This document shows, piece after piece, positions 1 to 64,000 of a stretch of DNA of 64,000 bases. Made by a program: the position numbers and the translations under genes. Below the pieces are notes generated by a model that was not told where the DNA came from, did no database searches, and was given only the letters and a program-made list of their open reading frames with translations. How positions within the stretch are numbered: position 1 is the first letter of the stretch; each line of letters begins with the position of its first letter. The DNA comes from Moraxella boevrei DSM 14165 (GTDB lineage Bacteria > Pseudomonadota > Gammaproteobacteria > Pseudomonadales > Moraxellaceae): contig NZ_KB903772.1 in the NCBI RefSeq assembly GCF_000379845.1, positions 24,955 through 88,954 of the forward strand. The letters are read 5' to 3'.

Positions 1-1080
1 GCTGAAGAATATTTAAAATCAACGGGCATTGGCGATACCGCATTTTTTGGCCCAGAGCCTGAATTTTTCGTATTTGACGATGTAAAATGGTCAATTGATA
101 TGTCAGGTGCACGACACACGATTTCGGCGGATGAAGCCGCTTGGTCAACCGACAAAGAAATGGAAGGCGGTAACTACGCACACCGTCCACGCGTAAAAGG
201 TGGTTATTTCCCTGTGCCACCTGTCGATAGCTCACAAGATATGCGTGCTGATATGTGTAAAGCGATTGAAGATATCATGGGCGAGGGGCGTGTAGAAGTA
301 CATCATCACGAAGTTGCCTCTTGTCAATTAGAAATTGGCGTTTCGTTTAATACATTGGTACGTAAAGCGGACGAAGTACAACAATTTAAATATGCGGTGC
401 ATAACGTGGCTCACGAATACGGCAAAACAGCGACCTTTATGCCAAAACCAATGGTTGGCGATAATGGCTCAGGGATGCATGTTCATATTTCCATTTCAAA
501 AGACGGCAAAAATACCTTTGCAGGCGATGAATATGCTGGACTTTCAGAAACCGCCTTGTTCTTTATCGGTGGGGTGATTAAACATGCTCGTGCGTTAAAT
601 GCGATTACCAATCCGTCAACCAACAGCTACAAACGTCTTGTACCGCATTACGAAGCCCCAATTAAATTAGCATATTCTGCGTCTAATCGTTCGGCATCTA
701 TCCGTATTCCATATGTTTCTAGCCCAAAAGCCAAACGTGTGGAAGTACGTTTCCCTGACCCTGCAGCTAACCCATATTTGTGCTTTGCTGCCTTGTTAAT
801 GGCAGGTCTTGACGGTATCCAAAACAAAATTCACCCCGGCGAAGCGGCGGACAAAAATCTATACGACTTACCACCAGAAGAAGAAGCGTTAATCCCAACT
901 GTGGCGGAAAACCTAGAAGTCGCGTTAAAGGCCCTAGCAGATGACCACGAGTTCTTGTTAAAAGGTGGCGTATTTACCAAAGAAATGTTGGACGCTTACA
1001 TTGAGCTAAAACGTGAAGAAGTGGAACGCTACAACGTATCCGTGCATCCAATTGAATTTGATATGTACTATAGTGTATAA
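1..1080 (+). CDS. glnA: Glutamine synthetase type I, 3' part (5' end outside window)
   Basis: This enzyme condenses glutamate and ammonia to glutamine with ATP, the main cytoplasmic entry of ammonium into metabolism. The reading frame is open from base 1 and 359 residues are visible; a GlnA-type enzyme has about 470, so roughly the first 110 are off the window. Visible motifs are the catalytic-domain block [10 protein letters not shown], the ATP-binding [17 protein letters not shown] stretch, and the adenylylation tyrosine in NLYDLPPEE (Tyr codon at 862), which indicates control by GlnE. A hairpin terminator follows. Identification is secure; the promoter is not visible. Confidence 0.97.
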
Positions 1081-1116
1081 CCTGTTTTTTAACAAATTTT
1101 TGCAAGTTTTCACAGC

Positions 1117-1157
1117 AAAACCAATCATGCCAAACGGTATGGTTGGTTTTTGCTTTT
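1117..1157 (+). terminator. Rho-independent terminator of glnA
   Basis: An 11-bp stem (CCAATCATGCC pairing with GGTATGGTTGG, with G-T wobbles) and an AAAC loop are followed by a T-rich tract, about 40 bases after the glnA stop. Confidence 0.75.
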
Positions 1158-1263
1158 TTGAAAAAATAACTTTTAACAAAATTTTTAGCAAAAATTTGCT
1201 TAAATATTGGCTAAAAATTTGTTAAACTAAGTCTAAACTTTAGCAAACTTGGAAAAAATAAAA

Positions 1264-1983
1264 ATGCTTGCACAACAAATCCTGTTAAAATCTACGCTGA
1301 TTGCATTGGTTTTTGGCAACTTGGCTCATGCTGAAATTTACAAAACCGTTACCCCAGACGGTAAAGTGGTTTATACCGATAATGCCAACAAAGCCTATCA
1401 ATACAACAACGATACCACGCAAATCCAAATTTTGGACAATTTAAACAGCCAAAAATCACAAGCAACCGTGCAATCTACCGTACGAACAGCCACGATTAAC
1501 CAACCGATTGTCCCAGCTACGCAAACAACTGTTGTGAATAGTGATACGGTTAATCAAGCTGACGGTAGCCCTGCTATATCTACACCAATGAGTACGAGCT
1601 ACCAACTAACCATTATCAAACCTGAAGCTGACATGGTGTACCGTCGCCCTGCCGATATCGTGGTAGAAGTCAGCACCCGTCCAAGCCTACAGGCAGGTGA
1701 CCGCATCGTGTACCGCATCAACGGCAAGCACATTGCCACCACCCAAGCCACGACTTATAACATCAGCTCGCTAGCGTATATGCCTGAGCGTTACACACTA
1801 AGTGTGGAAGTTGAAAATGCCAAAGGGCAGGTGATTGCAAGCCAAAGCCGAGATTTTCAGCTACTTGGTAATAATTTTTCCATTCAAAAAAAACGCAAAG
1901 CACTCGCTGAAGCCAAAGCCAAACAAAAGTTGTATGATAGCTTACCTTGGTACAAAAAAATTGCGGTTAATTTAAATTTATAA
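1264..1983 (+). CDS. DUF4124 domain-containing secreted protein
   Basis: Function is unknown. The ATG at 1264 is chosen because GGA lies about 10 bases upstream and the resulting N-terminus, MLAQQILLKSTLIALVFGNL followed by AHA, is a good signal peptide; an in-frame TTG at 1249 would put charged residues in front. Just after the predicted cleavage, EIYKTVTPDGKVVYTDN is a typical DUF4124 segment. The middle is Ser/Thr/Gln-rich. The region around residues 115-200 looks like a beta-sandwich (DRIVYRINGKHIATT), and the C-terminus has a Lys/Ala-rich helix. About 239 residues; probably periplasmic or envelope-associated. It stands alone between terminators. Confidence 0.8.
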   Translation: MLAQQILLKSTLIALVFGNLAHAEIYKTVTPDGKVVYTDNANKAYQYNNDTTQIQILDNLNSQKSQATVQSTVRTATINQPIVPATQTTVVNSDTVNQADGSPAISTPMSTSYQLTIIKPEADMVYRRPADIVVEVSTRPSLQAGDRIVYRINGKHIATTQATTYNISSLAYMPERYTLSVEVENAKGQVIASQSRDFQLLGNNFSIQKKRKALAEAKAKQKLYDSLPWYKKIAVNLNL

Positions 1984-2074
1984 AGCTAAACTACCAAAAC
2001 AATTGATTTTTCTAATCTTTATTATCAAAATAATTGTATAAAAATGTAACTCTGTTAAAAAATTAGTTGAAAAT

Positions 2075-2096
2075 AAGAATAATTATCATTATTATA
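2075..2096 (+). promoter_or_regulatory. Putative Fur box upstream of bfd
   Basis: The stretch AGAATAATTATCATTATTAT matches about 14 of 19 positions of the Fur consensus GATAATGATAATCATTATC. It lies about 30 bases before the bfd start, which fits iron-repressed expression of bfd. Confidence 0.6.
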
Positions 2097-2126
2097 AGCA
2101 TATTAATCATGAAATGGGAGTTTGCC

Positions 2127-2333
2127 ATGTTTGTCTGTATTTGTAATGCCGTAAAAGAAGCCCAAATCAAACGAGCCATTGCCGATGGTCATGATACCTT
2201 GGAAGCGTTGCAAAAAGAGCTTGATGTAGCCACTTGCTGTGGCGGTTGTCAGCCGATGATTGAAGATTACTTGAGCGATTTTGCAAATAAACTGGTGCAA
2301 TTTAATCCAAAACTATACAAAGAAGTGGCGTAA
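2127..2333 (+). CDS. bfd: Bacterioferritin-associated ferredoxin
   Basis: This small [2Fe-2S] protein reduces ferric iron in bacterioferritin so that it can be mobilised. It has 68 residues with the Bfd cysteine pattern C4-x-C6 and C38-x2-C41 (ATCCGGCQP), matching E. coli Bfd positions. The ATG at 2127 is preceded by GGGAG at proper spacing; the longer frame starting at 2067 has no plausible start context. It is followed 230 bases downstream by two bacterioferritin genes, its expected partners, and preceded by a Fur-like site. Confidence 0.93.
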   Translation: MFVCICNAVKEAQIKRAIADGHDTLEALQKELDVATCCGGCQPMIEDYLSDFANKLVQFNPKLYKEVA

Positions 2334-2414
2334 ATCTTTATAAGCCCTTGTTAATTAACGCAAATTTGATAAAAATTATTCTTGAAGTTTGTAAAAAGCC
2401 TACAAAAATTAAAA

Positions 2415-2433
2415 AGTAATGAGAATAATTTTT
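2415..2433 (+). promoter_or_regulatory. Putative Fur box upstream of bacterioferritin genes
   Basis: TAATGAGAATAATTTTT resembles the Fur consensus (about 13 of 17 positions) and lies some 130 bases before the first bacterioferritin gene, upstream of its promoter. Whether Fur would activate or repress from here cannot be read from sequence. Confidence 0.45.
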
Positions 2434-2497
2434 ATTTGTTTTTTAAAACGTAATCTCTATTTTGATTGATTAAATAAAATATTTTTAATCAAAGGTC

Positions 2498-2529
2498 TTG
2501 TTTTTGTCAAAAAAAAGCCGTATTATAAT
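2498..2529 (+). promoter_or_regulatory. Promoter of the bacterioferritin pair
   Basis: A consensus -10 TATAAT is present at 2524-2529, about 37 bases before the first bfr ATG. The -35 is weak: TTGTTT at 2498 or TTGTCA at 2504, with non-ideal spacing of 20 or 14 bases. Confidence 0.5.
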
Positions 2530-2565
2530 CGTATCTTCATTAAAAGATTTATTTTGGAGCGATTT

Positions 2566-3042
2566 ATGAAAGGCAGTCAAAAAGTTATTGATTATCTCAA
2601 CTTTTTAATCGCTGGTGAGCTTGGGGCTCGTGACCAGTATTTTATCCATTCTCAGATGTATCATGAGTGGCATTATGGCAAACTTTACACCCGTATTTAC
2701 CACGAAATGGAAGAAGAAACCGACCATGCTCGTGCGTTGATTAATCGTGTGTTGATGCTAGAAGGCACGCCAAATATGAAAGTGGCAGATATCAATGTCG
2801 GTTGCGATGTGCCGTCTATGTTAAAATCTGACCTTGAGTTAGAATACAGCGTGCGTCAACACCTCAAAGACGGTATCAAACTGTGTGAAGAAGAGCAGGA
2901 TTATGTGACGCGTGAGATTTTGGTAGCACAGCTCGTGGATACCGAAGAAGACCACGCCCACTGGTTAGAGCAGCAGCTTGGTTTGATTGAAATGGTGGGT
3001 TTACAAAATTATTTGCAATCACAGCTTGGCGACGTGGCATAA
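2566..3042 (+). CDS. Bacterioferritin, ferroxidase-type subunit (no haem Met)
   Basis: This subunit oxidises Fe(II) and stores it as a ferric mineral in the 24-mer cage. The ATG at 2566 has GGAG five bases upstream; 158 residues, the normal Bfr length. The ferroxidase centre is complete: E18, E51, H54, E93 (equivalent of E94), E127 and H130. The haem-ligand methionine of E. coli Bfr (M52) is replaced by Thr. It is followed after 11 bases by a second bfr with the opposite pattern, so the two probably co-assemble. The downstream gene lacks a separate promoter and is likely cotranscribed. Confidence 0.93.
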
Positions 3043-3053
3043 GGTAGGCTCTC

Positions 3054-3527
3054 ATGCAGGTAGAAAAGCAAGTTATTCGTGCGTTAAATCAAGCACTTGG
3101 ACAAGCATTGATTGCGATTAATCAATATTTTTTGCACGCTCGTGTGGTAAAAAATTGGGGGATTGATGAACTCAATGAACATCTGTACAAACAATCTATC
3201 CATGAAATGAGATGGGCAGATGATTTGATTGAGCGGATTTTGGTGTTGGGTGGTTTACCAAATTTACAAGAATTGGGTAAACTACTTATTGGTGAAAATG
3301 TCGCAGAAATCATCGCCTGCGATTTAAAATTAGAATACCAAAAAACGGATATTCTAAAACAAGCGATTGCGGTCTGTGAAACCCATGAAGATTACGTTTC
3401 TCGTAAATTGTTGGTAAAATTAAAAGACGGTAGCGAAGAACATATTGACTGGTTAGAAACCCAACAAGCGTTGATTGAAAATATTGGTATTGAAAATTAT
3501 ATCCAAAGTCAGTTAGCAGATGATTAA
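3054..3527 (+). CDS. Bacterioferritin, haem-binding-type subunit (ferroxidase site lost)
   Basis: This is the second Bfr paralogue, 157 residues. The haem-coordinating M52 is present (HEMRWAD), but ferroxidase positions are changed: E18 is Ala, H54 is Trp and E127 is Ser, while E51, E94 and H130 remain. Two-subunit bacterioferritins with such a division of labour are known in several proteobacteria, where one subunit oxidises iron and the other binds haem for electron exit. Start ATG at 3054 with AAGGTAGG upstream. The haem is where Bfd, encoded just upstream, would be expected to deliver electrons. Confidence 0.93.
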   Translation: MQVEKQVIRALNQALGQALIAINQYFLHARVVKNWGIDELNEHLYKQSIHEMRWADDLIERILVLGGLPNLQELGKLLIGENVAEIIACDLKLEYQKTDILKQAIAVCETHEDYVSRKLLVKLKDGSEEHIDWLETQQALIENIGIENYIQSQLADD

Positions 3528-3559
3528 TTTTTGCCAAAAATAATTTATCGCTTTATAAT

Positions 3560-3632
3560 AACCCATTCGGATTGAACTGCCCCCAAGACACTCTAACCTT
3601 AACCTTTGGGATGCGGTTCAAATGAGTGGGTT
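3560..3632. repeat. Short inverted-repeat element, possible IS/MITE remnant
   Basis: Two arms face each other: AACCCATTCGGATTGAAC (3560-3577) and GGTTCAAATGAGTGGGTT (3614-3631). The inner parts, TTGAACTGCCCCCAA and the complement of TTGGGATGCGGTTCAA, look like diverged terminal inverted repeats of an IS3-family type element. Nothing coding lies between. It sits in the bfr-pdxA gap and could also act as a terminator hairpin. Confidence 0.4.
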
Positions 3633-3694
3633 TTTTATTGGTAAAATTTTTAAAATCAGCTTTCAACTCAACAAAAAAGCAAAAAAGGCGAAAG

Positions 3695-4735
3695 ATGAAA
3701 CAATTACCGCTATTAATCACGACAGGAGAACCAGCAGGGATTGGCATGGATATTGTGCTGATGTTGGCAGAGCAGGGGAGATTGGCAGATACCATTGCCA
3801 AAACGGCACAACCGATTTTAGTATTGGCAAATGTAGAGGCTTGGCAACAGCGTGCTGAAATGTTAGTATCGGCAAAGGCGTTAGGTGAAATACCAAATTT
3901 TGATGTAATTTCATTAGATAATTTAACTAATTTTTTTAATATTAATAAGCAAAAAAATCAAAAAAACGGTATATATCTGATTGATATGCCGATTTCTGAG
4001 CCTGTCGTCGCAGGTGTGTTAAACTATGCCAATGGCTCAATGGTATTAGCCCAATTACAACTGTCTCATGATTTGGCAATTAATCAACAAATATCGGCAA
4101 TTGTAACTGCCCCTTTACAAAAATCGGTGATTATGCGTGAACAGCCTGATTTTATGGGGCATACCGAATTTTTTATGGCAAAAAGTGGCTTGCAAAAAGT
4201 CGTGATGATGCTTGCCAATCAGCGGATGAAAGTGGCGTTAGTTACCACCCATTTGCCATTGCGGTCGGTTGCGGATGCGATTACAAAGACGGCAGTCACG
4301 GACACTATTAAAATTGTTTTAACTGATTTTAAACAAAAGTTTAACCTTAAAAATCCAAAAATCTTGGTCTGTGGGCTAAATCCACACGCAGGGGAAAATG
4401 GTTGTCTTGGGCGAGAAGAGATTGAGATTATTAATCCTGTCTTAACGGAATTTCAAAAAAAAGGGGTAAATATCAGCCTTGCAATGCCTGCTGATACGCT
4501 GTTTATGCCAAAATATTTGGACGATTGTGATGCGGTGATTGCCATGTACCACGACCAAGGCTTAGCCCCGTTAAAATCACATGGTTTTGGCGAAACGGTG
4601 AATATTACGCTTGGGTTACCCTATGTGCGGACATCGGTTGACCATGGCACGGCGTTGGATTTGGCGGGGACGGGGCGTGCGAGTTGTGAGAGTTTGGCTC
4701 AAGCGATCGCTTATGCGTGTCAAATGTCTGGGTAA
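3695..4735 (+). CDS. pdxA: 4-hydroxythreonine-4-phosphate dehydrogenase
   Basis: PdxA performs the NAD-dependent oxidation of 4-phosphohydroxy-L-threonine in the DXP-dependent pyridoxal phosphate pathway (cytoplasmic dimer, divalent metal). Start ATG at 3695 follows AAGGCGAAAG; 346 residues, close to the usual 330. Motifs: N-terminal TTGEPAGIGMD, VTAPLQKS, GHTEFF (metal-site His), and MYHDQGLAPLKS with the third metal His, then VDHGTALDLAGTGRA near the C-terminus. An extended frame starting at 3626 would add residues unlike the family. In many relatives pdxA lies near ksgA; here it stands alone. Confidence 0.96.
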   Translation: MKQLPLLITTGEPAGIGMDIVLMLAEQGRLADTIAKTAQPILVLANVEAWQQRAEMLVSAKALGEIPNFDVISLDNLTNFFNINKQKNQKNGIYLIDMPISEPVVAGVLNYANGSMVLAQLQLSHDLAINQQISAIVTAPLQKSVIMREQPDFMGHTEFFMAKSGLQKVVMMLANQRMKVALVTTHLPLRSVADAITKTAVTDTIKIVLTDFKQKFNLKNPKILVCGLNPHAGENGCLGREEIEIINPVLTEFQKKGVNISLAMPADTLFMPKYLDDCDAVIAMYHDQGLAPLKSHGFGETVNITLGLPYVRTSVDHGTALDLAGTGRASCESLAQAIAYACQMSG

Positions 4736-4825
4736 GTAGTTTTTTGTCAATTAAACGTTGTGTTGTTTGGTAAAAACGTGTAGGCTATACGTTATTTTTT
4801 TACCATTATTTAAAAAGGTATTGCT

Positions 4826-5005
4826 ATGCAAAAATTAGGTGTCATGAGTTTATTGTTATTGGCGTTGTCATTACAAGGTTGTGTGCATAAAGTGGTGACT
4901 GTGCCTGTGAAAGTGGCGTACAAAGCCACTAAAGGGGTGGTAAAAGGCACAACAAAAGTGGTAAAAGCCGTTGTCCCCGGCGATAGCGATAAAAAAGATG
5001 ATTGA
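4826..5005 (+). CDS. Small lipoprotein of the NF038104 type
   Basis: A 59-residue protein with an AAGG ribosome site 9 bases before ATG 4826. The signal peptide ends in the lipobox LQGC (Cys19). The mature part is a short Val/Lys-rich repeat-like stretch (KVVTVPVKVAYKATKGVVK) and an acidic-basic tail DSDKKDD. The pattern resembles small lipoproteins conserved in Acinetobacter and Moraxella, whose function is unknown. Predicted to be outer or inner membrane anchored. Confidence 0.8.
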   Translation: MQKLGVMSLLLLALSLQGCVHKVVTVPVKVAYKATKGVVKGTTKVVKAVVPGDSDKKDD

Positions 5006-5075
5006 TTGCGTGTTTTTATCAATATTTATCAATCATTATTAAATAATGTAGTTTATCTAAAATTTTGCGATTGTC

Positions 5076-6599
5076 ATGAACGAAAATCAGCCCCCAAAAC
5101 TGAACTATCAAGATGATGTTAATAGTGAAATTCAGGTGGATTTTTCTGCTAATTCGTTGGATAAAAATGAATTGGTTAGGAAAAATTCGACAGAATTAGC
5201 CACATTTTCAACAACAGAACCGCCTAGCCAAAAAAAGGTCAGCATTGGTGAAAAAGAAGCATTAAAACTTGCGGTGGTCGGACATACCAATGTGGGGAAA
5301 ACGTCTATTTTACGCACGTTATTGCGAGATGTACATTTTGGCGAAGTAAAAAATGCCCCTGCCACCACTCGCCACGTTGAAAAAGCCATGATAACGGATA
5401 GTCAAACTGCTGAACCGCTTGTGGCTTTGTACGATACCCCCGGTTTGGAAGATGCGACAGGGTTGTTGGATTGGTTGGAAGATAATACCGCCAGTCGGCG
5501 TGATGGTATTGAGCGGTTGCAACAGTTTTTGGCAAGTGACATTGCTCAACAAGATTTTAGCCAAGAGGCTAAAGTCGTTCGCCAACTACTGGCAAGCGAT
5601 GTGGCGGTGTATGTTGTGGACGCTCGTGAACCTGTCCTCGGCAAATACAAAGACGAGCTGACTGTGCTGTCATGGTTGGCAATTCCTGTTATGCCTGTGT
5701 TTAATTTTAGCGATAATCAAGACCGTAATATCGGCGATTGGCAACAGATGCTCGCGAGACGCAATTTGCACGTTTCTACTCGCTTTGATTCGGTGGCGTT
5801 TGAGTTTGGCGATGAAATTAAACTTTGGCAAAACCTTGCAACCATGCTGATTCAACCGCAAATTTTGCAACAACTTATCGCACGCCGTCAAGCGGATTGG
5901 GAACAATTATACGAAGAAGCAAATATCAAAATTGCTCATTTTTTGCTCAATGTTGCCAGCTTCGTAGAAACCATTCACGAAGATGATGACCCATTGCCGA
6001 CGTTGCACAAAATGCAAGAAAAAGTGCGTCAATCCGAACGCAGTTTGCAAGATGAGTTGTTAAATTTATACAAATTTTATGACAACACAGTGGCAACGAC
6101 GCCGTTGGAGCTGACCGAATACCGAAGAGACCCATTTGATAGCGATTTGCTCGCTAGTTATGGCTTACGCACGACAGGTGGTGTCGCAACTGGGGCGTTG
6201 ATTGGGCTTGGGATTGATGCCATGTCGCTCGGCACGACTTTGGGGCTTGGCACGGCAATCGGTGGTTTGCTTGGTGGCGTGGCAAGCAACACAGGGGCGA
6301 TTAGCGATAAAATCAACGGCGTAAAACGGCTGTACATTGACCCTGCGACTTTGACATTGCTCGCGACCCGTTCAGTGGATTTGTTAAACACGCTTCGGCA
6401 TCGTGGACACGCTTCTACCCAAACGATTGAACAAATATCCGCTAATCGTACGCTATGGGCGGTGGATAAATTACCACCATTGCTGAAAAAAGCTCGTGGC
6501 AAACCGCAATGGTCGTCGCTCAATGATGGTAAATTGGCAAAATCTGCCTATGATTTACGAGATGAAAGTGCGTGGAATTTGATTGATTTTCTAAAGTGA
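5076..6599 (+). CDS. GTPase with DUF3482 domain (YfjP-like P-loop protein)
   Basis: A 507-residue protein. Residues 1-65 are polar and variable. A TRAFAC GTPase domain follows with G1 GHTNVGKTS (about residue 70), G3 DTPGLED (about residue 117) and a diverged G4-like NFSD. The C-terminal half is the DUF3482 part with a Gly/Ala-rich hydrophobic segment (about residues 370-405, GGVATGALIGLGIDAMSLGT) that could insert in or touch a membrane. In relatives this gene usually follows a DUF2868 gene, which is absent here. Cellular role unknown; GTP binding is inferred from motifs. Confidence 0.82.
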   Translation: MNENQPPKLNYQDDVNSEIQVDFSANSLDKNELVRKNSTELATFSTTEPPSQKKVSIGEKEALKLAVVGHTNVGKTSILRTLLRDVHFGEVKNAPATTRHVEKAMITDSQTAEPLVALYDTPGLEDATGLLDWLEDNTASRRDGIERLQQFLASDIAQQDFSQEAKVVRQLLASDVAVYVVDAREPVLGKYKDELTVLSWLAIPVMPVFNFSDNQDRNIGDWQQMLARRNLHVSTRFDSVAFEFGDEIKLWQNLATMLIQPQILQQLIARRQADWEQLYEEANIKIAHFLLNVASFVETIHEDDDPLPTLHKMQEKVRQSERSLQDELLNLYKFYDNTVATTPLELTEYRRDPFDSDLLASYGLRTTGGVATGALIGLGIDAMSLGTTLGLGTAIGGLLGGVASNTGAISDKINGVKRLYIDPATLTLLATRSVDLLNTLRHRGHASTQTIEQISANRTLWAVDKLPPLLKKARGKPQWSSLNDGKLAKSAYDLRDESAWNLIDFLK

Positions 6600-6707
6600 T
6601 TATTTAAAAAGATTGTTAAAAACCAATTAAAAGGTTGAAAAAAATTAAAATGCCCTGATTAAGTCATCAGAATAAACAATCAGGTTTAATTTAAAAAATT
6701 GATCATC

Positions 6708-7202
6708 ATGAATGAAATACACTTTAACCCAAACTTAAAAAGTGCTGAACACGAGCCAGAACTGACCGATGAACAGCTTACTGAACTTAGCAAAAAAAGG
6801 GCATATTTGCAACAGCAAGCCATTGACATTATTGAGATTGCACAGTCGCAAAATACCGCATTGACCTGTTTGCACAAAATTAACGTGCTAGGCGGAACGA
6901 CCGAAAAAGCCTACACCGCTGTTAATGAGCGGATTGTGGCGGACAGCGATGCCCATGGTGCGTATCATGCGATAGCCATGGCTCAAAGTACCTCTGATTT
7001 GCCGTTTGATGTGCCTGCATTGATTGGCATTATTAAGGAACATGGCGATGCAGAATTAGCGTTGCGGTTGTTAAAATTATTTCATAGCCAACCGCTCAAT
7101 GCCGAGCCTGTCAGTCAAATTGTCGCCCATATTCAGCAATCGCAAGACAGCCAAGTGATATCTCAATTAAATGCTTATTTGGCAAATTATCCAACGGCTT
7201 AA
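6708..7202 (+). CDS. Hypothetical protein, helical
   Basis: A 164-residue protein that I do not recognise. Start ATG at 6708; a TTG at 6699 lies in frame. There is no signal peptide or membrane segment. The composition (Gln, Glu, Ala, Leu) and pattern suggest an all-helical cytoplasmic protein, for example SKKRAYLQQQAIDIIEIAQS near residue 26. It has a 108-base gap from the upstream GTPase gene and could be cotranscribed. Confidence 0.7.
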   Translation: MNEIHFNPNLKSAEHEPELTDEQLTELSKKRAYLQQQAIDIIEIAQSQNTALTCLHKINVLGGTTEKAYTAVNERIVADSDAHGAYHAIAMAQSTSDLPFDVPALIGIIKEHGDAELALRLLKLFHSQPLNAEPVSQIVAHIQQSQDSQVISQLNAYLANYPTA

Positions 7203-7224
7203 CAAATTATTTAGAAATTTTGAG

Positions 7225-7587
7225 TTATTCGCAACGAAATTGAATGTGATATTCATAATCGTCATCACGAGCGATACTGGTCTTATTACCCAAAATCTCT
7301 GTGAGAACGGTTGTCGCTTTGTCCACGACACGCCCAAGACTTTCGTCTAATACGCCGTTATAAGTGGTTCTATCGCTGATAACTACAGGATTTTGCAAGC
7401 GTCCACATTGCAGATTGGCACTGTGAATCGCATTTTTTTGGGCGACTACTTTGCTTTTACCCAGTCCTGTGGTTTCAAAAATTTGATTGGGACGTTGGAT
7501 AACAGGGGCGGTTGGTGTGCTTTGACAAGCGGTTAACAAAGTGGTTAAACCTAATAAACAAGCGTGATAAATTGTTGATTTTTTCAT
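7225..7587 (-). CDS. Putative lipoprotein
   Basis: About 120 residues. The start at 7587 is preferred over the adjacent ATG at 7590 because GGAGAA sits at better spacing. The signal peptide MKKSTIYHACLLGLTTLL ends in the lipobox LTAC. The mature part begins with a Pro/Thr linker and contains a compact region with a second Cys and the C-terminal HIQFRCE. It may form a small disulphide-bonded periplasmic domain. No family recognised. Convergent with the gene at 6708-7202. Confidence 0.75.
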   Translation of the reverse strand: MKKSTIYHACLLGLTTLLTACQSTPTAPVIQRPNQIFETTGLGKSKVVAQKNAIHSANLQCGRLQNPVVISDRTTYNGVLDESLGRVVDKATTVLTEILGNKTSIARDDDYEYHIQFRCE

Positions 7588-7724
7588 CATTTCTCCGTAA
7601 ATTTGATAAAAATAGAATGAATAGTTTGACAAATTTTTATGGATTTGGCAACTGTTCTACTGAATTTAAATAGATTGTTGTTTTATTTAACATTTTTTAA
7701 AATATTGCTCAAGGATAAATTTGT

Positions 7725-8396
7725 ATGTTAAGTGCCAGTCCCCCAACCAGTTTTTTGATTGACAGTCCAACTGGACAGCTTGAAGTGGATGTGTTGTGGC
7801 AAAATAATAATCCGCACGACCCAGCTACTCAGCGAGTAGCATTGCTTTGCCACCCAAACCCACTCGGTCAAGGGACGATGATGAATAAAATCGTCACGAC
7901 GATGTACCGTTTTGCTCGTGATGCAGGGATGCACGTGGTACGGTTTAATTACCGTGGCGTGGGCAAATCCACGGGCGAATATGGGCATATGACAGGCGAA
8001 ATCGATGATGCCTTGACCGTGTTACAATGGCTTGCCACCCAAACCGATGTCCGCCAGTTGTGGCTTGGCGGTTTTTCGTTTGGTGGTTATGTGGCGATGT
8101 CACTGGCTCAGATGATTGCCGAGCAAGGGGCATTTTTGGGCGTGGGCGATTTTGAATTGACTGATTTGGCATTGATTGCCCCATCTATTGAGAAACATGA
8201 CACTGATGTGATTAATTTACCAACACAAAAAACGTTCATGATTTATGGCGAACATGATGAGCTGGTTGCCCCAAGCTCGCTCGTGGGTTTTGCCAATCAG
8301 TTCAGCATTCGTCAAGCGATGATAGCTGATACAGGACATTTTTTTCATGGCAAATTAGCAGAATTAAAAGACTTATTGGCAAGTTATACCAGTTAA
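7725..8396 (+). CDS. Alpha/beta hydrolase (COG2945-like)
   Basis: A 223-residue cytoplasmic hydrolase. Signature elements in order: HPNPLGQGTMMNKIV (family hallmark after strand 3), FNYRGVGKSTGE (oxyanion region), nucleophile elbow GFSFGG, acidic residue in IYGEHDELV, and the catalytic His in DTGHFFHG. The substrate is unknown; relatives are annotated as esterase or dienelactone-hydrolase-like. ATG 7725 is preceded by AAGGA. Single-gene unit. Confidence 0.88.
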   Translation: MLSASPPTSFLIDSPTGQLEVDVLWQNNNPHDPATQRVALLCHPNPLGQGTMMNKIVTTMYRFARDAGMHVVRFNYRGVGKSTGEYGHMTGEIDDALTVLQWLATQTDVRQLWLGGFSFGGYVAMSLAQMIAEQGAFLGVGDFELTDLALIAPSIEKHDTDVINLPTQKTFMIYGEHDELVAPSSLVGFANQFSIRQAMIADTGHFFHGKLAELKDLLASYTS

Positions 8397-8620
8397 AACG
8401 GCGAAAAATTTTCAAGTTTTTGTCAAGAATAGATTGTTATTTTGGCATTTATTTGTTAAAATACCGAGCTTTAATCGGCTTGTTCTCGTTTTTCGTGTCT
8501 CGTGATACAAGCAAAATAACACCAAACACAACTTGTAAATGCGTGTTAATAACCCAAAAAATCGGTGGCTGCCTGATTGGGGTTATTGATAACTCACTGT
8601 TAATTTAAGGATTTTTTGCT

Positions 8621-8887
8621 ATGGCAAACTCTGCACAAGCTCGCAAACGTGCTCGTCAAAACGTTAAACGTCGTCAACTAAAAGCATCACAACGTTCTAT
8701 GGTACGTACTTACCTAAAACGTGTGGTAAAAGCGATTGAAGAAAAAAATTATGAATTGGCAACTGAAGCCTACAAACTGGCTGTGCCTGTGATTGACCGT
8801 ATTGCGGACAAAGGCGTTATTCACAAAAACAAAGCAGCACGCCACAAAAGTCGCCTAAATAAAGCAATTAAAGCGTTAAAAGCCTAA
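8621..8887 (+). CDS. rpsT: 30S ribosomal protein S20
   Basis: S20 is a primary 16S rRNA-binding protein of the small subunit. It has 88 residues and a Lys/Arg-rich helical sequence beginning [18 protein letters not shown], which is diagnostic. TAAGGA lies upstream of ATG 8621. In E. coli S20 is autoregulated at translation; nothing specific for that is visible here. A strong terminator follows. Confidence 0.98.
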
Positions 8888-8920
8888 TTATTAGCATTAG
8901 TTTTTTAAGCTAAAATTGCC

Positions 8921-8965
8921 AAAACTCCTACAAAATTTTTTTGTAGGAGTTTATTTTTTTTTACT
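8921..8965 (+). terminator. Rho-independent terminator of rpsT
   Basis: A near-perfect hairpin of ACTCCTACAAAA with TTTGTAGGAGT is followed by a run of T. It probably also serves the convergent DUF1275 gene to a lesser degree. Confidence 0.9.
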
Positions 8966-8987
8966 TTTTTTATAAAGTTTTACTTGA

Positions 8988-9671
8988 TTAATTTATTACT
9001 GATTTTCCATGATTATCCCAATGTAAAAATACCCAATGGTATAAAATCGCTGATAACATCACAATCAAAATCGGCAAGGTTAACGCTAAATAACCGACTT
9101 TTACATATAAAATTGCCCCAATTACGCCACCGCCACAAAAACAATACCAAATCATCGCTTGGAACATCACCATTTTTTTATCAGTTTTTCGCCCTGCCAA
9201 CCAATTCCCCATAGATGCCCCCATGTCAGACGTTAACCCAGTCAGATGCGTGGTGCGAATGCCCGTGCCTTTATAAGTTGCCACTATGGAGTTTTGTAAA
9301 CCGCATGCCATGGTTGCAAAAAAATGCCCTAAAAATGAATGTTGATAAAATAAAACTAAACTGAGAATTAATAAAATTGTTTCGATACACAATGCTACGC
9401 CGTAGCGTCGCCCTTCTTTTAAATCGGTATTACCGACCACAAAGCCACTTATCACCGACCCTGCCAAAAATGACAACAACACCGCACACACCATAAGTAA
9501 CATTTTAACATCGCTATTGGCAATCGCTGTGGCAAACAGTGATACATTGCCTGTCACATGCGATGCCGACAAATGAGTAAAGCCAACCAATGCCGTGCTA
9601 TTGACACAGCCTGCACTGAATGCCAACACACCGCCACCGATGCGTATCCATAAGGGAAGTTTTTCAAGCAT
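8988..9671 (-). CDS. DUF1275 (YoaK-family) membrane protein
   Basis: A 227-residue membrane protein with about six predicted transmembrane helices. Family features are the N-terminal FSAGCVNSTALVGF, LSASHVTGNVSLFA and the middle GLQNSIVATYKGTGIRTTHLTGL segment, which match YoaK/DUF1275. Biochemical function is not established. Start ATG at 9671. Divergent from the nuclease gene and convergent with rpsT. Confidence 0.9.
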   Translation of the reverse strand: MLEKLPLWIRIGGGVLAFSAGCVNSTALVGFTHLSASHVTGNVSLFATAIANSDVKMLLMVCAVLLSFLAGSVISGFVVGNTDLKEGRRYGVALCIETILLILSLVLFYQHSFLGHFFATMACGLQNSIVATYKGTGIRTTHLTGLTSDMGASMGNWLAGRKTDKKMVMFQAMIWYCFCGGGVIGAILYVKVGYLALTLPILIVMLSAILYHWVFLHWDNHGKSVIN

Positions 9672-9783
9672 GACTTATTCTTAATCAAGAAATAAAATAA
9701 CGGGACAAAATAATAAAGATACAAAAAATCGGCTACATCATATATAATATAGCCATGATTTTCAATGACATTTTGAGAAAAAT

Positions 9784-10638
9784 ATGCAAAGTTCTTCCAT
9801 TTATTTATTTAACCGTACTGTATTTAGCATGAGTTTGGTGGTGCTACTATCCGCCTGTGGCGGTTCAAGTGCTACAACAGGCAACCAAAATAATTCTACT
9901 ATCCCAACAAATCCAAATACTAATCAAAACAATAGCTTACCAAATCAAGCCGATTTTGCTAAATGTAGCGAACAAATTTACCAACAACAGCCGACTATTT
10001 CCGCCAGTATGAACAAAGGCAGTTATCCACTGTGTTTTAACGGCTTTGCGGTACTATATTCGGGCGTTTCTCGCACGCCGATTTGGGTAAGTGAGCACTT
10101 GACCCGTCAGCGATTGACCTATGCCAAAACCTTGCAACGTGAAGATAATTTTCACCCCGAAGAACGTTTGCCAACGGAGTTTCGCAGTGAACTTGCCGAT
10201 TACCGTAACTCAGGCTACGACCGTGGGCATCTTGCTCCCAATGCCGATATGTCCAACAAAACTGCTCAATACGACAGCTTTAGCCTTGCCAATATCGCCC
10301 CACAGCACCCTGATAATAACCAAAAAAACTGGGTAAGAATTGAACAACTCACTCGCAGTTTAACCAATCAACACGGCTCAAGCTATGTGGTAACTGGGGT
10401 GTCGTATTTATCGCCACAAGTGCAAAAACTCAACAATCGTATCCTTGTTCCAACGCATTTTTTTAAGGCGGTTTATTTTCCAACGCAAAATCAAGCAGTT
10501 GCTTTTATCACGCCTAACGATGCCAGTCAGCAAACCGAGATTGTCAGCTTACAGCAGTTACAGGCAATCACAGGCGTGGATGCTTTTCCAAATCTACCGT
10601 ATGTGGTAAAAAGTGTGAAAATGGCGGTAAATTTTTAA
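9784..10638 (+). CDS. DNA/RNA non-specific endonuclease, lipoprotein
   Basis: A 284-residue secreted beta-beta-alpha-metal nuclease (NUC1/EndA family). The signal peptide ends in the lipobox LLSAC, followed by an Asn/Thr/Ser-rich linker (about residues 25-55). The catalytic motif is DRGHLAPNADM with the general-base His; the magnesium-coordinating Asn is in the NIAPQHPDNNQKNW segment. It likely degrades extracellular nucleic acid at the cell surface or in the periplasm. An alternative start at the internal Met (9829) would still give a lipoprotein signal. Single gene. Confidence 0.93.
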   Translation: MQSSSIYLFNRTVFSMSLVVLLSACGGSSATTGNQNNSTIPTNPNTNQNNSLPNQADFAKCSEQIYQQQPTISASMNKGSYPLCFNGFAVLYSGVSRTPIWVSEHLTRQRLTYAKTLQREDNFHPEERLPTEFRSELADYRNSGYDRGHLAPNADMSNKTAQYDSFSLANIAPQHPDNNQKNWVRIEQLTRSLTNQHGSSYVVTGVSYLSPQVQKLNNRILVPTHFFKAVYFPTQNQAVAFITPNDASQQTEIVSLQQLQAITGVDAFPNLPYVVKSVKMAVNF

Positions 10639-10683
10639 AAATTGAGAAATAATTTTGATAAGACAACTTAAAAAGATAAAAGA

Positions 10684-10965
10684 ATGAAAAATTTTCAACC
10701 GTTTGCAAATGATAGCCAAAGTGTCAGCGTGGAAGGCGAAACAGGCGAGTTAACCTTTGAAAATCAAGGTGAACAAGTGAATTTTTATGGCAATGCGACT
10801 TTTTATCTTGACCGTCAAAGCCTTGAATTAGCCATGCAATTACAGCAACAATTTGCCAATATTGTGGCATATTTACAACAAAAAGATGCCGAAAATACTG
10901 AACACTCGCAAACTGTTGCCAAATATAAAGCGAATGTAACTGAAGTGGCAAATCCATTTTTATAA
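10684..10965 (+). CDS. Hypothetical protein
   Basis: A 93-residue acidic cytoplasmic protein with Gln-rich helical C-terminal half (LELAMQLQQQFANIVAYLQQ). No family recognised. AAAAAGATAAAAGA precedes the ATG. It follows the nuclease by 45 bases and its stop abuts the convergent emrB stop with no gap. Confidence 0.65.
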   Translation: MKNFQPFANDSQSVSVEGETGELTFENQGEQVNFYGNATFYLDRQSLELAMQLQQQFANIVAYLQQKDAENTEHSQTVAKYKANVTEVANPFL

Positions 10966-12510
10966 TTAATGGTGAAACGGGGGTTTTGCCAACCAAATCA
11001 AGCCAATTAATAATAAAAAGATGAAACCAAACGCATAAAATACGTCATTTGAACCAATAATTAATGCTTGCTGGGTGATGTTTTGATTAAGGTAAGTCAA
11101 AGCTTGTTGGTGGGTCATGCCAGTCGCTTCAAGTTGTGCAATCAAGGCTTGGGCGTTTGAACCATTGGATACTGTTTCGGTGAGATACGCATGGTGCAAC
11201 ACAGAGCGTCTATCCCATACCGTCATCACGAGCGATGCCCCAATCCCGCCCGCTAACGTCCGCACAAAAGTAAATAATCCTGTCGCTGATGCCATTTTGT
11301 GCATCGGCACATTTGACAAAGCAATGGTGGTCAAAGGCATAAAAAACATCGCTGTGCCAATCCCTTGAATCAACTGCGGCCAAAACACATCCCAAAAAGC
11401 CATCTGCGGATTAAACTCACTTCGCCAAATAAATGTGCTAGCATACACGATAAAACTTAAGGTCACTAAAATCCGCATATCCACGCTACGTGCGTATTTA
11501 CCGATAATCGGCGTTAAAAGCACAGGAAAAATTCCAATCGGAGCAGCGGCAAGTCCTGCCCAAATCGCCGTGTAGCCCATCGTCTGTTGGAGCATAACAG
11601 GCAACAGCACAATCGCCCCCATATACAGTAAAAACGCAAGGCTAATCACCACTGTGCCAATGGTAAAATTACGGTCCGCAAACAGGGATAAATCAATAAT
11701 CGGAAACTTTTCACCACGTTCCCAGATTACCAAATACGCTAAGCCCAATACACTGACCAATGCCAAAAGGATAATCTCGCTCGATGCGAACCAATCCAAC
11801 TCTTTACCACGGTCGAGAAAAAACTGCAATGCACCGACACCAACCACGAGTAAAGTTAAGCCAATGACATCAACTTTAGTCTTGTGAATGGGGGTTTCAC
11901 GATTTTTGAGCTGTTGCCATGCCAACACAATCGCCACAACACCAATCGGAATATTAATAAAAAATATCCAACCCCAATGGTAGTTATCCACCAAATAACC
12001 ACCCAAAATCGGACCTAAAATCGGTGCAGTCACTACGACCATGGCAAACAATCCTAACGCCATGGCGTGCTTTTCTCTTGGGAATGCCTGTAATAACAAG
12101 GCTTGCGACAGCGGAATCATCGGACCTGCGACCGCCCCTTGTGCCATCCTTGCCCCAATCAGCATGGGTAGACTGTGGGAAATGCCACATAGCCACGAGC
12201 AAAACACAAACAAACTTGCCGACCACAAAAATACTTTTACCGAACCAAACTGACGAGCGAGCCAGCCCGTCAAGGGAATGGAAATCGCATTGGCAACGGC
12301 AAACATAGTAATCACCCATGTACCTTGCGATGTTGCTGCACCCAAATCCCCTGCAATAGTTGGCAAGGCAACGTTAGCGATGGTCGAATCTAGCACCATC
12401 ATAAATACCGCCATTGATAAAGCAAAAGTGGTAATCACCAGTGGCGTCCCTGACAAAGGCGGTAGGCTAAAGGCTGGGTTTGGGCTTTGAGGTGCGATAG
12501 CATCTGCCAT
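10966..12510 (-). CDS. emrB: DHA2-family MFS multidrug efflux pump, EmrB type
   Basis: Proton-driven inner-membrane drug exporter with 514 residues and about 14 predicted membrane helices. Motifs: LDSTIANVALPTIAGDLGA in helix 1 (family motif D1), the loop 2-3 motif GWLARQFGSVKVFLWS, and the helix 5 motif C-like region TAPILGPILGGYL. The start lies 10 bases after the emrA stop, so the two form an operon; the pump, adaptor EmrA and an outer-membrane TolC-type channel would make a tripartite system. The outer-membrane component is not in this window. Confidence 0.93.
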   Translation of the reverse strand: MADAIAPQSPNPAFSLPPLSGTPLVITTFALSMAVFMMVLDSTIANVALPTIAGDLGAATSQGTWVITMFAVANAISIPLTGWLARQFGSVKVFLWSASLFVFCSWLCGISHSLPMLIGARMAQGAVAGPMIPLSQALLLQAFPREKHAMALGLFAMVVVTAPILGPILGGYLVDNYHWGWIFFINIPIGVVAIVLAWQQLKNRETPIHKTKVDVIGLTLLVVGVGALQFFLDRGKELDWFASSEIILLALVSVLGLAYLVIWERGEKFPIIDLSLFADRNFTIGTVVISLAFLLYMGAIVLLPVMLQQTMGYTAIWAGLAAAPIGIFPVLLTPIIGKYARSVDMRILVTLSFIVYASTFIWRSEFNPQMAFWDVFWPQLIQGIGTAMFFMPLTTIALSNVPMHKMASATGLFTFVRTLAGGIGASLVMTVWDRRSVLHHAYLTETVSNGSNAQALIAQLEATGMTHQQALTYLNQNITQQALIIGSNDVFYAFGFIFLLLIGLIWLAKPPFHH

Positions 12511-12520
12511 GAGTTGCCCC

Positions 12521-13771
12521 TTATTTGCTATCGTGTAAGATTTGTTCGATGATTTGTTGTGCCCCTGTCATATCAGCTTGGACAGTCATCACCGCCACAG
12601 GCTTGGTATTGGCGGTTGCAGTGGCGACTTGTGGCTGATTGACCGCATCTCGACTGTCAATCTCAGCGTGCATACTCAAGCCCACACGTAGGGGATGTTT
12701 AGCGACTTCTTGCTCATCAAGAGCAATGCGTACAGGCACCCGTTGGGTAACTTTAATCCAGTTACCCGTTGCATTTTGGGCAGGCAATGCCGAAAACGCA
12801 CTGCCAGTTCCTGCTGACAGTCCCACCACTTTGCCGTGATATTCCACTTCATCGCCATATAGGTCAGATTTTAACAACACTTTTTGCCCAATTCGGATAT
12901 CTTTGAGCTGATTTTCTTTAAAATTGGCATCCACCCATAAATCATGCAAAGGCACAATTACCATTAATGGCGTACCTGCGTTGATTTTTTGCCCAAGCTG
13001 AACGCTACGGCGAGCAACTTGCCCATCCACAGGGGCAGTGATTTGGGTACGAGTAAGGTTAAGCCACGCATTTTGGATATTGGTAATCGCTGATTGTACC
13101 GCAGGTTGGTTTAGCACGTTGCTATCGCCGATGTTGGCAAGCGTGGTGTTGCGTTGGGCTTTGGCGGTGGCAATGGCAGTTTTAGCGGTGTTTTGTTTTG
13201 CCAATGATACCTCAAGTTGGGCTTGAGCGGTCGCCACTTTATCAGCGGCGTGCTGTAACTCTTCTTGGGAAACCGCATTCATTTTCACCAGTTGGGCACG
13301 GCGTTGATAGTCGGCTTGGGCGGTCTTTAACGCCACTTTTGCCGTGTCAATTTGGCTGTTAATCTCGTTAAAAGCGGTTTGAGCTTGGGTGATACTGGCA
13401 TCGGCTTGACCCACACTTACCGATTGGATTTTAAACTGACGTATAGCGGTTTTTAACTGAGCTTGAGCGGTTTCCAATGCCAAACTATTGTCTGTCTTAT
13501 CCAACGCAACCAACAATTGCCCACTTTTTACCATATCGGTATCATTCACGCCAATTGCTTGCACTACACCTGTGATTTGGGACGTAATTTGCACCTGATT
13601 GCCATTAACATACGCATCTTCGGTGCTAATGTGATACCGCCACTGGGTAAAATAAAAAAAAGCCACAATCAACGCAATGACCAACAAAATTAGGGTAAAA
13701 ATAATCAGATTGCTACGGCGATTTTTTTGAGCGGTGGTGTTGTTAGCGGTCAAATGAACCTGTTCTGCCAT
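12521..13771 (-). CDS. emrA: HlyD-family periplasmic adaptor, EmrA type
   Basis: A 416-residue membrane fusion protein linking EmrB to an outer-membrane channel. A short cytoplasmic N-terminus is followed by one transmembrane helix (about residues 22-43). Then come the lipoyl half-motif YVNGNQVQITSQITGVVQAI, a long coiled-coil hairpin (about residues 85-215, Gln/Ala-rich), the second lipoyl half with APVDGQVARRSVQLGQKI, and a beta-barrel domain. The C-terminal tail is longer than in E. coli EmrA. No MarR-type regulator lies beside it. Confidence 0.93.
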   Translation of the reverse strand: MAEQVHLTANNTTAQKNRRSNLIIFTLILLVIALIVAFFYFTQWRYHISTEDAYVNGNQVQITSQITGVVQAIGVNDTDMVKSGQLLVALDKTDNSLALETAQAQLKTAIRQFKIQSVSVGQADASITQAQTAFNEINSQIDTAKVALKTAQADYQRRAQLVKMNAVSQEELQHAADKVATAQAQLEVSLAKQNTAKTAIATAKAQRNTTLANIGDSNVLNQPAVQSAITNIQNAWLNLTRTQITAPVDGQVARRSVQLGQKINAGTPLMVIVPLHDLWVDANFKENQLKDIRIGQKVLLKSDLYGDEVEYHGKVVGLSAGTGSAFSALPAQNATGNWIKVTQRVPVRIALDEQEVAKHPLRVGLSMHAEIDSRDAVNQPQVATATANTKPVAVMTVQADMTGAQQIIEQILHDSK

Positions 13772-13923
13772 ACCATTTTCCTTTGACTAAACCCAAAAAA
13801 TCCGACTGCAAGCAACCGGATGATGGAATTAAGCGGATAAGTTTTAACGAAAAAATAACTCGCTAATATACGCTTTAATATTTGATAAAACAAGCATCAA
13901 AATACAATGCAGTTATTGCATAA

Positions 13924-13948
13924 GCAATATTTTGCTTAAAAATATTGC
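13924..13948. promoter_or_regulatory. Palindrome between queE and emrA
   Basis: GCAATATTTT and AAAATATTGC form a perfect 10-bp inverted repeat with a 5-base spacer, preceded by a smaller palindrome TTGCATAAGCAA. It lies about 150 bases upstream of emrA and lacks a clear poly-T on the minus strand, so it may be an operator for the efflux operon rather than a queE terminator. Confidence 0.45.
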
Positions 13949-14017
13949 AAAACTTTAACAAGAATGACAATGTTCGCTAAAATTTCTGTATCAACTTGAG
14001 CAAAAAGTTCTTAAGCA

Positions 14018-14734
14018 TTATTTGCCTTTCGCATCCGCCCAAATGATTTTATGTAGTTGCAATTGCAAACGTACAGGCAAATTATCCGCCAAAATCCATT
14101 CGGCAAGCTCAGTTGCAAGGCTCGGTACATCGCCACGTTGAGCCTCATCAATGTTAAACATCGGTGAAAACCAAACCGTGCCAACTTTGTGGTGCAACGC
14201 GTGTTCAAACAGTTTTTGCTTTGCCCAGTCATAATCAGCACGGTTCATAATCACGAGCTTTAGCTGGTCATGTTTGGTCAAATATGCCAAATTTTCCCAC
14301 AGATTTTTATCCACTTCGCCCGAACTTGGGGTTTTTAAATCCATGACTTTTGATACCGCCACAGGTACATTTTTTACCGACAACGCCCCTGCGGTTTCGA
14401 GCGAAAGTTCGTAGCCGTGTTCTAATAATAGCTTCATTAAGGCAATGGCATTGGGTTGGGCGAGTGGCTCACCCCCTGTTAAACAGATGCGTTTGCACTG
14501 AAATCTTTGTGCTTTTTCTAAAATATCTATTAAGGAAAAACGCTCACCACCACTAAACGCATAAGTCGTATCACAGTACACACAGCGGAGAGGACAACCT
14601 GTCAAACGAATAAAAATCGTTGGTAAACCTGCGGTTAATGCTTCACCTTGTAATGAATAAAAAATTTCGCTGACTTTTAGCCCTGCATTTGGGTCAGTCG
14701 TAGGGATAAGTGGGGTTCGTAATGAATGGCTCAT
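14018..14734 (-). CDS. queE: 7-carboxy-7-deazaguanine synthase (radical SAM)
   Basis: QueE converts 6-carboxy-tetrahydropterin to 7-carboxy-7-deazaguanine in queuosine biosynthesis. It has 238 residues. The radical SAM cluster motif is CPLRCVYC (C-x3-C-x2-C), preceded by the substrate-side EIFYSLQGE and followed by LTGGEPL, which binds SAM. Length and layout fit the gammaproteobacterial form. Upstream and downstream genes are unrelated to queuosine. Confidence 0.94.
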   Translation of the reverse strand: MSHSLRTPLIPTTDPNAGLKVSEIFYSLQGEALTAGLPTIFIRLTGCPLRCVYCDTTYAFSGGERFSLIDILEKAQRFQCKRICLTGGEPLAQPNAIALMKLLLEHGYELSLETAGALSVKNVPVAVSKVMDLKTPSSGEVDKNLWENLAYLTKHDQLKLVIMNRADYDWAKQKLFEHALHHKVGTVWFSPMFNIDEAQRGDVPSLATELAEWILADNLPVRLQLQLHKIIWADAKGK

Positions 14735-14964
14735 ATTGATATAATTGTTTAAAAAATTGGTTATTTTAACAAATTTTTAATAAATATTGTAAAATTTCAC
14801 CAAGTTTTTTGGGGATAATTGGCAAGTTGTGGCAGTATTTATCAAAATTTTTTTTAAATCTTGGCAAAAAAATGCTAAAAATACTTGTCAACTGAGAAAA
14901 ATTTGGGTAACATGGCAGTTAGCTTAAGGAAACTCTTTACTTTCGTTTTTGCAAGGAGCAAGTC

Positions 14965-15312
14965 ATGAACGACAATCAACTTGAACAAATCAAAAATCAC
15001 CCCTCTTTTAAATTAATGGAAAGCAAAAAATCCAAACTTGGGCTTGCCTTTACGCTATTAACCTTAGTGGTGTATTTTAGCTATATTATTATGGTTGGGA
15101 CAAATCCTGCCCTATTTGGTACGCCTGTGGCAGCTGGCAAAGTTACTACGATTGGCATTTATTGGGGCTTATTTGTGATTTTCTTTTCAATTATTATCAC
15201 CGCAATTTATGTCTATAAAGCCAACGGCGAATTTGATGATTTGACCAAAAAAGTCATGAGTGATTTGGATTTAAAACAAGAAAAGCCACCTGTGGTAACC
15301 AATGCCCATTAA
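14965..15312 (+). CDS. DUF485 membrane protein paired with acetate symporter
   Basis: A 115-residue inner-membrane protein with two predicted helices (about residues 25-48 and 62-86), beginning with the DUF485 pattern IKNHPSFKLMESKKSKLGLA. DUF485 genes almost always precede actP, as here (75 bases upstream), and are thought to assist the symporter, but the role is not proven. AAGGAG lies before ATG 14965. No acs gene is present in this locus. Confidence 0.92.
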   Translation: MNDNQLEQIKNHPSFKLMESKKSKLGLAFTLLTLVVYFSYIIMVGTNPALFGTPVAAGKVTTIGIYWGLFVIFFSIIITAIYVYKANGEFDDLTKKVMSDLDLKQEKPPVVTNAH

Positions 15313-15387
15313 GGTTTAGCGTGCAGGATGTTAATAAAAAAGTATTTTTATTAAGCAAGCTAAATTTCAGGGATATAAGGAAATTTT

Positions 15388-17088
15388 ATGAAAAAATTCA
15401 CACAATCTTTGCTGACAAAAGTCATGCCAATGATGGCAATGTTGTCAGTGTCCTCACTCGCATTTGCTGATGCTATAGCAGGTGAAGTTGAAAAGCAACC
15501 ATTAAACCTAGCGGCGATTGGGATGTTTGTCCTATTCGTTTTGGGTACACTTGGCATTACTTTTTGGGCATCGAAACAAAACCAAACTGCCAGTGACTTT
15601 TATACCGCAGGTGGTGGGATTTCAGGCTTTAAAAATGGTCTGGCGATTGCAGGTGACTTTATGTCAGCTGCGTCGTTTTTGGGTATTTCTGCGATGGTGT
15701 TCACCAACGGTTATGATGGACTGTTATACTCGACAGGCTTTTTGATTGGTTGGCCTTTGGTGCTATTCTTAATCGCTGAACGTCTGCGTAACTTGGGTAA
15801 ATTTACCTTTGCGGATGTGGCATCTTACCGTTTTGCCCAAACACCTGTTCGCATTTTTGCGGCCTCTGGCACGATGATTGTGGTACTCGTTTACTTAATT
15901 GCTCAAATGGTGGGTGCAGGTAAATTAATCCAGCTACTTTTTGGCTTAAATTACATTTGGGCGGTGATTATCGTTGGCGTGCTGATGATGGCATATGTGC
16001 TGTTTGGTGGTATGTTAGCCACTACATGGGTGCAGATTATCAAAGCAGTGTTGTTGCTATCGGGTGCGTCATTTATGGCGATTGCGGTATTGTATCATGT
16101 CGGTTTTAGCCCAGAAGAGATGTTCCGTCAAGCCACTGCTGTACATGAAAAAGGCACGAAAATCATGGCACCTGGTAGCCTTGCCTCAAACCCGATTGAT
16201 GCGGTGTCATTAGGCTTAGCCTTAATGTTCGGTACAGCAGGATTGCCACATATTTTAATGCGTTTCTTCACTGTTCCTGATGCGGCGGAAGCTCGTAAAT
16301 CAGTACTCGTTGCCACAGGTTTTATCGGTTATTTTTACCTATTAACGTTCGTAATTGGTTTTGGCGGTATCCTACTTGTCACCAAAGATAATCCACATTT
16401 CTTTGAAACAGTCGTTAAAGATGGCAAAGAAGTGGTACAAATGATTGGTGGTACTAATATGACAGCTATTCACTTGGCTGAAGTTGTTGGTGGTAATATG
16501 TTTTTAGGCTTTATCTCTGCCGTTGCATTTGCCACGATTTTGGCGGTGGTTGCAGGCTTGACCTTATCGGGTGCGTCAGCAGTAAGCCATGACATCTATG
16601 CCGAAGTTATCAAAAAAGGTCAAGTCAGCCACGAAGATGAGTTAAAAGTCTCACGTATGACGGTTATGGCATTGGGTGTGATTGCGGTGGTTTTAGGTAT
16701 TGCCTTTGAACAACAAAACATCGCATTTATGGTTGGTCTTGCCTTTGCGGTGGCCGCATCAGCAAACTTCCCAATCTTGTTATTGTCCATGTTCTGGAGT
16801 GGTTTAACCACAAAAGGTGCGGTGTTTGGTGGATTTGCAGGGTTAATTGCAGCGGCAGTATTAATCGTGCTAGGTCCAACCGTATGGGTAGATGTAATGC
16901 ACCACGAATCGGCGATTTTTCCATACAAAAATCCTGCGATTTTTAGTATGCCAATTGCATTCTTTGTGGCATGGATTGTGTCAATTACGGATAAATCACC
17001 ACGAGCTGCTATTGATAAAGATGGATTTGATGCCCAGTATGTACGTTCATTAACAGGCATCGGTGCGGCAAAAGCCTCTGACCACTAA
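15388..17088 (+). CDS. actP: Cation/acetate symporter
   Basis: Sodium:solute symporter family (SSS) transporter for acetate and similar short carboxylates, 566 residues. The N-terminus carries a cleavable-looking signal ([11 protein letters not shown]). The core has 13 predicted helices, with [29 protein letters not shown] in helix 1-2, the family's typical start. TTYMAGLxx-type sodium-site residues fall in the [18 protein letters not shown] segment. It follows the DUF485 gene in an operon and is closed by a terminator. Confidence 0.95.
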
Positions 17089-17126
17089 TTGATGAATTGT
17101 TAAAATTATCAAAACGTTAATCGTTT

Positions 17127-17164
17127 AAACCCTAAATTAACCAAAGTTAGTTTAGGGTTTTTGT
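17127..17164 (+). terminator. Terminator of actP
   Basis: AACCCTAAA...GTTTAGGGTT hairpin (with AAC/GTT at the loop side) followed by TTTTTG, about 40 bases after the actP stop. Confidence 0.85.
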
Positions 17165-17402
17165 TACCATGTGTTTGCGTGAAATAAGCGGTAATTTTTT
17201 ACATAAATGCCGATAACGCCACAGGTTAACCAAATTAACGGTAGCAAGGTTATCCATGCCTTGGATAAATGGCTTGTAATGATAAACTAAATCTTCAGAA
17301 ATAGTGGGTAAATATCCGTGCGATTGTAAAATCGGTGCTAAACTAAGTGGATAATTATTGTAATAATCACGCCAACCACTATCGTAATAATCATTAATAA
17401 CC
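17147..17402 (-). pseudogene. Possible gene remnant, unknown family
   Basis: On the minus strand a frame is open from just after a TGA near 17402 to a TAA at 17147. It reads like protein (for example NDYYDSGWRDYYNNYPLSLA and further YKPFIQGMDNLATVNLVNLW) but has no start codon near its beginning. The preceding sequence in other frames is not convincing. It may be the tail of a decayed gene; function unknown. Confidence 0.3.
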
Positions 17403-17741
17403 GCAAATTTTCAGCCGTTATTTCGGCGTTAAACAGCTTAAAAATAACGTTTTTTAGGATTTTTAACCGAAATAAAAGGGTGAACCGCTTTCCGTTATGG
17501 TTCGACAAGCTCACTTTGAGCGGAAAACCTAATGCGGTGCATTTTGAGTTCAACTTACTATACGTCAAAAATAGCATAAAAATCCAATATTTTGGGGTAA
17601 TTTATCCTTAAAATTGCTCGGTATGATTGTTTTTTAACAGGACGAAAAGAACACGATGGTATGCTGATATAATGGAGCAAAAAATCGGTTTTGACAACTT
17701 GGGCAGGTTATTATTTTTTAAGTTTTACTTAGGTAAAAAAT
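17165..17741. other. Non-coding gap between actP and the symporter gene
   Basis: Apart from the possible gene remnant and a REP-like element, this AT-rich stretch shows no convincing gene. Confidence 0.5.
17489..17527. repeat. REP-like element with GTTCGACAAGCTCA core
   Basis: TTTCCG and CGGAAA arms enclose GGTTCGACAAGCTCACTTTG. The GGTTCGACAAGCTCAC core is recognisable from dispersed intergenic repeats in several proteobacteria. Only one copy is seen in the window. Confidence 0.4.
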
Positions 17742-17769
17742 AAAACCCATTACAAAAGTAATGGGTTTT
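17742..17769 (-). terminator. Terminator of the alanine/glycine symporter gene
   Basis: Perfect hairpin AAAACCCATTAC / GTAATGGGTTTT with an AAAA loop; on the minus strand it is followed by ATTTTTTACC. Confidence 0.9.
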
Positions 17770-17802
17770 GTAAAGTTTTATCACAAAGCTAAAAACGATA
17801 AA

Positions 17803-19302
17803 TTATGGCACAAAATGTAGTTTTTCAGGATGTTCAATCGCTTCTTGACGGTATTTTTCCGCGATTTCTTGCCAAATTGGTGCATTATGCACACCACAAT
17901 TTTCGGCATCATAAATAGGATCTTTGCCTTCTTTCACTTGTCGTTCATAATCACGTAAGGCAGCAAAAGCAGGTTTTTGCAATAACAAAATACCGATGAT
18001 GTTTAACCATGAAGTCAAGCCAACGCCCACATCGCCTAATGCCCAAGCCAAATCAGCGGTTTTGATACTACCATACACTACCACCGCCAAAAATATAATT
18101 TTTAGTACAGGCACTGCCCAGTCCATTTTTAACGTGCGTTGCAAATAACGGATGTTGGTTTCGGCATAGTAGTAGTACGCCATAATCGTGGTAAAAGCAA
18201 AGAAAAACAACGCAATCGCCACGAATACCGAACCAAATCCAGGCATGATGTTTTCCATGGCCGTTTGTACATAACCTGGTCCTGCGGATACGCCTTGTAC
18301 GCCGTAGTAGAGATAAGCGTCTTTATTGGTTGGGTCTTGCACGTTATACATGCCTGTGATTAACAACATAAAACCTGTTGCCGAACATACGAACAACGTA
18401 TCCACATACACCGAGAACGCTTGTACCAAGCCTTGTTTGGCAGGGTGTGATACGTCGGCTGCTGCTGATGGATGTGGACCTGTACCTTGGCCTGCTTCAT
18501 TAGAGTATAGACCACGTTTCACCCCCCATTGGATTGCCAATCCTAGCACTGCTCCAAAGCCTGCGTCTAAACCAAAGGCAGAACGGAAGACCAATGCCAA
18601 TACATCAGGTAACTGATGAATGTGCATAAGCACAATTACCACCGCCACGATAATATACGCCAATGCCATAAATGGTACGATTAATTCGGCAGCTGATGCA
18701 ATCCGTTTTACCCCACCAAAGATAATAAAGCCAACCAAAATGGTCAAAATAGCGGCAGTTACTGTGGGAGAAATACCCAATGAGTTATTCATCGCATCTG
18801 CAATTGAGTTGGCCTGTACACCTGGTAACAACAACCCTGAAGCCACAAAGGTAGATAAGGCAAATAACACACCATACCATTTTTTACCCAATCCTTTCTC
18901 AAAATAATAGGCAGGACCGCCGATAAAAAAGCCATTTTCGTCTTTTTCTTTATAAATCTGTGCCAACGTGGACTCAACAAAGGCAGTACTCGCCCCGAAA
19001 AATGCCACCATCCACATCCAAAACAATGCACCCGGTCCACCAAAGGTAATGGCGGTTGCCACCCCTGCGATGTTCCCTGTGCCGACACGTCCTGCCAAAC
19101 TCATTGCCAACGCCTGAAACGATGACACGCCTTGGTCCGTGCTTTTGCCGTCTATAAGCAATTTAATCATATTGCCAAAGTGACGTAATTGCAAAAAACG
19201 TCCACGCAACGAAAACCACAATCCCACGCCCAAGCAAATTGCAATAAACACAGGGCTCCACATTACATCATTAATTTTCCCAACCAGTGCCTCTAAGGCC
19301 AT
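17803..19302 (-). CDS. Alanine/glycine:cation symporter (AgcS family)
   Basis: Sodium-coupled uptake of alanine or glycine across the inner membrane, 499 residues, about 10-11 predicted helices. The start at 19302 is chosen because a near-perfect AGGAGG lies upstream (AGGAGGGTAT then ATG); the frame extends to 19350 without such a signal. Motifs: LRGRFLQLRHFGNM, GVSSFQALAMSLAGRVGTGNIAG (substrate-binding), FWMWMVAFFGASTAFVESTL and RGLYSNEAGQGTGPHP, all typical of the family. Single gene with its own terminator. Confidence 0.94.
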   Translation of the reverse strand: MALEALVGKINDVMWSPVFIAICLGVGLWFSLRGRFLQLRHFGNMIKLLIDGKSTDQGVSSFQALAMSLAGRVGTGNIAGVATAITFGGPGALFWMWMVAFFGASTAFVESTLAQIYKEKDENGFFIGGPAYYFEKGLGKKWYGVLFALSTFVASGLLLPGVQANSIADAMNNSLGISPTVTAAILTILVGFIIFGGVKRIASAAELIVPFMALAYIIVAVVIVLMHIHQLPDVLALVFRSAFGLDAGFGAVLGLAIQWGVKRGLYSNEAGQGTGPHPSAAADVSHPAKQGLVQAFSVYVDTLFVCSATGFMLLITGMYNVQDPTNKDAYLYYGVQGVSAGPGYVQTAMENIMPGFGSVFVAIALFFFAFTTIMAYYYYAETNIRYLQRTLKMDWAVPVLKIIFLAVVVYGSIKTADLAWALGDVGVGLTSWLNIIGILLLQKPAFAALRDYERQVKEGKDPIYDAENCGVHNAPIWQEIAEKYRQEAIEHPEKLHFVP

Positions 19303-19718
19303 ATACCCTCCTGCTTCCTTTGGTTGCCATACAAGACATTCTATTAGCATTCGTATTCATTACTTACAAAATATTGCAAATGCTAACACATTGAAATAGT
19401 ATTAAACAAAAAAATAAATTTTGCAATGTTTATTTGCATAAAATTTTTAAAAAAAATGTCAACCAATAGAGTCATCAATATTTATCAATAAGAGCTTATT
19501 ATTCTATGAAAACAGGCTAAAGATGGCTCTTTTTTTTAAAAATTGTTTGACAGAGCGGGCATTAACTTGCATGTTTCCTTAAAACGCTTTTTGGAATAGA
19601 CATTCTCTTTTAGGTTATCTCACATACAATTCAATTTAACTATCAAAATGACTTGCTTAATCCCAAAAAATTTAGCAAAATAAAGGTTTTCATACCGTTT
19701 ATTTTATAAGGAAATAGC
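19303..19718. other. AT-rich divergent promoter region
   Basis: This gap separates the divergently transcribed symporter gene and CoA-hydrolase gene and must hold both promoters. I see poly-A/T tracts and a small palindrome AATAAGAGCTTATT near 19488, but no convincing gene, RNA or named operator. Confidence 0.5.
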
Positions 19719-20900
19719 ATGAACCAACCAAACGAAACCAATCAAATCGGTCAAACCGCCCAAGACCCTGTATTATTTGACACCTTGCCGACCAATGACG
19801 GTCATTATTTGGGTGTCATTACGCTCAACGCCCCAAAAGCATTAAATGCGGTTGATTTGACCATGTGTCAACAAATTTTTCAACAATTACAGATTTGGGA
19901 GCAACAACCGCAAGTTGTAGCGATTTTTTTACAAGGCACAGGCGAAAAGGCGTTTTGTGCAGGAGGCAATATCCGAAAAATTTATGACAGCATAATACAA
20001 CGCCCTGCGATGAGCGAACCACAGTCGATTCATTTGCCGTCAAATTTAGACTATGCTGAAGCATTTTTTGTCAATGAATACCGCCTAAACCGCTATATGG
20101 CAAGCTACCCTAAACCAATTATCGCATGGGCGAGTGGCATTGTGATGGGCGGTGGTTTGGGCTTGGTGGCGACTTGTAGTCATCGCATCGTTACCGAAAC
20201 TACCCGCTTTGCTATGCCAGAAGTCAACATTGGTCTATTCCCTGATGCGACAGGCAGTTGGTTTTTGCAAAAAATGCCCGCCCAAATCGGTTTATTTTTT
20301 GGATTAACAGGGGCAAACGGCAACGCCAGCGATGCGTTACTGTGTAATGTGGCAGAATTTTCGTTAAAAAGTGAACAAAAATCTACTATTTTAAAGACCT
20401 TACAAACGGCTAATTGGCAACAAGGCGATGCCAAAGCTGTCGTCAGCCATACCCTAAGTCAGTTACACACAACCGAACATTTGCCGAGTAGCAATGTGTT
20501 AAAACATTGGCAAACCTTACAAAAGATTGTCAATGCAGGGGATATGTTGGCGATTGATAATTTATTGAAAGACAAAGAATTTATGGCAAAATTTTGTCAA
20601 GATAAATGGCTTGTAGAAGCTATCCATACCTACCAAAACGGCTGTCCTGTCACTGCAAGGTTGACCCATGCGTTATTTTATCGGGTCAAAACGTTATCAC
20701 TGTCTGAGATTTTACAAATTGAACTCAATACCGCCATTCATTGCTGTCATTTTCCTGATTTTCGTGAAGGCGTGCGAGCGTTGTTGGTGGATAAAGACAA
20801 AAATCCAACGTGGCACAAATCTCTGTCAGTGATCGCTGATGACTATATCAACGCCCATTTTAGCAATGTTTGGCAAGGTGATGACGTGTTAGTTTTGTAA
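19719..20900 (+). CDS. Enoyl-CoA hydratase/isomerase family, probable 3-hydroxyisobutyryl-CoA hydrolase
   Basis: A 393-residue crotonase-superfamily protein. The length and C-terminal extension fit the 3-hydroxyisobutyryl-CoA hydrolase group (valine breakdown) rather than 260-residue hydratases. Motifs: oxyanion-hole segment GEKAFCAGGNIRKIYDS, then GIVMGGGLGLVATCSHRIVT and FAMPEVNIGLFPDATGSW with the catalytic Glu/Asp of the hydrolase branch. AAGGAAATAGC precedes ATG 19719. No other valine-degradation gene is adjacent, so the substrate is inferred from family only. Confidence 0.85.
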   Translation: MNQPNETNQIGQTAQDPVLFDTLPTNDGHYLGVITLNAPKALNAVDLTMCQQIFQQLQIWEQQPQVVAIFLQGTGEKAFCAGGNIRKIYDSIIQRPAMSEPQSIHLPSNLDYAEAFFVNEYRLNRYMASYPKPIIAWASGIVMGGGLGLVATCSHRIVTETTRFAMPEVNIGLFPDATGSWFLQKMPAQIGLFFGLTGANGNASDALLCNVAEFSLKSEQKSTILKTLQTANWQQGDAKAVVSHTLSQLHTTEHLPSSNVLKHWQTLQKIVNAGDMLAIDNLLKDKEFMAKFCQDKWLVEAIHTYQNGCPVTARLTHALFYRVKTLSLSEILQIELNTAIHCCHFPDFREGVRALLVDKDKNPTWHKSLSVIADDYINAHFSNVWQGDDVLVL

Positions 20901-20982
20901 GTTTAATTAAATTATTTGATTAAAAATTTTATAAAATTTTTTGTTTGAAAATCGGTTAAAAATAAATATCGGCGAAATTTTG

Positions 20983-21029
20983 ATAAACTGAAAAATATTG
21001 GTATATAAACTGAAAAATATTGGTATAAT
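20983..21029 (+). promoter_or_regulatory. Tandem 22-bp duplication carrying extended -10 of rlmN
   Basis: The 22 bases at 20983-21004 are repeated exactly at 21005-21026 (each unit starts ATAAACTG and ends TTGGTAT). The second copy runs into TGGTATAAT, an extended -10 (TATAAT at 21024-21029), about 50 bases before the rlmN ATG. The first copy gives the weaker TGGTATATA. Confidence 0.7.
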
Positions 21030-21079
21030 AGGTGGTTTAGCCAATTTTTGCTATTTTAACCAATTTATGAAACTTTTGT

Positions 21080-22273
21080 ATGAATAAAATTGTCGTCATT
21101 GACCCAAACCAATTTGCCAACGACTTAACCACACATAAGACCAATTTGCTAGGCATGAGCAAAAATGAAATTACTGAGTTTTTTAAAAACTTGGGCGAAA
21201 AACCATTTCGTGCCACGCAGGTGATGAAATGGATTTATCAATTTGGTGTGACAGATTTTTTTGAAATGACTAATTTGTCAAAAAAACTCCAAGAAAAATT
21301 AAATGATATCGCTTGTGTTGTCCCACCAAAAGTCAAATTTAAAGAATTTAGCGAAGACGGTACGCGTAAATGGGTGTTTGAAGTGGCGGGCGGGTCGCTC
21401 GTGGAAACCGTACTCATTCCTGCTGATGATAATAAACAGTTTGGGCGTAAAACTTTGTGTATTTCTAGTCAAGTTGGCTGTGCGTTGGATTGTTCATTTT
21501 GTAGTACAGGTAAACAAGGCTTTGAGCGAGATTTAACACCAAGTGAGATTATTGGGCAATTGTTTGTCGCTAATCAATCTTATATGGAAGGTGTGCCTGT
21601 CAGCGAGCGTGAAAACCGTGTCACCAATGTGGTGATGATGGGCATGGGTGAGCCATTACTTAACTACGCTCCTGTGGTGGCAAGTATGTCCATTATGCTT
21701 GATGATTTTGGTTTTGGGCTGTCAAAACGGCGTGTGACGCTATCTACTTCAGGCGTCGTGCCAAAAATGTACAATTTGGCAAAAGATATTGACGTGGCAC
21801 TGGCAATCTCACTTCACGCACCGAATGACGAGCTGCGTAATGAGCTTGTGCCGATTAATAAAAAATATCCATTGGCAGAATTAATAAAAGCCGCCAAAGC
21901 CTATGTCTATGACGAAAATCCACGCCACAAAAAGCACGTGACGATTGAATATGTCATGCTTGCAGGGGTGAATGATAGCGATGAGCATGCCCGTCAGCTT
22001 GTCGCATTGTTAAAAGATTTACCTAGTAAAATCAATCTAATCCCATTTAATCCATTTCCGCACGCACCGTATGAACGCTCAAGCAATAACCGCATTCACG
22101 CCTTTAGCAATATTTTAAATAACGCAGGTTTTGTGTGTACCATTCGTCAGACTCGTGGCGATGACATTGATGCTGCCTGTGGGCAACTTGTCGGACAAGT
22201 AGCAGATAGAACACGGCGTGCGAAAAACTGGCAACAGAAAATTGCCCAAAATGATAAAACGAACAAGGTTTAG
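21080..22273 (+). CDS. rlmN: Dual-specificity 23S rRNA/tRNA adenine C2-methyltransferase
   Basis: Radical SAM methylase for A2503 of 23S rRNA and A37 of some tRNAs, 397 residues. The cluster motif is [12 protein letters not shown] (C-x3-C-x2-C); [11 protein letters not shown] is the SAM-binding GGEP equivalent; the methyl-carrying and acid/base cysteine region is [18 protein letters not shown]. The N-terminal helical domain includes [16 protein letters not shown]. It is the first gene of the usual gammaproteobacterial run rlmN-pilF-rodZ-ispG. Start ATG 21080. Confidence 0.97.
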
Positions 22274-22491
22274 ATTGGGTTTAGCTTGATAAAATTTTTC
22301 GTGAAAGTTTGGTGAATTTTGCCAATAAATACAATAAATTCGCTTTTTTGCTTGTTATTTTTCGGCTAAATTTGTTATAGTACGCAGTATTTGTCAGACT
22401 TTTGGCAAAGCGTTGGGTTTGGTCGTTATTTTTGACTTGGATTTTTAATTTTTTAGATTTTTTAAATAAAATTTTTTAAAGGTTTTTATAA

Positions 22492-23385
22492 ATGAAACAA
22501 TTAAATCATGGTATGACGCTTGATAACGTCGTTTTTCCAATAAAAAAACGCATGACAAAAACTTGCTTGGCAACCCTCGTGGCGGTCGGTATGGCGGTGC
22601 TATCGGTCGGCTGTAGCCAAAACCAAACCGTGATTAGCCAAACGGTGACCAGTAGCGATCCAAGTCGTTGGTCAAAAGACCCCAAAGAAATTGCCCGTTC
22701 ACGCACGGCGATTGCCGCCCAGTTTATCCGTGACTATAAACTTGACGATGCCAAACGCCAACTGGAACAAGCGTTAAAATCTGACCCACGTTCACCGCAA
22801 GCCCATGATATGATGGGCGTGCTGTTACAACAAGAAGGCAGTGCGTTGAATTTGCAAAAAGCCGAAGCCTACTTTAAAAAAGCCATTGAATTAGACCCAA
22901 ATTTTACCCAAGCCCATAATAATTATGGCGTGTATCTCTCCCAAGTCAAACGCTATCCTGAAGCGATTGCCCAGTTTGAAATCGCAGGCTCAACGCTCGG
23001 TTACGAAGGGCGTGCCGATGCGTTGGAAAATTTGGGACGTACCTATTTACAGGTAAATAATACCGCCAAAGCCAAAGAAGCCTTTTCGAAAGCCTTGGAT
23101 ACCAACCGCTATAGCGTGATTGCCCGTTCGGAAATGATTGAGATTTTTATCAAAGAAGGGCAAACCCTAAACGCCAAAAAATTGCACGGCGATTTGATGA
23201 CGATTTTGGGCGATAAATACCTTGACCCACGCACTTTGCAACAAGGGGCGAGATTGGCAAAATTGACGGGTAGTAACAGTGAATTGCAAAAATTCAGTCA
23301 ACAACTGTTTGATAAATTCCCAACCAGTCCTGAAGCCAAACAATTAAAACAATGGTTACGTACGCCAAATGCAGTGTGGAAATAA
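22492..23385 (+). CDS. pilF: Type IV pilus biogenesis/stability lipoprotein PilF (PilW)
   Basis: Pilotin-like outer-membrane lipoprotein that helps assemble the PilQ secretin. It has 297 residues. The signal peptide ends in lipobox LSVGC; the first 20 residues before the MTKTC methionine are unusual, and an alternative start at 22552 would give a classical signal. AAAGG lies upstream of 22492. The mature part is six TPR units, for example PQAHDMMGVLLQQEG and FTQAHNNYGVYLSQVKRYPE. Position between rlmN and rodZ is conserved. Confidence 0.92.
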   Translation: MKQLNHGMTLDNVVFPIKKRMTKTCLATLVAVGMAVLSVGCSQNQTVISQTVTSSDPSRWSKDPKEIARSRTAIAAQFIRDYKLDDAKRQLEQALKSDPRSPQAHDMMGVLLQQEGSALNLQKAEAYFKKAIELDPNFTQAHNNYGVYLSQVKRYPEAIAQFEIAGSTLGYEGRADALENLGRTYLQVNNTAKAKEAFSKALDTNRYSVIARSEMIEIFIKEGQTLNAKKLHGDLMTILGDKYLDPRTLQQGARLAKLTGSNSELQKFSQQLFDKFPTSPEAKQLKQWLRTPNAVWK

Positions 23386-23480
23386 GTTTGCACTTTGGTA
23401 ATTTTTTGATAAATATCACTTTGATTTTATTAAATATTTTTTATTAAATAGTTTAACTGTAAAAATACTTTGGACAAGCT

Positions 23481-24365
23481 ATGCAAAATAATCAACTGAC
23501 CCAAAACGCAATGTCAACCCAGACTGTTGACACGTCGCACCCACTCGGACAGCGGTTAAAACAAGCTCGTGAAAAAAAGGGGCTAAGCCTTGACGATGTG
23601 GTGAAAGAAACCCATATTCTAAAACGGCATTTGGTGGCGTTGGAAAATGCGGATTTTGATGCTTTGCCACAGCCGACATTTGCTCGTGGTTTTGCGGTGA
23701 ATTATGGGCGGTTTTTGGGGATTGACCCACAGATTATTAGCCAAAGTTTTGATGCTCAATATCCAAGCGAGTTACGAAAAAAACACGAAAGTTTTGACAA
23801 TGCTCCACTACAACCAATGGGAACACTACAGCGTGATAGCCGCGGCGGTGTAAAAATTAATTGGTTCGTGGTCGGTGGAATTTTGGTGGCGTTAGCGGTG
23901 GCGGTGATGATTTTTAAAACCGTAAAAAATGCTCACCATGAAAACCAACCCACCGAAACCGTGCAAGAAGTTAACCCACAAGAGCAAGCCACAGGGGCAT
24001 CACTGTCTAATACAGGTTCGGCGATTGGCACAAGCGTGAATAATACGGTGGTGGCGAGTGCAGGCTTGCCGACGGCAGGGTCAGCGATTGCTCCTGCGAG
24101 CGGTGTGGAGACGGAGACAGGCGTGATGGGTTTATCGACGCTTGACATTTGGATTAAAGATAACACGACTGTGAATATCACCGATGCCACAGGCAAAGTG
24201 CTATTGCAAGGCGAGCAAGTGCGTGGTGGACATAATCTGTCAGGGCAAGCACCGTTTAACGTGCAAATTGACAAAGCCAATAATGTGAATATTGATTTTA
24301 ATAAACAACCAATTAAAATCAGCAATTTTGCCCAAAATAACCAAGCAAATTTTACCTTACAATGA
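23481..24365 (+). CDS. rodZ: Cytoskeleton protein RodZ
   Basis: Links MreB filaments to the cell-wall elongation machinery. It has 294 residues: cytoplasmic HTH domain (about residues 20-90, GQRLKQAREKKGLSLDDVVK then HLVALENADFDALP), a single transmembrane helix (about 130-150, NWFVVGGILVALAVAVMIF), a Ser/Ala/Val-rich periplasmic linker, and the C-terminal DUF4115 beta domain (DIWIKDNTTVNITDATGKVL). Start ATG 23481; an in-frame ATG at 23511 is the other option. Confidence 0.94.
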   Translation: MQNNQLTQNAMSTQTVDTSHPLGQRLKQAREKKGLSLDDVVKETHILKRHLVALENADFDALPQPTFARGFAVNYGRFLGIDPQIISQSFDAQYPSELRKKHESFDNAPLQPMGTLQRDSRGGVKINWFVVGGILVALAVAVMIFKTVKNAHHENQPTETVQEVNPQEQATGASLSNTGSAIGTSVNNTVVASAGLPTAGSAIAPASGVETETGVMGLSTLDIWIKDNTTVNITDATGKVLLQGEQVRGGHNLSGQAPFNVQIDKANNVNIDFNKQPIKISNFAQNNQANFTLQ

Positions 24366-24422
24366 GTTGATAATCTAAGTTTTGTTAAAAATAATTGTAA
24401 ATGTAACGAATAGGAAACCGCC

Positions 24423-25550
24423 ATGTCAAACCCTCACACCCCCATCAAACGCAAACACACTAAAAAAATCTATGTTGGCTCTGTGGCGGTGGGTGGTGAT
24501 GCACCGATTAGCGTGCAGTCTATGACCAATACCGATACCTGTGATGTGGATGCAACGGTCGCCCAAATTCAGCGATGTGTCGATGCTGGGGCGGATTTTA
24601 TGCGTGTGTCTACGCCCACAATGGAGAGTGTCAAAGCCTTTGGTGAGATTAAAAAACGTGTGTCTGTACCGCTCGTGGCGGACATTCATTTTGATTATAA
24701 AATTGCTCTGGCAGTGGCGGAAGCTGGGGCGGATTGTCTGCGTATCAATCCCGGTAATATCGGTAATGAACAAAAAGTGCGTGAAGTGATTGCTTGTGCA
24801 AAACACCACGGTATTAGTATGCGAATTGGTGTCAATGCAGGCTCGCTAGAAAAAGATTTGCAAAAAAAATATGGTGAACCGACAGGTGAGGCGATGTTAG
24901 AATCCGCTCTTCGTCATATTGACATCTTAGACCGCAATAATTTTGATGAATATAAAATTTCTGTCAAGGCAAGCAATGTATTTTTAACCCTTGATGCTTA
25001 TCGTTTGATTTCGGCACAGATTGATAATCCGCTACATCTTGGTGTGACCGAAGCAGGCGTGTATCGTACAGGCACGGTCAAATCAGCCATTGCACTTGGC
25101 GGACTTTTGCTTGATGGCATTGGTGACACCATGCGGATATCCTTGGCAAGTCCCCCAGAAGAAGAGGTTAAAATTGGTTTTGATATTTTAAAATCGCTTG
25201 GCATTCGTTCCAATGGCGTCAATTTTATCGCTTGTCCGTCTTGCTCTCGTCAAGAATTTGACGTGATTAAAGTGATGAATGAATTAGAAGCTCGCTTAGA
25301 GGACATTCGTGAACCGATTGATTTATCAGTGATTGGCTGTAAAGTTAATGGGCCGGGCGAAGCCAAAGAAGCCGATATTGGCGTGGTGGGGGCAAATCCC
25401 AATTCTTTGGTGTATAAAAATGGCGATAAAAGCCATTTGATTGACACCAATAAATTGGTGGATGAAATTGAACAAATGGTGCGAGAACACGTTAAAGTTT
25501 TGCAGGAAAAACGTACTCACCAATTAATACATACCATAAACTTATCATAA
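24423..25550 (+). CDS. ispG: (E)-4-hydroxy-3-methylbut-2-enyl-diphosphate synthase
   Basis: IspG (GcpE) is the [4Fe-4S] enzyme of the penultimate MEP-pathway step in isoprenoid synthesis. It has 375 residues, the usual length of the TIM-barrel plus cluster domain form. Motifs: N-terminal [18 protein letters not shown], the RINPGNIG loop, and cluster cysteines in [11 protein letters not shown] plus C-terminal [28 protein letters not shown] precedes the ATG. It follows rodZ by 57 bases, as in many gammaproteobacteria. Confidence 0.97.
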
Positions 25551-25589
25551 TAACATTAATAATTGGTATTGTTCATCAACTATATATAA

Positions 25590-26210
25590 CTCAATCTACC
25601 ATTCCACTTAGCAAAGAGTAGATTTAATGAATTCTCTATCATCTTATGGCATTTAGTATAACATTTGCCTTTGCGTTTAAACCTTGCAAGATAGTGGCGA
25701 ATTCTACCATTCTCGTTTACCACAAACAAAGCCTAGAATATCTTTGGTTTGTCGGTTAATGGCAATCCAAGTCCAACAGTATTTTTTTTAAACTTACTAT
25801 AACTGTGAATTTCATCAAGCTCCACAATTTCATCAAGCTCCACAATGTCAATCGGCTCATTACTTTGGTCTAAATTGTCATTGTAAATGCCTTAATGTTT
25901 GATGCCTAGTTCTTTTACCCAATAATACACCGTACTATGCCCGATGCCTAGCACACGACCAATAGCACTAAAACCCAAGCCTTCAAAATACATGTCAATG
26001 GCGAGTTTTCTAATGCTTTCATCTTTTTGGGTGCTTTTATAAAGTACCGTAAAGTGATATTTGCAGTCTTTACATCTATGTCTTTGTTTACCATAGGCAA
26101 ACCCTGCTTTGACAATGTGGTTAGATTGGCATTTTGGGCAATGGTCTAGGGGTAACATGGTGGATTGTTTAACCTCTGGTTGTTGTGGTATAATGGGTAT
26201 TATAGATTAG
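25590..26210 (-). mobile_element. Decayed IS1-family insertion sequence
   Basis: The ends carry imperfect inverted repeats (CTCAATCTACCATTCCAC at 25590 and, reversed, CTAATCTATAATACCCA at 26210). The minus strand encodes an intact InsA-like ORF followed by broken InsB sequence: fragments such as VELDEIHSY and YCWTWIAINRQTKDILGF appear in different frames. The span of about 620 bp is shorter than a full IS1 element. An 18-bp unit (AATTTCATCAAGCTCCAC) is tandemly duplicated at 25808-25843. No clear target duplication. Confidence 0.8.
25892..26158 (-). CDS. IS1-family transposase N-terminal protein (InsA-like)
   Basis: An 88-residue ORF with a zinc-ribbon (CPKCQSNHIVKAG then HRCKDCKYHF) and a helix-turn-helix (LGFSAIGRVLGIGHSTVYYW), the arrangement of InsA in IS1-type elements. 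In intact elements a frameshift joins it to the DDE domain; the downstream part is ruined here, so it cannot make active transposase. Start at 26158. Confidence 0.8.
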   Translation of the reverse strand: MLPLDHCPKCQSNHIVKAGFAYGKQRHRCKDCKYHFTVLYKSTQKDESIRKLAIDMYFEGLGFSAIGRVLGIGHSTVYYWVKELGIKH

Positions 26211-26291
26211 GTATAGGTTTTGAACAATACTTAATAATTTATTAATTTTAACTGAAAAACTGTTTTTTGTATTTACTTTTGGAGTTATGGC

Positions 26292-26957
26292 ATGAATAAA
26301 ACTTTGGTACTTTTAATATCTACTCTTCTATTTGGTTGTACCCCTGCCTCAGAACCTAGGGAAGAACAACCAAAAAACACTGAAACGGCTACACAAGTTG
26401 AGACTGCCAATGTTCCCACCGACACTGTAGAATGGGTGCTTAAAAAAGCCGATATAGTCTTTACTAGCACAAAAACGGATAAGAATGGCAACAATATTCA
26501 AGAAATGGGGAATTTTTCGGATTATTCCGCTGTTTTAGATAAACAGGGGTATTTGACCATGAAAATTGATTTGGCTAGTGTTAACACAGACATTGCGATT
26601 AGAGACCAACGCCTAACAGAATGGTTATTTGAAGTGGATAAATTTACCACAGCGGTGATTTCTGCCGAACTTGATGCAACCAAAATTAATAATTTGCAAT
26701 TAAATACGCCTTTAAATTTAACCCAACCGATTAAATTAGAAATGCATGGACAACAGGCAGAATTTGTCAGTGAATTAACAATTACTCGCACCAGTCCACA
26801 TATAATTTTGGTGGAAACAAAACAACCAATTGAATTAAATTTGGAACAATTTGATATGTTGAACGGGTTGAAACGTTTGCAAGAAGTAATGATGTTATCA
26901 GGTATCAACCCTATTGTTCCTGTAACTTTTCAAGGTGAATTTTCAAGACCTTTATAA
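26292..26957 (+). CDS. YceI-family lipoprotein
   Basis: A 221-residue lipoprotein with signal ending in the lipobox LFGC, then a Thr/Glu-rich linker and a YceI-like lipocalin-type domain. The clearest family trace is IDLASVNTDIAIRDQRLTEW followed by LFEVDKFTTAVISAEL. YceI proteins bind polyisoprenoid-like lipids in the periplasm; here the ligand is unknown. Placed right after the IS1 remnant, with GGAG before ATG 26292. Confidence 0.85.
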   Translation: MNKTLVLLISTLLFGCTPASEPREEQPKNTETATQVETANVPTDTVEWVLKKADIVFTSTKTDKNGNNIQEMGNFSDYSAVLDKQGYLTMKIDLASVNTDIAIRDQRLTEWLFEVDKFTTAVISAELDATKINNLQLNTPLNLTQPIKLEMHGQQAEFVSELTITRTSPHIILVETKQPIELNLEQFDMLNGLKRLQEVMMLSGINPIVPVTFQGEFSRPL

Positions 26958-27029
26958 AATATAGTTAAGTTAAATTAAAAAACTAGGTTTTTTGTTATTG
27001 TTTTTTTGATAAATTAAGTTTGAGGCGTT

Positions 27030-27842
27030 ATGAAAAAATTATTTTATATTCCTTTTTGTGCATTAATGGCATCTTGTTCTGCAGATAAACAAGAACCACA
27101 ATTTGCTAATGACATACAAACAACACCAACACCAAATGATACTAAAGCGTTGGCAGAAATTAAAGTTGGCTTTATCGCATCAGCAACAGGTAACGCTCCA
27201 TTAAATTATTTAGATGAAAAAGGAATGATGCAAGGGTTTGAATATGATATTTTACAAGAGGTTGCTACACGTACGAATCATAAGTTTACTTATGAATATA
27301 AACCTAGAAAACAATTATTTGATGATGTTCAAAATGGCACGGTACAAATCGTAGGGGGAAACATTAGCATTAACGAAGAGAGAGCTTCAAAATATGCAAT
27401 GACCAATTCTTATTTGGAAGCTTATCCTGTTACGATTTTAAGCAAAGATGTGAGTTTAAAAACCATAGAGCAATTAAAAGGCAAAAGTGTGGCCATTAAA
27501 AACAGTCCAATGGATACTTTTTATAATGTGGTGAATACCGAAAAAGCGGAAGAAAAACAGAATATTCACTATGTTAATAGTGACTGGTTAGCTGTAAAAA
27601 ATGTATTATCAGGTGATTCGGTTTCAGCAATAGGCAATTCATCAGTTATTCCTTACTTTTTTGAAAAGTATTCTACTAAAGAACAACCACTTTATTTTTC
27701 AATAGACTATCAGTATCCGCAAGAAAGTTATGGCTTTTTATTACAAAAAGATAATAAACAATTGTTGGAAGATATGAATAAGTCTTTGGCAGAAATGAAA
27801 GCTGACGGAACTTACCAAAGCATTTATAAAAAGTGGTTCTAA
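27030..27842 (+). CDS. Solute-binding lipoprotein, family 3 (amino acid type)
   Basis: A 270-residue lipoprotein (lipobox LMASC) with the periplasmic binding fold of amino-acid ABC transporters. Typical traces: APLNYLDEKGMMQGFEYDIL near the N-terminus, VQNGTVQIVGGNISINEERA, and FLLQKDNKQLLEDMNKSLAE with GTYQSIYKKWF at the end. No permease or ATPase gene is adjacent, so it is an orphan binding protein here. The downstream 208-base gap holds an AAGGCAA/TTGCCTT pair that may be its terminator. Confidence 0.88.
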   Translation: MKKLFYIPFCALMASCSADKQEPQFANDIQTTPTPNDTKALAEIKVGFIASATGNAPLNYLDEKGMMQGFEYDILQEVATRTNHKFTYEYKPRKQLFDDVQNGTVQIVGGNISINEERASKYAMTNSYLEAYPVTILSKDVSLKTIEQLKGKSVAIKNSPMDTFYNVVNTEKAEEKQNIHYVNSDWLAVKNVLSGDSVSAIGNSSVIPYFFEKYSTKEQPLYFSIDYQYPQESYGFLLQKDNKQLLEDMNKSLAEMKADGTYQSIYKKWF

Positions 27843-28050
27843 GCAAATAAGGCAATTGATTCAATTCAATCTATATTTAAATTGATATATACTTGCCTTG
27901 CATAAAGCCTAGTTTTTATAGTAGACTTTGCCCAACCATCTTTTATTTTTGTGGATTTTTAAAAATATATAAGTACAATTAAAAGATGGTAGGTGAATAT
28001 TTTAAATAATTGAAAAAAAGAGCCAATGAGATTTTAAGGGTTGGAACTTA

Positions 28051-28638
28051 ATGATTGAAAAATTTGCCGTCATTGCCATTTCGCTACTAACTTTGGTGGC
28101 TTGTCAAAGTTTACCAAAAATACAAAATACCAATTAGTTTTCTGTTTCTGCTCAAACATTAAGTAAAGTTTATTTGTACAATGCACTTCAAAAGACTTAT
28201 GAAAATAACCCCAACACATCAATTGAGCCATATGAACATTGTGCATTAAAAGCCAACAAACAAATGAATATCATTGCGGAAAATTATTTGCAAAGTGTAT
28301 TTAATCAACATGAGTTGAGTCAGCTTAATCAAGTATTATCTGACCCAACAATGCTTGAGTTGGTTGGTGAATTTGGTGCACAATTAACTGATTTTAATTT
28401 AAAGCCCTTAGATAATGATGTAAAAATTTTGGCAAAACAGATATTGAAAAGTGGTTTATTAGACAAACTATTTCATAGTTATAATATGATATCGCAAGAG
28501 AAATTTCTTGATAGCAGTTACAATATTTTTCGTATAAATGATGATGAGTTTTTAGCAAGTAATCAGCCCAATTTGGTTTTGCAAATAACTTTTGCTGATT
28601 TGGTTGATAAGCATATTGCAGAATGTCATCTAAGTTAA
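28051..28638 (+). pseudogene. Lipoprotein gene with internal amber stop
   Basis: ATG 28051 begins a lipoprotein signal (MIEKFAVIAISLLTLVACQS), but codon 29 is TAG (28135-28137). The same frame then continues open to 28638 with a soluble helical sequence of about 165 residues (for example NYLQSVFNQHELSQLNQVL). The stop therefore separates the signal and lipobox from the mature domain. It is either a recent nonsense mutation or a readthrough site. A TTG at 28174 might restart but without export signal. Function unknown; the mature part resembles DUF2059-type helical proteins only in general pattern. Confidence 0.7.
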
Positions 28639-28800
28639 AAAACAAAGGTAAGTATTTAGTTTGATTATTTTTTTAGTATAAAAATATTAATCAATATGAA
28701 TGACAATCTTTCATTTAAAATATTGTATAATTGATAAGATAAAAAATCTAGCAAATAGATTGTTTCATCAAAAATTAACTAACGTATAATGGTAAGAAAT

Positions 28801-30159
28801 ATGACAATTAAAGCAATCAAAGGGTTTAACGATATTTTACACGTCGCCACAGGCGATACTCGTCCAAGTGGCGAATGGCGAACGCTTGAAAGTGAGCTTA
28901 TCGGCGTGCTTGACCAATTCGGCTTTGAGCAAATCCGCTTACCGATTGTCGAAGAAACTCAGTTATTTAGCCGTGCTATTGGTGATAATACTGATATTGT
29001 TGAAAAAGAAATGTATTCGTTCGCCGATAAGGGCGAGCCACCGACCCCACTTACATTACGTCCAGAAGGTACAGCAGGAGCGGTGCGTGCGGTGATTGAG
29101 CATAATCTGCTTCGTGGCGATACGCCAAAACTGTGGTACATGGGTCCGATGTTCCGCTACGAAAAACCGCAAAAAGGGCGTTATCGTCAGTTTCATCAGT
29201 TGGGTGTTGAGAGTTTTGGCAGTGAGTTGCCTGACGCCGATGCCGAACTCATCATCATGACTTATCAAATGTGGCAGAGTTTGGGTATTCTTGACCATGT
29301 CCAGCTTGAGTTAAACACGCTTGGCGAGTCTAATGAACGCCTTGCCTTTCGCACCGCTTTGATTGAGTATTTGACCGCTCACAAAGATGACCTTGATGAA
29401 GACAGCCAAAGACGTTTGACGACCAATCCATTACGCATTTTGGACAGTAAAGAGAGCAAAACCCAAGCGATTTTGCAAAACGCCCCTAAACTCATGGACT
29501 TTTTGGGTGAAGCTAGTTTAGCTCATTTTGCCAAGGTAAAAAGCTACTTAACCGCCGTTGGCATTGACTTTGTCATTAATGAAAAACTGGTGCGTGGTTT
29601 GGATTATTATAATAAAACCGTGTTTGAATGGACGACTGATAAATTAGGTTCGCAAGCAACCGTATGCGGTGGCGGTCGTTATGATGGCTTGATTGGACAA
29701 ATTGCGGCTATTGGCAAAAAAGATGAAAAACCTGTGTCAAGTCAGCCTGCCGTTGGTTTTGCCATGGGATTGGAGCGGTTGTTGTTGCTCGTGCAAGCGG
29801 TTAGCCCGTTTGAGCCTGAGTCAACTTGTGACGTATTTGTGGTGGCACAGCCAGAAATTTATCTTGACGGTATTGTTTACGCCAACTTTTTACGCCAAAG
29901 CAATCCCTATGTGCGGGTGAAAATGGCAAGTGCCACAAGTCTAAAATCGCAAATGAAAAAAGCGGATAAATCAGGGGCAGAGTTTACCGTGATTATCGGT
30001 GAAGAAGAAATCAAAACCCAAAAAATCACCGTTAAAAATATGGCGACAGGCGAACAATTTAGCACCGATTTTAACGATGACACGTTTTTTATTGACGATG
30101 ACGCATTGCAAGGTTTATTTGGCATGTTGGCAGATGAAACGCTTGAAGACGATGAATAA
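28801..30159 (+). CDS. hisS: Histidine-tRNA ligase
   Basis: Class II aminoacyl-tRNA synthetase, about 452 residues. Motif 2 region [19 protein letters not shown], histidine-binding [15 protein letters not shown], and motif 3 [14 protein letters not shown] are all present. The C-terminal anticodon-binding domain has [11 protein letters not shown] and ends with an acidic tail (DETLEDDE). The ATG at 28801 (start [12 protein letters not shown]) matches the family; an in-frame ATG at 28789 is alternative. First gene of the conserved hisS-yfgM-bamB-der block. Confidence 0.96.
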
Positions 30160-30208
30160 TTTTTATTAATTATTTATAAAAATAAATAATATTTTTAAGG
30201 TAAAATAA

Positions 30209-31036
30209 ATGGTAAAAGATGTAACCCCAAAACTGCCAAACGATGAACATCAGTCCATGCAAGCCCTAAGCCAATATGGTGGCTACATTGTGTTAGCGAT
30301 TGTGTTGGCATTGGGTGGGTATTTTGGTTGGAATTATTGGCAGAACCATGGCGGTCGCATTGATGAAGTGGCATCAACTGATTTTGCTAAAATTCAAGCC
30401 AGTCAGCAAGCGGTGACGAACCTTGGTATTGCCACCGATGATAAAGCCAAAGCCGAACTTGCCACCGCACAAGCCAACTTTGGCAAGGATTTGGATGCGT
30501 TTATCGCTCAGCATGGCGAATCGGTTTATACTTGGCAAGCCTTGATGTTAAAGGCAAAACAGCAAACTGACTCAGGCGATATCAAAGGGGCGACTACCAC
30601 CTTGCAACAGGCGACCACGCTCAAAATTGATGATGAAGGCTTAAAGGCGATTGCCACATTACGCTATGCTCAAGCCTTGCTCGGTAATCAACAAGCAGAC
30701 GATGCTCAAAAAGCCTTGCAAGCCGTGTTACCACCTGCATTTGATGCCAGTAAAAATGAGCTGTTAGGCGATGTGGCAATGGCAAAAAATGACAAAAAAT
30801 CAGCGATTGATTTTTACCAAAAAGCATGGCAAGCTATTGAAAAACGTAATGAAAGCAATGAGTTAAACCAAGACCGTGCCTTTTTACGCTTAAAAATGGA
30901 AAATTTGGGCTTAACCCCAAAACAGCCTGATTTGGATAATGGTGTGGTTGCAACGCCAAATACTGCTCAAGCGGTTGCTACCCCAACGGCAAGTACCGCA
31001 AGCGTGGCTACGGTGACCGCATCTGCGACCAATTAA
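30209..31036 (+). CDS. yfgM: YfgM family ancillary translocon protein
   Basis: A 275-residue inner-membrane protein with short cytoplasmic N-terminus, one transmembrane helix (about residues 23-42, GGYIVLAIVLALGGYFGWNY), and a periplasmic TPR-like domain. In E. coli YfgM binds PpiD and SecYEG and protects exported proteins. The C-terminal 45 residues are an Ala/Thr/Val-rich low-complexity tail not found in E. coli. Position between hisS and bamB is conserved. Confidence 0.9.
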   Translation: MVKDVTPKLPNDEHQSMQALSQYGGYIVLAIVLALGGYFGWNYWQNHGGRIDEVASTDFAKIQASQQAVTNLGIATDDKAKAELATAQANFGKDLDAFIAQHGESVYTWQALMLKAKQQTDSGDIKGATTTLQQATTLKIDDEGLKAIATLRYAQALLGNQQADDAQKALQAVLPPAFDASKNELLGDVAMAKNDKKSAIDFYQKAWQAIEKRNESNELNQDRAFLRLKMENLGLTPKQPDLDNGVVATPNTAQAVATPTASTASVATVTASATN

Positions 31037-31099
31037 TTTTATTTATAAATATTGTTTTGAATAAAAATTAAACGAAAGTTAAATAAAAGTTGAAATATT

Positions 31100-32356
31100 A
31101 TGATGACACCTTTTTTACAAAACCCTGCTAAAAACAACCTTCCGCCAATCGCTGTGAAAGTGCTTGGTGTGGCGATGTTTGCGGTATTGGCACTTAACAC
31201 CACCGCTTGTCAACGCTTCAAAAAATCTGAAAGCATTCACTCACCGACCGAACTTGTGGCATTAAAGCAAACCCAAAATAGCCTAACTCCACTCTTTAAC
31301 CATGCTGAAAAATCTAACAGAAAAGCTAGTTTTAATAAAAAACAAACGTTAAGCCAAGGCACAACCGTATTTCAAACCGTAAGCGATGCCCAAGGTTACA
31401 TAACCGCCAATCCTGATGGCAGGGTAACCGCCGTTGATATGAATGGGCGTGGCGTGTGGCAAGTAGAGTTTGAGCAAGGGCTGCATTCTGGTGTAGCGAT
31501 TGACAATCGCCTTGCGACAGCCAATGTCGTGATTGTTGCCGATAACAATGCCAATCTGATTGCCCTTGACCGCAGTAATGGCAAAACTTTATGGCAACGC
31601 CAAATTACGAGCAACGTGCTTGCCCCTGCATTAATCAGCGGAAATCGGGTAGTGGTGTTGGCAAATAACGGTGCAGTGCAAGGTTTGTCGTTACAAACGG
31701 GCGACGTAGTCTGGCAATTTGGCACACAAAATCCAAGCCTAAGCGTGCGTGGCAGTGCCACACCGATTTTGTTAGACAGCAAAACCGTGTTAATTAGTAC
31801 GGCGGACGGTCGTATTCATGGTTTGAATTTGGAAAACGGTTCGCCATTGTGGTCTCGCCGTGTCGGTACGAGCGTGGGGGCAAGTGAAATTGACCGTTTG
31901 GTGGATGTGGATGCCACGCCGATTTTTGTGGATAATATGTTGTACTCGGTGACTTATAGCGGACAATTATTGGCTATTGATATGGCGAGCCGTCAGATTG
32001 CTTTTGTCAAAGAGATTGCCAGTTTAAAATCGTTGGCAGTAGACAACAGCCAACTATACGTTACCACCCTAGACGGTCAAGTGTTGGCATTGGATAAATT
32101 AACAGGCAACGAAAATTGGCAATCCGATAGCTTAAAATTCCGTGGACTAAGTAACCCTGTCGCTACGCCGAACAGCGTGATTGTTGGTGATAAACTCGGT
32201 TATTTGCACGTTTTTGACAAAACAACAGGTAAAATCGTTGACCGAAAACAAACAAAAGTTGATGTTAATCAATTAACTTTGCAAAATATTGCCCAAAATC
32301 CACGCTTAATCGCTCAAACTGCCAACGGTGGTTTTAGCGTTTGGCAAGTGCATTGA
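31100..32356 (+). CDS. bamB: Outer membrane protein assembly factor BamB
   Basis: Lipoprotein of the BAM complex, 418 residues. A long signal region ends at the lipobox NTTAC (about Cys37), followed by a polar linker and an eight-blade PQQ-like beta-propeller. Repeats include GKTLWQRQITSNVLAPAL, NGSPLWSRRVG and LTGNENWQ. Two ATGs (31100, 31103) are possible starts. Lies 63 bases after yfgM and, apart from a decayed insertion, upstream of der as in other gammaproteobacteria. Confidence 0.94.
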   Translation: MMTPFLQNPAKNNLPPIAVKVLGVAMFAVLALNTTACQRFKKSESIHSPTELVALKQTQNSLTPLFNHAEKSNRKASFNKKQTLSQGTTVFQTVSDAQGYITANPDGRVTAVDMNGRGVWQVEFEQGLHSGVAIDNRLATANVVIVADNNANLIALDRSNGKTLWQRQITSNVLAPALISGNRVVVLANNGAVQGLSLQTGDVVWQFGTQNPSLSVRGSATPILLDSKTVLISTADGRIHGLNLENGSPLWSRRVGTSVGASEIDRLVDVDATPIFVDNMLYSVTYSGQLLAIDMASRQIAFVKEIASLKSLAVDNSQLYVTTLDGQVLALDKLTGNENWQSDSLKFRGLSNPVATPNSVIVGDKLGYLHVFDKTTGKIVDRKQTKVDVNQLTLQNIAQNPRLIAQTANGGFSVWQVH

Positions 32357-32410
32357 TAATAAAAGATTGGGGAAGTTTATCAACTTACTTTCCCAATCAA
32401 AACATTGAGG

Positions 32411-33108
32411 ATGGTCGTTAATTCTATCAAAATGAATGGGCTAAAAACACAGTATCAACAGTTGTTGTCATGTTTTGCCATTGATGAAAAACTCATTGAG
32501 CAATATTGGCAAGAGCTTTGTTGCCTTTATCAACAGACACATCGGTTTTACCATAATTTATCGCATATTGAAGCACTGTTAAACCAGTTTTTGGCGATTT
32601 AAACACAGATTACCGATAAATCGGCAGTATTATTTGCCATTTTTTATCATGATTGTATTTATCATGTGCCTAAAACATCGCAGAGCAATGAACAGTTAAG
32701 TGCAGACTATTTTTACTAGCGGTTTTATTCACGATTGCCTGACGATTTGGCAAAAAAAGTCATGGTTTTATTTTGGCAATAGAGCATCATCAGTTATTGC
32801 TACCAGATGATGATTTGGTGTATTTTTTGGATTTGGATTTGTCAATATTGGCAAAAGAAGACACAATTTATCAAAGTTATTGCCACAATATTCAAAAAGA
32901 ATATGCCCATATCCACCCTTTACTTTATAAAATAGGGCGGGCAAAAATGTTAAGTCAATTTTTATTAAAAAAACGCATTTTTTATAGTGACCATTTTTAT
33001 CAAAGGTATGAAAAATTGGCAAAACAAAATATTCGTTGTGAACTCAAAACGTTGGTATTTGAAAGTTTTTTAAAGGATAAAAGTTATGTTAATAGCGATT
33101 CCAGATAA
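32411..33108 (+). pseudogene. Degraded HD-superfamily phosphohydrolase-like gene (COG4339)
   Basis: Recognisable pieces in order are HRFYHNLSHIEALL, FYHDCIYH with NEQLSA, AIEHHQLLLPDDDLVYFLDL and DLSILAKEDTIYQSYCHNIQ, then KIGRAKMLSQFLL. These match a small metal-dependent HD hydrolase. The frame is broken by TAA at 32600, TAG at 32717, and a one-base loss near the TTTT run at about 32771. Not functional. It lies between bamB and der, which are normally adjacent. Confidence 0.8.
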
Positions 33109-33402
33109 TACTGTACAAATACTAACACAGTAAGCACAACTTGCGTTCAGTATGGTGCAATTATTAAATCAGACTTTTGATAATAAACCAAAAAAATAAT
33201 GCCATTATCCCCACACATTCACGAGCGATTTAATGGTTTGTATGAAAATAACGATAAATTTGATTTTGAGCAGTTTTTATCAACTCGCAATCAGTATGCA
33301 AAAGGGTTAGAATTATGCAATTACCAAACGAGAAATTGCCAAAGTGAATTTATTTGATAAACCGATTTGAAAATCCAAACATTTAAAAAAGAGTATTAAA
33401 AA
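33109..33402 (+). other. Gap with short coding remnants before der
   Basis: Short frames such as MLIAIPDNTVQ (from 33086) and a 51-codon frame from ATG 33199 (LSPHIHERFNGLYENNDKFD, then FEQFLSTRNQYAKG) look protein-like but have no recognisable family or ribosome site. They are probably pieces of decayed genes next to the HD pseudogene. The der promoter must also lie here. Confidence 0.4.
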
Positions 33403-34812
33403 ATGAGCCTAAAACCTGTTGTTGCCTTAATAGGTCGCCCAAACGTTGGTAAATCAACGATTTTTAACCAACTTACCAAAAGTCGTCAAGCCTTAGTCGC
33501 TGACCTTGCAGGCTTGACACGAGACCGCCAATATGGGGATGCCACGTTTGAAGAAAAGTCCTTTATTGTCGTGGACACAGGTGGTATCGGTGAAGATGAT
33601 GATGGCTCGGGCAATATTGATGACTACATGGCGACCCAATCCTACACCGCTATTCATGAAGCGGATATTATCGTGTTTGTGGTGGATGCACGAGCAGGGA
33701 TTGTCGGCTCAGATGAAACGATTGCCAAACAATTACACACGCTTGGCAAGCCTGTCTTTTTGGTTGCCAATAAAATTGACGGCGTGCATGAAGCCGCTAT
33801 TAATGAGTTTTTTGCCTTGGGCTTTGGTGAACCTTTTCCGACGACTGCCAGCCATGGGCGTGGTATTACCAACTTACTAGAAAGTCTGACCACCAATATG
33901 CCAAGCTCTGCTGAAGAAGAAAAATCTCCTGACGGCTTAAAATTAGCGATTATCGGTCGTCCCAACGTTGGCAAATCTACCTTGGTTAACCGTTTGCTTG
34001 GTGAAGAGCGTGTGGTGGTGTTTGATATGCCTGGCACGACCCGAGACAGTATTTACATACCCTTTGAGCGAGAAGGACAGAACTATGTGTTGATTGATAC
34101 CGCAGGGGTACGTCGTCGTGGTCGCATTGATGAAAAAGTAGAAAAATTTAGTGTTATCAAGACCTTACAAGCCATTAAAGATGCCAATGTGGTGGTATTG
34201 GTGATTGATGCCCAAGAAGGCATTACCGACCAAGATTTGCATATTTTGGGTTATGCTATCGATGCAGGGCGTGCCATGGTGATTGCCATTAACAAATGGG
34301 ATAACCTTGACCAAGACAAAAAAAACTGGATGAAAATTGAAATGGATAGACGTTTTAATTTTATCCCTTATGTCAAAATGCACCTGATTTCAGCATTGCA
34401 CGGTACAGGTGTGGGCAATCTATATCCGTCCATTCACAAAGCCTATGCGTCAGCAATGTTTAATATGCCAACCAGTCGCTTGACCCAAATCCTACAAGAT
34501 GCGGTTACCGCTCACCAACCACCAATGGTCGGTGGTCGCCGTATCAAGTTGCGTTTTGCTCATATGGGTGGACATAATCCGCCAATTATCGTCATTCACG
34601 GTAACCAAACCAGTCAAGTACCAAACAGTTACAAACGCTATCTAGAAAATGAATTTCGCAAAGTGTTTAAATTAGAAGGCACGCCCATTAAAGTGGAATT
34701 TAAACAAAATGCCAATCCGTATGCCGAGCGTAAAAACAGCATGACGGACGCACAAAAAGAGCGAAAACGCCGTCAAGTGCAAAAGTTTAAAAAACGTGAT
34801 AAAAAGCGTTAA
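33403..34812 (+). CDS. der: Ribosome biogenesis GTPase Der (EngA)
   Basis: Essential double GTPase for 50S assembly, 469 residues. Two tandem G domains, each with G1 GRPNVGKST (residues about 11 and 186), G3 DTGG and DTAG, G4 NKID and NKWD. The C-terminal KH-like domain includes [18 protein letters not shown]. The tail is rich in Lys/Arg ([17 protein letters not shown]). It follows bamB at the expected place after the decayed insert. Confidence 0.97.
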
Positions 34813-34868
34813 TACAAATATGAGCGTTAAAACTGTTTTTGTAAAATAAAAAAAATTTAGGTAAACTT

Positions 34869-36725
34869 ATGGATATTAAATCGCTAAATTACCAATATTT
34901 GTCAAGGCGTTTTGTCATCATGCCGTTTTTTTTGGCATTGTGCCTGTGTTTTGTCGTGTATTTAGTTAGTGATATTCACAGTACTATCCAAGAACAAGTG
35001 TCGCGGGTACATGATATTAACCATTTGTTAACCCAAACGGCGACTAGTCAAAACAAAGATTTGATCGCCACCCAAGTCAAATATTTATCCGATAGCAATC
35101 CGCAGATTGAAAGCATCAATTTTTTCCCTGCCACTAGTCATCAAGAGCAGATGAACAACAAAAAGCTGGATGTGCTAACCATGTTTTTTGGCAAATATTA
35201 TGGCTTAAGCCAAGCGGTAACGCTCCAATTACCACACGCATCGCCGAACACCAACGAAACCACAGTCAATCAACTCGTTGGTTATGTCAACACCACTTTA
35301 AATTTAAACACCATTCGCCATCAATGGTTTAAGCGTAATTTACCGATGTTTATCACGATGGCAGTTGCATCGATGTTGACATTGCTCATCATGTTGACCT
35401 TACTAAAAAAAGTAACCGAACGCTTGTCAATGTTGGAAAAATTAAGCCAAAAAGTGCTAGATGATCAAGTGATTGAACAAAAAGACTATGAGCAACCCAA
35501 CGACAAGCAAGCAGTTTGGCTGTATGAAAAAGCGTTATATCACCTGTTGGATAAACAAAAAACCCAAACGCATCAATTGGTTCAGCTAAACAGTGAAATT
35601 GGTTTGCTAAAAGATGAAAGTTTTAAACACATTGAACAATATTCTACCTTTCAAAGTGATCTAACCCATGAGTTTAAATTATCACTTAATCGCATTGATG
35701 CAGGAATAAAACTACTAAAAAATCAATATATTAGTAGCGAACAACAAGGTGCAGTGGATATCATTGAGACAGGCGTGGATGATTTAAATTCAAAACTTAA
35801 CCAACTTATTCAGCTAAATCGTATTGAAAAAGGGCAAACTGTTGTTGAGTTGCATCAATTTAATCCACATCATTTATTGACTAATATTGTGGAGAAATTT
35901 CAAATAATTGCTCGAGAAAAACAGCTTAATTTGGGTTTAAAACTCTATCATGCCGACTACGTATTAGAAGGCGATACCCAAAAAATTGACACAATCTTAT
36001 CATCATTGGTTGAAAATGCGTTGAAATTTACGGAACATGGCTCAGTAACTGTGATATCACAACTACAGCATTTGGAAAAAAGTATCCGTTGGACAATTTC
36101 GGTGGAAGATACAGGAATTGGGATTGATAAACAAAATTTTGCTAATATTTTTAAGCCATTTTTCCAAGTCAACCCAAATATATCACGTATCCTAAAAAAT
36201 ACCACGGTTGGTCTGTTTTTGGTAAAAAAATTGGTGCATTTGTTAAATGGTGATATAGAAGTTACCAGTACCCCACAGCAAGGCTCAAAATTCACGCTGC
36301 ATTTACTATTAAAAGACTGGCATAGCCAAAAAGAGCAAGACCTATTAAAAGACAAAAGTTTTGCAGTATGGTATAAAGACGACCGTATTTTTTCGCAAGC
36401 TCAGCGATTAATCAATGCAGGGGCAAAAATCCAAGGGTTTCATGATAGTCGGTTATTGCTAGATTATTTAACGAATAATTCAGTAGATATGCTAATCATT
36501 ATGTATAAAATACCTAAAGAAGAAGTCATGCGTTTGGTGACCACTTTGCGAGAGAAACAGACCGATTTTCGCACGCTGATTACCTATTATTATTTGCCAA
36601 AACACCTGCAAGCGGTATATGCAGAAAGCTTAAAAGCTGTGGGTGTAGACTATTTAGAAGATGCAAGCTTAGAGAATATGGCTTTAGATGATTATATTAA
36701 TCGCTTAATTCAATATTTGGCTTAA
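34869..36725 (+). CDS. Sensor histidine kinase with degenerate receiver domain
   Basis: A 618-residue membrane kinase. Two transmembrane helices (about residues 15-37 and 158-180) enclose a periplasmic sensor region. The kinase part has an H-box-like LTHEFKLSL (His present, RTPL replaced by KLSL), N-box VENALKFTEHG, G1 DTGIGI, F-box IFKPFFQV, and a weakened G2 (NTTVGLFLVKK instead of GTGLGL). Residues about 490-618 look like a receiver domain, but the phosphoacceptor Asp is Met (LIIMYKIP) and the strand-5 Lys is missing. No response regulator is adjacent. The layout recalls BarA/GacS without the Hpt. Confidence 0.8.
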   Translation: MDIKSLNYQYLSRRFVIMPFFLALCLCFVVYLVSDIHSTIQEQVSRVHDINHLLTQTATSQNKDLIATQVKYLSDSNPQIESINFFPATSHQEQMNNKKLDVLTMFFGKYYGLSQAVTLQLPHASPNTNETTVNQLVGYVNTTLNLNTIRHQWFKRNLPMFITMAVASMLTLLIMLTLLKKVTERLSMLEKLSQKVLDDQVIEQKDYEQPNDKQAVWLYEKALYHLLDKQKTQTHQLVQLNSEIGLLKDESFKHIEQYSTFQSDLTHEFKLSLNRIDAGIKLLKNQYISSEQQGAVDIIETGVDDLNSKLNQLIQLNRIEKGQTVVELHQFNPHHLLTNIVEKFQIIAREKQLNLGLKLYHADYVLEGDTQKIDTILSSLVENALKFTEHGSVTVISQLQHLEKSIRWTISVEDTGIGIDKQNFANIFKPFFQVNPNISRILKNTTVGLFLVKKLVHLLNGDIEVTSTPQQGSKFTLHLLLKDWHSQKEQDLLKDKSFAVWYKDDRIFSQAQRLINAGAKIQGFHDSRLLLDYLTNNSVDMLIIMYKIPKEEVMRLVTTLREKQTDFRTLITYYYLPKHLQAVYAESLKAVGVDYLEDASLENMALDDYINRLIQYLA

Positions 36726-37372
36726 ATTAAGCCTTGTTTTTGCAAAAACTGGTATAAATTATCAGCAAATTTGGCATAACCCGCCGCATTGGCGTGGATT
36801 TGGTCGGATTTTAACTTTTCATTGGATAAAATTTCTGACCAGCCCCCATCGCCTTTAGCAAACAAAATCACCTGTTCGCTATCGGCAATTTTTTGATAGA
36901 TTGGGTTGTCGCTGGCTTTACCAAACAAAGCACTGGTGCTTAAATGTGGTTCTGCAATTAAGATGACGTTGATATTTTGGTTTTTTAGTTGTTGCACGAT
37001 TTTTGTGATATTCTCGGTTGTCTCGGACGGATTGACACGCCGTAACACATCATTGCCACCAATCCCTAATAAGACTAAACTCGGCTTTTGTTGAATAATT
37101 TCATCTAAACGTGCCAAGACACCTGCTGACGTGTCACCATTAATCCCTGCATTGCGAATTTGCCAACCTGTTTTTTTTGCCAAAATGGTGGGGTAGGCTT
37201 GGTGTTTTTCCGCCCCATAGCCATAAGTCAGCGAGTCGCCAAGTGCGATCACTTTGCTACCACGAGCGATTTTTGCCTCTGTCGGTTTATTGTTACAGCC
37301 AGTAATAAGCGGTAAAGTCATGAACGCCATGCCGTAACATACAAATTGTCGGCGATTGATTTTGTTTTGCAT
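36722..37372 (-). CDS. SGNH/GDSL esterase, lipoprotein (TesA/EstA-like)
   Basis: A 216-residue hydrolase of the TesA/arylesterase type. Block I GDSLTYGYG (nucleophile Ser), block II GINGDTS, block III GGND, and block V DQIHANAAGY (Asp-His) are all present. The N-terminus NRRQFVCYGMAFMTLPLITGC combines a twin-arginine-like RRQF with a lipobox, suggesting a Tat-exported or ordinary Sec lipoprotein. Convergent with the kinase gene, with a 4-base stop overlap. Confidence 0.9.
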   Translation of the reverse strand: MQNKINRRQFVCYGMAFMTLPLITGCNNKPTEAKIARGSKVIALGDSLTYGYGAEKHQAYPTILAKKTGWQIRNAGINGDTSAGVLARLDEIIQQKPSLVLLGIGGNDVLRRVNPSETTENITKIVQQLKNQNINVILIAEPHLSTSALFGKASDNPIYQKIADSEQVILFAKGDGGWSEILSNEKLKSDQIHANAAGYAKFADNLYQFLQKQGLI

Positions 37373-37410
37373 CTTTTAATAAGTCTTTAACAGATAATTT
37401 TAACGGATTG

Positions 37411-38346
37411 TTAAATTAAGTTTTGTAATTTATTCGCCAATTCTTCACGAGCTTTAACAAAACCGTCAATCCCTGCCTCTAACAATTCAGTCGTCATGCT
37501 GTCTTGCTCAAGGGCATTTGCAAAACTTTGTTCATGAAATTGTTGTTTTTCAATGGTATCAAAACTCATATCAGGGAACAGTTGGCGTTCGATTTTTGTG
37601 TCCATTTCACGCAATTTATCCATTAAATCAGGCGAAATCGTCAGCAAATCACAGCCTGCCAATGCCAAAATCTCATCCACTGTGCGAAAACTTGCTCCCA
37701 TGATCTGGGTCTGGTAGCCATGTTGTTTAAAATAACTATAAATTGTTTTTACTGATAATACACCTTTATCTTCAGTCACTGGAATGATTTCACGGTTTTC
37801 AGTACGTTTTTGATAATCCAAAATTCGCCCAACAAATGGCGAAATCAACGTCACATTGGCATCGGCACAGGCAATCGCTTGGTGCAACCCAAAAATCAAC
37901 GTCACATTACAATGAATACCTTGTGCTTCGAGGATTTTGGCAGCTTGGATACCTTGCCACGTTCCTGCGATTTTTATCAGCACACGTTCCTTGTCAATGC
38001 CCATTTGTTCATACATTTGGATAAATTCTAAAGCTTTGGCAACGGTTTGTTCGGTGTCAAACGACAGACGAGCATCTACTTCGGTAGAGACACGTCCGTC
38101 AATGCGTTGTAGGATTTCTTTGCCGATATACACCGTTAAGTCGTCAATCACTTTATCAATATCATTGTTGTGTTTTGTTAATGTTTCAGTTAAAACAGAC
38201 TGTAAATTTGGGTCATTACAGGCTTTGGTAATCAGGCTTGGGTTGGTCGTTGCATCCACGGGGCGTAGGCGTTCAATTGCCGTCAAATCGCCTGTATCAG
38301 CGACAACGGTAGTCATCATGCGGAGCTGGTTTAAGGTGTTTGCCAT
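37411..38346 (-). CDS. tal: Transaldolase
   Basis: Pentose phosphate pathway enzyme moving a dihydroxyacetone unit between sugar phosphates, 311 residues, TIM barrel. Family signature VDATTNPSLI near residue 28 and the Schiff-base lysine in VLIKIAGTWQGI. The region NVTLIFGLHQAIACADA is also typical. Length matches the TalB-type subfamily. Start ATG 38346. Single gene. Confidence 0.96.
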   Translation of the reverse strand: MANTLNQLRMMTTVVADTGDLTAIERLRPVDATTNPSLITKACNDPNLQSVLTETLTKHNNDIDKVIDDLTVYIGKEILQRIDGRVSTEVDARLSFDTEQTVAKALEFIQMYEQMGIDKERVLIKIAGTWQGIQAAKILEAQGIHCNVTLIFGLHQAIACADANVTLISPFVGRILDYQKRTENREIIPVTEDKGVLSVKTIYSYFKQHGYQTQIMGASFRTVDEILALAGCDLLTISPDLMDKLREMDTKIERQLFPDMSFDTIEKQQFHEQSFANALEQDSMTTELLEAGIDGFVKAREELANKLQNLI

Positions 38347-38632
38347 AAGTTTTCCATTTAATTTTAAAAATCAAAAGTTACCATATTTTATCAAATGTTA
38401 CTAGTTTATTTTTGTTAGTGCGTTGTTAGCTTGTTGTTATTCTAAAAAAAATTATTAAAAATTTTAAGCAAATGTCCAATAAAATTGATAAAAAAAAGTT
38501 TGATAAAAACTGCTAAATTTTTTTGCAAATTGGTGCATTGTGTTTAGCGATTTTTGCCAAAGTATGCTAAGATAACCGCATTTTACAATTTAATTTTAAT
38601 CTTTTAACTTTTTTTAAAAAGCGTGGTGCAAA

Positions 38633-39748
38633 ATGACACAGGAAAATATAGAAATCAGCCTTGATAAAGAACAATTATTGGCACTTCGCCAAAAAATTGA
38701 CAGCGTTGATGAACATATTCAACAGCTTATCAATGAACGTGCAGGCTATGCAGTAGAAGTGGCAAATATCAAAAAAAATCAAGAAGATAATCCGATTTTT
38801 TATCGCCCAGAGCGAGAAGCACAGGTATTAAAGGCGGTAATGGCAAGAAACGAAGGCGGTGCGATGCCGTCTGACAAAATGGCACGCCTGTTTCGTGAGA
38901 TTATGTCAGCCTGCCTTGATTTAGAAGCCCCCCAAAAGGTCGCCTATCTTGGACCTGCTGGCACTTTTACCCACGCCGCCGCCCTAAAACACTTTGGCAA
39001 GGCAAGCACTACCGTGCCACTTGCCACCATTGGCGATGTGTTTCGTGAAGTGGAAGCAGGTTCTGCGATGTATGGCGTTGTGCCTGTGGAAAATTCATCA
39101 GAAGGCGTGGTCAATCACACCCTAGACGGCTTTTTGTCTTCTGATTTAAAAATCATTGGCGAAGTGGAATTACCCATTCATCATCAATTTTTGGTGGATA
39201 AACACACCAAAGTGGGGGCAATCTCCAAAATTTACGCCCACCAGCAAGCCCTAGCCCAATGCCGTCAATGGCTAGACACACATTATCCCAATGTAGAGCG
39301 TGTGGCAGTATCCAGTAACGGCGAAGCAGCAAGACGCATCAAAAGCGAATGGCATAGTGCCGCCATTGCAGGCGATGTGGCAGCCGCCGAATACGATTTA
39401 CACAAACTCAATGAAAACATTGAAGACAACCCAAGTAATACCACACGCTTTTTGATTATTGGGCGTGAAAGCGTTGCCCCAAGCGGTCAAGACAAAACCT
39501 CAATTTTGGTATCTAGCCCAGACCGTGCAGGGGCATTGATTGATATTTTACAACCGCTTGCCAAACACAATGTCTCTATGACGAGCATTGAGACACGCCC
39601 CGAGCGACCCAACAAATGGGCGTATGTGTTTTTTATTGATATGGCAGGGCATATTGATGATGACAATTTGCAAAAAGCAATGGATGAAATTCGCCCCAAT
39701 GTCAAAGACTTACGCATTTTGGGGTCATATCCTAAGGCGGTTTTGTGA
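38633..39748 (+). CDS. pheA: Bifunctional chorismate mutase / prephenate dehydratase (P-protein)
   Basis: Phenylalanine biosynthesis, 371 residues. N-terminal AroQ-type chorismate mutase helices (about residues 10-95, LLALRQKIDSVDEHIQQLIN), prephenate dehydratase domain with GPAGTFTHAA and the catalytic NTTRFLIIG, and a C-terminal ACT domain with PDRAGALIDILQPLAKHNVS and the ETRP phenylalanine-binding motif (feedback inhibition is typical). tyrA follows 129 bases downstream. Confidence 0.97.
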   Translation: MTQENIEISLDKEQLLALRQKIDSVDEHIQQLINERAGYAVEVANIKKNQEDNPIFYRPEREAQVLKAVMARNEGGAMPSDKMARLFREIMSACLDLEAPQKVAYLGPAGTFTHAAALKHFGKASTTVPLATIGDVFREVEAGSAMYGVVPVENSSEGVVNHTLDGFLSSDLKIIGEVELPIHHQFLVDKHTKVGAISKIYAHQQALAQCRQWLDTHYPNVERVAVSSNGEAARRIKSEWHSAAIAGDVAAAEYDLHKLNENIEDNPSNTTRFLIIGRESVAPSGQDKTSILVSSPDRAGALIDILQPLAKHNVSMTSIETRPERPNKWAYVFFIDMAGHIDDDNLQKAMDEIRPNVKDLRILGSYPKAVL

Positions 39749-39877
39749 TATTAAAGTGAGATGTAAGATAAAAAATAATAACTAAAACGCTACACCTGTG
39801 GACTTTGGTATTTATGTTTTGGTATTTGCAAAAATATCTAAATTTAATTAAAAATATTTAAAATTAAGTATAAGAGA

Positions 39878-40798
39878 ATGTTTAACAACACCCTAATCAT
39901 TGGACTTGGCTTAATTGGTGGCAGTATTTTGCAAGGGATTATTGACAATCGCCTTGCCGATAATCTATACGCCATAGATTTTGATAAATCGGTGATTGAT
40001 AATGCCATAGCCAACAAATTAATTACCAATGGCGATGATGATTTATCAAAATTGGCAAAGACAGGCGTATTAAAAGACTGCGACTGTATTATTATCGCTG
40101 TGCCTGCTTTTGCGGTTAAAACTATTTTGGATAAAATCAAAACCGCCATTAGCCAAAAATTATTACCGAGTGACATTATCATCAGCGACACCGCCAGCAC
40201 CAAAGGCAATGTTTTAAAAGACGCTTTTGATATTTTTGGCGAATTACCGCCCAATTTGGTGCTTGCCCACCCCATTGCAGGGGCGGAAAAGTCGGGTTTT
40301 ATGGCAAGAAATGGGGCGTTGTTTAAATCGCACAAACTCATCATTTGTCCGCACGATTTTAATCATCAAAATGCCGTTGATAAAATCGCCACGCTTTGGC
40401 AATCGCTTGGGGCGAGTGTGGATTTTATGAGCTGTGATAAACACGATGAGATTTTGGCATTGACCAGTCATTTGCCCCATTTGCTCTCCTATGCTTTGAC
40501 TTATCAGCTTGCCAAAGACGATGAAAATTTGAACATTTTTCGCTATGCGGCAGGCGGATTTCGGGATTTTAGCCGTATTTCGGCAAGCAGTCCGATTATG
40601 TGGCACGACATTTTTTTGGCAAATAAAGAGGCGGTATTACAGGGGCTGGAAAATTATCAAGCGATTTTAAATCAATTAAAAACTGATATTGAAAATGATA
40701 ACTCTGAAAAATTATTAGAAACTTTTGCAATTGCCAAAAACGCTCGGGAACATTTTGGGCGGTTGTTGGTGGAGAAAGAGAAGTTAAAGAATTTATAA
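39878..40798 (+). CDS. tyrA: Prephenate dehydrogenase
   Basis: Oxidative decarboxylation of prephenate in tyrosine synthesis, 306 residues. Rossmann start IIGLGLIGGSIL with an acidic residue at the end of strand 2 (YAIDFDKS), suggesting NAD preference; SDTASTKGNV and LAHPIAGAEKSG are the active-site loops, and HLPHLLSYAL is typical. In Acinetobacter and other Moraxellaceae this domain is often fused to AroA; here it is a separate protein with a terminator right after. Confidence 0.95.
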   Translation: MFNNTLIIGLGLIGGSILQGIIDNRLADNLYAIDFDKSVIDNAIANKLITNGDDDLSKLAKTGVLKDCDCIIIAVPAFAVKTILDKIKTAISQKLLPSDIIISDTASTKGNVLKDAFDIFGELPPNLVLAHPIAGAEKSGFMARNGALFKSHKLIICPHDFNHQNAVDKIATLWQSLGASVDFMSCDKHDEILALTSHLPHLLSYALTYQLAKDDENLNIFRYAAGGFRDFSRISASSPIMWHDIFLANKEAVLQGLENYQAILNQLKTDIENDNSEKLLETFAIAKNAREHFGRLLVEKEKLKNL

Positions 40799-40800
40799 AA

Positions 40801-40830
40801 TGGTGCGTAAGGTGTGTGTATTACGCACCA
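40801..40830 (+). terminator. Terminator after tyrA
   Basis: Perfect 10-bp stem TGGTGCGTAA / TTACGCACCA with a GGTGTGTGTA loop, two bases after the tyrA stop. It is bidirectionally placed between tyrA and the convergent islet gene. The T-tract is poor. Confidence 0.7.
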
Positions 40831-40835
40831 TTCAT

Positions 40836-41198
40836 TTAATCTCTATCATTCACAACAGAATAAGCAAATTCACATAATTTTTCAAAATCTTGTTTTGCAT
40901 TGGGCAAAGTCATAATGTCTGACGGAATAATATTAGCATTGATTGGCGAGCGGATATTTCTTTCCAATGATAATTCAATTACTTTAAACATTATAAATTC
41001 ATTCAGCTCATTTCTACCAATAAAAAGATTGTGTGAATAATTAAACTTTGGGGCAAAAAATTGATGTGGATTTGTCGCTAATTCTTGCATTAAATCAGCG
41101 ATTGCTCTTTGGTAATTCAGCTGTCTTTGATAACCAGAGAAATAAGCATAAATAAAATAAATTGCAATAATGGCAATTATCCAAAATAAGATTTCCAT
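40836..41198 (-). CDS. Hypothetical membrane-anchored protein (tyrA-aroA islet)
   Basis: A 120-residue protein of no recognised family. The first 18 residues (MEILFWIIAIIAIYFIYA) are one transmembrane helix; the rest is soluble and probably cytoplasmic (FSGYQRQLNYQRAIADLMQE). It is the last gene of a three-gene minus-strand unit that lies between tyrA and aroA. Base composition is visibly more AT-rich than the flanking biosynthetic genes. Confidence 0.6.
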   Translation of the reverse strand: MEILFWIIAIIAIYFIYAYFSGYQRQLNYQRAIADLMQELATNPHQFFAPKFNYSHNLFIGRNELNEFIMFKVIELSLERNIRSPINANIIPSDIMTLPNAKQDFEKLCEFAYSVVNDRD

Positions 41199-41242
41199 AC
41201 ATTTACCTTGATTTAATATGTTTTGAAAGACTTAGAGTGCTA

Positions 41243-42016
41243 TTAACTTATGTGTCTTTGTTGTTTAAATTCATTGCAAAAAGATAACAATAAGGTTATA
41301 TGATGACGAATAAATTTTGTTCTTTCATCTATTTTTAAATCTTTATCACTCCCTTTGCCTTCTCGTCTTAAATCGTGATAATAATCGTGTCTATTTTGAC
41401 CAGCAGAACATTGTTCATTAAATATACTGTCGTGTATGGCAAAAAAATGATTATTATCTATCTTGTTTAAATGAAATGTTAAGCAAGAATGCGGATTGGA
41501 CATAATATCTTGATAATTTTCTAGTGCGAATTTCATAAAATTTTCATACAATTCATAGTTTTCATAAGTGATAATATCTGGATTATTTCTTAATCTGTTA
41601 TTTGAAATCATATTTTGAAAATATTTATCAATTAAAGGCAAATAGACTTTTTGTCTATTTTTAATTTTTTGTTTAACAATATTTATATTGTTGGGTGTGT
41701 TTGGTAGTGTGGATACTCTTAAAATAAATCCGCACCATCTATCAATGATAATTCTAACCATTTCTTGTTTTTGCTGACTTCCTTTTCCGTCTATCGTGGT
41801 GCCGTGAATAAAAACAATTAAAGTCAAATATGCACTTTCTACGCAAATAATATCTTTCCAAGCACTACGATAATTAGAATAAGGAAAATGAGTTTTTATT
41901 AAATTATGACTATCGCCAATAATATCTAGGGCTTTTTGTGCATCTCTTGCACTTGCGGTAGCATTTATCCAACAGAAAAATCCAACAATCGCAATAACAA
42001 TAATTACCCAAATCAT
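41243..42016 (-). CDS. Hypothetical membrane-anchored protein (tyrA-aroA islet)
   Basis: A 257-residue protein with an N-terminal transmembrane helix (MIWVIIVIAIVGFFCW) and a charged, Asn/Ile-rich cytoplasmic or periplasmic body. No family recognised. Its ATG overlaps the stop of the preceding small membrane gene by one base (TAATG), indicating translational coupling. Like its neighbour at 40836-41198 it pairs one helix with a soluble domain. Confidence 0.65.
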   Translation of the reverse strand: MIWVIIVIAIVGFFCWINATASARDAQKALDIIGDSHNLIKTHFPYSNYRSAWKDIICVESAYLTLIVFIHGTTIDGKGSQQKQEMVRIIIDRWCGFILRVSTLPNTPNNINIVKQKIKNRQKVYLPLIDKYFQNMISNNRLRNNPDIITYENYELYENFMKFALENYQDIMSNPHSCLTFHLNKIDNNHFFAIHDSIFNEQCSAGQNRHDYYHDLRREGKGSDKDLKIDERTKFIRHHITLLLSFCNEFKQQRHIS

Positions 42017-42258
42017 TATTTATTCCCCATAAAAATAGATAAGAATGCAATCAATGCCATAGAAATAATGGGTGCAATGATTGCTTGAGCAATGCCACCC
42101 ACAAGACCCCAAGCGATAAACCACATTATCCCCTTGTCAAATCCTGTAACGCCAATCAAGTCCCACAAAACATAACCGCTACCCACCCATACGCCAATAG
42201 ATGATAAGACGGTTGTCATAACCATTACGCCAGCCAATTTATCGTCATCATTCTGCAT
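42016..42258 (-). CDS. Small two-helix membrane protein (tyrA-aroA islet)
   Basis: An 80-residue protein with two or three hydrophobic helices and Gly-rich turns (DLIGVTGFDKGIMWFIAWGL then VGGIAQAIIAP). The ATG at 42258 is preferred over 42291 because GGAG lies six bases upstream. First gene of the minus-strand unit, divergent from the XRE regulator. Function unknown. Confidence 0.65.
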   Translation of the reverse strand: MQNDDDKLAGVMVMTTVLSSIGVWVGSGYVLWDLIGVTGFDKGIMWFIAWGLVGGIAQAIIAPIISMALIAFLSIFMGNK

Positions 42259-42331
42259 AAAAATCTCCAAAAAATTTTGAATTTCAACCATTATATGTTA
42301 CAATAATTTATTTTATTTTTAAACCAACCTA

Positions 42332-42351
42332 CACTTGTCATTTGACAACTG
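42332..42351. promoter_or_regulatory. Palindromic operator between islet genes and XRE regulator
   Basis: CACTTGTCATTTGACAACTG is an almost perfect 20-bp palindrome (TTGTCA-TT-TGACAA core). It lies in the short divergent intergenic region, 73 bases from the small membrane gene and 35 bases from the XRE gene, a typical position for autoregulation by the adjacent HTH protein. Confidence 0.7.
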
Positions 42352-42386
42352 CGAGTGGTCTTTTGTTAAAAAATATGGGTATTTTT

Positions 42387-42752
42387 ATGATAAATGTTGA
42401 AACCATTCGTGAGTTAAGAGAGCAAAACGACTGGACACAAGAGCAAATGGCGGAAAAATTAGGCATTACTAGAAATGGCTATGCCAAAATAGAAAGGGGC
42501 GAAAGTATGCCAAACTTAGAGCGGTTAAATGACATAGCGACTTTATTTGGTGTTGAAGTTACTGAATTATTGGATAATAAAAAATTTGTTTGTCAAATTA
42601 GTGAAAATCATAGCAATAATTATTATAATGGCGACCAATATTTAATTACCCAAATTGAGAAATTACAATTATCCCTTTCTTATAAAGATGAATTACTTGC
42701 TCAAAAAGATAAAGAAATTGAATTATTAAGAAAACTTTTGGATAAAGTTTAA
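42387..42752 (+). CDS. XRE-family HTH regulator with C-terminal coiled coil
   Basis: A 121-residue DNA-binding protein. Residues 1-60 are an HTH_3 domain (ELREQNDWTQEQMAEKLGIT, then NGYAKIERGESMPN). The tail (about residues 80-121) is a heptad-like helix, LSLSYKDELLAQKDKEIELL, likely for dimerisation. ATG 42387 is preferred over a TTG at 42342, which falls inside the operator palindrome. Probably controls the divergent membrane-protein genes. Confidence 0.85.
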   Translation: MINVETIRELREQNDWTQEQMAEKLGITRNGYAKIERGESMPNLERLNDIATLFGVEVTELLDNKKFVCQISENHSNNYYNGDQYLITQIEKLQLSLSYKDELLAQKDKEIELLRKLLDKV

Positions 42753-42838
42753 TATTTTAACAGTGCGTACTTTTTATTTAAAAGCAAGCACCTTGCCAAA
42801 CAATTTTATAAACCATTTAACCAAATTAGGAAAACCCT

Positions 42839-44173
42839 ATGAAATACCACATCACCCCCAGTACTACCTTTACAGGCACGCACAAAGTTGCCCCTGACAA
42901 ATCCATTTCGCACCGCACCATTATGTTTGGCTCTTTGGCAAATGGCGTAACAAAAGTTAGCAACTTTTTGCAAGGTGAAGATGCGTTATCCACCTTACAA
43001 GCCTTTGCCGATATGGGCGTTAAGATTGAGCGAGACGGTGATAAAGTTACCATTTATGGCGTAGGTATCAATGGGCTGACTGCCCCAAAAAAACCCCTTG
43101 ATATGGGCAATTCTGGTACGAGTATGCGACTTTTGGCAGGGATTTTGTCCGCTCAAAACTTTGATAGCACGATGATTGGCGATGAAAGTTTATCAAAACG
43201 CCCAATGGAGCGAGTGGCAAAGCCTTTACGCCAAATGGGGGCGGTAATCGCTACAACAGGCGAGCCTGGCACACCGCCCATTCATATTACAGGCGGTCAA
43301 AATTTGCACGCCATTTGTTATGAAATGCCAATGGCGTCCGCCCAAGTCAAATCCTGCCTGCTATTGGCAGGTCTTTGGGCAAAAGGCGAAACCGTGGTTT
43401 TTGAGCCTGAAACGACCCGAGACCACACCGAGCGAATGCTGACCGCCTTTGGCTATGATGTCAAGGTTACAAAATTGGAGCGTGGCAACCAAATCCGCCT
43501 AACAGGGGGCGGACAATTAACCGCTTGCGACATTGAAGTGCCAGCGGACATCTCTGCGGCGGCGTTTTTTATGGTAGCAGGATTGATTGCGTCTCGTGGA
43601 GATGTGGTGTTGCCAAAAGTTGGCATTAACCCCACTCGTACAGGCGTGATTGATATTTTACGCCTAATGGGGGCGGATATTTCTTTGCAAAATCAAACGC
43701 TTGTCGGTGGCGAACCTGTGGCTGACATTTGTGTCAAATCAAGCAAATTGCATGGCATTGATATACCGCTACACCTAGTCCCCCTTGCCATTGATGAATT
43801 TCCTGTGATTTTTGTGGCGGCCGCTTGTGCGACTGGCAAGACGATTTTGCGTGGCGCAGAAGAGCTAAGAGTTAAAGAATCCGACCGCATACAGGTAATG
43901 GCGGACGGTCTAAAAACGCTTGGCATTGATTGCACGGTGCTTGATGACGGTATTGAGATTGTTGGGCGTGGCGATGATGAGTTTGTGTTTGGCGGTGGGG
44001 AGATTCTCTCACACCACGACCATCGCATTGCGATGAGCTTTGCAGTGGCAAGCCTTAGAGCGTCTGATAAAATCGTAATAAATGGCGTGGAGACGGTGGC
44101 AACCAGTTTTCCTAATTTTGCCGAGCTTGTGCAAAAGGCGGGGCTTGGGTTGGAAGTGGTTAATGAAGTTTAA
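42839..44173 (+). CDS. aroA: 3-phosphoshikimate 1-carboxyvinyltransferase (EPSP synthase)
   Basis: Sixth step of the shikimate pathway, joining PEP to shikimate-3-phosphate; 444 residues. Motifs: DKSISHRTIMFG near the N-terminus (substrate Lys-Ser), GNSGTSMRLLAGI (PEP-site loop), TRDHTERML, and ELRVKESDRI plus HHDHRIAMSFAVA in the second half. It is complete on its own and starts with a proper ATG (TTAGGAAAACCCT upstream), although in several relatives it is fused behind TyrA. Confidence 0.96.
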   Translation: MKYHITPSTTFTGTHKVAPDKSISHRTIMFGSLANGVTKVSNFLQGEDALSTLQAFADMGVKIERDGDKVTIYGVGINGLTAPKKPLDMGNSGTSMRLLAGILSAQNFDSTMIGDESLSKRPMERVAKPLRQMGAVIATTGEPGTPPIHITGGQNLHAICYEMPMASAQVKSCLLLAGLWAKGETVVFEPETTRDHTERMLTAFGYDVKVTKLERGNQIRLTGGGQLTACDIEVPADISAAAFFMVAGLIASRGDVVLPKVGINPTRTGVIDILRLMGADISLQNQTLVGGEPVADICVKSSKLHGIDIPLHLVPLAIDEFPVIFVAAACATGKTILRGAEELRVKESDRIQVMADGLKTLGIDCTVLDDGIEIVGRGDDEFVFGGGEILSHHDHRIAMSFAVASLRASDKIVINGVETVATSFPNFAELVQKAGLGLEVVNEV

Positions 44174-44651
44174 TCACAAAATTATCCTTGATATGTTTGA
44201 ATTTTTGGTCAAAGGTAAGTTTGACTGTATTGAGCTTGGGCAAAGTCAAGAATGGATTTTAAATAATTTTCCTGACCCTGATAATTATGACGGCAAATCA
44301 TTATTAGGGTCTGAAATTTGGCAATATGGTAAATTTGAGTTTCATTTTTATGATAAAAAATTGGAACAGATATTTTCCGACCATTTTCAATCCGATTATT
44401 TGGGCAAAAAATTAAATGCAGGCGATGATTTTATTGTTAAGCCGTGGATTTTTAAAAACCCCAAAAAATTAACTTTGGATTTTGTCATTAGAAAATTTGT
44501 AAAATTAAACATTGATTTTCAAAAATGCACCACAAGTCATTCCATTGATTTGATTTTAAAAAGTGGGGTGAAATTAATTTTTCAAAATCCGAATGACAGT
44601 AAAAATAAAAATCCCAATCGTTATTTAATGACGGCTTTTGTGTTAAATTGA
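44163..44651 (+). CDS. Orphan hypothetical, immunity-protein-like
   Basis: A 162-residue protein that overlaps the end of aroA by 11 bases. The N-terminal pattern (FLVKGKFDCIELGQSQEWIL, then GSEIWQYGKFEFHFYDKKLE) resembles small immunity-type proteins found beside polymorphic toxins, but no toxin gene is adjacent. No signal peptide or membrane helix. Assignment to an immunity family is only an impression. Confidence 0.6.
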   Translation: MKFNHKIILDMFEFLVKGKFDCIELGQSQEWILNNFPDPDNYDGKSLLGSEIWQYGKFEFHFYDKKLEQIFSDHFQSDYLGKKLNAGDDFIVKPWIFKNPKKLTLDFVIRKFVKLNIDFQKCTTSHSIDLILKSGVKLIFQNPNDSKNKNPNRYLMTAFVLN

Positions 44652-44702
44652 TAAATCATTGCCTTAATTTTAATCTATTCAAAAATAAAAGTATAAAATA
44701 AA

Positions 44703-44858
44703 ATGCAAACCAATCAACAAATTCTTTGGAAATATATGCGTGGTATGCGACATATGATTGCTCATGAGTATTTTGTGATGGTTTTTGAAACAGCGACCAA
44801 ATCTATTCCTGCCTTGCAAGAACAAATCAAAATTTTAATAGGGCAGTCCAATGAGTAA
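44703..44858 (+). pseudogene. Truncated HepT-like RNase toxin (C-terminal fragment)
   Basis: A 51-codon frame retaining the HepT catalytic motif RX4HXY (RHMIAHEYF), the helix before it (ILWKYMRGM) and the typical end SIPALQEQIKILI. A full HepT has about 110-140 residues, so the N-terminal half is gone, and no MntA partner is seen. The stop overlaps the rarD start by 8 bases. Confidence 0.75.
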
Positions 44859-45732
44859 CATCACCACCGCCCCAAAAGGCATTGCTACCGCTTTATCCGC
44901 TTTTGTGATTTGGGGATTTTTTCCTTTATATTTTAAGCTGTTAAAAGAATACGATGCCACCGAAATTATCGGTCATCGCATTATTTGGACATTTGTTGTA
45001 ATTTTGGTGGTGTTAATCCTTACTCGCCAATGGGCGTGGCTGTCTGTCATCCGTCAGCAGCCAAAATGGCTATTTTTTACCACCATATCAGGGGGAATTA
45101 TCAGCCTAAACTGGCTCGTGTACGTGTGGGCGGTCAATCACGACCGCATTTTAGAAGCCAGTCTGGGTTACTACATTGGACCACTGGTTGGTGTTTTGTT
45201 GTCGCTTATCGTGTTAAAAGAACGCTTACGCCCGTTGCAGTGGTTGGCTGTTGGCTTTGCGACCATTGGCGTGCTGATACAGTTGGTGATGCTTGGCAAA
45301 TTGCCATGGGTGTCGTTCGGTGTGGCACTTACTTTTTCGGTGTATGGGCTTATGCACCGTTACAATCCGATTAAGGCGTTAAACGCCATGTTTATCGAGA
45401 CGGGCATGCTTGTGCCGATATTTTTGGCTTGGTTTGCCATGCACGACGTGGCGAGCAGTCAGTCATCGTTTTGGGTGTCAAGCGATATTTTTTTGTTGAT
45501 GCTTGCCGGTCCAATTACACTTATTCCGCTACTTATGTATAATAAAGCGACAAAAATGGTGGCGTTTAGTTTGCTTAGTTTTATGAATTATTTAACGCCG
45601 AGCATCATCTTTTTTATGGCAATATTTTTGTATCACGAGCCGTTTAGCATGAGCAAACTGATTACTTTTGCCTTTATTTGGACAGGTTTGGCATTTTTTA
45701 GTTATGATTTGCTAAAAAGTCGGAAAAATTAA
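44851..45732 (+). CDS. rarD: EamA-family transporter RarD
   Basis: A 293-residue inner-membrane protein with ten predicted helices, the RarD type of drug/metabolite transporters. Traces: ALSAFVIWGFFPLYFKLL, NWLVYVWAVNHDRILEASLG and YYIGPLVGVLLSLIVLKERL. Substrate unknown. Start ATG 44851. Its TAA stop (45730-45732) is also one copy of the TAA target duplication of the following MITE. Confidence 0.9.
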   Translation: MSNITTAPKGIATALSAFVIWGFFPLYFKLLKEYDATEIIGHRIIWTFVVILVVLILTRQWAWLSVIRQQPKWLFFTTISGGIISLNWLVYVWAVNHDRILEASLGYYIGPLVGVLLSLIVLKERLRPLQWLAVGFATIGVLIQLVMLGKLPWVSFGVALTFSVYGLMHRYNPIKALNAMFIETGMLVPIFLAWFAMHDVASSQSSFWVSSDIFLLMLAGPITLIPLLMYNKATKMVAFSLLSFMNYLTPSIIFFMAIFLYHEPFSMSKLITFAFIWTGLAFFSYDLLKSRKN

Positions 45733-45935
45733 GAACCTGTATTCATAACGTTTTTGCAATGAAAAATGTGATAAATCGCCCGCTTTTCAAGGAAAAAACG
45801 CAGGTTGATAGTGATTCTATCAAGCAAGTTTTTGACGCAGAAAAGCAAGATTTAGCCAATTTTCATGCAAAAGCAAACTTTTATCCATTAATTTTACAGC
45901 AAATTTTAATTGCGTAAGGTTGTGAATACAGGTTC
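45733..45935. mobile_element. 203-bp MITE, IS5-like ends, TAA target duplication
   Basis: 17-bp terminal inverted repeats GAACCTGTATTCATAAC and GTTGTGAATACAGGTTC (one mismatch) are flanked by TAA on both sides. Three-base TAA-type duplications and such ends fit the IS5 superfamily (IS1031/IS427 groups). It encodes no transposase and so would need one in trans. Confidence 0.8.
45759..45917 (+). CDS. Small ORF inside the MITE
   Basis: A 52-codon frame (start MKNVINRPLFKEKTQ, end LILQQILIA) fills most of the space between the inverted repeats. No ribosome site and no family recognised. It may be a trace of a host gene fragment captured within the element or simply chance. Confidence 0.3.
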   Translation: MKNVINRPLFKEKTQVDSDSIKQVFDAEKQDLANFHAKANFYPLILQQILIA

Positions 45936-46039
45936 TAACAGCTTATACCCAAAATTTTCTTAAAAACCATAAAAAATCGCAAAAAGTTGCTAAAATTTGT
46001 TAAAATAGCGATTTATTTTCTTTGCTAATTTTGACAAAT

Positions 46040-49000
46040 ATGACCGACCGCAACGCCCCAAAACCTGACGATACCGAAATCGTGGACGACCTACAACCCA
46101 ATCAGGACCCTGCCGAGCGTGATGCTCTTTGGCTTCGGTATTGGTATCCGTTATCGTTCGTGAGCAAGTTAGCAATTTTTGTAGTAGCGGGGCTATTGAC
46201 GTTGTTGCTCACGATTTATTATGCGCTCGGTACGCCGTGGGGAACGCAATTTTTACTCAATGTGGTAGTGCAACAGACGGGGATTGGCCTAAAAGTCGGT
46301 GATGGCAATCTGCGTGACGGCTTGTGGTTGTATGACATTCACATTTCACCAAAAAAGCAAAGCCAAAAAGCCGATGCCAATCAAATTGAAGTCAATGTGG
46401 ATAAAGCCTTTGTCAAAGTGGGCTGGCGTGCCTTGTTAACCAAAGAAGTGCATCTGCGAGAAGCCAATGTTGGCAAGGTGATTATCACCAACCACAAAGC
46501 CCCAAGCACCGAAAATAAACCTTTTCAATACGAACGCATCACCTTGCCTGTCAATTTGACCTTGGACGATGTCAAGGTGGATTTGGTGCGTTATCAACAG
46601 CACACCCAAGAACACCGCACCGACTTTTTAAACATCGATTTTAAACAAGCGGATATCCAAGATTTTACTTGGTTTGACAGCTTGATAAACGTCAAATCTG
46701 CCAAATTAGGTTACAATGAATTATTAACCATCGATAAATTATCAGGTAAGATAGATTTACAAAATGATTATCCGATGGACGCCAATGCCACGGTAACGAT
46801 TCATGCGTTAACCAAAGCCCATTTTGACAAAATTGATGGACAATTGTCAGGTAGTTTAAAATCGTTGACCGCCAAAGTGCAAAGCCGTTACAATCATTCG
46901 GCGATTTTAGGCACGATTATTGCTCAACCCTTGGTGGATAAAGCCCCATTTGATGCCAAATTGACGTGGAAAGATGCGTTGTTGCCCTATGCCAGTGAGC
47001 AGGGTATTCACCTAAAAAATGGCGAACTGATTGCCAAAGGCGTCACCGATGATATTGATATCGTGCTAAACACCGAGCTGACCGCCAAAGATATGCCGAA
47101 TGGACATTATCAAGGGCGTGCCAATACAGACGGTAATCGGTTAAATATCAATGAGTTAATCGCAACTTTGCCCGAAGGTCAGCTCGTTAGTCGTGGGGTG
47201 ATTGATTGGGAAAATCGGCTGAATATTTCGCTGATGAATACCGCCAATGGCTTTGCTATTCGCAAACTTTTGCCGACTACTATCGCACCGTATGCTCCAA
47301 CGAGCTTGAACGGTAAATTGGCGGTGGTATATGACGTGGCGACCGATAGCGAGCCGATGAGCGTGCGTGCCAACTTACGCCAACAAGATGGCGAAGTGGT
47401 CAATGCGGTGGTGCGTCAAGCCAATGGCGACAACACACCGTATCATATTACGGCAAATTGGCAAAATCTGGTGCGTCATAATGTGCCTGATATCGGCGAA
47501 ATTGATAGCCCAAGTGGCGGTGCCAAAGTGGTGTATCAAGGTACGAGTAACACGCAAAAAACGGACAAACTGCAAGTAACCGCCAATGCTAACATTGCTA
47601 AACTAAATATCGCCCCAACAGGCAATTATCAAGTTAATCTTGATAAAGTTGGTGAAAAAATCACCTTTAACCACCTTGATTATCAAGGCGTTGCAGGACA
47701 ATTAACAGGCAAAGGGGCGTTAAATCTTGCGACTAATAGACAGCCGATGACGTGGCAAATTGATGCCAAAGCCCAAGATTTTAACGCCAATCGCGTGATT
47801 GACAGCGTGCCATTTTCAGGCTTGACAGGGACGGTAATGGCGAATGGTAGCTTACAAAAGTTGGCAAATAACACCACTCGCCATAACATTAAGATTAGCG
47901 ATGTCAATATGCTTGGCGATATGCTCGCTTCTAACAGTTTGACAAACAGCCAACAAAAATCTATTATTAGCAAAAAACGCCTAAATCTAACAGGCACAGG
48001 CAATACGGTGGTGGATGTTAAAAGTGATGCAAAAGGCACGCAATTACAGCATTTCACTGCCAAATTTGACGGCGGTTTGGATATGCCAAATGTGCCAAAA
48101 GGTAAATTTCAGCTAGATATTGCAGGTAATGCCAAACAGTTATCGGTGAATAAATTTATTCACCAAGGCGATACAGGTGGCATTGATGCGACAGGCAAAT
48201 TGGATTTGACTCAAGGTATTGGTTGGCAAGTTAACGCCAAATTGCAAAATTTTGATGCCAGTTATTTTGCCCCAAATTTGCCAAGTCAATTAACAGGCTC
48301 GCTAGATAGTGATGGTTTTTGGCGAGATACCGCCCAATTGGTTAATATTCGTAACATGAATATTAAAGGAAGTTTAAAAAATCAGAATTTAACCGCAACA
48401 GGTACCCTATTAGCCAAATTAAACTTACCAAAGAATTTAGAAAAACTGCAACAAATTTTTAACAAAAGCGTGCAAAATCAATCGGTTAATTCGGTACGTC
48501 AAGTGGTAGGAAGTTTAAAAGCTGATAATTTGTTAGTACAATGGGGTAATAATAAAATTACCGCCACAGGCAACGAACAACAGCTTGTTACCAGTGTGGA
48601 TATTAGCACGTTAAATCAGCTCGTTCCACAACTGCAAGGCATGGTGCGGGGTGGCATCGTACTTCATCAACCGCAACAGCAAGCTTTGCCAAATGTGATG
48701 GTGGATTTGTTCGGACGCAATGTCAGCGTGCCAAATTTTCGGGTGCTTGATGCGAGTATGAAAGGTAATTTGGTTAATCTTGCCCATTCGCCAAGCCAAT
48801 TAAAATTAACTGCCACAGGCTTAAATATCGCCAATCAGCCGTTGCGAGCGTTGCAATTACAATTTGACGGTACGCAAGCTCAGCATCGTCTTGATGTGAA
48901 AACCGAAAGCGTGCGTGGCAATGTGCAAGCCACGTTAAAAGGCGGTATGGACTTGCAAAAACACACTTGGCAAGGCGTGCTTGGTAATGGGCAAATTGGC

Positions 49001-50806
49001 ACAAAATACGCCAAATTGCAACAAGTACAGCCCACGCAAATGCGATTAAACTGGCAAAATCCCCAAGTAGAATTGGCATCGCATTGTTGGCAAATGGCAG
49101 GGCAAAAAGGGCGGTTGTGTTTCAATGATAATTTAAGTGCTTCTAAACAGCAAGGTAAATTTAACTTAAGCGTAAAAGACATTGACAGCCAAATTTTTGC
49201 AGTGATTTTGCCGAATGATATCGCTTGGTCAGGCAGATTAAACGGCTCGGCATTGATAAATTGGCAAAAAAATCGCCAACCCAACGTGAACGCCAGTTTT
49301 TATTCGGACAATGGTACACTTGGCACCGCACCACAGTCGGCGGACGAAGTGGCGACCACCTTGGCGTATCAGCGTATCAGCGTGATTGCCCGTTCTACTG
49401 CAGACGGCTTAAAACTGCGGGCGGATTTAAAAACCGCTAATAATGCAGGGGATGGCTATTTTGATGCGGTGATTAACCCTTATCAAGCCCAAAAACCGAT
49501 TGACGGCACGCTGGTGTTTCAACAGGTGAATTTGGCGGTGTTAAAACCATTTTTCCCTGCATTTGAGCGGTTAACAGGTACAGGCTTGGTGGCGGGGAAA
49601 GTCAACGGCACGTTAACACAGCCAAAGTTTGTTGGTGATATTGAAATCCAAGATGCGTCATTGGCAGTAACAGGCTTGCCAATGCGAATGGACAAAATTA
49701 ACGTGTTAGGCTCGGTGAACGGCAATCAAGCCATGCTAGATGGTGATTTTATCACTGCAGGTGACGGTAAAGGCAACATCACAGGTACGGTGGACTGGGT
49801 CGGTGAATTGCAAGCCCAATTAAAATTGCAAGGCGAAAATTTACAAATCAGCCAACCGCCATTAGTAACTGCTAAAGTGAACCCAATGTTTGATGTGATT
49901 GTGCGTCCGAACCGCCGATATGTTAAAGTCGTGGGTGTGGTGGATATTCCAGAAGCGACCATTCGTCCGCCAGAAGCCAGCGAAGATGTGGTGACAAAAT
50001 CTGCCGATGTGAATGTGATTGACAGACGTTTGGCAGGGCAAATTGACGAAGTACTGCGAGTAACTACACCGTGGGCGATTGATGCTGATATTGGTGTGGA
50101 CTTGGGCAAAGATGTGGAATTTCAAGGATTTGGGGCAAAATTACCGTTGGCAGGGGCGTTGCATTTAACCCAACGTGGGCAAGGCAGTTTGCAAGCTCGT
50201 GGTGTGGTGCAAGTTGCCAAACGTTCAAAAGTGGAAGTATTTGGACAAAACTTGGACTTGAATTTTGCCCAAATTCGCTTTAACGGTGCGGTGAGCAATC
50301 CTATGCTAAATATGCAAGCCACCAAAGAAATTCAAGGCACGCAAGTTGGCGTGAAAGTTACCAATAATGTGAGCAAGCCAAACATTGTGGTATTTAACAA
50401 TGGCGGACTGACCGAACAACAAGCGATGAATGCGTTGGTAACGGGTAGCCTAAACAATAATAGTGGACAAAATACCAGTGAACAAGACTTTAGAGCACGG
50501 GTAAATAACACCTTGGCGGCCGCAGGCTTGAGTTTTGGTTTAAGTACGACACGTGGCTTAACCAATGAAATTGGGCGAGCGTTTGGCTTGCAAAGTTTGA
50601 CCCTAGATGCGAGTGGCACAGGGAGCGATACGCTTGTGAGTATCACAGGTTATATCACCCCCGATTTGTTAATACGCTATGGGGTGGGTGTATTTACCGC
50701 ACAGCCTGAGTTGAGTATGCGTTATCAATTGACGAGACGCTTATATATTGAAGGCAAATCAGCAGTGAATAATGCCGTAGACTTAATCTATAGCTGGCGG
50801 TATTAA
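46040..50806 (+). CDS. tamB: Translocation and assembly module protein TamB
   Basis: A 1588-residue AsmA-like protein bridging the inner and outer membranes, involved in phospholipid transport and outer-membrane protein assembly. ATG 46040 is chosen; the frame begins at a TTG 18 bases earlier. One N-terminal transmembrane helix (about residues 40-65) is followed by a long repetitive beta-helical body and the conserved C-terminal DUF490 domain, ending IEGKSAVNNAVDLIYSWRY. Its usual partner tamA is not upstream. Confidence 0.95.
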   Translation: MTDRNAPKPDDTEIVDDLQPNQDPAERDALWLRYWYPLSFVSKLAIFVVAGLLTLLLTIYYALGTPWGTQFLLNVVVQQTGIGLKVGDGNLRDGLWLYDIHISPKKQSQKADANQIEVNVDKAFVKVGWRALLTKEVHLREANVGKVIITNHKAPSTENKPFQYERITLPVNLTLDDVKVDLVRYQQHTQEHRTDFLNIDFKQADIQDFTWFDSLINVKSAKLGYNELLTIDKLSGKIDLQNDYPMDANATVTIHALTKAHFDKIDGQLSGSLKSLTAKVQSRYNHSAILGTIIAQPLVDKAPFDAKLTWKDALLPYASEQGIHLKNGELIAKGVTDDIDIVLNTELTAKDMPNGHYQGRANTDGNRLNINELIATLPEGQLVSRGVIDWENRLNISLMNTANGFAIRKLLPTTIAPYAPTSLNGKLAVVYDVATDSEPMSVRANLRQQDGEVVNAVVRQANGDNTPYHITANWQNLVRHNVPDIGEIDSPSGGAKVVYQGTSNTQKTDKLQVTANANIAKLNIAPTGNYQVNLDKVGEKITFNHLDYQGVAGQLTGKGALNLATNRQPMTWQIDAKAQDFNANRVIDSVPFSGLTGTVMANGSLQKLANNTTRHNIKISDVNMLGDMLASNSLTNSQQKSIISKKRLNLTGTGNTVVDVKSDAKGTQLQHFTAKFDGGLDMPNVPKGKFQLDIAGNAKQLSVNKFIHQGDTGGIDATGKLDLTQGIGWQVNAKLQNFDASYFAPNLPSQLTGSLDSDGFWRDTAQLVNIRNMNIKGSLKNQNLTATGTLLAKLNLPKNLEKLQQIFNKSVQNQSVNSVRQVVGSLKADNLLVQWGNNKITATGNEQQLVTSVDISTLNQLVPQLQGMVRGGIVLHQPQQQALPNVMVDLFGRNVSVPNFRVLDASMKGNLVNLAHSPSQLKLTATGLNIANQPLRALQLQFDGTQAQHRLDVKTESVRGNVQATLKGGMDLQKHTWQGVLGNGQIGTKYAKLQQVQPTQMRLNWQNPQVELASHCWQMAGQKGRLCFNDNLSASKQQGKFNLSVKDIDSQIFAVILPNDIAWSGRLNGSALINWQKNRQPNVNASFYSDNGTLGTAPQSADEVATTLAYQRISVIARSTADGLKLRADLKTANNAGDGYFDAVINPYQAQKPIDGTLVFQQVNLAVLKPFFPAFERLTGTGLVAGKVNGTLTQPKFVGDIEIQDASLAVTGLPMRMDKINVLGSVNGNQAMLDGDFITAGDGKGNITGTVDWVGELQAQLKLQGENLQISQPPLVTAKVNPMFDVIVRPNRRYVKVVGVVDIPEATIRPPEASEDVVTKSADVNVIDRRLAGQIDEVLRVTTPWAIDADIGVDLGKDVEFQGFGAKLPLAGALHLTQRGQGSLQARGVVQVAKRSKVEVFGQNLDLNFAQIRFNGAVSNPMLNMQATKEIQGTQVGVKVTNNVSKPNIVVFNNGGLTEQQAMNALVTGSLNNNSGQNTSEQDFRARVNNTLAAAGLSFGLSTTRGLTNEIGRAFGLQSLTLDASGTGSDTLVSITGYITPDLLIRYGVGVFTAQPELSMRYQLTRRLYIEGKSAVNNAVDLIYSWRY

Positions 50807-50834
50807 TATTAAAAATATGGAAATAATGTGGAAA

Positions 50835-50869
50835 AATAAAACCAACAAAGCTAAGTTATTGGTTTTATT
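50835..50869 (+). terminator. Hairpin after tamB
   Basis: Perfect 11-bp stem AATAAAACCAA / TTGGTTTTATT with a 13-base loop, 28 bases after the tamB stop. Confidence 0.75.
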
Positions 50870-50878
50870 GATAAAAAT

Positions 50879-50893
50879 TGGTGGAGACGGCGG
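50879..50893 (-). other. Candidate prophage attachment site (tmRNA/tRNA 3'-end match)
   Basis: TGGTGGAGACGGCGG, read on the minus strand, is CCGCCGTCTCCACCA, the typical 3' end of tmRNA (ssrA) in many proteobacteria, including the CCA. The match ends abruptly, with no tmRNA body. It lies exactly where chromosomal genes give way to phage genes. A tRNA 3' end is also possible. Confidence 0.5.
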
Positions 50894-51029
50894 ATAATGA
50901 AATGATAGCATAAACCATTGATAAATATAACAAAAACTACCAATGGTTTGTACTGTGTGTTTATTGTGTGTTTTCAACAAGCTCACCATTTTGCACTTGT
51001 TGAACTGTCGGTTCAACAGTTTCATGTGT

Positions 51030-51152
51030 TCAATACAAGCGATTGCCTTTTTTTCGCTGTGGCGGAATGTTTTCTAAGTAGTATTTTTTAAAGGTATTTC
51101 GGCTAATTTCAAGTTCTTTTGCAAAATCCACGATACTAAACCATTTCATCAT
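51030..51152 (-). CDS. Small HTH protein, excisionase/AlpA-like
   Basis: A 40-residue protein (39 if the second ATG is used), with AGAGAGG ahead of the start. The sequence MMKWFSIVDFAKELEISRNT continues with a KKYY...P-type wing and ends in GNRLY, the pattern of a MerR-like excisionase/AlpA helix-turn-helix. Last gene of the phage early operon and closest to the candidate att site. Confidence 0.65.
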   Translation of the reverse strand: MMKWFSIVDFAKELEISRNTFKKYYLENIPPQRKKGNRLY

Positions 51153-51163
51153 TTTTACCTCTC

Positions 51164-51316
51164 TTAATTCATCATCAAGATTTTATATTTTAAATGCCAT
51201 TTTAATTTTAGATAATTTAACCATTTTTGGTAAAATTTATTAAAAATAAAGTGGTAATGTTCAACACTGGGCGTGATTGCTTTTTGTAACATTTTTAGCT
51301 TTAAATCGTCATTCAT
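51164..51316 (-). CDS. Small phage protein, unknown
   Basis: A 50-residue basic protein (MNDDLKLKMLQKAITPSVEH then a Lys/Trp/Tyr-rich part). Its start lies one base after the stop of the upstream gene, and its stop falls just before the ribosome site of the HTH gene, so it is part of a tight operon. No homologue recognised. Confidence 0.5.
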   Translation of the reverse strand: MNDDLKLKMLQKAITPSVEHYHFIFNKFYQKWLNYLKLKWHLKYKILMMN

Positions 51317-51317
51317 G

Positions 51318-51551
51318 TTAAACTTCCCTTAAAAGTTTGGTGGCGTGTAGTCGGTTATGACGTTCGGCATCGTCCATTACGTCCTGATAATGCTTGAAGT
51401 CAAAGACTTTTTGGCATTCGTTCGGACGTGTGGCAAATAGTTTGATGCGGTTTTCATCCATTTGTACAGTGTAGTTATGGGTAATGCCTTCGGCTGTCCA
51501 AACTGGTTTTGTTTTATCCCAAACTAAGGGGCGGATTGTGTATTGTTTCAT
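51318..51551 (-). CDS. Phage early protein, unknown
   Basis: A 77-residue protein beginning MKQYTIRPLVWDKTKPVWTA, a pattern seen in small phage proteins of unknown function (a Trp-containing strand followed by an aromatic-rich core), ending in a basic helix. Four bases from the neighbour DUF551 gene, so cotranscribed. Confidence 0.6.
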   Translation of the reverse strand: MKQYTIRPLVWDKTKPVWTAEGITHNYTVQMDENRIKLFATRPNECQKVFDFKHYQDVMDDAERHNRLHATKLLREV

Positions 51552-51555
51552 CTTT

Positions 51556-51783
51556 TTACGCCTTTGCTGGTTGTGGTAGGCGTTGCCAATGGGTTACAAA
51601 CGCTTGAATTGAAAAACTTTCTTTTTTATCGTATTTACTGGCTAACAATGGGTTGTAATACCCAATTTCTTGAAAATATCCTCGGTTATAAGGCTCGCAA
51701 AATAACAAAACTTTTTCAAATTCTTTTGGCAATCTTTTATCAATGCGAACCCAACCGTTATTTTGGATTTCTTTAATTGGCAT
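51556..51783 (-). CDS. DUF551-like phage protein
   Basis: A 75-residue protein. WVRIDKRLPKEFEKVLLFCE at the start and VTHWQRLPQP at the end match the DUF551 pattern of W-I-x-v-x-d-r-L-P ... THW-x-p-L-P. Common in phage early regions; function unknown. Confidence 0.75.
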   Translation of the reverse strand: MPIKEIQNNGWVRIDKRLPKEFEKVLLFCEPYNRGYFQEIGYYNPLLASKYDKKESFSIQAFVTHWQRLPQPAKA

Positions 51784-51786
51784 TTT

Positions 51787-52071
51787 TTAACTCCGATTTT
51801 GCAAATATTGATTAACTTGATGTCTTATTGTGTTGCTATATTCCTCGCCAAATTTATATATTTCATAGACAAAAGCGTGTAAAAATTGCTCAACACCAAA
51901 TAAGGCTAATTCTCTACTTAATGCGTTCAAAATTTCATTACGAAAGCCTATTTTTTGGGCGATATAATTAAGTTTTTCTGTATCAAGTTTTGATAAGTGA
52001 TTTAAGATATCATTTGGTGTTAAATCATCCAAATATTCAGCGATGTCTATATCTACTGCAATGATTGGCAT
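51787..52071 (-). CDS. Phage early protein, unknown
   Basis: A 94-residue mostly helical protein (DIDIAEYLDDLTPNDILNHL). A strong AAGGAG lies before its ATG at 52071. Its stop lies four bases from the DUF551 gene start. No family recognised. Confidence 0.6.
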   Translation of the reverse strand: MPIIAVDIDIAEYLDDLTPNDILNHLSKLDTEKLNYIAQKIGFRNEILNALSRELALFGVEQFLHAFVYEIYKFGEEYSNTIRHQVNQYLQNRS

Positions 52072-52128
52072 AATTAAACTCCTTATTTAAAATTTTGCAA
52101 GGCATTTTGTTTGCCTTGCAAGGGTGGA

Positions 52129-52299
52129 TTACAGTGCATTAAAGTGTTCGTCAAGTTTGTTATCAATTATGATAAAACGCTCTTCGCTCAATTTCTCTCT
52201 ATTGTCGTACAGCTCTTGTCGCATTTCTTCTGCATTTTCTAAGGTGGTTTGGGGGATTTTTTCTAGTAGATTGTTAAAAATCACTTCGCTACGTACCAA
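52129..52299 (-). pseudogene. 5'-truncated phage early gene at deletion junction
   Basis: Residues from about VRSEVIFNNLLEKIP to the end FIIIDNKLDEHFNAL read as a normal helical phage protein. Upstream of about 52299 the frame continues only as the antisense of the portal gene, so the original start has been lost to a deletion or rearrangement. A TTG at 52299 is the only near start. Confidence 0.5.
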
Positions 52300-52300
52300 T

Positions 52301-53328
52301 ATGGGCAACACCACCAAAGCCCAAATGCAACAATTGGGCTTACGACCAACGATTAAGCTATACGAGCCTGAAAACATTATTAACTGGCGTGTAGAAAATA
52401 TTAACAATCAAGCCAAATTAACCCTTGTGGTTATCCGTGAAAGCTATATCAAAAAAGATGACGGTTTTAAAGCTGAATATGGCGAGCAATTAACCGTGTT
52501 ACGCTTACAAAACGGTGTTGCGACTAGCGAAATTTACCAAAAAGACGGTATTTGGCGGTCAATGGCAAAGGCGGTGATTACCGATAGCACAGGCAAGGCA
52601 TTTGACACTTTGCCCTTTACCTTTTTTGGGGCGGACGATAATGATGAAACGCTTGACGATGCCCCACTTTATGATTTGGCGGTGTTAAATTTAGCCCATT
52701 ATCGCAATAGTGCCGACTATGAAGAAAGTAATTTTATCGCAGGACAACCGACTTTATTTATTACAGGTTTGACCGAAAGTTGGTATCACGATGTCATAAA
52801 AGACGGTAACCCCATTCGTTTAGGGTCAAGAAGTGCCAATTTATTGGGTAGTGGCTCAAATGCGTTTTTATTGCAGGCGACTGCCAATAGCGGTTTGCGT
52901 GAAGCCATGACGGATAAAAAAGAACAAATGATTGCACTTGGTGCAAAACTTGTTGAACCAAATAATATCAATAAAACCGCCACACAAGCCCAATCGGACA
53001 ATGCTAGCGAAGCAGTATTTTATCCACATTGGCAAACAATCTATCCGATGCGTACAGTTTGGCATTAAATTTTTGTGCAAGATTTACAGGCGTGGAGCAA
53101 AATTGTGTATTTACCTTAAATACTCGCTTTATGACCAATAAAATGACCGCCGATGAACGCAGGCAGTTAATTAGCGAATGGCAATCAGGGGCGATTAGTT
53201 TTGCAGAAATGCGAGACAAGTTAATTAAAGATGAAATTGCTAGCGTAGAAGATGTTGATGAAATTCGTGCAACGATTGAAAGCGAATTGCAGGGATATGA
53301 TTTAAATGAAAAACTTAATCAATCTTGA
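52301..53328 (+). pseudogene. DUF4055 phage portal-like protein, N-truncated and frameshifted
   Basis: The sequence enters a DUF4055 protein in mid-domain (LRPTIKLYEPENIINWRVEN) and continues through LNLAHYRNSADYEESNF. The frame then shifts by -1 near a TTTT run at 53028-53031 (SEAVF to LSTLANNLSDAYSLAL) and finishes at 53328. About half of a normal 450-residue protein, the N-terminal part, is missing, together with the terminase genes expected upstream. Confidence 0.8.
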
Positions 53329-54228
53329 ACGCTTTAAACAATCACTTATCAATGATTTTGGCAAAACTTTAAAAGCGGTTGATGATTATTTGCAAAAGGC
53401 GGTATTTAACCGTGAAGTTAAAAGCCTTAATCAGCGTGAGATTAAACAGATTTTGACAAATGCTGATAAAGAATTGTAATCTTTATTTGCCACTTATATG
53501 GACGGCTTAAAAACAAATTGGCGTGGTTTGTTTTATTATCACTACCAAAAGCAAAGCGATGACGCCTACACACGCTTTAAAAAAAGCTAAACTCGCCAAA
53601 ATCTTTAACCGTCTATGCCGATAAAGTGTTTGCCAAGCCGTTAAATTTGACCGCCAATGTGGGCGTAACATTAGATGAACTGACCAAATCATTTAGTAAG
53701 AATGAGAGTGAACGGCTTATCCGTGCCATTGGTTTTGCTCACATGGACGGTTTAACCAATGATAAATTAATCCAAATGATAAGGGGGTCAAAGGCAAATC
53801 ATTTTAAAGACGGTATTTTGTCCACCACAAGCCGAAACGCCCAAACAATCGCTCGCACAGGCACAGCGATTATGGCAAGTGAAGCTAAACAAGCGTTTAT
53901 TAACCAAAACCGTGATATTATCAAAGGCATAAAGGTAAATGCCAGATTGGATAGAAGAACTTGTTTGGTGGCAGGTACACTTATTGATACACCAACAGGC
54001 AGACGACCCATTGAGCAAATTCAAAAGGGCGAATTGGTTTTTGGTGGCAGTGGCAAGGTACGAGAAGTTACAGCAACGCTTAGAAGTTACAAAAACAGAC
54101 TTTGTAAAGTAACGCTAAGTAACGGTGAAACAATCGTTTGTACGCAAGACCACCGATGGTGGAATGGTAACGAATGGATTGAAGCTAAGGATTTGAAAAT
54201 AGGTGATTTTTTACCAAGAACATTGTAA
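53306..54228 (+). pseudogene. MuF-like head protein N-extein fused to split-intein N half
   Basis: ATG 53306 overlaps the DUF4055 end. The N-terminal part (MKNLINLERFKQSLINDFGK) reads as the helical start of an SPP1 gp7/MuF minor head protein, but is broken by TAA at 53477 and a -1 shift at the A7 run 53579-53585. From there the frame is intact: YADKVFAKPLNLTANVGV through VNARLDRRT, then an 88-residue intein N-fragment starting at Cys113 of the intact segment and ending at TAA 54226. A GTG at 53626 could restart a 200-residue product. Loss of the N-part would harm the head protein but leaves the intein half whole. Confidence 0.85.
53962..54225 (+). other. Split intein N-terminal half (IntN, 88 residues)
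   Basis: Block A begins with the nucleophile Cys1 in CLVAGTLIDTPTGRRPIEQI; block B is GETIVCTQDHRWW with the T-x-x-H catalytic pair. It ends DLKIGDFLPRTL, where continuous inteins would go on to an endonuclease or linker. The 88-residue length equals that of the known gp41-1 IntN. The preceding extein residue is Thr. Confidence 0.9.
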
Positions 54229-54232
54229 AAAA

Positions 54233-54241
54233 TGCTATAAT
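54233..54241 (+). promoter_or_regulatory. Extended -10 promoter for the HNH gene
   Basis: TGCTATAAT, an extended -10, lies 70 bases before the HNH ATG in the gap between IntN stop and the endonuclease gene, so the endonuclease may have its own transcription. No good -35. Confidence 0.45.
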
Positions 54242-54311
54242 AAATAAAACCAATAAGGTGGTGGAACACCCTACTGGCTTCTAACCAAAACTGATAGAGT
54301 GAGTATCAAAA

Positions 54312-55208
54312 ATGGCTAAACAATATTATACCTGTCATACTTGTAACAATCAATTTGTTTCTTACAGCCCTAAGAAATTTTGCGGAATAGACTGTTACAG
54401 AGTCTTTCAAAAAACACCTGAATATAAAACAAACTTTACCGAAGTAAGGACAAAACATAGAACATCTTGTACTAATTGTGGTACAGAAGTCTTAGGTAGG
54501 AAGTCTACCAAACGCAATGGCGAGAAAGCGGATAACAAATTTTGTAATCGTAAATGCTATGATGAATATCGCACAAAATTACAACAACAAGTAGTTGGAC
54601 AATGTCAAAATTGTGGCAATAACTTGTTGCTTGGTAAACACCAAAAGAATGCCAAATTTTGTTGCATAGAGTGCCGACTGATGAGCAAAAGACCAAAACC
54701 GACACATTGCGTTAATTGTGGCGTATGGTTTACCACAATCAAAATCCATAAAAAGAAAGGTGGCGGTGTTAGACTTTCAGGGTGTTCAAGTACAAAAACA
54801 TGTAGTAATGAATGCTTAAATGAATTTTATCGTACTAATGAAGCTAGAAAAGAAAAAATCAGTCAGGCATTTATGGGTAGCAAACACCCCAACTGGCAAG
54901 GTGGTGCAAGTCATACCAAAGTTGATTATAGGGGAAGTAATTGGCAACGCCTTAGGAAGCAAGTAATGAAAAGAGATAACTATACATGTTGTCATTGTGG
55001 CATTACTCAAAAAGAGCAGTTGGCACGTTACGGTCGTGACTTTTCTGTTAATCATATTATCCCATTTCATCAATACGGCAATACTGTAATTGCTAATAAA
55101 CTAAGCAACTTAGAAACGCTTTGTGATAGTTGCCACACTAAGGCGGATTGGAAGTACAGAAAAGAAAATCCGATACAAGGGGTATTAAATTTTGGTAGAA
55201 GTGGTTAA
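54312..55208 (+). CDS. Free-standing HNH homing endonuclease between intein halves
   Basis: A 298-residue protein. The N-terminal 170 residues contain four Cys-rich zinc-finger-like units (CHTCNNQF, CTNCGTEV, CQNCGNNL, CVNCGVWF, each with a second Cys pair). About residue 189 is GSKHPNWQGG, a motif common next to homing HNH domains. The HNH nuclease domain (about 207-283) has CCHCG, NHIIPFH (N247, H248, H253) and LCDSCHTK (C271, C274, H275). Its stop overlaps the next gene's start. Expected to cut intein-free head genes and drive spread of the cassette. Confidence 0.9.
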   Translation: MAKQYYTCHTCNNQFVSYSPKKFCGIDCYRVFQKTPEYKTNFTEVRTKHRTSCTNCGTEVLGRKSTKRNGEKADNKFCNRKCYDEYRTKLQQQVVGQCQNCGNNLLLGKHQKNAKFCCIECRLMSKRPKPTHCVNCGVWFTTIKIHKKKGGGVRLSGCSSTKTCSNECLNEFYRTNEARKEKISQAFMGSKHPNWQGGASHTKVDYRGSNWQRLRKQVMKRDNYTCCHCGITQKEQLARYGRDFSVNHIIPFHQYGNTVIANKLSNLETLCDSCHTKADWKYRKENPIQGVLNFGRSG

Positions 55209-55305
55209 TGTAGAATTTATTGAACTTGATGAATCTGTGGCGGTTTATGATATTGAAATCCCAATAGATAAATCATTTCAATGTGGGGGAGTTGTATTGC
55301 ATAAC
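55192..55305 (+). other. Split intein C-terminal half (IntC, 38 residues)
   Basis: Block F VAVYDIEIPIDKSFQCGG and block G VVLHN, ending in the penultimate His and terminal Asn, followed by +1 Ser at 55306. The usual block F His before Phe is Lys-Ser here. The IELDE segment near the start resembles IEELDE of gp41-1 IntC. Confidence 0.9.
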
Positions 55306-56409
55306 TCCCCCATTTGCCGTCATCTTGACCACCAGTTTATGCCGATAGATAAGGCAAAATATCCGCCCTATCATTTTAATTGTCGGTCTGGTTTTGAGAT
55401 TGTATTTGACGGTTACCAAAGCCCAAAACATAGGGCGAGTGAGTTTGGCGTAACGGAGAATGTCAGTTATTATGAGTGGCTTAAAAAACAAGATAGCGAT
55501 TATCAAGACGGTATTTTAGGTAAAACTCGTGGGCGATTATTCCGTGAAAGTGGCATGAGTGCAGAAAAGTTTAAGCAATTACAGCTAGATAAAAACTTTA
55601 CCCCTTTAACGCTTGATGAGATGAGACAAATTGAGCCTTTCGGGTTTGAAAAGGTGTTTGGTGCTGTGTTAAAATTAGACAATACAAAAGATAGAGTATT
55701 GTCTATGACACGCACCGATTGGGGGGATTTACCCAATACCATTATTGATAGAAAACTTGGCGATGCGACCAGTCATTTGCTTTATGAACAAGCCAAAGCT
55801 GGCGATGTGATTAGTGCTTATGCACTAGCACAAGATTTGGTCAGTGATGAGGCAATTAAAAAATTAAAAGACCTAATTGGCAACAAAGTAGTTGTTTTTG
55901 CCCCTGTTCACGCCGAAGAAAGTACAGGACGAAATATGATACCTGTGGCTGTAGCAACGGTTTTGGCAAAGAAGATTGGTGGACAAGTAGATTTAAATGT
56001 TGTGCAAGCGGTCAAAGTTTCTCGCACAGGGGGCGATGGTTGGCACAGATTGGCAAATCCACCATTTTTTGACGGTAGCATACCAAAGGGTAATTATGTT
56101 ACAATGGTTGATGATACCCAAACACAAGGCGGTACGCTTGCTTCATTTAAGGGTCATATTGAACAAAGCGAGGCAACCGTTATTGGGGCGTATGCCTTGA
56201 CTGGTAAGCAATATTCAGCACAACTACGACTTGACAGCGATACTTTAACCACTTTGAGAGAAAAATATGCAACACTTGAACCATTCTGGCAACAAACATT
56301 CGGCTATGACTTCTCAAAACTTACCGAGTGGGAAGCCAAATTCATCATCAATTCAGGTAAAAGCATTAACGAAGTCCGAGATAGAATCCTTGCGTCAAAG
56401 CAAAATTAA
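55192..56409 (+). CDS. Split-intein C half fused to MuF C-extein and phosphoribosyltransferase-like domain
   Basis: A 405-residue ORF. Start is TTG 55192 (AAGGGG upstream) or GTG 55201; no usable ATG. Residues 1-38 are IntC. From Ser39 the sequence SPICRHLDHQFMPIDKAKYP followed by HFNCRS is the MuF-domain Cys-containing core. Residues about 220-345 look like a phosphoribosyltransferase: APVHAEESTGRNMIP and the PRPP loop VDDTQTQGGT (306-315). The tail (about 350-400) is helical. MuF proteins with C-terminal enzymatic or toxin domains are known; here the domain would be delivered only after trans-splicing. Followed by two terminators. Confidence 0.88.
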   Translation: MVEVVNVEFIELDESVAVYDIEIPIDKSFQCGGVVLHNSPICRHLDHQFMPIDKAKYPPYHFNCRSGFEIVFDGYQSPKHRASEFGVTENVSYYEWLKKQDSDYQDGILGKTRGRLFRESGMSAEKFKQLQLDKNFTPLTLDEMRQIEPFGFEKVFGAVLKLDNTKDRVLSMTRTDWGDLPNTIIDRKLGDATSHLLYEQAKAGDVISAYALAQDLVSDEAIKKLKDLIGNKVVVFAPVHAEESTGRNMIPVAVATVLAKKIGGQVDLNVVQAVKVSRTGGDGWHRLANPPFFDGSIPKGNYVTMVDDTQTQGGTLASFKGHIEQSEATVIGAYALTGKQYSAQLRLDSDTLTTLREKYATLEPFWQQTFGYDFSKLTEWEAKFIINSGKSINEVRDRILASKQN

Positions 56410-56463
56410 CGCCTACAAGCAAATGATTGCAATGTAGTTCACGCTTTAATCTTTAATCCCAAG

Positions 56464-56510
56464 CCCCTTTGCAAGGGGTTTTTTTACGCCCCCATGTTGG
56501 GGCTTTTTTC
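56464..56510 (+). terminator. Two tandem terminator hairpins after the MuF gene
   Basis: CCCCTTTGCAAGGGG followed by seven T, then GCCCCCATGTTGGGGC followed by six T. They separate the fractured MuF locus from the scaffold-capsid genes. Confidence 0.85.
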
Positions 56511-56541
56511 ATGCCTAGTAGGCAAAACGGAGAGCATAGTA

Positions 56542-57164
56542 ATGACGACCGAACAAAACAACGAAAACACCAACACTGACAACAACGAGCTTGAAACACT
56601 AAAAGCCGAAATAGACCGTTTGCGAAAGCACAACGAAACGCTACTTGGCGAAAAAAAGCCGAAACCGAAAAACGCAAAGCCGAACAAGCCGAAAAAGACA
56701 AGCAAGCCGAAGAAATCGCTCGTAAAAAAGGCGATTTTGAAACGCTAGAAAAACAGTATTTACAAAAGATTGCTGATCTAGAGCAAAAAATTAGCGATAT
56801 AGAAAAACAACGTGATACCGACTTAGTAAAGTCTGAAGCGTTAAAACTAGCCAGCCGTTTATCGGACAATGAACACAACCAAGCGATTTTACAAATGTTG
56901 CTTGAAAAGCGTTTAACCGCCGATAACGGACAAATCAAGGTCACAGATGATAGCGGTGCTATGACGATTAATAGCCTTGATGATTTATACAAAGAATTTA
57001 GTACAAGCGGTAAGTTTGATAGTTTGATTGTTGGTACTCGTGCTAGTGGCACAGGGGCAACAGGTCAAAACAGCAAATCTGCCAATGACTACACAGAAGC
57101 CGAGCGGGTCGCTTTGGCAACTTCCAATCCAACTTTATTTAATCAATTATTTATGGAGCAATAA
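56542..57164 (+). pseudogene. Phage scaffold-like protein with -1 frame change at A AAA AAG
   Basis: The zero frame from ATG 56542 encodes MTTEQNNENTNTDNNELETL then a coiled coil and stops after 68 residues. The -1 frame continues exactly as a scaffold protein: KAETEKRKAEQAEKDKQAEE, then FETLEKQYLQKIADLEQKIS, and ends LATSNPTLFNQLFMEQ. The switch falls on A AAA AAG (56652-56658), the dnaX-type slippery heptamer, so it may be programmed; a lost A is the other explanation. The combined product is about 206 residues, overlapping the capsid gene start by one base. Confidence 0.75.
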
Positions 57165-58180
57165 TGCCAAAACTTAGCGAAGTTTTTAACAAAAATGTGG
57201 TGTTGTCTTATCAAGTGAAAGACAACCTACAAAAATCCAAGTTTTATGAATCAGGGGCGTTCGTGTCAGACCCACGATTACGCCCCTTATTAAATAGTGG
57301 CTCAAAAACCTTTGAAGTGCCATTTATCCACCCCGTTGACGGCAACCTTGAAGCCAACTATGGCAACACCATAATGACGGACATTGCCATGCCACGCACC
57401 ATTAGTGCAAGCAAATCCAAAGGGCGGATTGCCTTTTTAAACGAAGGCTTTATTGAAAGTCGCTTAGAAACTTATTTAACAAATAAAAGCCCACTACAAG
57501 AAATCGCCAAAATGCTAGATAACTTTTGGCTTACCCAAATGGAAAACCGAGCCATTGCCACTTTGTTTGGTTTGATGAATTATGACCATACCAACGGTAA
57601 AAAATTGACCCACGATATCAGTAAATCCACCGCTGATGAGACCTCAGGTTTTGATGTCAATGCCTTTATTGATGCCGAAGGGTCAATGAATGACATTCAT
57701 CAAGGGCGTGGGGTGATGATTGTTCACCCCATGATTGCCACCAAAATGCGTAAACAGCGACTTGTGGAGCGTGTAACCACCGCCGATGATTTAAAACCGA
57801 TTGAAGTTTACAACGGTCGCACAGTCATTCAATCTAGCAAAGGCACGATGATTGGCACAGGCAAAAATACCAAGTATGTGTCGTATCTGTTAGGTGCTGG
57901 TGCGTTTGCCACTGACATGGTAACCGCTTATGATGACTTAGAGCTAGAACGCACGGCAAATACAGGCAACGGTGCAGGTCATACCACGCTTTGGACACGC
58001 CGTAATGCCTTAATCCACCCACAAGGGTTTAGCTTTATCGCCGAAGATAGCACCTTGACAGGTGGGACAAAAAATGAAGCATTATCCGCCAGTTGGACGG
58101 ATTTACAAAATGGGGCAAATTGGCGTATGGACAACACCGCTGATGAAACCGCCATTCGCTTTTTAATCACCAATCTATAA
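57164..58180 (+). CDS. Phage major capsid (coat) protein
   Basis: A 338-residue coat protein in the expected place after scaffold. Traces of the family: N-terminal helix (MPKLSEVFNKNVVLSYQVKD), FEVPFIHPVDGNLEANYGNT, GQ-type VMIVHPMIATKMRKQ in the P-domain region, and C-terminal NALIHPQGFSFIAED. Intact. AUG overlaps the scaffold stop (ATAATG). Confidence 0.85.
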   Translation: MPKLSEVFNKNVVLSYQVKDNLQKSKFYESGAFVSDPRLRPLLNSGSKTFEVPFIHPVDGNLEANYGNTIMTDIAMPRTISASKSKGRIAFLNEGFIESRLETYLTNKSPLQEIAKMLDNFWLTQMENRAIATLFGLMNYDHTNGKKLTHDISKSTADETSGFDVNAFIDAEGSMNDIHQGRGVMIVHPMIATKMRKQRLVERVTTADDLKPIEVYNGRTVIQSSKGTMIGTGKNTKYVSYLLGAGAFATDMVTAYDDLELERTANTGNGAGHTTLWTRRNALIHPQGFSFIAEDSTLTGGTKNEALSASWTDLQNGANWRMDNTADETAIRFLITNL

Positions 58181-58190
58181 GGAGTAAATC

Positions 58191-58394
58191 ATGGGATTAC
58201 CCAAAGATAAAGTTAAACCTGCTTTTAACTACACTTATCCGTCTGAAAAAGATTATTTTGATGACAGTAAAAGTGCAGTAGGTGCAATGAAAGCCACCGA
58301 TGAAGCCAAATCAGGGGCGGATTATGGCATCACAGACCCGCAAAAGACAGAAGCCTTGACAGGCAAAACTTCTGAGACAGGGAATGGGGCTTAA
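58191..58394 (+). CDS. Small phage structural protein, unknown
   Basis: A 67-residue acidic, Lys/Ala/Thr-rich protein directly after the capsid gene (GGAGTAAATC upstream). It may be a head completion or decoration protein by position; no family recognised. Confidence 0.55.
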   Translation: MGLPKDKVKPAFNYTYPSEKDYFDDSKSAVGAMKATDEAKSGADYGITDPQKTEALTGKTSETGNGA

Positions 58395-58417
58395 TCATAA
58401 TAGCTTAATCGTAGTGG

Positions 58418-58672
58418 CTAATCATAATGATAACGACATGAAATGATAATCAGCGTGTCGTTATCATAAGCGTACACTAGGCGGTTGGTATCATCAATTC
58501 GCCTAGACCAATAGCCTGCCAAATCATGTTTTAACGGTTCAGGCTTGCCAATGCCGTCAAAAGGGGAACGCAAGCAGTCTTTGATTAGGGCATTAATGCG
58601 TTTTAGGGTTTTTTTATCTTGATTTTGCCAGTATAAATAATCATCCCAAGCATTATCTGTCCAACTAATCAT
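58418..58672 (-). CDS. yoeB: Toxin YoeB
   Basis: An 84-residue RelE-superfamily ribosome-dependent mRNA endonuclease. Typical residues: DYLYWQNQDKKTLKRINALI, PEPLKHDLAGYWSRRIDDTN, and the C-terminal ISCRYHYD with the catalytic His-Tyr. Start ATG 58672 overlaps the antitoxin end by 8 bases. Encoded antisense within the phage head operon. Confidence 0.93.
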   Translation of the reverse strand: MISWTDNAWDDYLYWQNQDKKTLKRINALIKDCLRSPFDGIGKPEPLKHDLAGYWSRRIDDTNRLVYAYDNDTLIIISCRYHYD

Positions 58673-58916
58673 CAATTAAATCCCTTTGTATGGTTTTTTG
58701 TTGTTGATATTGGGCAATGCCTTGGCGTAATCGTTTGGCATTGGCGTGACTTGCCAATAAATAATCGGTTTCGTTTAATGCGTTGTAGGTGTCAAGGCTA
58801 ATGACAACAGCACATGATTTACCCCGTTTGATAAGTACAGGGGCGTGATTTTGTTCTACATAATCTAACGCACTTGCCAAGTTTTGGCGAAATTCACTAA
58901 ATCCTAAGACTTGCAT
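58665..58916 (-). CDS. yefM: Antitoxin YefM (Phd/YefM family)
   Basis: An 83-residue DNA-binding antitoxin that neutralises YoeB and autoregulates the pair. The Phd/YefM fold is clear from SEFRQNLASALDYVEQNHAP and VVISLDTYNALNETDYLL. AAAGGAG precedes ATG 58916, and a GTAC palindrome lies just upstream. Confidence 0.93.
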   Translation of the reverse strand: MQVLGFSEFRQNLASALDYVEQNHAPVLIKRGKSCAVVISLDTYNALNETDYLLASHANAKRLRQGIAQYQQQKTIQRDLIDD

Positions 58917-58940
58917 AACAAGCTCCTTTTTATAATTTAA

Positions 58941-58956
58941 GTACTTAATATTGTAC
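58941..58956. promoter_or_regulatory. YefM operator-like palindrome
   Basis: GTACTTAATATTGTAC is a perfect GTAC...GTAC inverted repeat 25 bases upstream of yefM. YefM operators are known to contain TGTACA-type half-sites. Confidence 0.6.
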
Positions 58957-58988
58957 GATTTTAATTAGGATAATGCAAGGTGATTTTT

Positions 58989-59362
58989 ATGCTTTATTTA
59001 ACAGATATAAAAAGCGTTTTTACCGACCAAAATGACAGCGAACAACAGCGGATTTACTCATCGTAAATGCTTATTTGACGGCGAGAATAAAACGCACCTT
59101 CGATGATGTGCCAGAGGCGATAAAACAAGCAGGCATTGAATTGGCACAAGGCTTTATCAAAGGCGAAATCTTGCAAGGTCGCACCGAAAGCGTGGTTACG
59201 AGCAAATCGGTCAAAGCAGGCGATGTGTCAAGCAGTAAAACTTTTTCCAGCCATGAAAAAGACAAAGCCATGGGACAACATGAAATGATTGCGTTGCTAC
59301 TCATTGAGCCATTTATTGCCAAATTTTTAGGATTGGCAAATTTGCCAGTGATTAGGGGCTAA
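58989..59362 (+). pseudogene. Phage head-tail connector-like protein, frame broken
   Basis: ATG 58989 starts MLYLTDIKSVFTDQNDSEQQ, then the zero frame ends at TAA 59064. The -1 frame continues convincingly as ADLLIVNAYLTARIKRTFDD with RTESVVTSKSVKAGDVSSSK to 59362. The switch must fall around 59043-59050 (AACAACAGCGG), with no slippery heptamer, so a lost base is likely. Confidence 0.7.
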
Positions 59363-59363
59363 A

Positions 59364-59717
59364 ATGGGGCTAAATCAAGAAATCAGTCATGATATTGCCA
59401 ATGCTTTTGATACTGACCTTGCAGATGTTGTTACAGCTTTTACCGCCATTCGCAGGATTAAAACTGATGATGATTGGCTAGAAAATGGCAATAACCACAG
59501 CGAAACCACCTATCAAGGGCGTGGCGTGTTTGGCAATTTTCATCAAAGTGAGATTGACGGACAAAGTATTTTGATAACTGATATTAAGCTAATTTGTTTG
59601 CAAAAAGAAATAAACGATACGCCAGCCATAGATGATATTGTCAATGGTTATCAGGTGGTGGCGGTGCAAAAAGACCCTGCCAATGTTAGCTTTACGGTGC
59701 AATTAAGAAAGGTTTAA
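59364..59717 (+). CDS. Phage head/tail junction protein, unknown
   Basis: A 117-residue protein one base after the connector stop. Sequence (IRRIKTDDDWLENGNNHSET, DIVNGYQVVAVQKDPANVSF) resembles phage head-closure or neck proteins in size and position; no definite family. Confidence 0.6.
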   Translation: MGLNQEISHDIANAFDTDLADVVTAFTAIRRIKTDDDWLENGNNHSETTYQGRGVFGNFHQSEIDGQSILITDIKLICLQKEINDTPAIDDIVNGYQVVAVQKDPANVSFTVQLRKV

Positions 59718-59718
59718 T

Positions 59719-60063
59719 ATGCAATGGATAACACCGCCTGATTTATTTGCCAATGTGGTAGAAGAAGATTTTGAGCGTAAATATCGTGGCTTGATTATTA
59801 CCATTTACAATAATTTGGTGGCATTAAGCCCTGTATCAACAGGGCGTTATAAAAACAATCATCATATCAGTTTTAACGCTCCAAGTTACGCCGTTGATGT
59901 TGGTAATGTTGGCATACAGCTACCACCGCAAGGCACTTTCCCAACGGTATATATACAAAATAATTTGCCCTATGGGTTAAGGCTTGAACAGGGGCATTCA
60001 AATCAAGCCCCAACAGGGGTGTATCAAAATGCGTTTAATCATGCGATTAGGAGTTTTTCATGA
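59719..60063 (+). CDS. HK97 gp10-like phage neck/tail protein
   Basis: A 114-residue protein with LSPVSTGRYKNNHHISFNAP, YIQNNLPYGLRLEQGHSNQ and the PxGVYQNAFNHA end, a pattern of gp10-like (minor tail/head-tail joining) proteins. Starts one base after the previous stop and overlaps the next gene by 4 bases. Confidence 0.75.
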   Translation: MQWITPPDLFANVVEEDFERKYRGLIITIYNNLVALSPVSTGRYKNNHHISFNAPSYAVDVGNVGIQLPPQGTFPTVYIQNNLPYGLRLEQGHSNQAPTGVYQNAFNHAIRSFS

Positions 60064-60446
60064 ATAGTTTAACCATTGAAAAAATCATCATGTCGCATTT
60101 ATTGACCTTGCCAAACTTTGACAAAAGCAAAGTGGCTAGGGTCAATCACAATTTTACACCGCCTGTAACTGGCGTTTGGTATCGTGTCAATATCACAGGT
60201 GGCGTCAATACGGTAGCGTGTATCAACGATACGCCATGTACTCGTGAAATTGGCACGCTGATTATCCAATATTTGGCCGTGAAAATACAGGCACGGCAAA
60301 GATTAAACAAGCGTGTGATGAATTGGAGCCATTTTGCCTATTTTTCACAAGAGAATTTAGAATTATTAACGCCTAGCATTATATTTGTGGGCGTGGATAA
60401 TGGGTTTTGTCAATACAATGTGAGTGTACCTTATTGGTATAATTAA
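60060..60446 (+). CDS. Phage tail terminator-like protein
   Basis: A 128-residue protein between gp10-like and tail tube genes. GVWYRVNITGGVN and CQYNVSVPYWYN at the end suit a tail terminator (DUF4128-like). ATG overlaps the previous stop (ATGA). Family assignment tentative. Confidence 0.6.
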   Translation: MNSLTIEKIIMSHLLTLPNFDKSKVARVNHNFTPPVTGVWYRVNITGGVNTVACINDTPCTREIGTLIIQYLAVKIQARQRLNKRVMNWSHFAYFSQENLELLTPSIIFVGVDNGFCQYNVSVPYWYN

Positions 60447-60472
60447 CCATTTTTTTATTTAAAGGAGAGCTT

Positions 60473-61380
60473 ATGTCTCGTGGTAACAAAGTCGTACTAT
60501 CGTACGCACCGCAAACCGATGTGGCAATTAAACCATTAACAGGTTGGAAAACCTTGCCAAGAAAATCGGATAGTCTCAACCATACGGTAGAATTGACCGA
60601 CAGCGAAACGATAAACGATAGCCGTATCAAAACCGCAGGTATGCCAACCTCCGCCAACGCAGAAGGCGATGTGGAAGTAGAATTTATCAAATCGGTTTAT
60701 GATGATTTACTAGAAGCGGTGGCGTTTAATGCGTGGAAAACCAATGTTTTAACCTTTGACGGTAATGTTCAAAAATTGTTCGCCATTGAGAAAAAATACG
60801 GCGATATTGGACAATACCATTATTTTAAAGGCATGGCGGTCAATAAATTTAGCTTATCCATTCCTGAAAGTGGTTTTATCGGTATGGCTTTGGCTTTATG
60901 GGGGCAGGCTATGAAACGGCAACCACCGCTTTTGCCACATCGCCAACTGTATCAAAAACCGAGCCAAAAGCAAGCACCATTAGCGTTGAAAGTGTTACCA
61001 TTGACGGCGAAAATTTAAAAGGCATTGCGTGCGTTACCGAGTTTAATTTTGAGCTTGACAATGGTATGGAACGCCAAAACTGTATCGGCTCAGGGCTGTA
61101 TGGGGCAAAAAATTTAGAGATGATGGCGAATATGACAGGCAGTTTAACGCTGGCGTATAGCCAAAAAGCCCAAAGTATCGTCAATAAACAATTAACAGGG
61201 GCAACCATTGCCATTACTGCGGTGATTGCCTTTACGGACGGCTCAAAATATACCCTAAATATCCCAAAAGTCCAAATCAGTGGCGATATTCCGAGCGGTG
61301 GGGCAAATGAAATTTTAAAAGCCCAGTTAAATTATACGGTGGTGGAGATTGCACCGACTTTAACACGCACAATCGTGTAA
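60473..61380 (+). pseudogene. Phage tail tube protein, frame broken at G5
   Basis: ATG 60473 with AAGGAGAG upstream. Zero frame reads MSRGNKVVLSYAPQTDVAIK up to SGFIGMALALW, then should go on as GAGYETATTAFATSPTVSKT in the -1 frame, through FNFELDNGMERQNCIGSGLY to 61380. The switch lies at the GGGGG run 60900-60904, one G short of keeping frame. About 302 residues if repaired. Either a frameshift mutation or a sequencing undercall. Confidence 0.8.
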
Positions 61381-61394
61381 AAGGCGAAAACATA

Positions 61395-61430
61395 AAAAAC
61401 CCAACTATTTGCAGTAGTTGGGTTTTTTAT
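61395..61430 (+). terminator. Terminator after tail tube gene
   Basis: AAAACCCAACTA / TAGTTGGGTTTT hairpin with a TTTGCAG loop followed by T. Confidence 0.88.
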
Positions 61431-61459
61431 TTTGTTCACAGACAAAGAGTTTAGCACTC

Positions 61460-61537
61460 ATGGGCGTATTGATGTTTTTTGTGGCAATCGCCTTTGTTTG
61501 GAAACTACCTGACATCATTTTAGCCATTAAATCTTAG
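61460..61537 (+). CDS. Tiny membrane ORF, 25 residues
   Basis: ATG 61460 encodes MGVLMFFVAIAFVWKLPDII followed by LAIKS, a single hydrophobic helix. Its TAG lies in the ribosome site of the next gene. No clear Shine-Dalgarno of its own. May be chance. Confidence 0.35.
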   Translation: MGVLMFFVAIAFVWKLPDIILAIKS

Positions 61538-61546
61538 GAGCAAATC

Positions 61547-62014
61547 ATAGCATTTATTTTAAAGAAAAACGATTTAACTAATTTACACAAACAAACCACC
61601 CAAGAATTTAGCTTTAATGATGAGTTAAAAATTACCTTTAAATCGCTTGCCAATCCCAAATTTCAAAGGGCGTATGGCATTATCCAGCAAAAAACTGGGA
61701 CTGATGTACCATTAAACGCAGATACGATTGCCAATATCAATGATGATGAATTGACGGCTGATGAAGCGTTATTATTTGCGGTGGGCGAGCATTTGGTCGC
61801 TGATTGGAATGTGAAAGATGAACATGGTGAAAAATTGCCGATTAATGGCGATAATTTTGTGTTATTGACCGCCAATGTTGATGACCCAATGGCATTTTTT
61901 TATTGGTGTATGGAATGTAGTGGACAGATTGCCAAAGAGGTTGCCGAGCAAAATGACATCACCAAAAAAAAGCCGTCCAAAGGTGGCAATGGCAAAACCA
62001 GTACAAGCATTTAA
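61547..62014 (+). CDS. Phage tail assembly chaperone, short form (ATA start)
   Basis: A 155-residue acidic protein in the place of lambda gpG. The frame is IAFILKKNDLTNLHKQTTQE onwards, through FKSLANPKFQRAYGIIQQKT to an acidic helical domain. AGGAG lies eight bases before codon ATA at 61547; no ATG, GTG or TTG is at the right place, so the start is ATA, or was ATG and has mutated. A slippery run near the 3' end leads to an extended form. Confidence 0.7.
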   Translation: MAFILKKNDLTNLHKQTTQEFSFNDELKITFKSLANPKFQRAYGIIQQKTGTDVPLNADTIANINDDELTADEALLFAVGEHLVADWNVKDEHGEKLPINGDNFVLLTANVDDPMAFFYWCMECSGQIAKEVAEQNDITKKKPSKGGNGKTSTSI

Positions 62015-62304
62015 CAGACTTTGAAAAACAAGTTTATGCTTATTTAGGTGAACCAATACCGCCATTGCCTGATTGTGATGATGTTGGGCTTGCCATTATC
62101 CATATATTTTATTTGGCGAGCCGAAGTCGTAGGTATATTGGCGGTATGGCAACAATACCTTTACCTTTAACGGTGCAGGATATTTCAGAAGTTTTGGCGG
62201 TATATCCTGTGCTCGCCAGCCGTGAGCTTGTTGATGAGACGGTGTTTGCCATTGATGATATTTGGCTTGATGGGTGGGGCAGGTTGCAGGATAATTTGTC
62301 ATAA
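61964..62304 (+). CDS. Tail assembly chaperone -1 frameshift extension
   Basis: After ACC the codons AAA AAA AAG (61964-61972) include A AAA AAG. A -1 slip gives KAVQRWQWQNQYKHLTDFEK and continues to 62304 (IHIFYLASRSRRYIGGMATI, ending LDGWGRLQDNLS) as a domain of about 110 residues with no start codon or ribosome site of its own. This is the arrangement of gpG-GT in long-tailed phages. Confidence 0.7.
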
Positions 62305-62352
62305 TGCCAATTTTAGGCTACAATGGTTAAAAGTCAAAATTAGGTAAAAGTT

Positions 62353-62646
62353 ATGTTAATTGAATTGTCCCAATTACCGCAAATCATTCAAGAACAAATT
62401 TTAACTGCCAAAGCGGATAATACCCTACAAATTGTGCAAAATGGGCAAGTGATTAAACAGTACACCGCCCAAGATGATGAACAGGCTTATTATGATTGGT
62501 TTTATGAACATTTTGACATTGAACGCATGAAAGAAGCCATTGGCGAAACAGAAGAAAACGGACAAGCCAAAGGGCAAGAAGTACCAAAATGGGCGTTAGC
62601 GGATTTGGCAAGTTTTGATAGATGGCTTGCAGGTGCAAAGTCGTGA
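62353..62646 (+). CDS. Putative antitoxin-like small protein
   Basis: A 97-residue protein starting MLIELSQLPQIIQEQILTAK with an AbrB/Phd-like beginning and an acidic, Gln/Glu-rich C-terminal half (GETEENGQAKGQEV). AGGTAAAAGTT precedes the ATG. Its TGA overlaps the GTG start of the next gene (GTGA), a common toxin-antitoxin layout. Inference only. Confidence 0.5.
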   Translation: MLIELSQLPQIIQEQILTAKADNTLQIVQNGQVIKQYTAQDDEQAYYDWFYEHFDIERMKEAIGETEENGQAKGQEVPKWALADLASFDRWLAGAKS

Positions 62647-63008
62647 AAGTGATTTTGTCTGATAAATTTCAAGAGCATTTACCTAAGTTTGATGATAAAA
62701 AACGGCAAGCCGTGATGGATTTTGTTGCTTATGTTAGTGTGAATGGTTTAAAAAATCTAGCAGGGCGTAATAAATCATCAATCCCTGTCAATCCGCATAC
62801 CAAAAAACAGCGAGAAAATGCCAAATATGCTCAAAAATATTGCCTTTGGCATTACCATATTGGTATACCTGAATATGTGGGCGAACATGGTGATATGACC
62901 AGTGAGTATGTACTGCATTATCAACGCTTTAATGATAGGATTGTGATTGTAGATTTAACTACTCACCCACCATTTGCATTACCAAGTTTAGATAATTTAA
63001 AAGTTTAA
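62643..63008 (+). CDS. Putative RelE-like toxin
   Basis: A 121-residue basic protein from GTG 62643. The N-terminal KVILSDKFQEHLPKFDDKKR and the C-terminal beta region CLWHYHIGIPEYVGEHGDMT then VLHYQRFNDRIVIVDLTTHP have the look of a RelE/ParE-fold mRNA interferase-like protein. Placed between tail chaperone and tape measure genes, coupled to the preceding antitoxin-like gene. Confidence 0.5.
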   Translation: MKVILSDKFQEHLPKFDDKKRQAVMDFVAYVSVNGLKNLAGRNKSSIPVNPHTKKQRENAKYAQKYCLWHYHIGIPEYVGEHGDMTSEYVLHYQRFNDRIVIVDLTTHPPFALPSLDNLKV

Positions 63009-63021
63009 AAAATGATAATTG

Positions 63022-63052
63022 AACCGCTCATTAAAAAATGGGCGGTTTTTTA
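63022..63052 (+). terminator. Terminator after toxin-like gene
   Basis: AACCGCTCAT / ATGGGCGGTT hairpin with an A-rich loop followed by TTTTTA, 15 bases after the stop at 63008. Confidence 0.8.
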
Positions 63053-63066
63053 TTGGAAAAAAGAAA

Positions 63067-63730
63067 ATGACCGAACAAACTTCACGCCTGAGTATTGTAG
63101 TAGATACCACCAACGCCCAGCAACGACTAGCCCAATTTCGCCAAAGTTTACGCCAAACATCGGACAGTAGCAATCTTGCAGGGCGTGGCATGGGGCAGTT
63201 ATCCACGCAAGCCCAAAATCTAGGCAATAGCCTTGCCATGGGCGTGGGCGGAAAATCTGCCACCGAGCAAGCGTCTGCCCTATTACAACTGGGGCAAGCC
63301 ATGCAATCAGGGGTTCTGCAAGGTGATGAATTTCGCTCACTGGCTGAAAATGCCCCCATTATGCTGGATTTAATTGCCGAAAAACTGGGTAAAACGCGTG
63401 GACAAGTGCGTAAAATGGCAGGTGAAGGCAAAATCACCGCCCAAGTGGTGTACGATAGTTTATCAGGGGCAACGGATAAACTACAAGCCATGTTTGACAA
63501 AATGCCTGTTACCATGAGCCAAGCCTTTGGCGTGGTAAAAAATAACTACAATGTCTTTGTGGATAATTTTATCAATAAAACCACAGGGCTGTCAGGTGCG
63601 GTGGCAAAGGGTTTAATTGGTATTTCTAATCATTTTGAGACCATTGCCAAGGTTGCCATAGCAGGGACTGGGTTGGCATTGGTGGGATTGGCAAGTAAGG
63701 TTACTTTAACCACAACCGCTTTTACTGTAG

Positions 63731-63741
<11 letters not shown>
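63067..63741 (+). pseudogene. Phage tape measure protein, cut by IS3-family insertion
   Basis: ATG 63067 (MTEQTSRLSIVVDTTNAQQR). The N-terminal domain is typical: GQAMQSGVLQGDEFRSLAEN, APIMLDLIAEKLGKTRGQVR, and GKITAQVVYDSLSGATDKLQ. After AFTVV the frame runs into the IS end and stops at 63741. A full tape measure would be several hundred residues longer, so the phage cannot build a normal tail. Confidence 0.85.

Positions 63742-64000
<259 letters not shown>

Follow-up and report, generated by a model that had tools for sequence, protein, structure and literature searches.

A split intein with an HNH endonuclease gene between its halves in the MuF head gene of a decaying Moraxella prophage and of other phages

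Introduction

To our knowledge natural split inteins are few; they are widely used as tools. In the ‘fractured gene’ split inteins gp41-1, NrdJ-1 and IMPDH-1, reportedly described by Dassa et al. in 2009, as in the intein that we describe here, the two intein halves lie on separate open reading frames (ORFs) with a free-standing endonuclease gene between them. The gp41-1 intein is split into 88 and 37 residues; the intein reported here, in the MuF head gene of a prophage of Moraxella boevrei DSM 14165, has the same split position, with 88 and 38 residues. It differs from all three in that its extein is a head protein, in that its nuclease is an HNH protein (PF01844) with an array of Cys pairs, not a member of the Vsr-like family that the same authors are said to have reported for the founding set, and in that this nuclease family also occurs just after target genes that are uninterrupted.

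In the DNA polymerase B gene of Pseudomonas phage MIJ3, a split intein likewise has an HNH gene between its halves (PMC6892783), and we therefore take the Vsr-like nuclease to be the feature of a sub-type. MIJ3 is, however, one phage, with another extein and another insertion site, and the available part of that account reports no alternation in the setting of the HNH gene such as we find in the MuF family (PMC6892783). For vKMB36 and AB09, with Salmonella phages mentioned, inteins have been reported in genes for phage minor head proteins (PMC11162368, PMC7468147). Judging from the available portions of these papers, they share with the present case the kind of host gene, one for a minor head protein and probably from the same family, but are not described as split. 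A sequence-only reading of this DNA had known of no description of such an arrangement in a MuF head protein of a Moraxellaceae prophage; given these reports, that statement has to be narrowed. The parts of PMC7090010, PMC12403621 and PMC3229294 that were available likewise give no account of MuF split inteins.

Collaborative homing, as outlined in the part of PMC10448857 available, involves group I introns with free-standing endonucleases. It resembles the present locus in combining a free-standing nuclease next to its target with a self-splicing element inside that target gene. The element in that system is an intron (PMC10448857), whereas in ours one nuclease family occurs outside the gene and also within a split intein.

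Results

The window, by which we mean the whole stretch of 64,000 nucleotides analysed, contains a decaying prophage in a bacterial genome, in which the MuF head gene is cut by the two halves of a split intein and an HNH gene (Table 1). The MuF family match extends over both parts of the gene, with phrog_241 (head morphogenesis) at E 3.9e-29 for the N part and 1.7e-43 for the C part. On the cut domain TIGR01641 reached E 0.04 only, and PF04233, which is listed for intact relatives, had no match in Pfam on the cut ORFs.

Table 1. Features of the interrupted MuF gene and its surroundings, in positions of the window
Feature	Position	Strand	State or remark	Basis
Portal gene remnant	52340..53325	+	two frames	tblastn of L080 portal, phrog_145
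MuF N-extein	53306..53961	+	broken; ends ...ARLDRRT	tblastn of intact MuF P0003, translations, phrog_241
IntN, 88 residues	53962..54225 (TGT at 53962), stop codon 54226-54228	+	Cys1, block B CTQDH	PF13403, TIGR01445, PF14890
Extended -10-like box, TGCTATAAT	54233..54241	+	directly behind IntN stop	predicted HNH promoter
Long leader hairpin	54246..54281	+	15 pairs, loop of 6	predicted; scan lists minus-strand terminator-like site
Small hairpin, TGATA/TATCA	54292..54308	+	SD-like GAGTGAG in loop, 3 bases before HNH ATG	predicted
Free-standing HNH endonuclease gene, 298 aa	54312..55208	+	ATG start, intact, Cys-pair array	PF01844, phrog_8446, relatives
Shine-Dalgarno-like AAGGGG	55177..55182	+	nine bases before IntC TTG	
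IntC, 38 residues	55192..55305 (AAC end)	+	TTG -> ...VVLHN, +1 Ser	weak profile match, conserved block F/G region
MuF C-extein	55306..56406, stop to 56409	+	SPICRHLD...	phrog_241 positions 239-609

The MuF gene starts at the ATG at 53306, where the earlier reading had placed it. Its N-extein half contains an in-frame TAA at 53477-53479 and a frame shift near 53580, tblastn placing residues 1-93 of the intact homologue P0003 in frame 2 and residues 93-222 in frame 1; a full-length N-half is therefore not translatable from the M. boevrei copy. The C-extein is 90% identical to P0003 residues 218-586 and includes a phosphoribosyltransferase-like region at about 55945-56211 (PF00156, E 0.0037, under the cut-off). 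Upstream, the portal remnant corresponds to residues 143-472 of an intact portal, the first 142 residues having no match; on its sequence, this truncated portal gene is part of the context of prophage decay. A working MuF gene in the prophage, as the earlier reading implied, is not supported in view of the stop, the frame change and the fragmentary portal, and since the first half of MuF is broken, the split-intein unit is a relic in this genome.

Evidence for the intein halves came from profiles and structures. IntN matched Hint_2 (PF13403) above the cut-off (E 2.7e-7), TIGR01445 (intein_Nterm) below it (E 2.9e-4; 21.7 bits against a cut-off of 24.5) and PF14890, also below cut-off. A profile of IntN from six loci had the gp41-1 split intein as its best PDB match (E 5.1e-14), and a structure model of the N fragment matched solved inteins weakly (best E 4.5e-4). 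The C ORF alone gave no intein family match in Pfam or NCBIfam; a profile built on the starts of six IntC-plus-C-extein sequences had weak matches to solved inteins, the best at E 1.3e-3. The alignment of C-halves was too variable for a scan of the collection. The catalytic set is present, with a nucleophile at position 1, TxxH, a terminal Asn and C/S/T at +1, and the start of IntC overlaps the end of the HNH gene by 17 bases. The earlier reading had proposed an IntN of 88 residues with Cys1 and T-x-x-H and an IntC of 38 residues ending in HN, and had named a lack of any intein-profile match as grounds for dropping the proposal; sequence and profile matches bear out both halves, IntN matching and IntC doing so weakly.

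The insert of IntN, HNH gene and IntC is placed exactly between RT and SPIC of MuF. Coverage of phrog_241 runs up to profile position 239 in the N part and resumes from 239 in the C part, and the exteins, each compared apart and not joined, correspond to an uninterrupted MuF protein. All six intact homologues checked (P0001-P0006) read ...LD(R/S)RT-S(P/H)IC... without interruption. Searched apart, the two DNA flanks led to adjacent bases of the intact Moraxella MuF gene in L080, with no base gained or lost; the flank alignments end before the junction, by 17 bases on the N side and by 2 on the C side, and its position is decided by the codons there. The junction at RT/SPIC that the earlier reading had proposed is accordingly spanned by intact Moraxella MuF homologues, and in the alignment to intein-less MuF proteins that it had specified beforehand the RTSPIC region aligns across it. 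No contiguous MuF intein was found at the RT/S site; the contiguous MuF inteins of Guernseyvirinae and a Vibrio phage occupy another site, PPAH(P/A)N/CRS, some 25-28 residues beyond RT/S.

The same layout recurs at the same MuF position in five other IMG/VR contigs (L023, L026, L029, L031 and L032), so that halves on separate ORFs with a free-standing endonuclease gene between them are found at six loci. The phrog_241 insertion position is 239 or 240 in four N halves and 239 in the five C halves tested. These contigs bear on the idea that the M. boevrei copy is an intein of the common contiguous kind, carrying an HNH domain as an insertion, that was fragmented by mutation in a decaying prophage. 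The decay itself (MuF stop and frame change, truncated portal) suits this idea, as does the length of the insert in this copy, 1344 bases, a multiple of three. In the other contigs, however, the three ORFs are unbroken, save in L026, which is cut by the contig end, and four of the five inserts have lengths not divisible by three, so that none of these four can be one reading frame. Moreover, the HNH gene begins at an ATG of its own, and IntC likewise has a separate start, with an SD-like site. By their sequences the other loci already contradict a contiguous origin, to which we attach a very low probability.

With the N fragment 36 proteins were retrieved, 26 of which carry IntN: the window's own and 25 relatives, the latter being MuF N-halves ending in IntN, as protein records alone. 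IntN is 88-90 residues long at the protein end in 25 of the 26 and 96 residues long in P0150. None of the 36 has an IntN lacking Cys1, a residue that is part of the motif used to pick the IntN-bearing rows; in three of the 25 relatives (P0134-P0136) Cys1 follows RTS, not RT. CTxDH is present in all 26; in each of the six IntC rows the last residue is N, with S or C after it. These residues matter for a second alternative, in which a homing endonuclease split the gene into pieces that work as two separate chains and the intein halves no longer splice. A ribonucleotide reductase gene that is divided by a homing endonuclease gene and yields two functional chains has been mentioned (PMC10448857, as far as available). 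On the side of such an outcome, trans-splicing in the MuF family is a prediction from sequence, and the last intein pair of L029 is SN instead of HN. Non-splicing halves would, however, be expected to lose their splice residues, whereas block B retains its Thr, Asp and His in the window protein and in 25 of 25 relatives, and the six IntC rows retain the final N with S or C after it; we consider the two-chain outcome unlikely.

A scan of viral contigs with the N-halves returned 21 loci besides the window. MuF matches were absent from all 21, and in 20 the reading frame continues for 65 residues or more after IntN; one, L115, ends at the contig end. By eye, several of these non-MuF loci resemble terminase genes.

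The element looks mobile on sequence comparison, because the window IntN is 93% identical to that of P0123 and 90% to that of P0132, though the exteins (last 105 residues) are only 55% and 38% identical, and because exteins 96% identical occur elsewhere without the intein. The distribution is patchy: when 30 selected rows are placed on a tree, the split and unsplit states of the N-extein need at least seven changes. In sampled host genomes the element is rare: among 369 genomes drawn from the class, the HNH protein was found at E <= 1e-15 in the window's genome only, and among 348 genomes of the family a MuF extein match of more than about 35 residues together with IntN was found only in that labelled G000.

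The HNH protein matched PF01844 above the Pfam cut-off (E 3.8e-7) and phrog_8446 (E 2.2e-24); a foldseek search with its structure model gave no match at E 0.001 or below. An IscB/OMEGA assignment was rejected, NF040563 scoring 28.5 bits against a cut-off of 175 and matching the HNH part only. Relatives in named phages comprised 38 matched records, 23 of them Moraxella phages, in which, among the matches listed, only the HNH part matched; most of the protein was covered by two phage records, which are one Halorubrum virus, at 25% identity. A further 36 records were on plasmids, mostly haloarchaeal by organism name. Another 62 relatives of the HNH protein were represented by protein records alone.

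When a full-length match was defined by the family profile at E < 1e-50, 13 of 55 loci passed, and all 13 lie at MuF: six inside the split intein and seven directly behind an uninterrupted MuF gene. One of the seven, L028, is the same stretch as L027 and was for this reason omitted from trees and leader tests. This constant residence at MuF, in either of two settings, is new. On the HNH tree the settings interleave, with three changes forced, and show no significant clustering among the only 12 labelled rows.

Residence at a head gene in 13 of 13 loci would also be expected of a packaging-associated nuclease of the head operon that is no homing enzyme, and HNH proteins that help phage packaging are known. 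Such a role accords poorly with the lack of the protein at the above threshold in 368 of the 369 class genomes, with the finding of no HNH ORF of at least 100 aa in the available DNA surrounding the intact MuF genes in L076 and L080, and with the position of the gene inside an intein in six of 13 settings, an intein that appears to move between exteins. A packaging role therefore seems to us improbable.

Most HNH loci, across both settings, have in common a leader with a TATAAT box and hairpin. The -10-like box of the window was not listed by a promoter scan requiring a -35 box, since it has no -35 match; at ten of 12 loci (L030 and L031 omitted) single p values by single-base shuffles were 0.001 to 0.10. 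The long hairpin is missing from the lowest-energy fold that was calculated for the leader (z -1.06), and minimum-energy folds of ten leaders gave z -0.8 to -4.0, below -2 in only three. Pairs in the leader hairpin were tested by script, as MAFFT gave no alignment of it. For the small hairpin, single-locus p values by shuffling ranged from 0.006 to 0.20 among the 11 loci having one; L031 has none (p 0.33). Combined by Fisher's method over ten loci, without L030 and L031, p was 1.3e-6 by shuffling and 1.7e-4 against the genomic background, and over 11 loci, without L030 alone, 2.0e-6 and 3.0e-4, values that overstate the case because the loci are related. Support for this predicted hairpin is strong only in combination across loci. 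Rfam gave two matches in 53000-56500, both below the gathering score and neither at the leader, which also speaks against the IscB/OMEGA assignment.

Discussion

We favour the view, with a probability of roughly 0.86, that the two halves of a split intein, with an HNH gene between them, lie in a phage MuF head gene, that homing by the HNH protein likely brings the complete unit into MuF genes lacking an intein, and that unbroken relatives likely splice in trans to restore MuF. What sequence comparison establishes is the presence of both halves with their splice residues, the exact insertion point, the recurrence, the incongruence of intein and extein, and, for all contigs in which its match is full-length, the residence of the HNH gene at MuF. 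The HNH protein would cut intein-less MuF DNA, and incongruence and patchiness suggest that homing driven by it may spread the unit between phages. The IntN and IntC halves of unbroken relatives would likely meet and trans-splice, and the gene's own promoter and leader hairpins may time expression of the nuclease.

A wider proposal seems to us evenly balanced. A homing cassette dedicated to MuF, comprising its own -10 box, a long hairpin, an SD site in a hairpin loop and the HNH gene, may switch homes between a place behind the intact target and another within a mini-intein located at a single conserved pair of residues of that target. Such a cassette would parallel collaborative homing at the protein level and would show the origin of split inteins in progress: a free-standing nuclease invades a mini-intein in the gene that it targets, and this gene breaks in two, its parts surviving through trans-splicing.

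With a MuF split intein, the natural split inteins would gain a family that resembles gp41-1 and has many orthologues. As the same nuclease family occurs inside and behind one target gene, the origin of split inteins may become testable by comparison and by cutting assays. If the reading is true, a phage head protein would depend on protein trans-splicing.

A MuF gene interrupted exactly at a conserved motif

In the window, the gene for an SPP1 gp7-type (MuF) phage head protein is divided by an intein whose N- and C-terminal halves, IntN and IntC, lie on separate ORFs, and between them lies, as proposed in the sequence-only reading, an intact free-standing HNH endonuclease gene. The final 17 bases of this gene are shared with the start of the IntC ORF.

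Features of the interrupted MuF gene in the window
Feature	Position	Strand	Basis or context
N-extein, start of MuF-type head gene	ATG 53306 to ...ARLDRRT 53961	+	translation
IntN, 88 residues	TGT 53962 onward; stop 54226–54228	+	translation
HNH gene, intact	54312–55208	+	ORF reading
AAGGGG	nine bases 5' of TTG 55192	+	upstream of IntC start
IntC, 38 residues, ending ...VVLHN	TTG 55192 to 55305	+	opens second ORF
MuF C-extein, SPICRHLD...	directly after 55305, to 56409	+	same ORF as IntC

The proposal that the host gene is MuF, with exteins meeting at RTSPIC, held up on comparison with uninterrupted homologues. Against the head morphogenesis profile phrog_241, the match of the N part ended at position 239, which is also where that of the C part began. 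Six intact homologues (P0001–P0006), 85–92% identical to the C part, all run unbroken through ...LD(R/S)RT-S(P/H)IC.... One of these, P0003 of Moraxella nasibovis, has an identical ORF in L080, a locus in a genome of the window's family. When searched separately, the two DNA flanks of the window landed on adjacent bases of L080; the alignments end before the junction, 17 bases short on the N side and 2 bases on the C side, and the RT-S codons of L080 (2143–2151) settle its exact place. The inserted stretch is 1344 bases long and brought no duplication. Five more intact loci (L076, L078, L079, L081 and L082) gave the same adjacency by longer extrapolation. The C-terminal region of the window MuF (55945–56211) is phosphoribosyltransferase-like; relatives with the same front bear different C-terminal domains, for example PF11429 (colicin D).

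IntN closes the first ORF and is recognizable as an intein half, as had been claimed. It matched Hint_2 above the cut-off (E 2.7e-7), and PF14890 and TIGR01445 under theirs; gp41-1 was the top PDB match of a six-sequence IntN profile (E 5.1e-14). gp41-1 is a well-studied split intein. An AlphaFold model of the N-fragment was of middling quality (mean pLDDT 72), and its best structural matches were inteins, with low TM-scores. IntC, ending in HN, is short on its own; a six-row C-half profile matched solved inteins weakly (best E 1.3e-3). Whether translated from one message or from two, the halves would most likely associate and splice MuF across RT-S.

The window copy is a remnant

A working MuF gene, implied by the sequence-only reading, is not what the window holds. 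In tblastn, intact MuF matched in one frame over residues 1–93 and in another over residues 93–222, and an in-frame TAA (53477–53479) lies within the first stretch; both had been overlooked. The upstream portal gene is also damaged, with its first 142 residues unmatched and a change of frame. What the window carries is thus only a remnant of the gene, from which the full N-half cannot be made.

Two small minus-strand genes at 58418–58916, amid the head genes, presumably form a pair resembling the YefM/YoeB antitoxin–toxin pair. By eye, a tape-measure-like frame (63060–64000) seems to end abruptly near 63745 in an apparent insertion sequence; the end of the window coincides with that of the contig (88954 bases).

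The layout recurs in other loci

Judged on sequence comparison, the three-ORF layout is more than decay. When IMG/VR was scanned with the HNH alignment, 55 loci came up, in 13 of which HNH matched its family profile at E < 1e-50; all 13 adjoin or interrupt MuF. Six have HNH inside a split intein (the window, L021, with L023, L026, L029, L031 and L032), in the order MuF-N plus IntN, HNH, IntC plus MuF-C. In the other seven (L022, L024, L025, L027, L028, L030 and L033), MuF is uninterrupted and HNH lies 78–93 bases past its stop codon; L028 duplicates the stretch in L027, and L030 is closely related to L022. The remaining 42 loci had weaker matches, mostly to the HNH domain only. L037 (618–2314) holds a weaker relative with repeated Cys-pair stretches, directly behind a stretch weakly matching MuF. 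In the other split loci the N part ended at phrog_241 position 239 or 240 (four N halves) and the C part began at 239 (five C halves); the insert was not a multiple of three in four of these five. The N side of L026 is cut by the contig end. In five of the six split loci the end of HNH overlaps the start of IntC, which suggests that the two are translationally coupled.

A protein search with the N-fragment returned 36 proteins, 26 of which (the window's own and 25 relatives, examined as proteins) carry IntN after a MuF N-extein; the other ten were nine MuF proteins without IntN and one RecA protein. All 25 relatives have an initial Met and all 26 have CTxDH, and IntN is 88–90 residues long and ends the protein in every case except P0150 (96). 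Cys1 lies one residue further on, following RTS, in P0134–P0136. P0136 and the HNH relative P0162 are the only such pair to share a contig size (17038).

Among the titles and abstract openings examined in the open literature, none describes a MuF gene that carries a split intein. The HNH-within-split-intein layout is already known from MIJ3 (PMC6892783), so the window unit is not a new category. At a second MuF site, PPAH(P/A)N/CRS, about 25–28 residues past RT/S, contiguous inteins occur in Vibrio, Salmonella, Escherichia and Shigella phages (L005, L007 and L009, from proteins read; L008 and L010, by profile); the MuF protein of E. coli phage 26 is without one.

The leader of the HNH gene

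A TATAAT-like box starts 69–85 bases 5' of the HNH ATG in both settings (10 loci: seven exact, three with one mismatch). Of five split loci, three (L023, L026 and L029) have the box overlapping the IntN stop, and the other two (the window and L032) have it 3' of that stop. A long hairpin follows (15 pairs in the window) and then, by eye, a CUAAYCA-like stretch. A small hairpin of 4–6 pairs stands 3–5 bases 5' of the AUG in 11 of 12 loci, with an SD-like sequence, also judged by eye, inside its loop or at the loop's edge; L031 is the exception, because IntN and the start of HNH overlap there. Stem sequences vary yet pair (TGATA/TATCA, GACT/AGTC, TAATC/GATTA, CGCT/AGCG, ATATCT/AGATAT, TTATCT/AGATAA, CGTT/AACG, and GCCT/AGGT with one G-U); their statistics are moderate per locus and strong only when loci are combined. 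For phage homing endonucleases, a review (PMC2988022) describes masking of the ribosome site by hairpins, along with a dedicated late promoter, and by analogy the HNH leader may delay the nuclease.

Probable mobility of the unit

The window IntN is 93% identical to that of P0123 and 90% to that of P0132, while over the last 105 residues of the N-extein the identity is 55% and 38%, respectively; in the reverse case, P0122, the extein is 82% and IntN 61% identical. N-exteins of the unsplit proteins P0085, P0086 and P0089 share 96% identity with that of the window. In a tree built from 30 chosen N-exteins (17 split, 13 unsplit, with 11 of the 25 database N-halves; L027 was left out because its MuF lacks the RT-S motif), well-supported branches make at least seven changes between the split and unsplit states necessary. 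The tree of HNH proteins (66 rows, 12 of known setting) forces three changes between the inside and behind settings; among the 12 labelled rows, setting did not cluster significantly (69 and 81 of 500 shuffles were equally low).

Among 348 genomes of the family, a MuF extein match longer than about 35 residues occurred together with IntN in the window's genome only, as did HNH at E <= 1e-15 among 369 sampled genomes of the class. A search of 50,697 phage records gave no close HNH relative; the two that cover most of the HNH protein are 25% identical. Haloarchaeal viruses and plasmids hold distant relatives of most of it.

Most likely, HNH would cut an intein-less MuF gene brought by a second phage infecting the same cell, and the unit would be copied in during repair. 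The anatomy, the junction, its recurrence and the incongruence of intein and extein can be seen in the sequences, and splicing, cutting and regulation are inferred. On the simplest reading, the sequence relationships reflect horizontal movement of both cassette and intein, with a nuclease that has switched home more than once.
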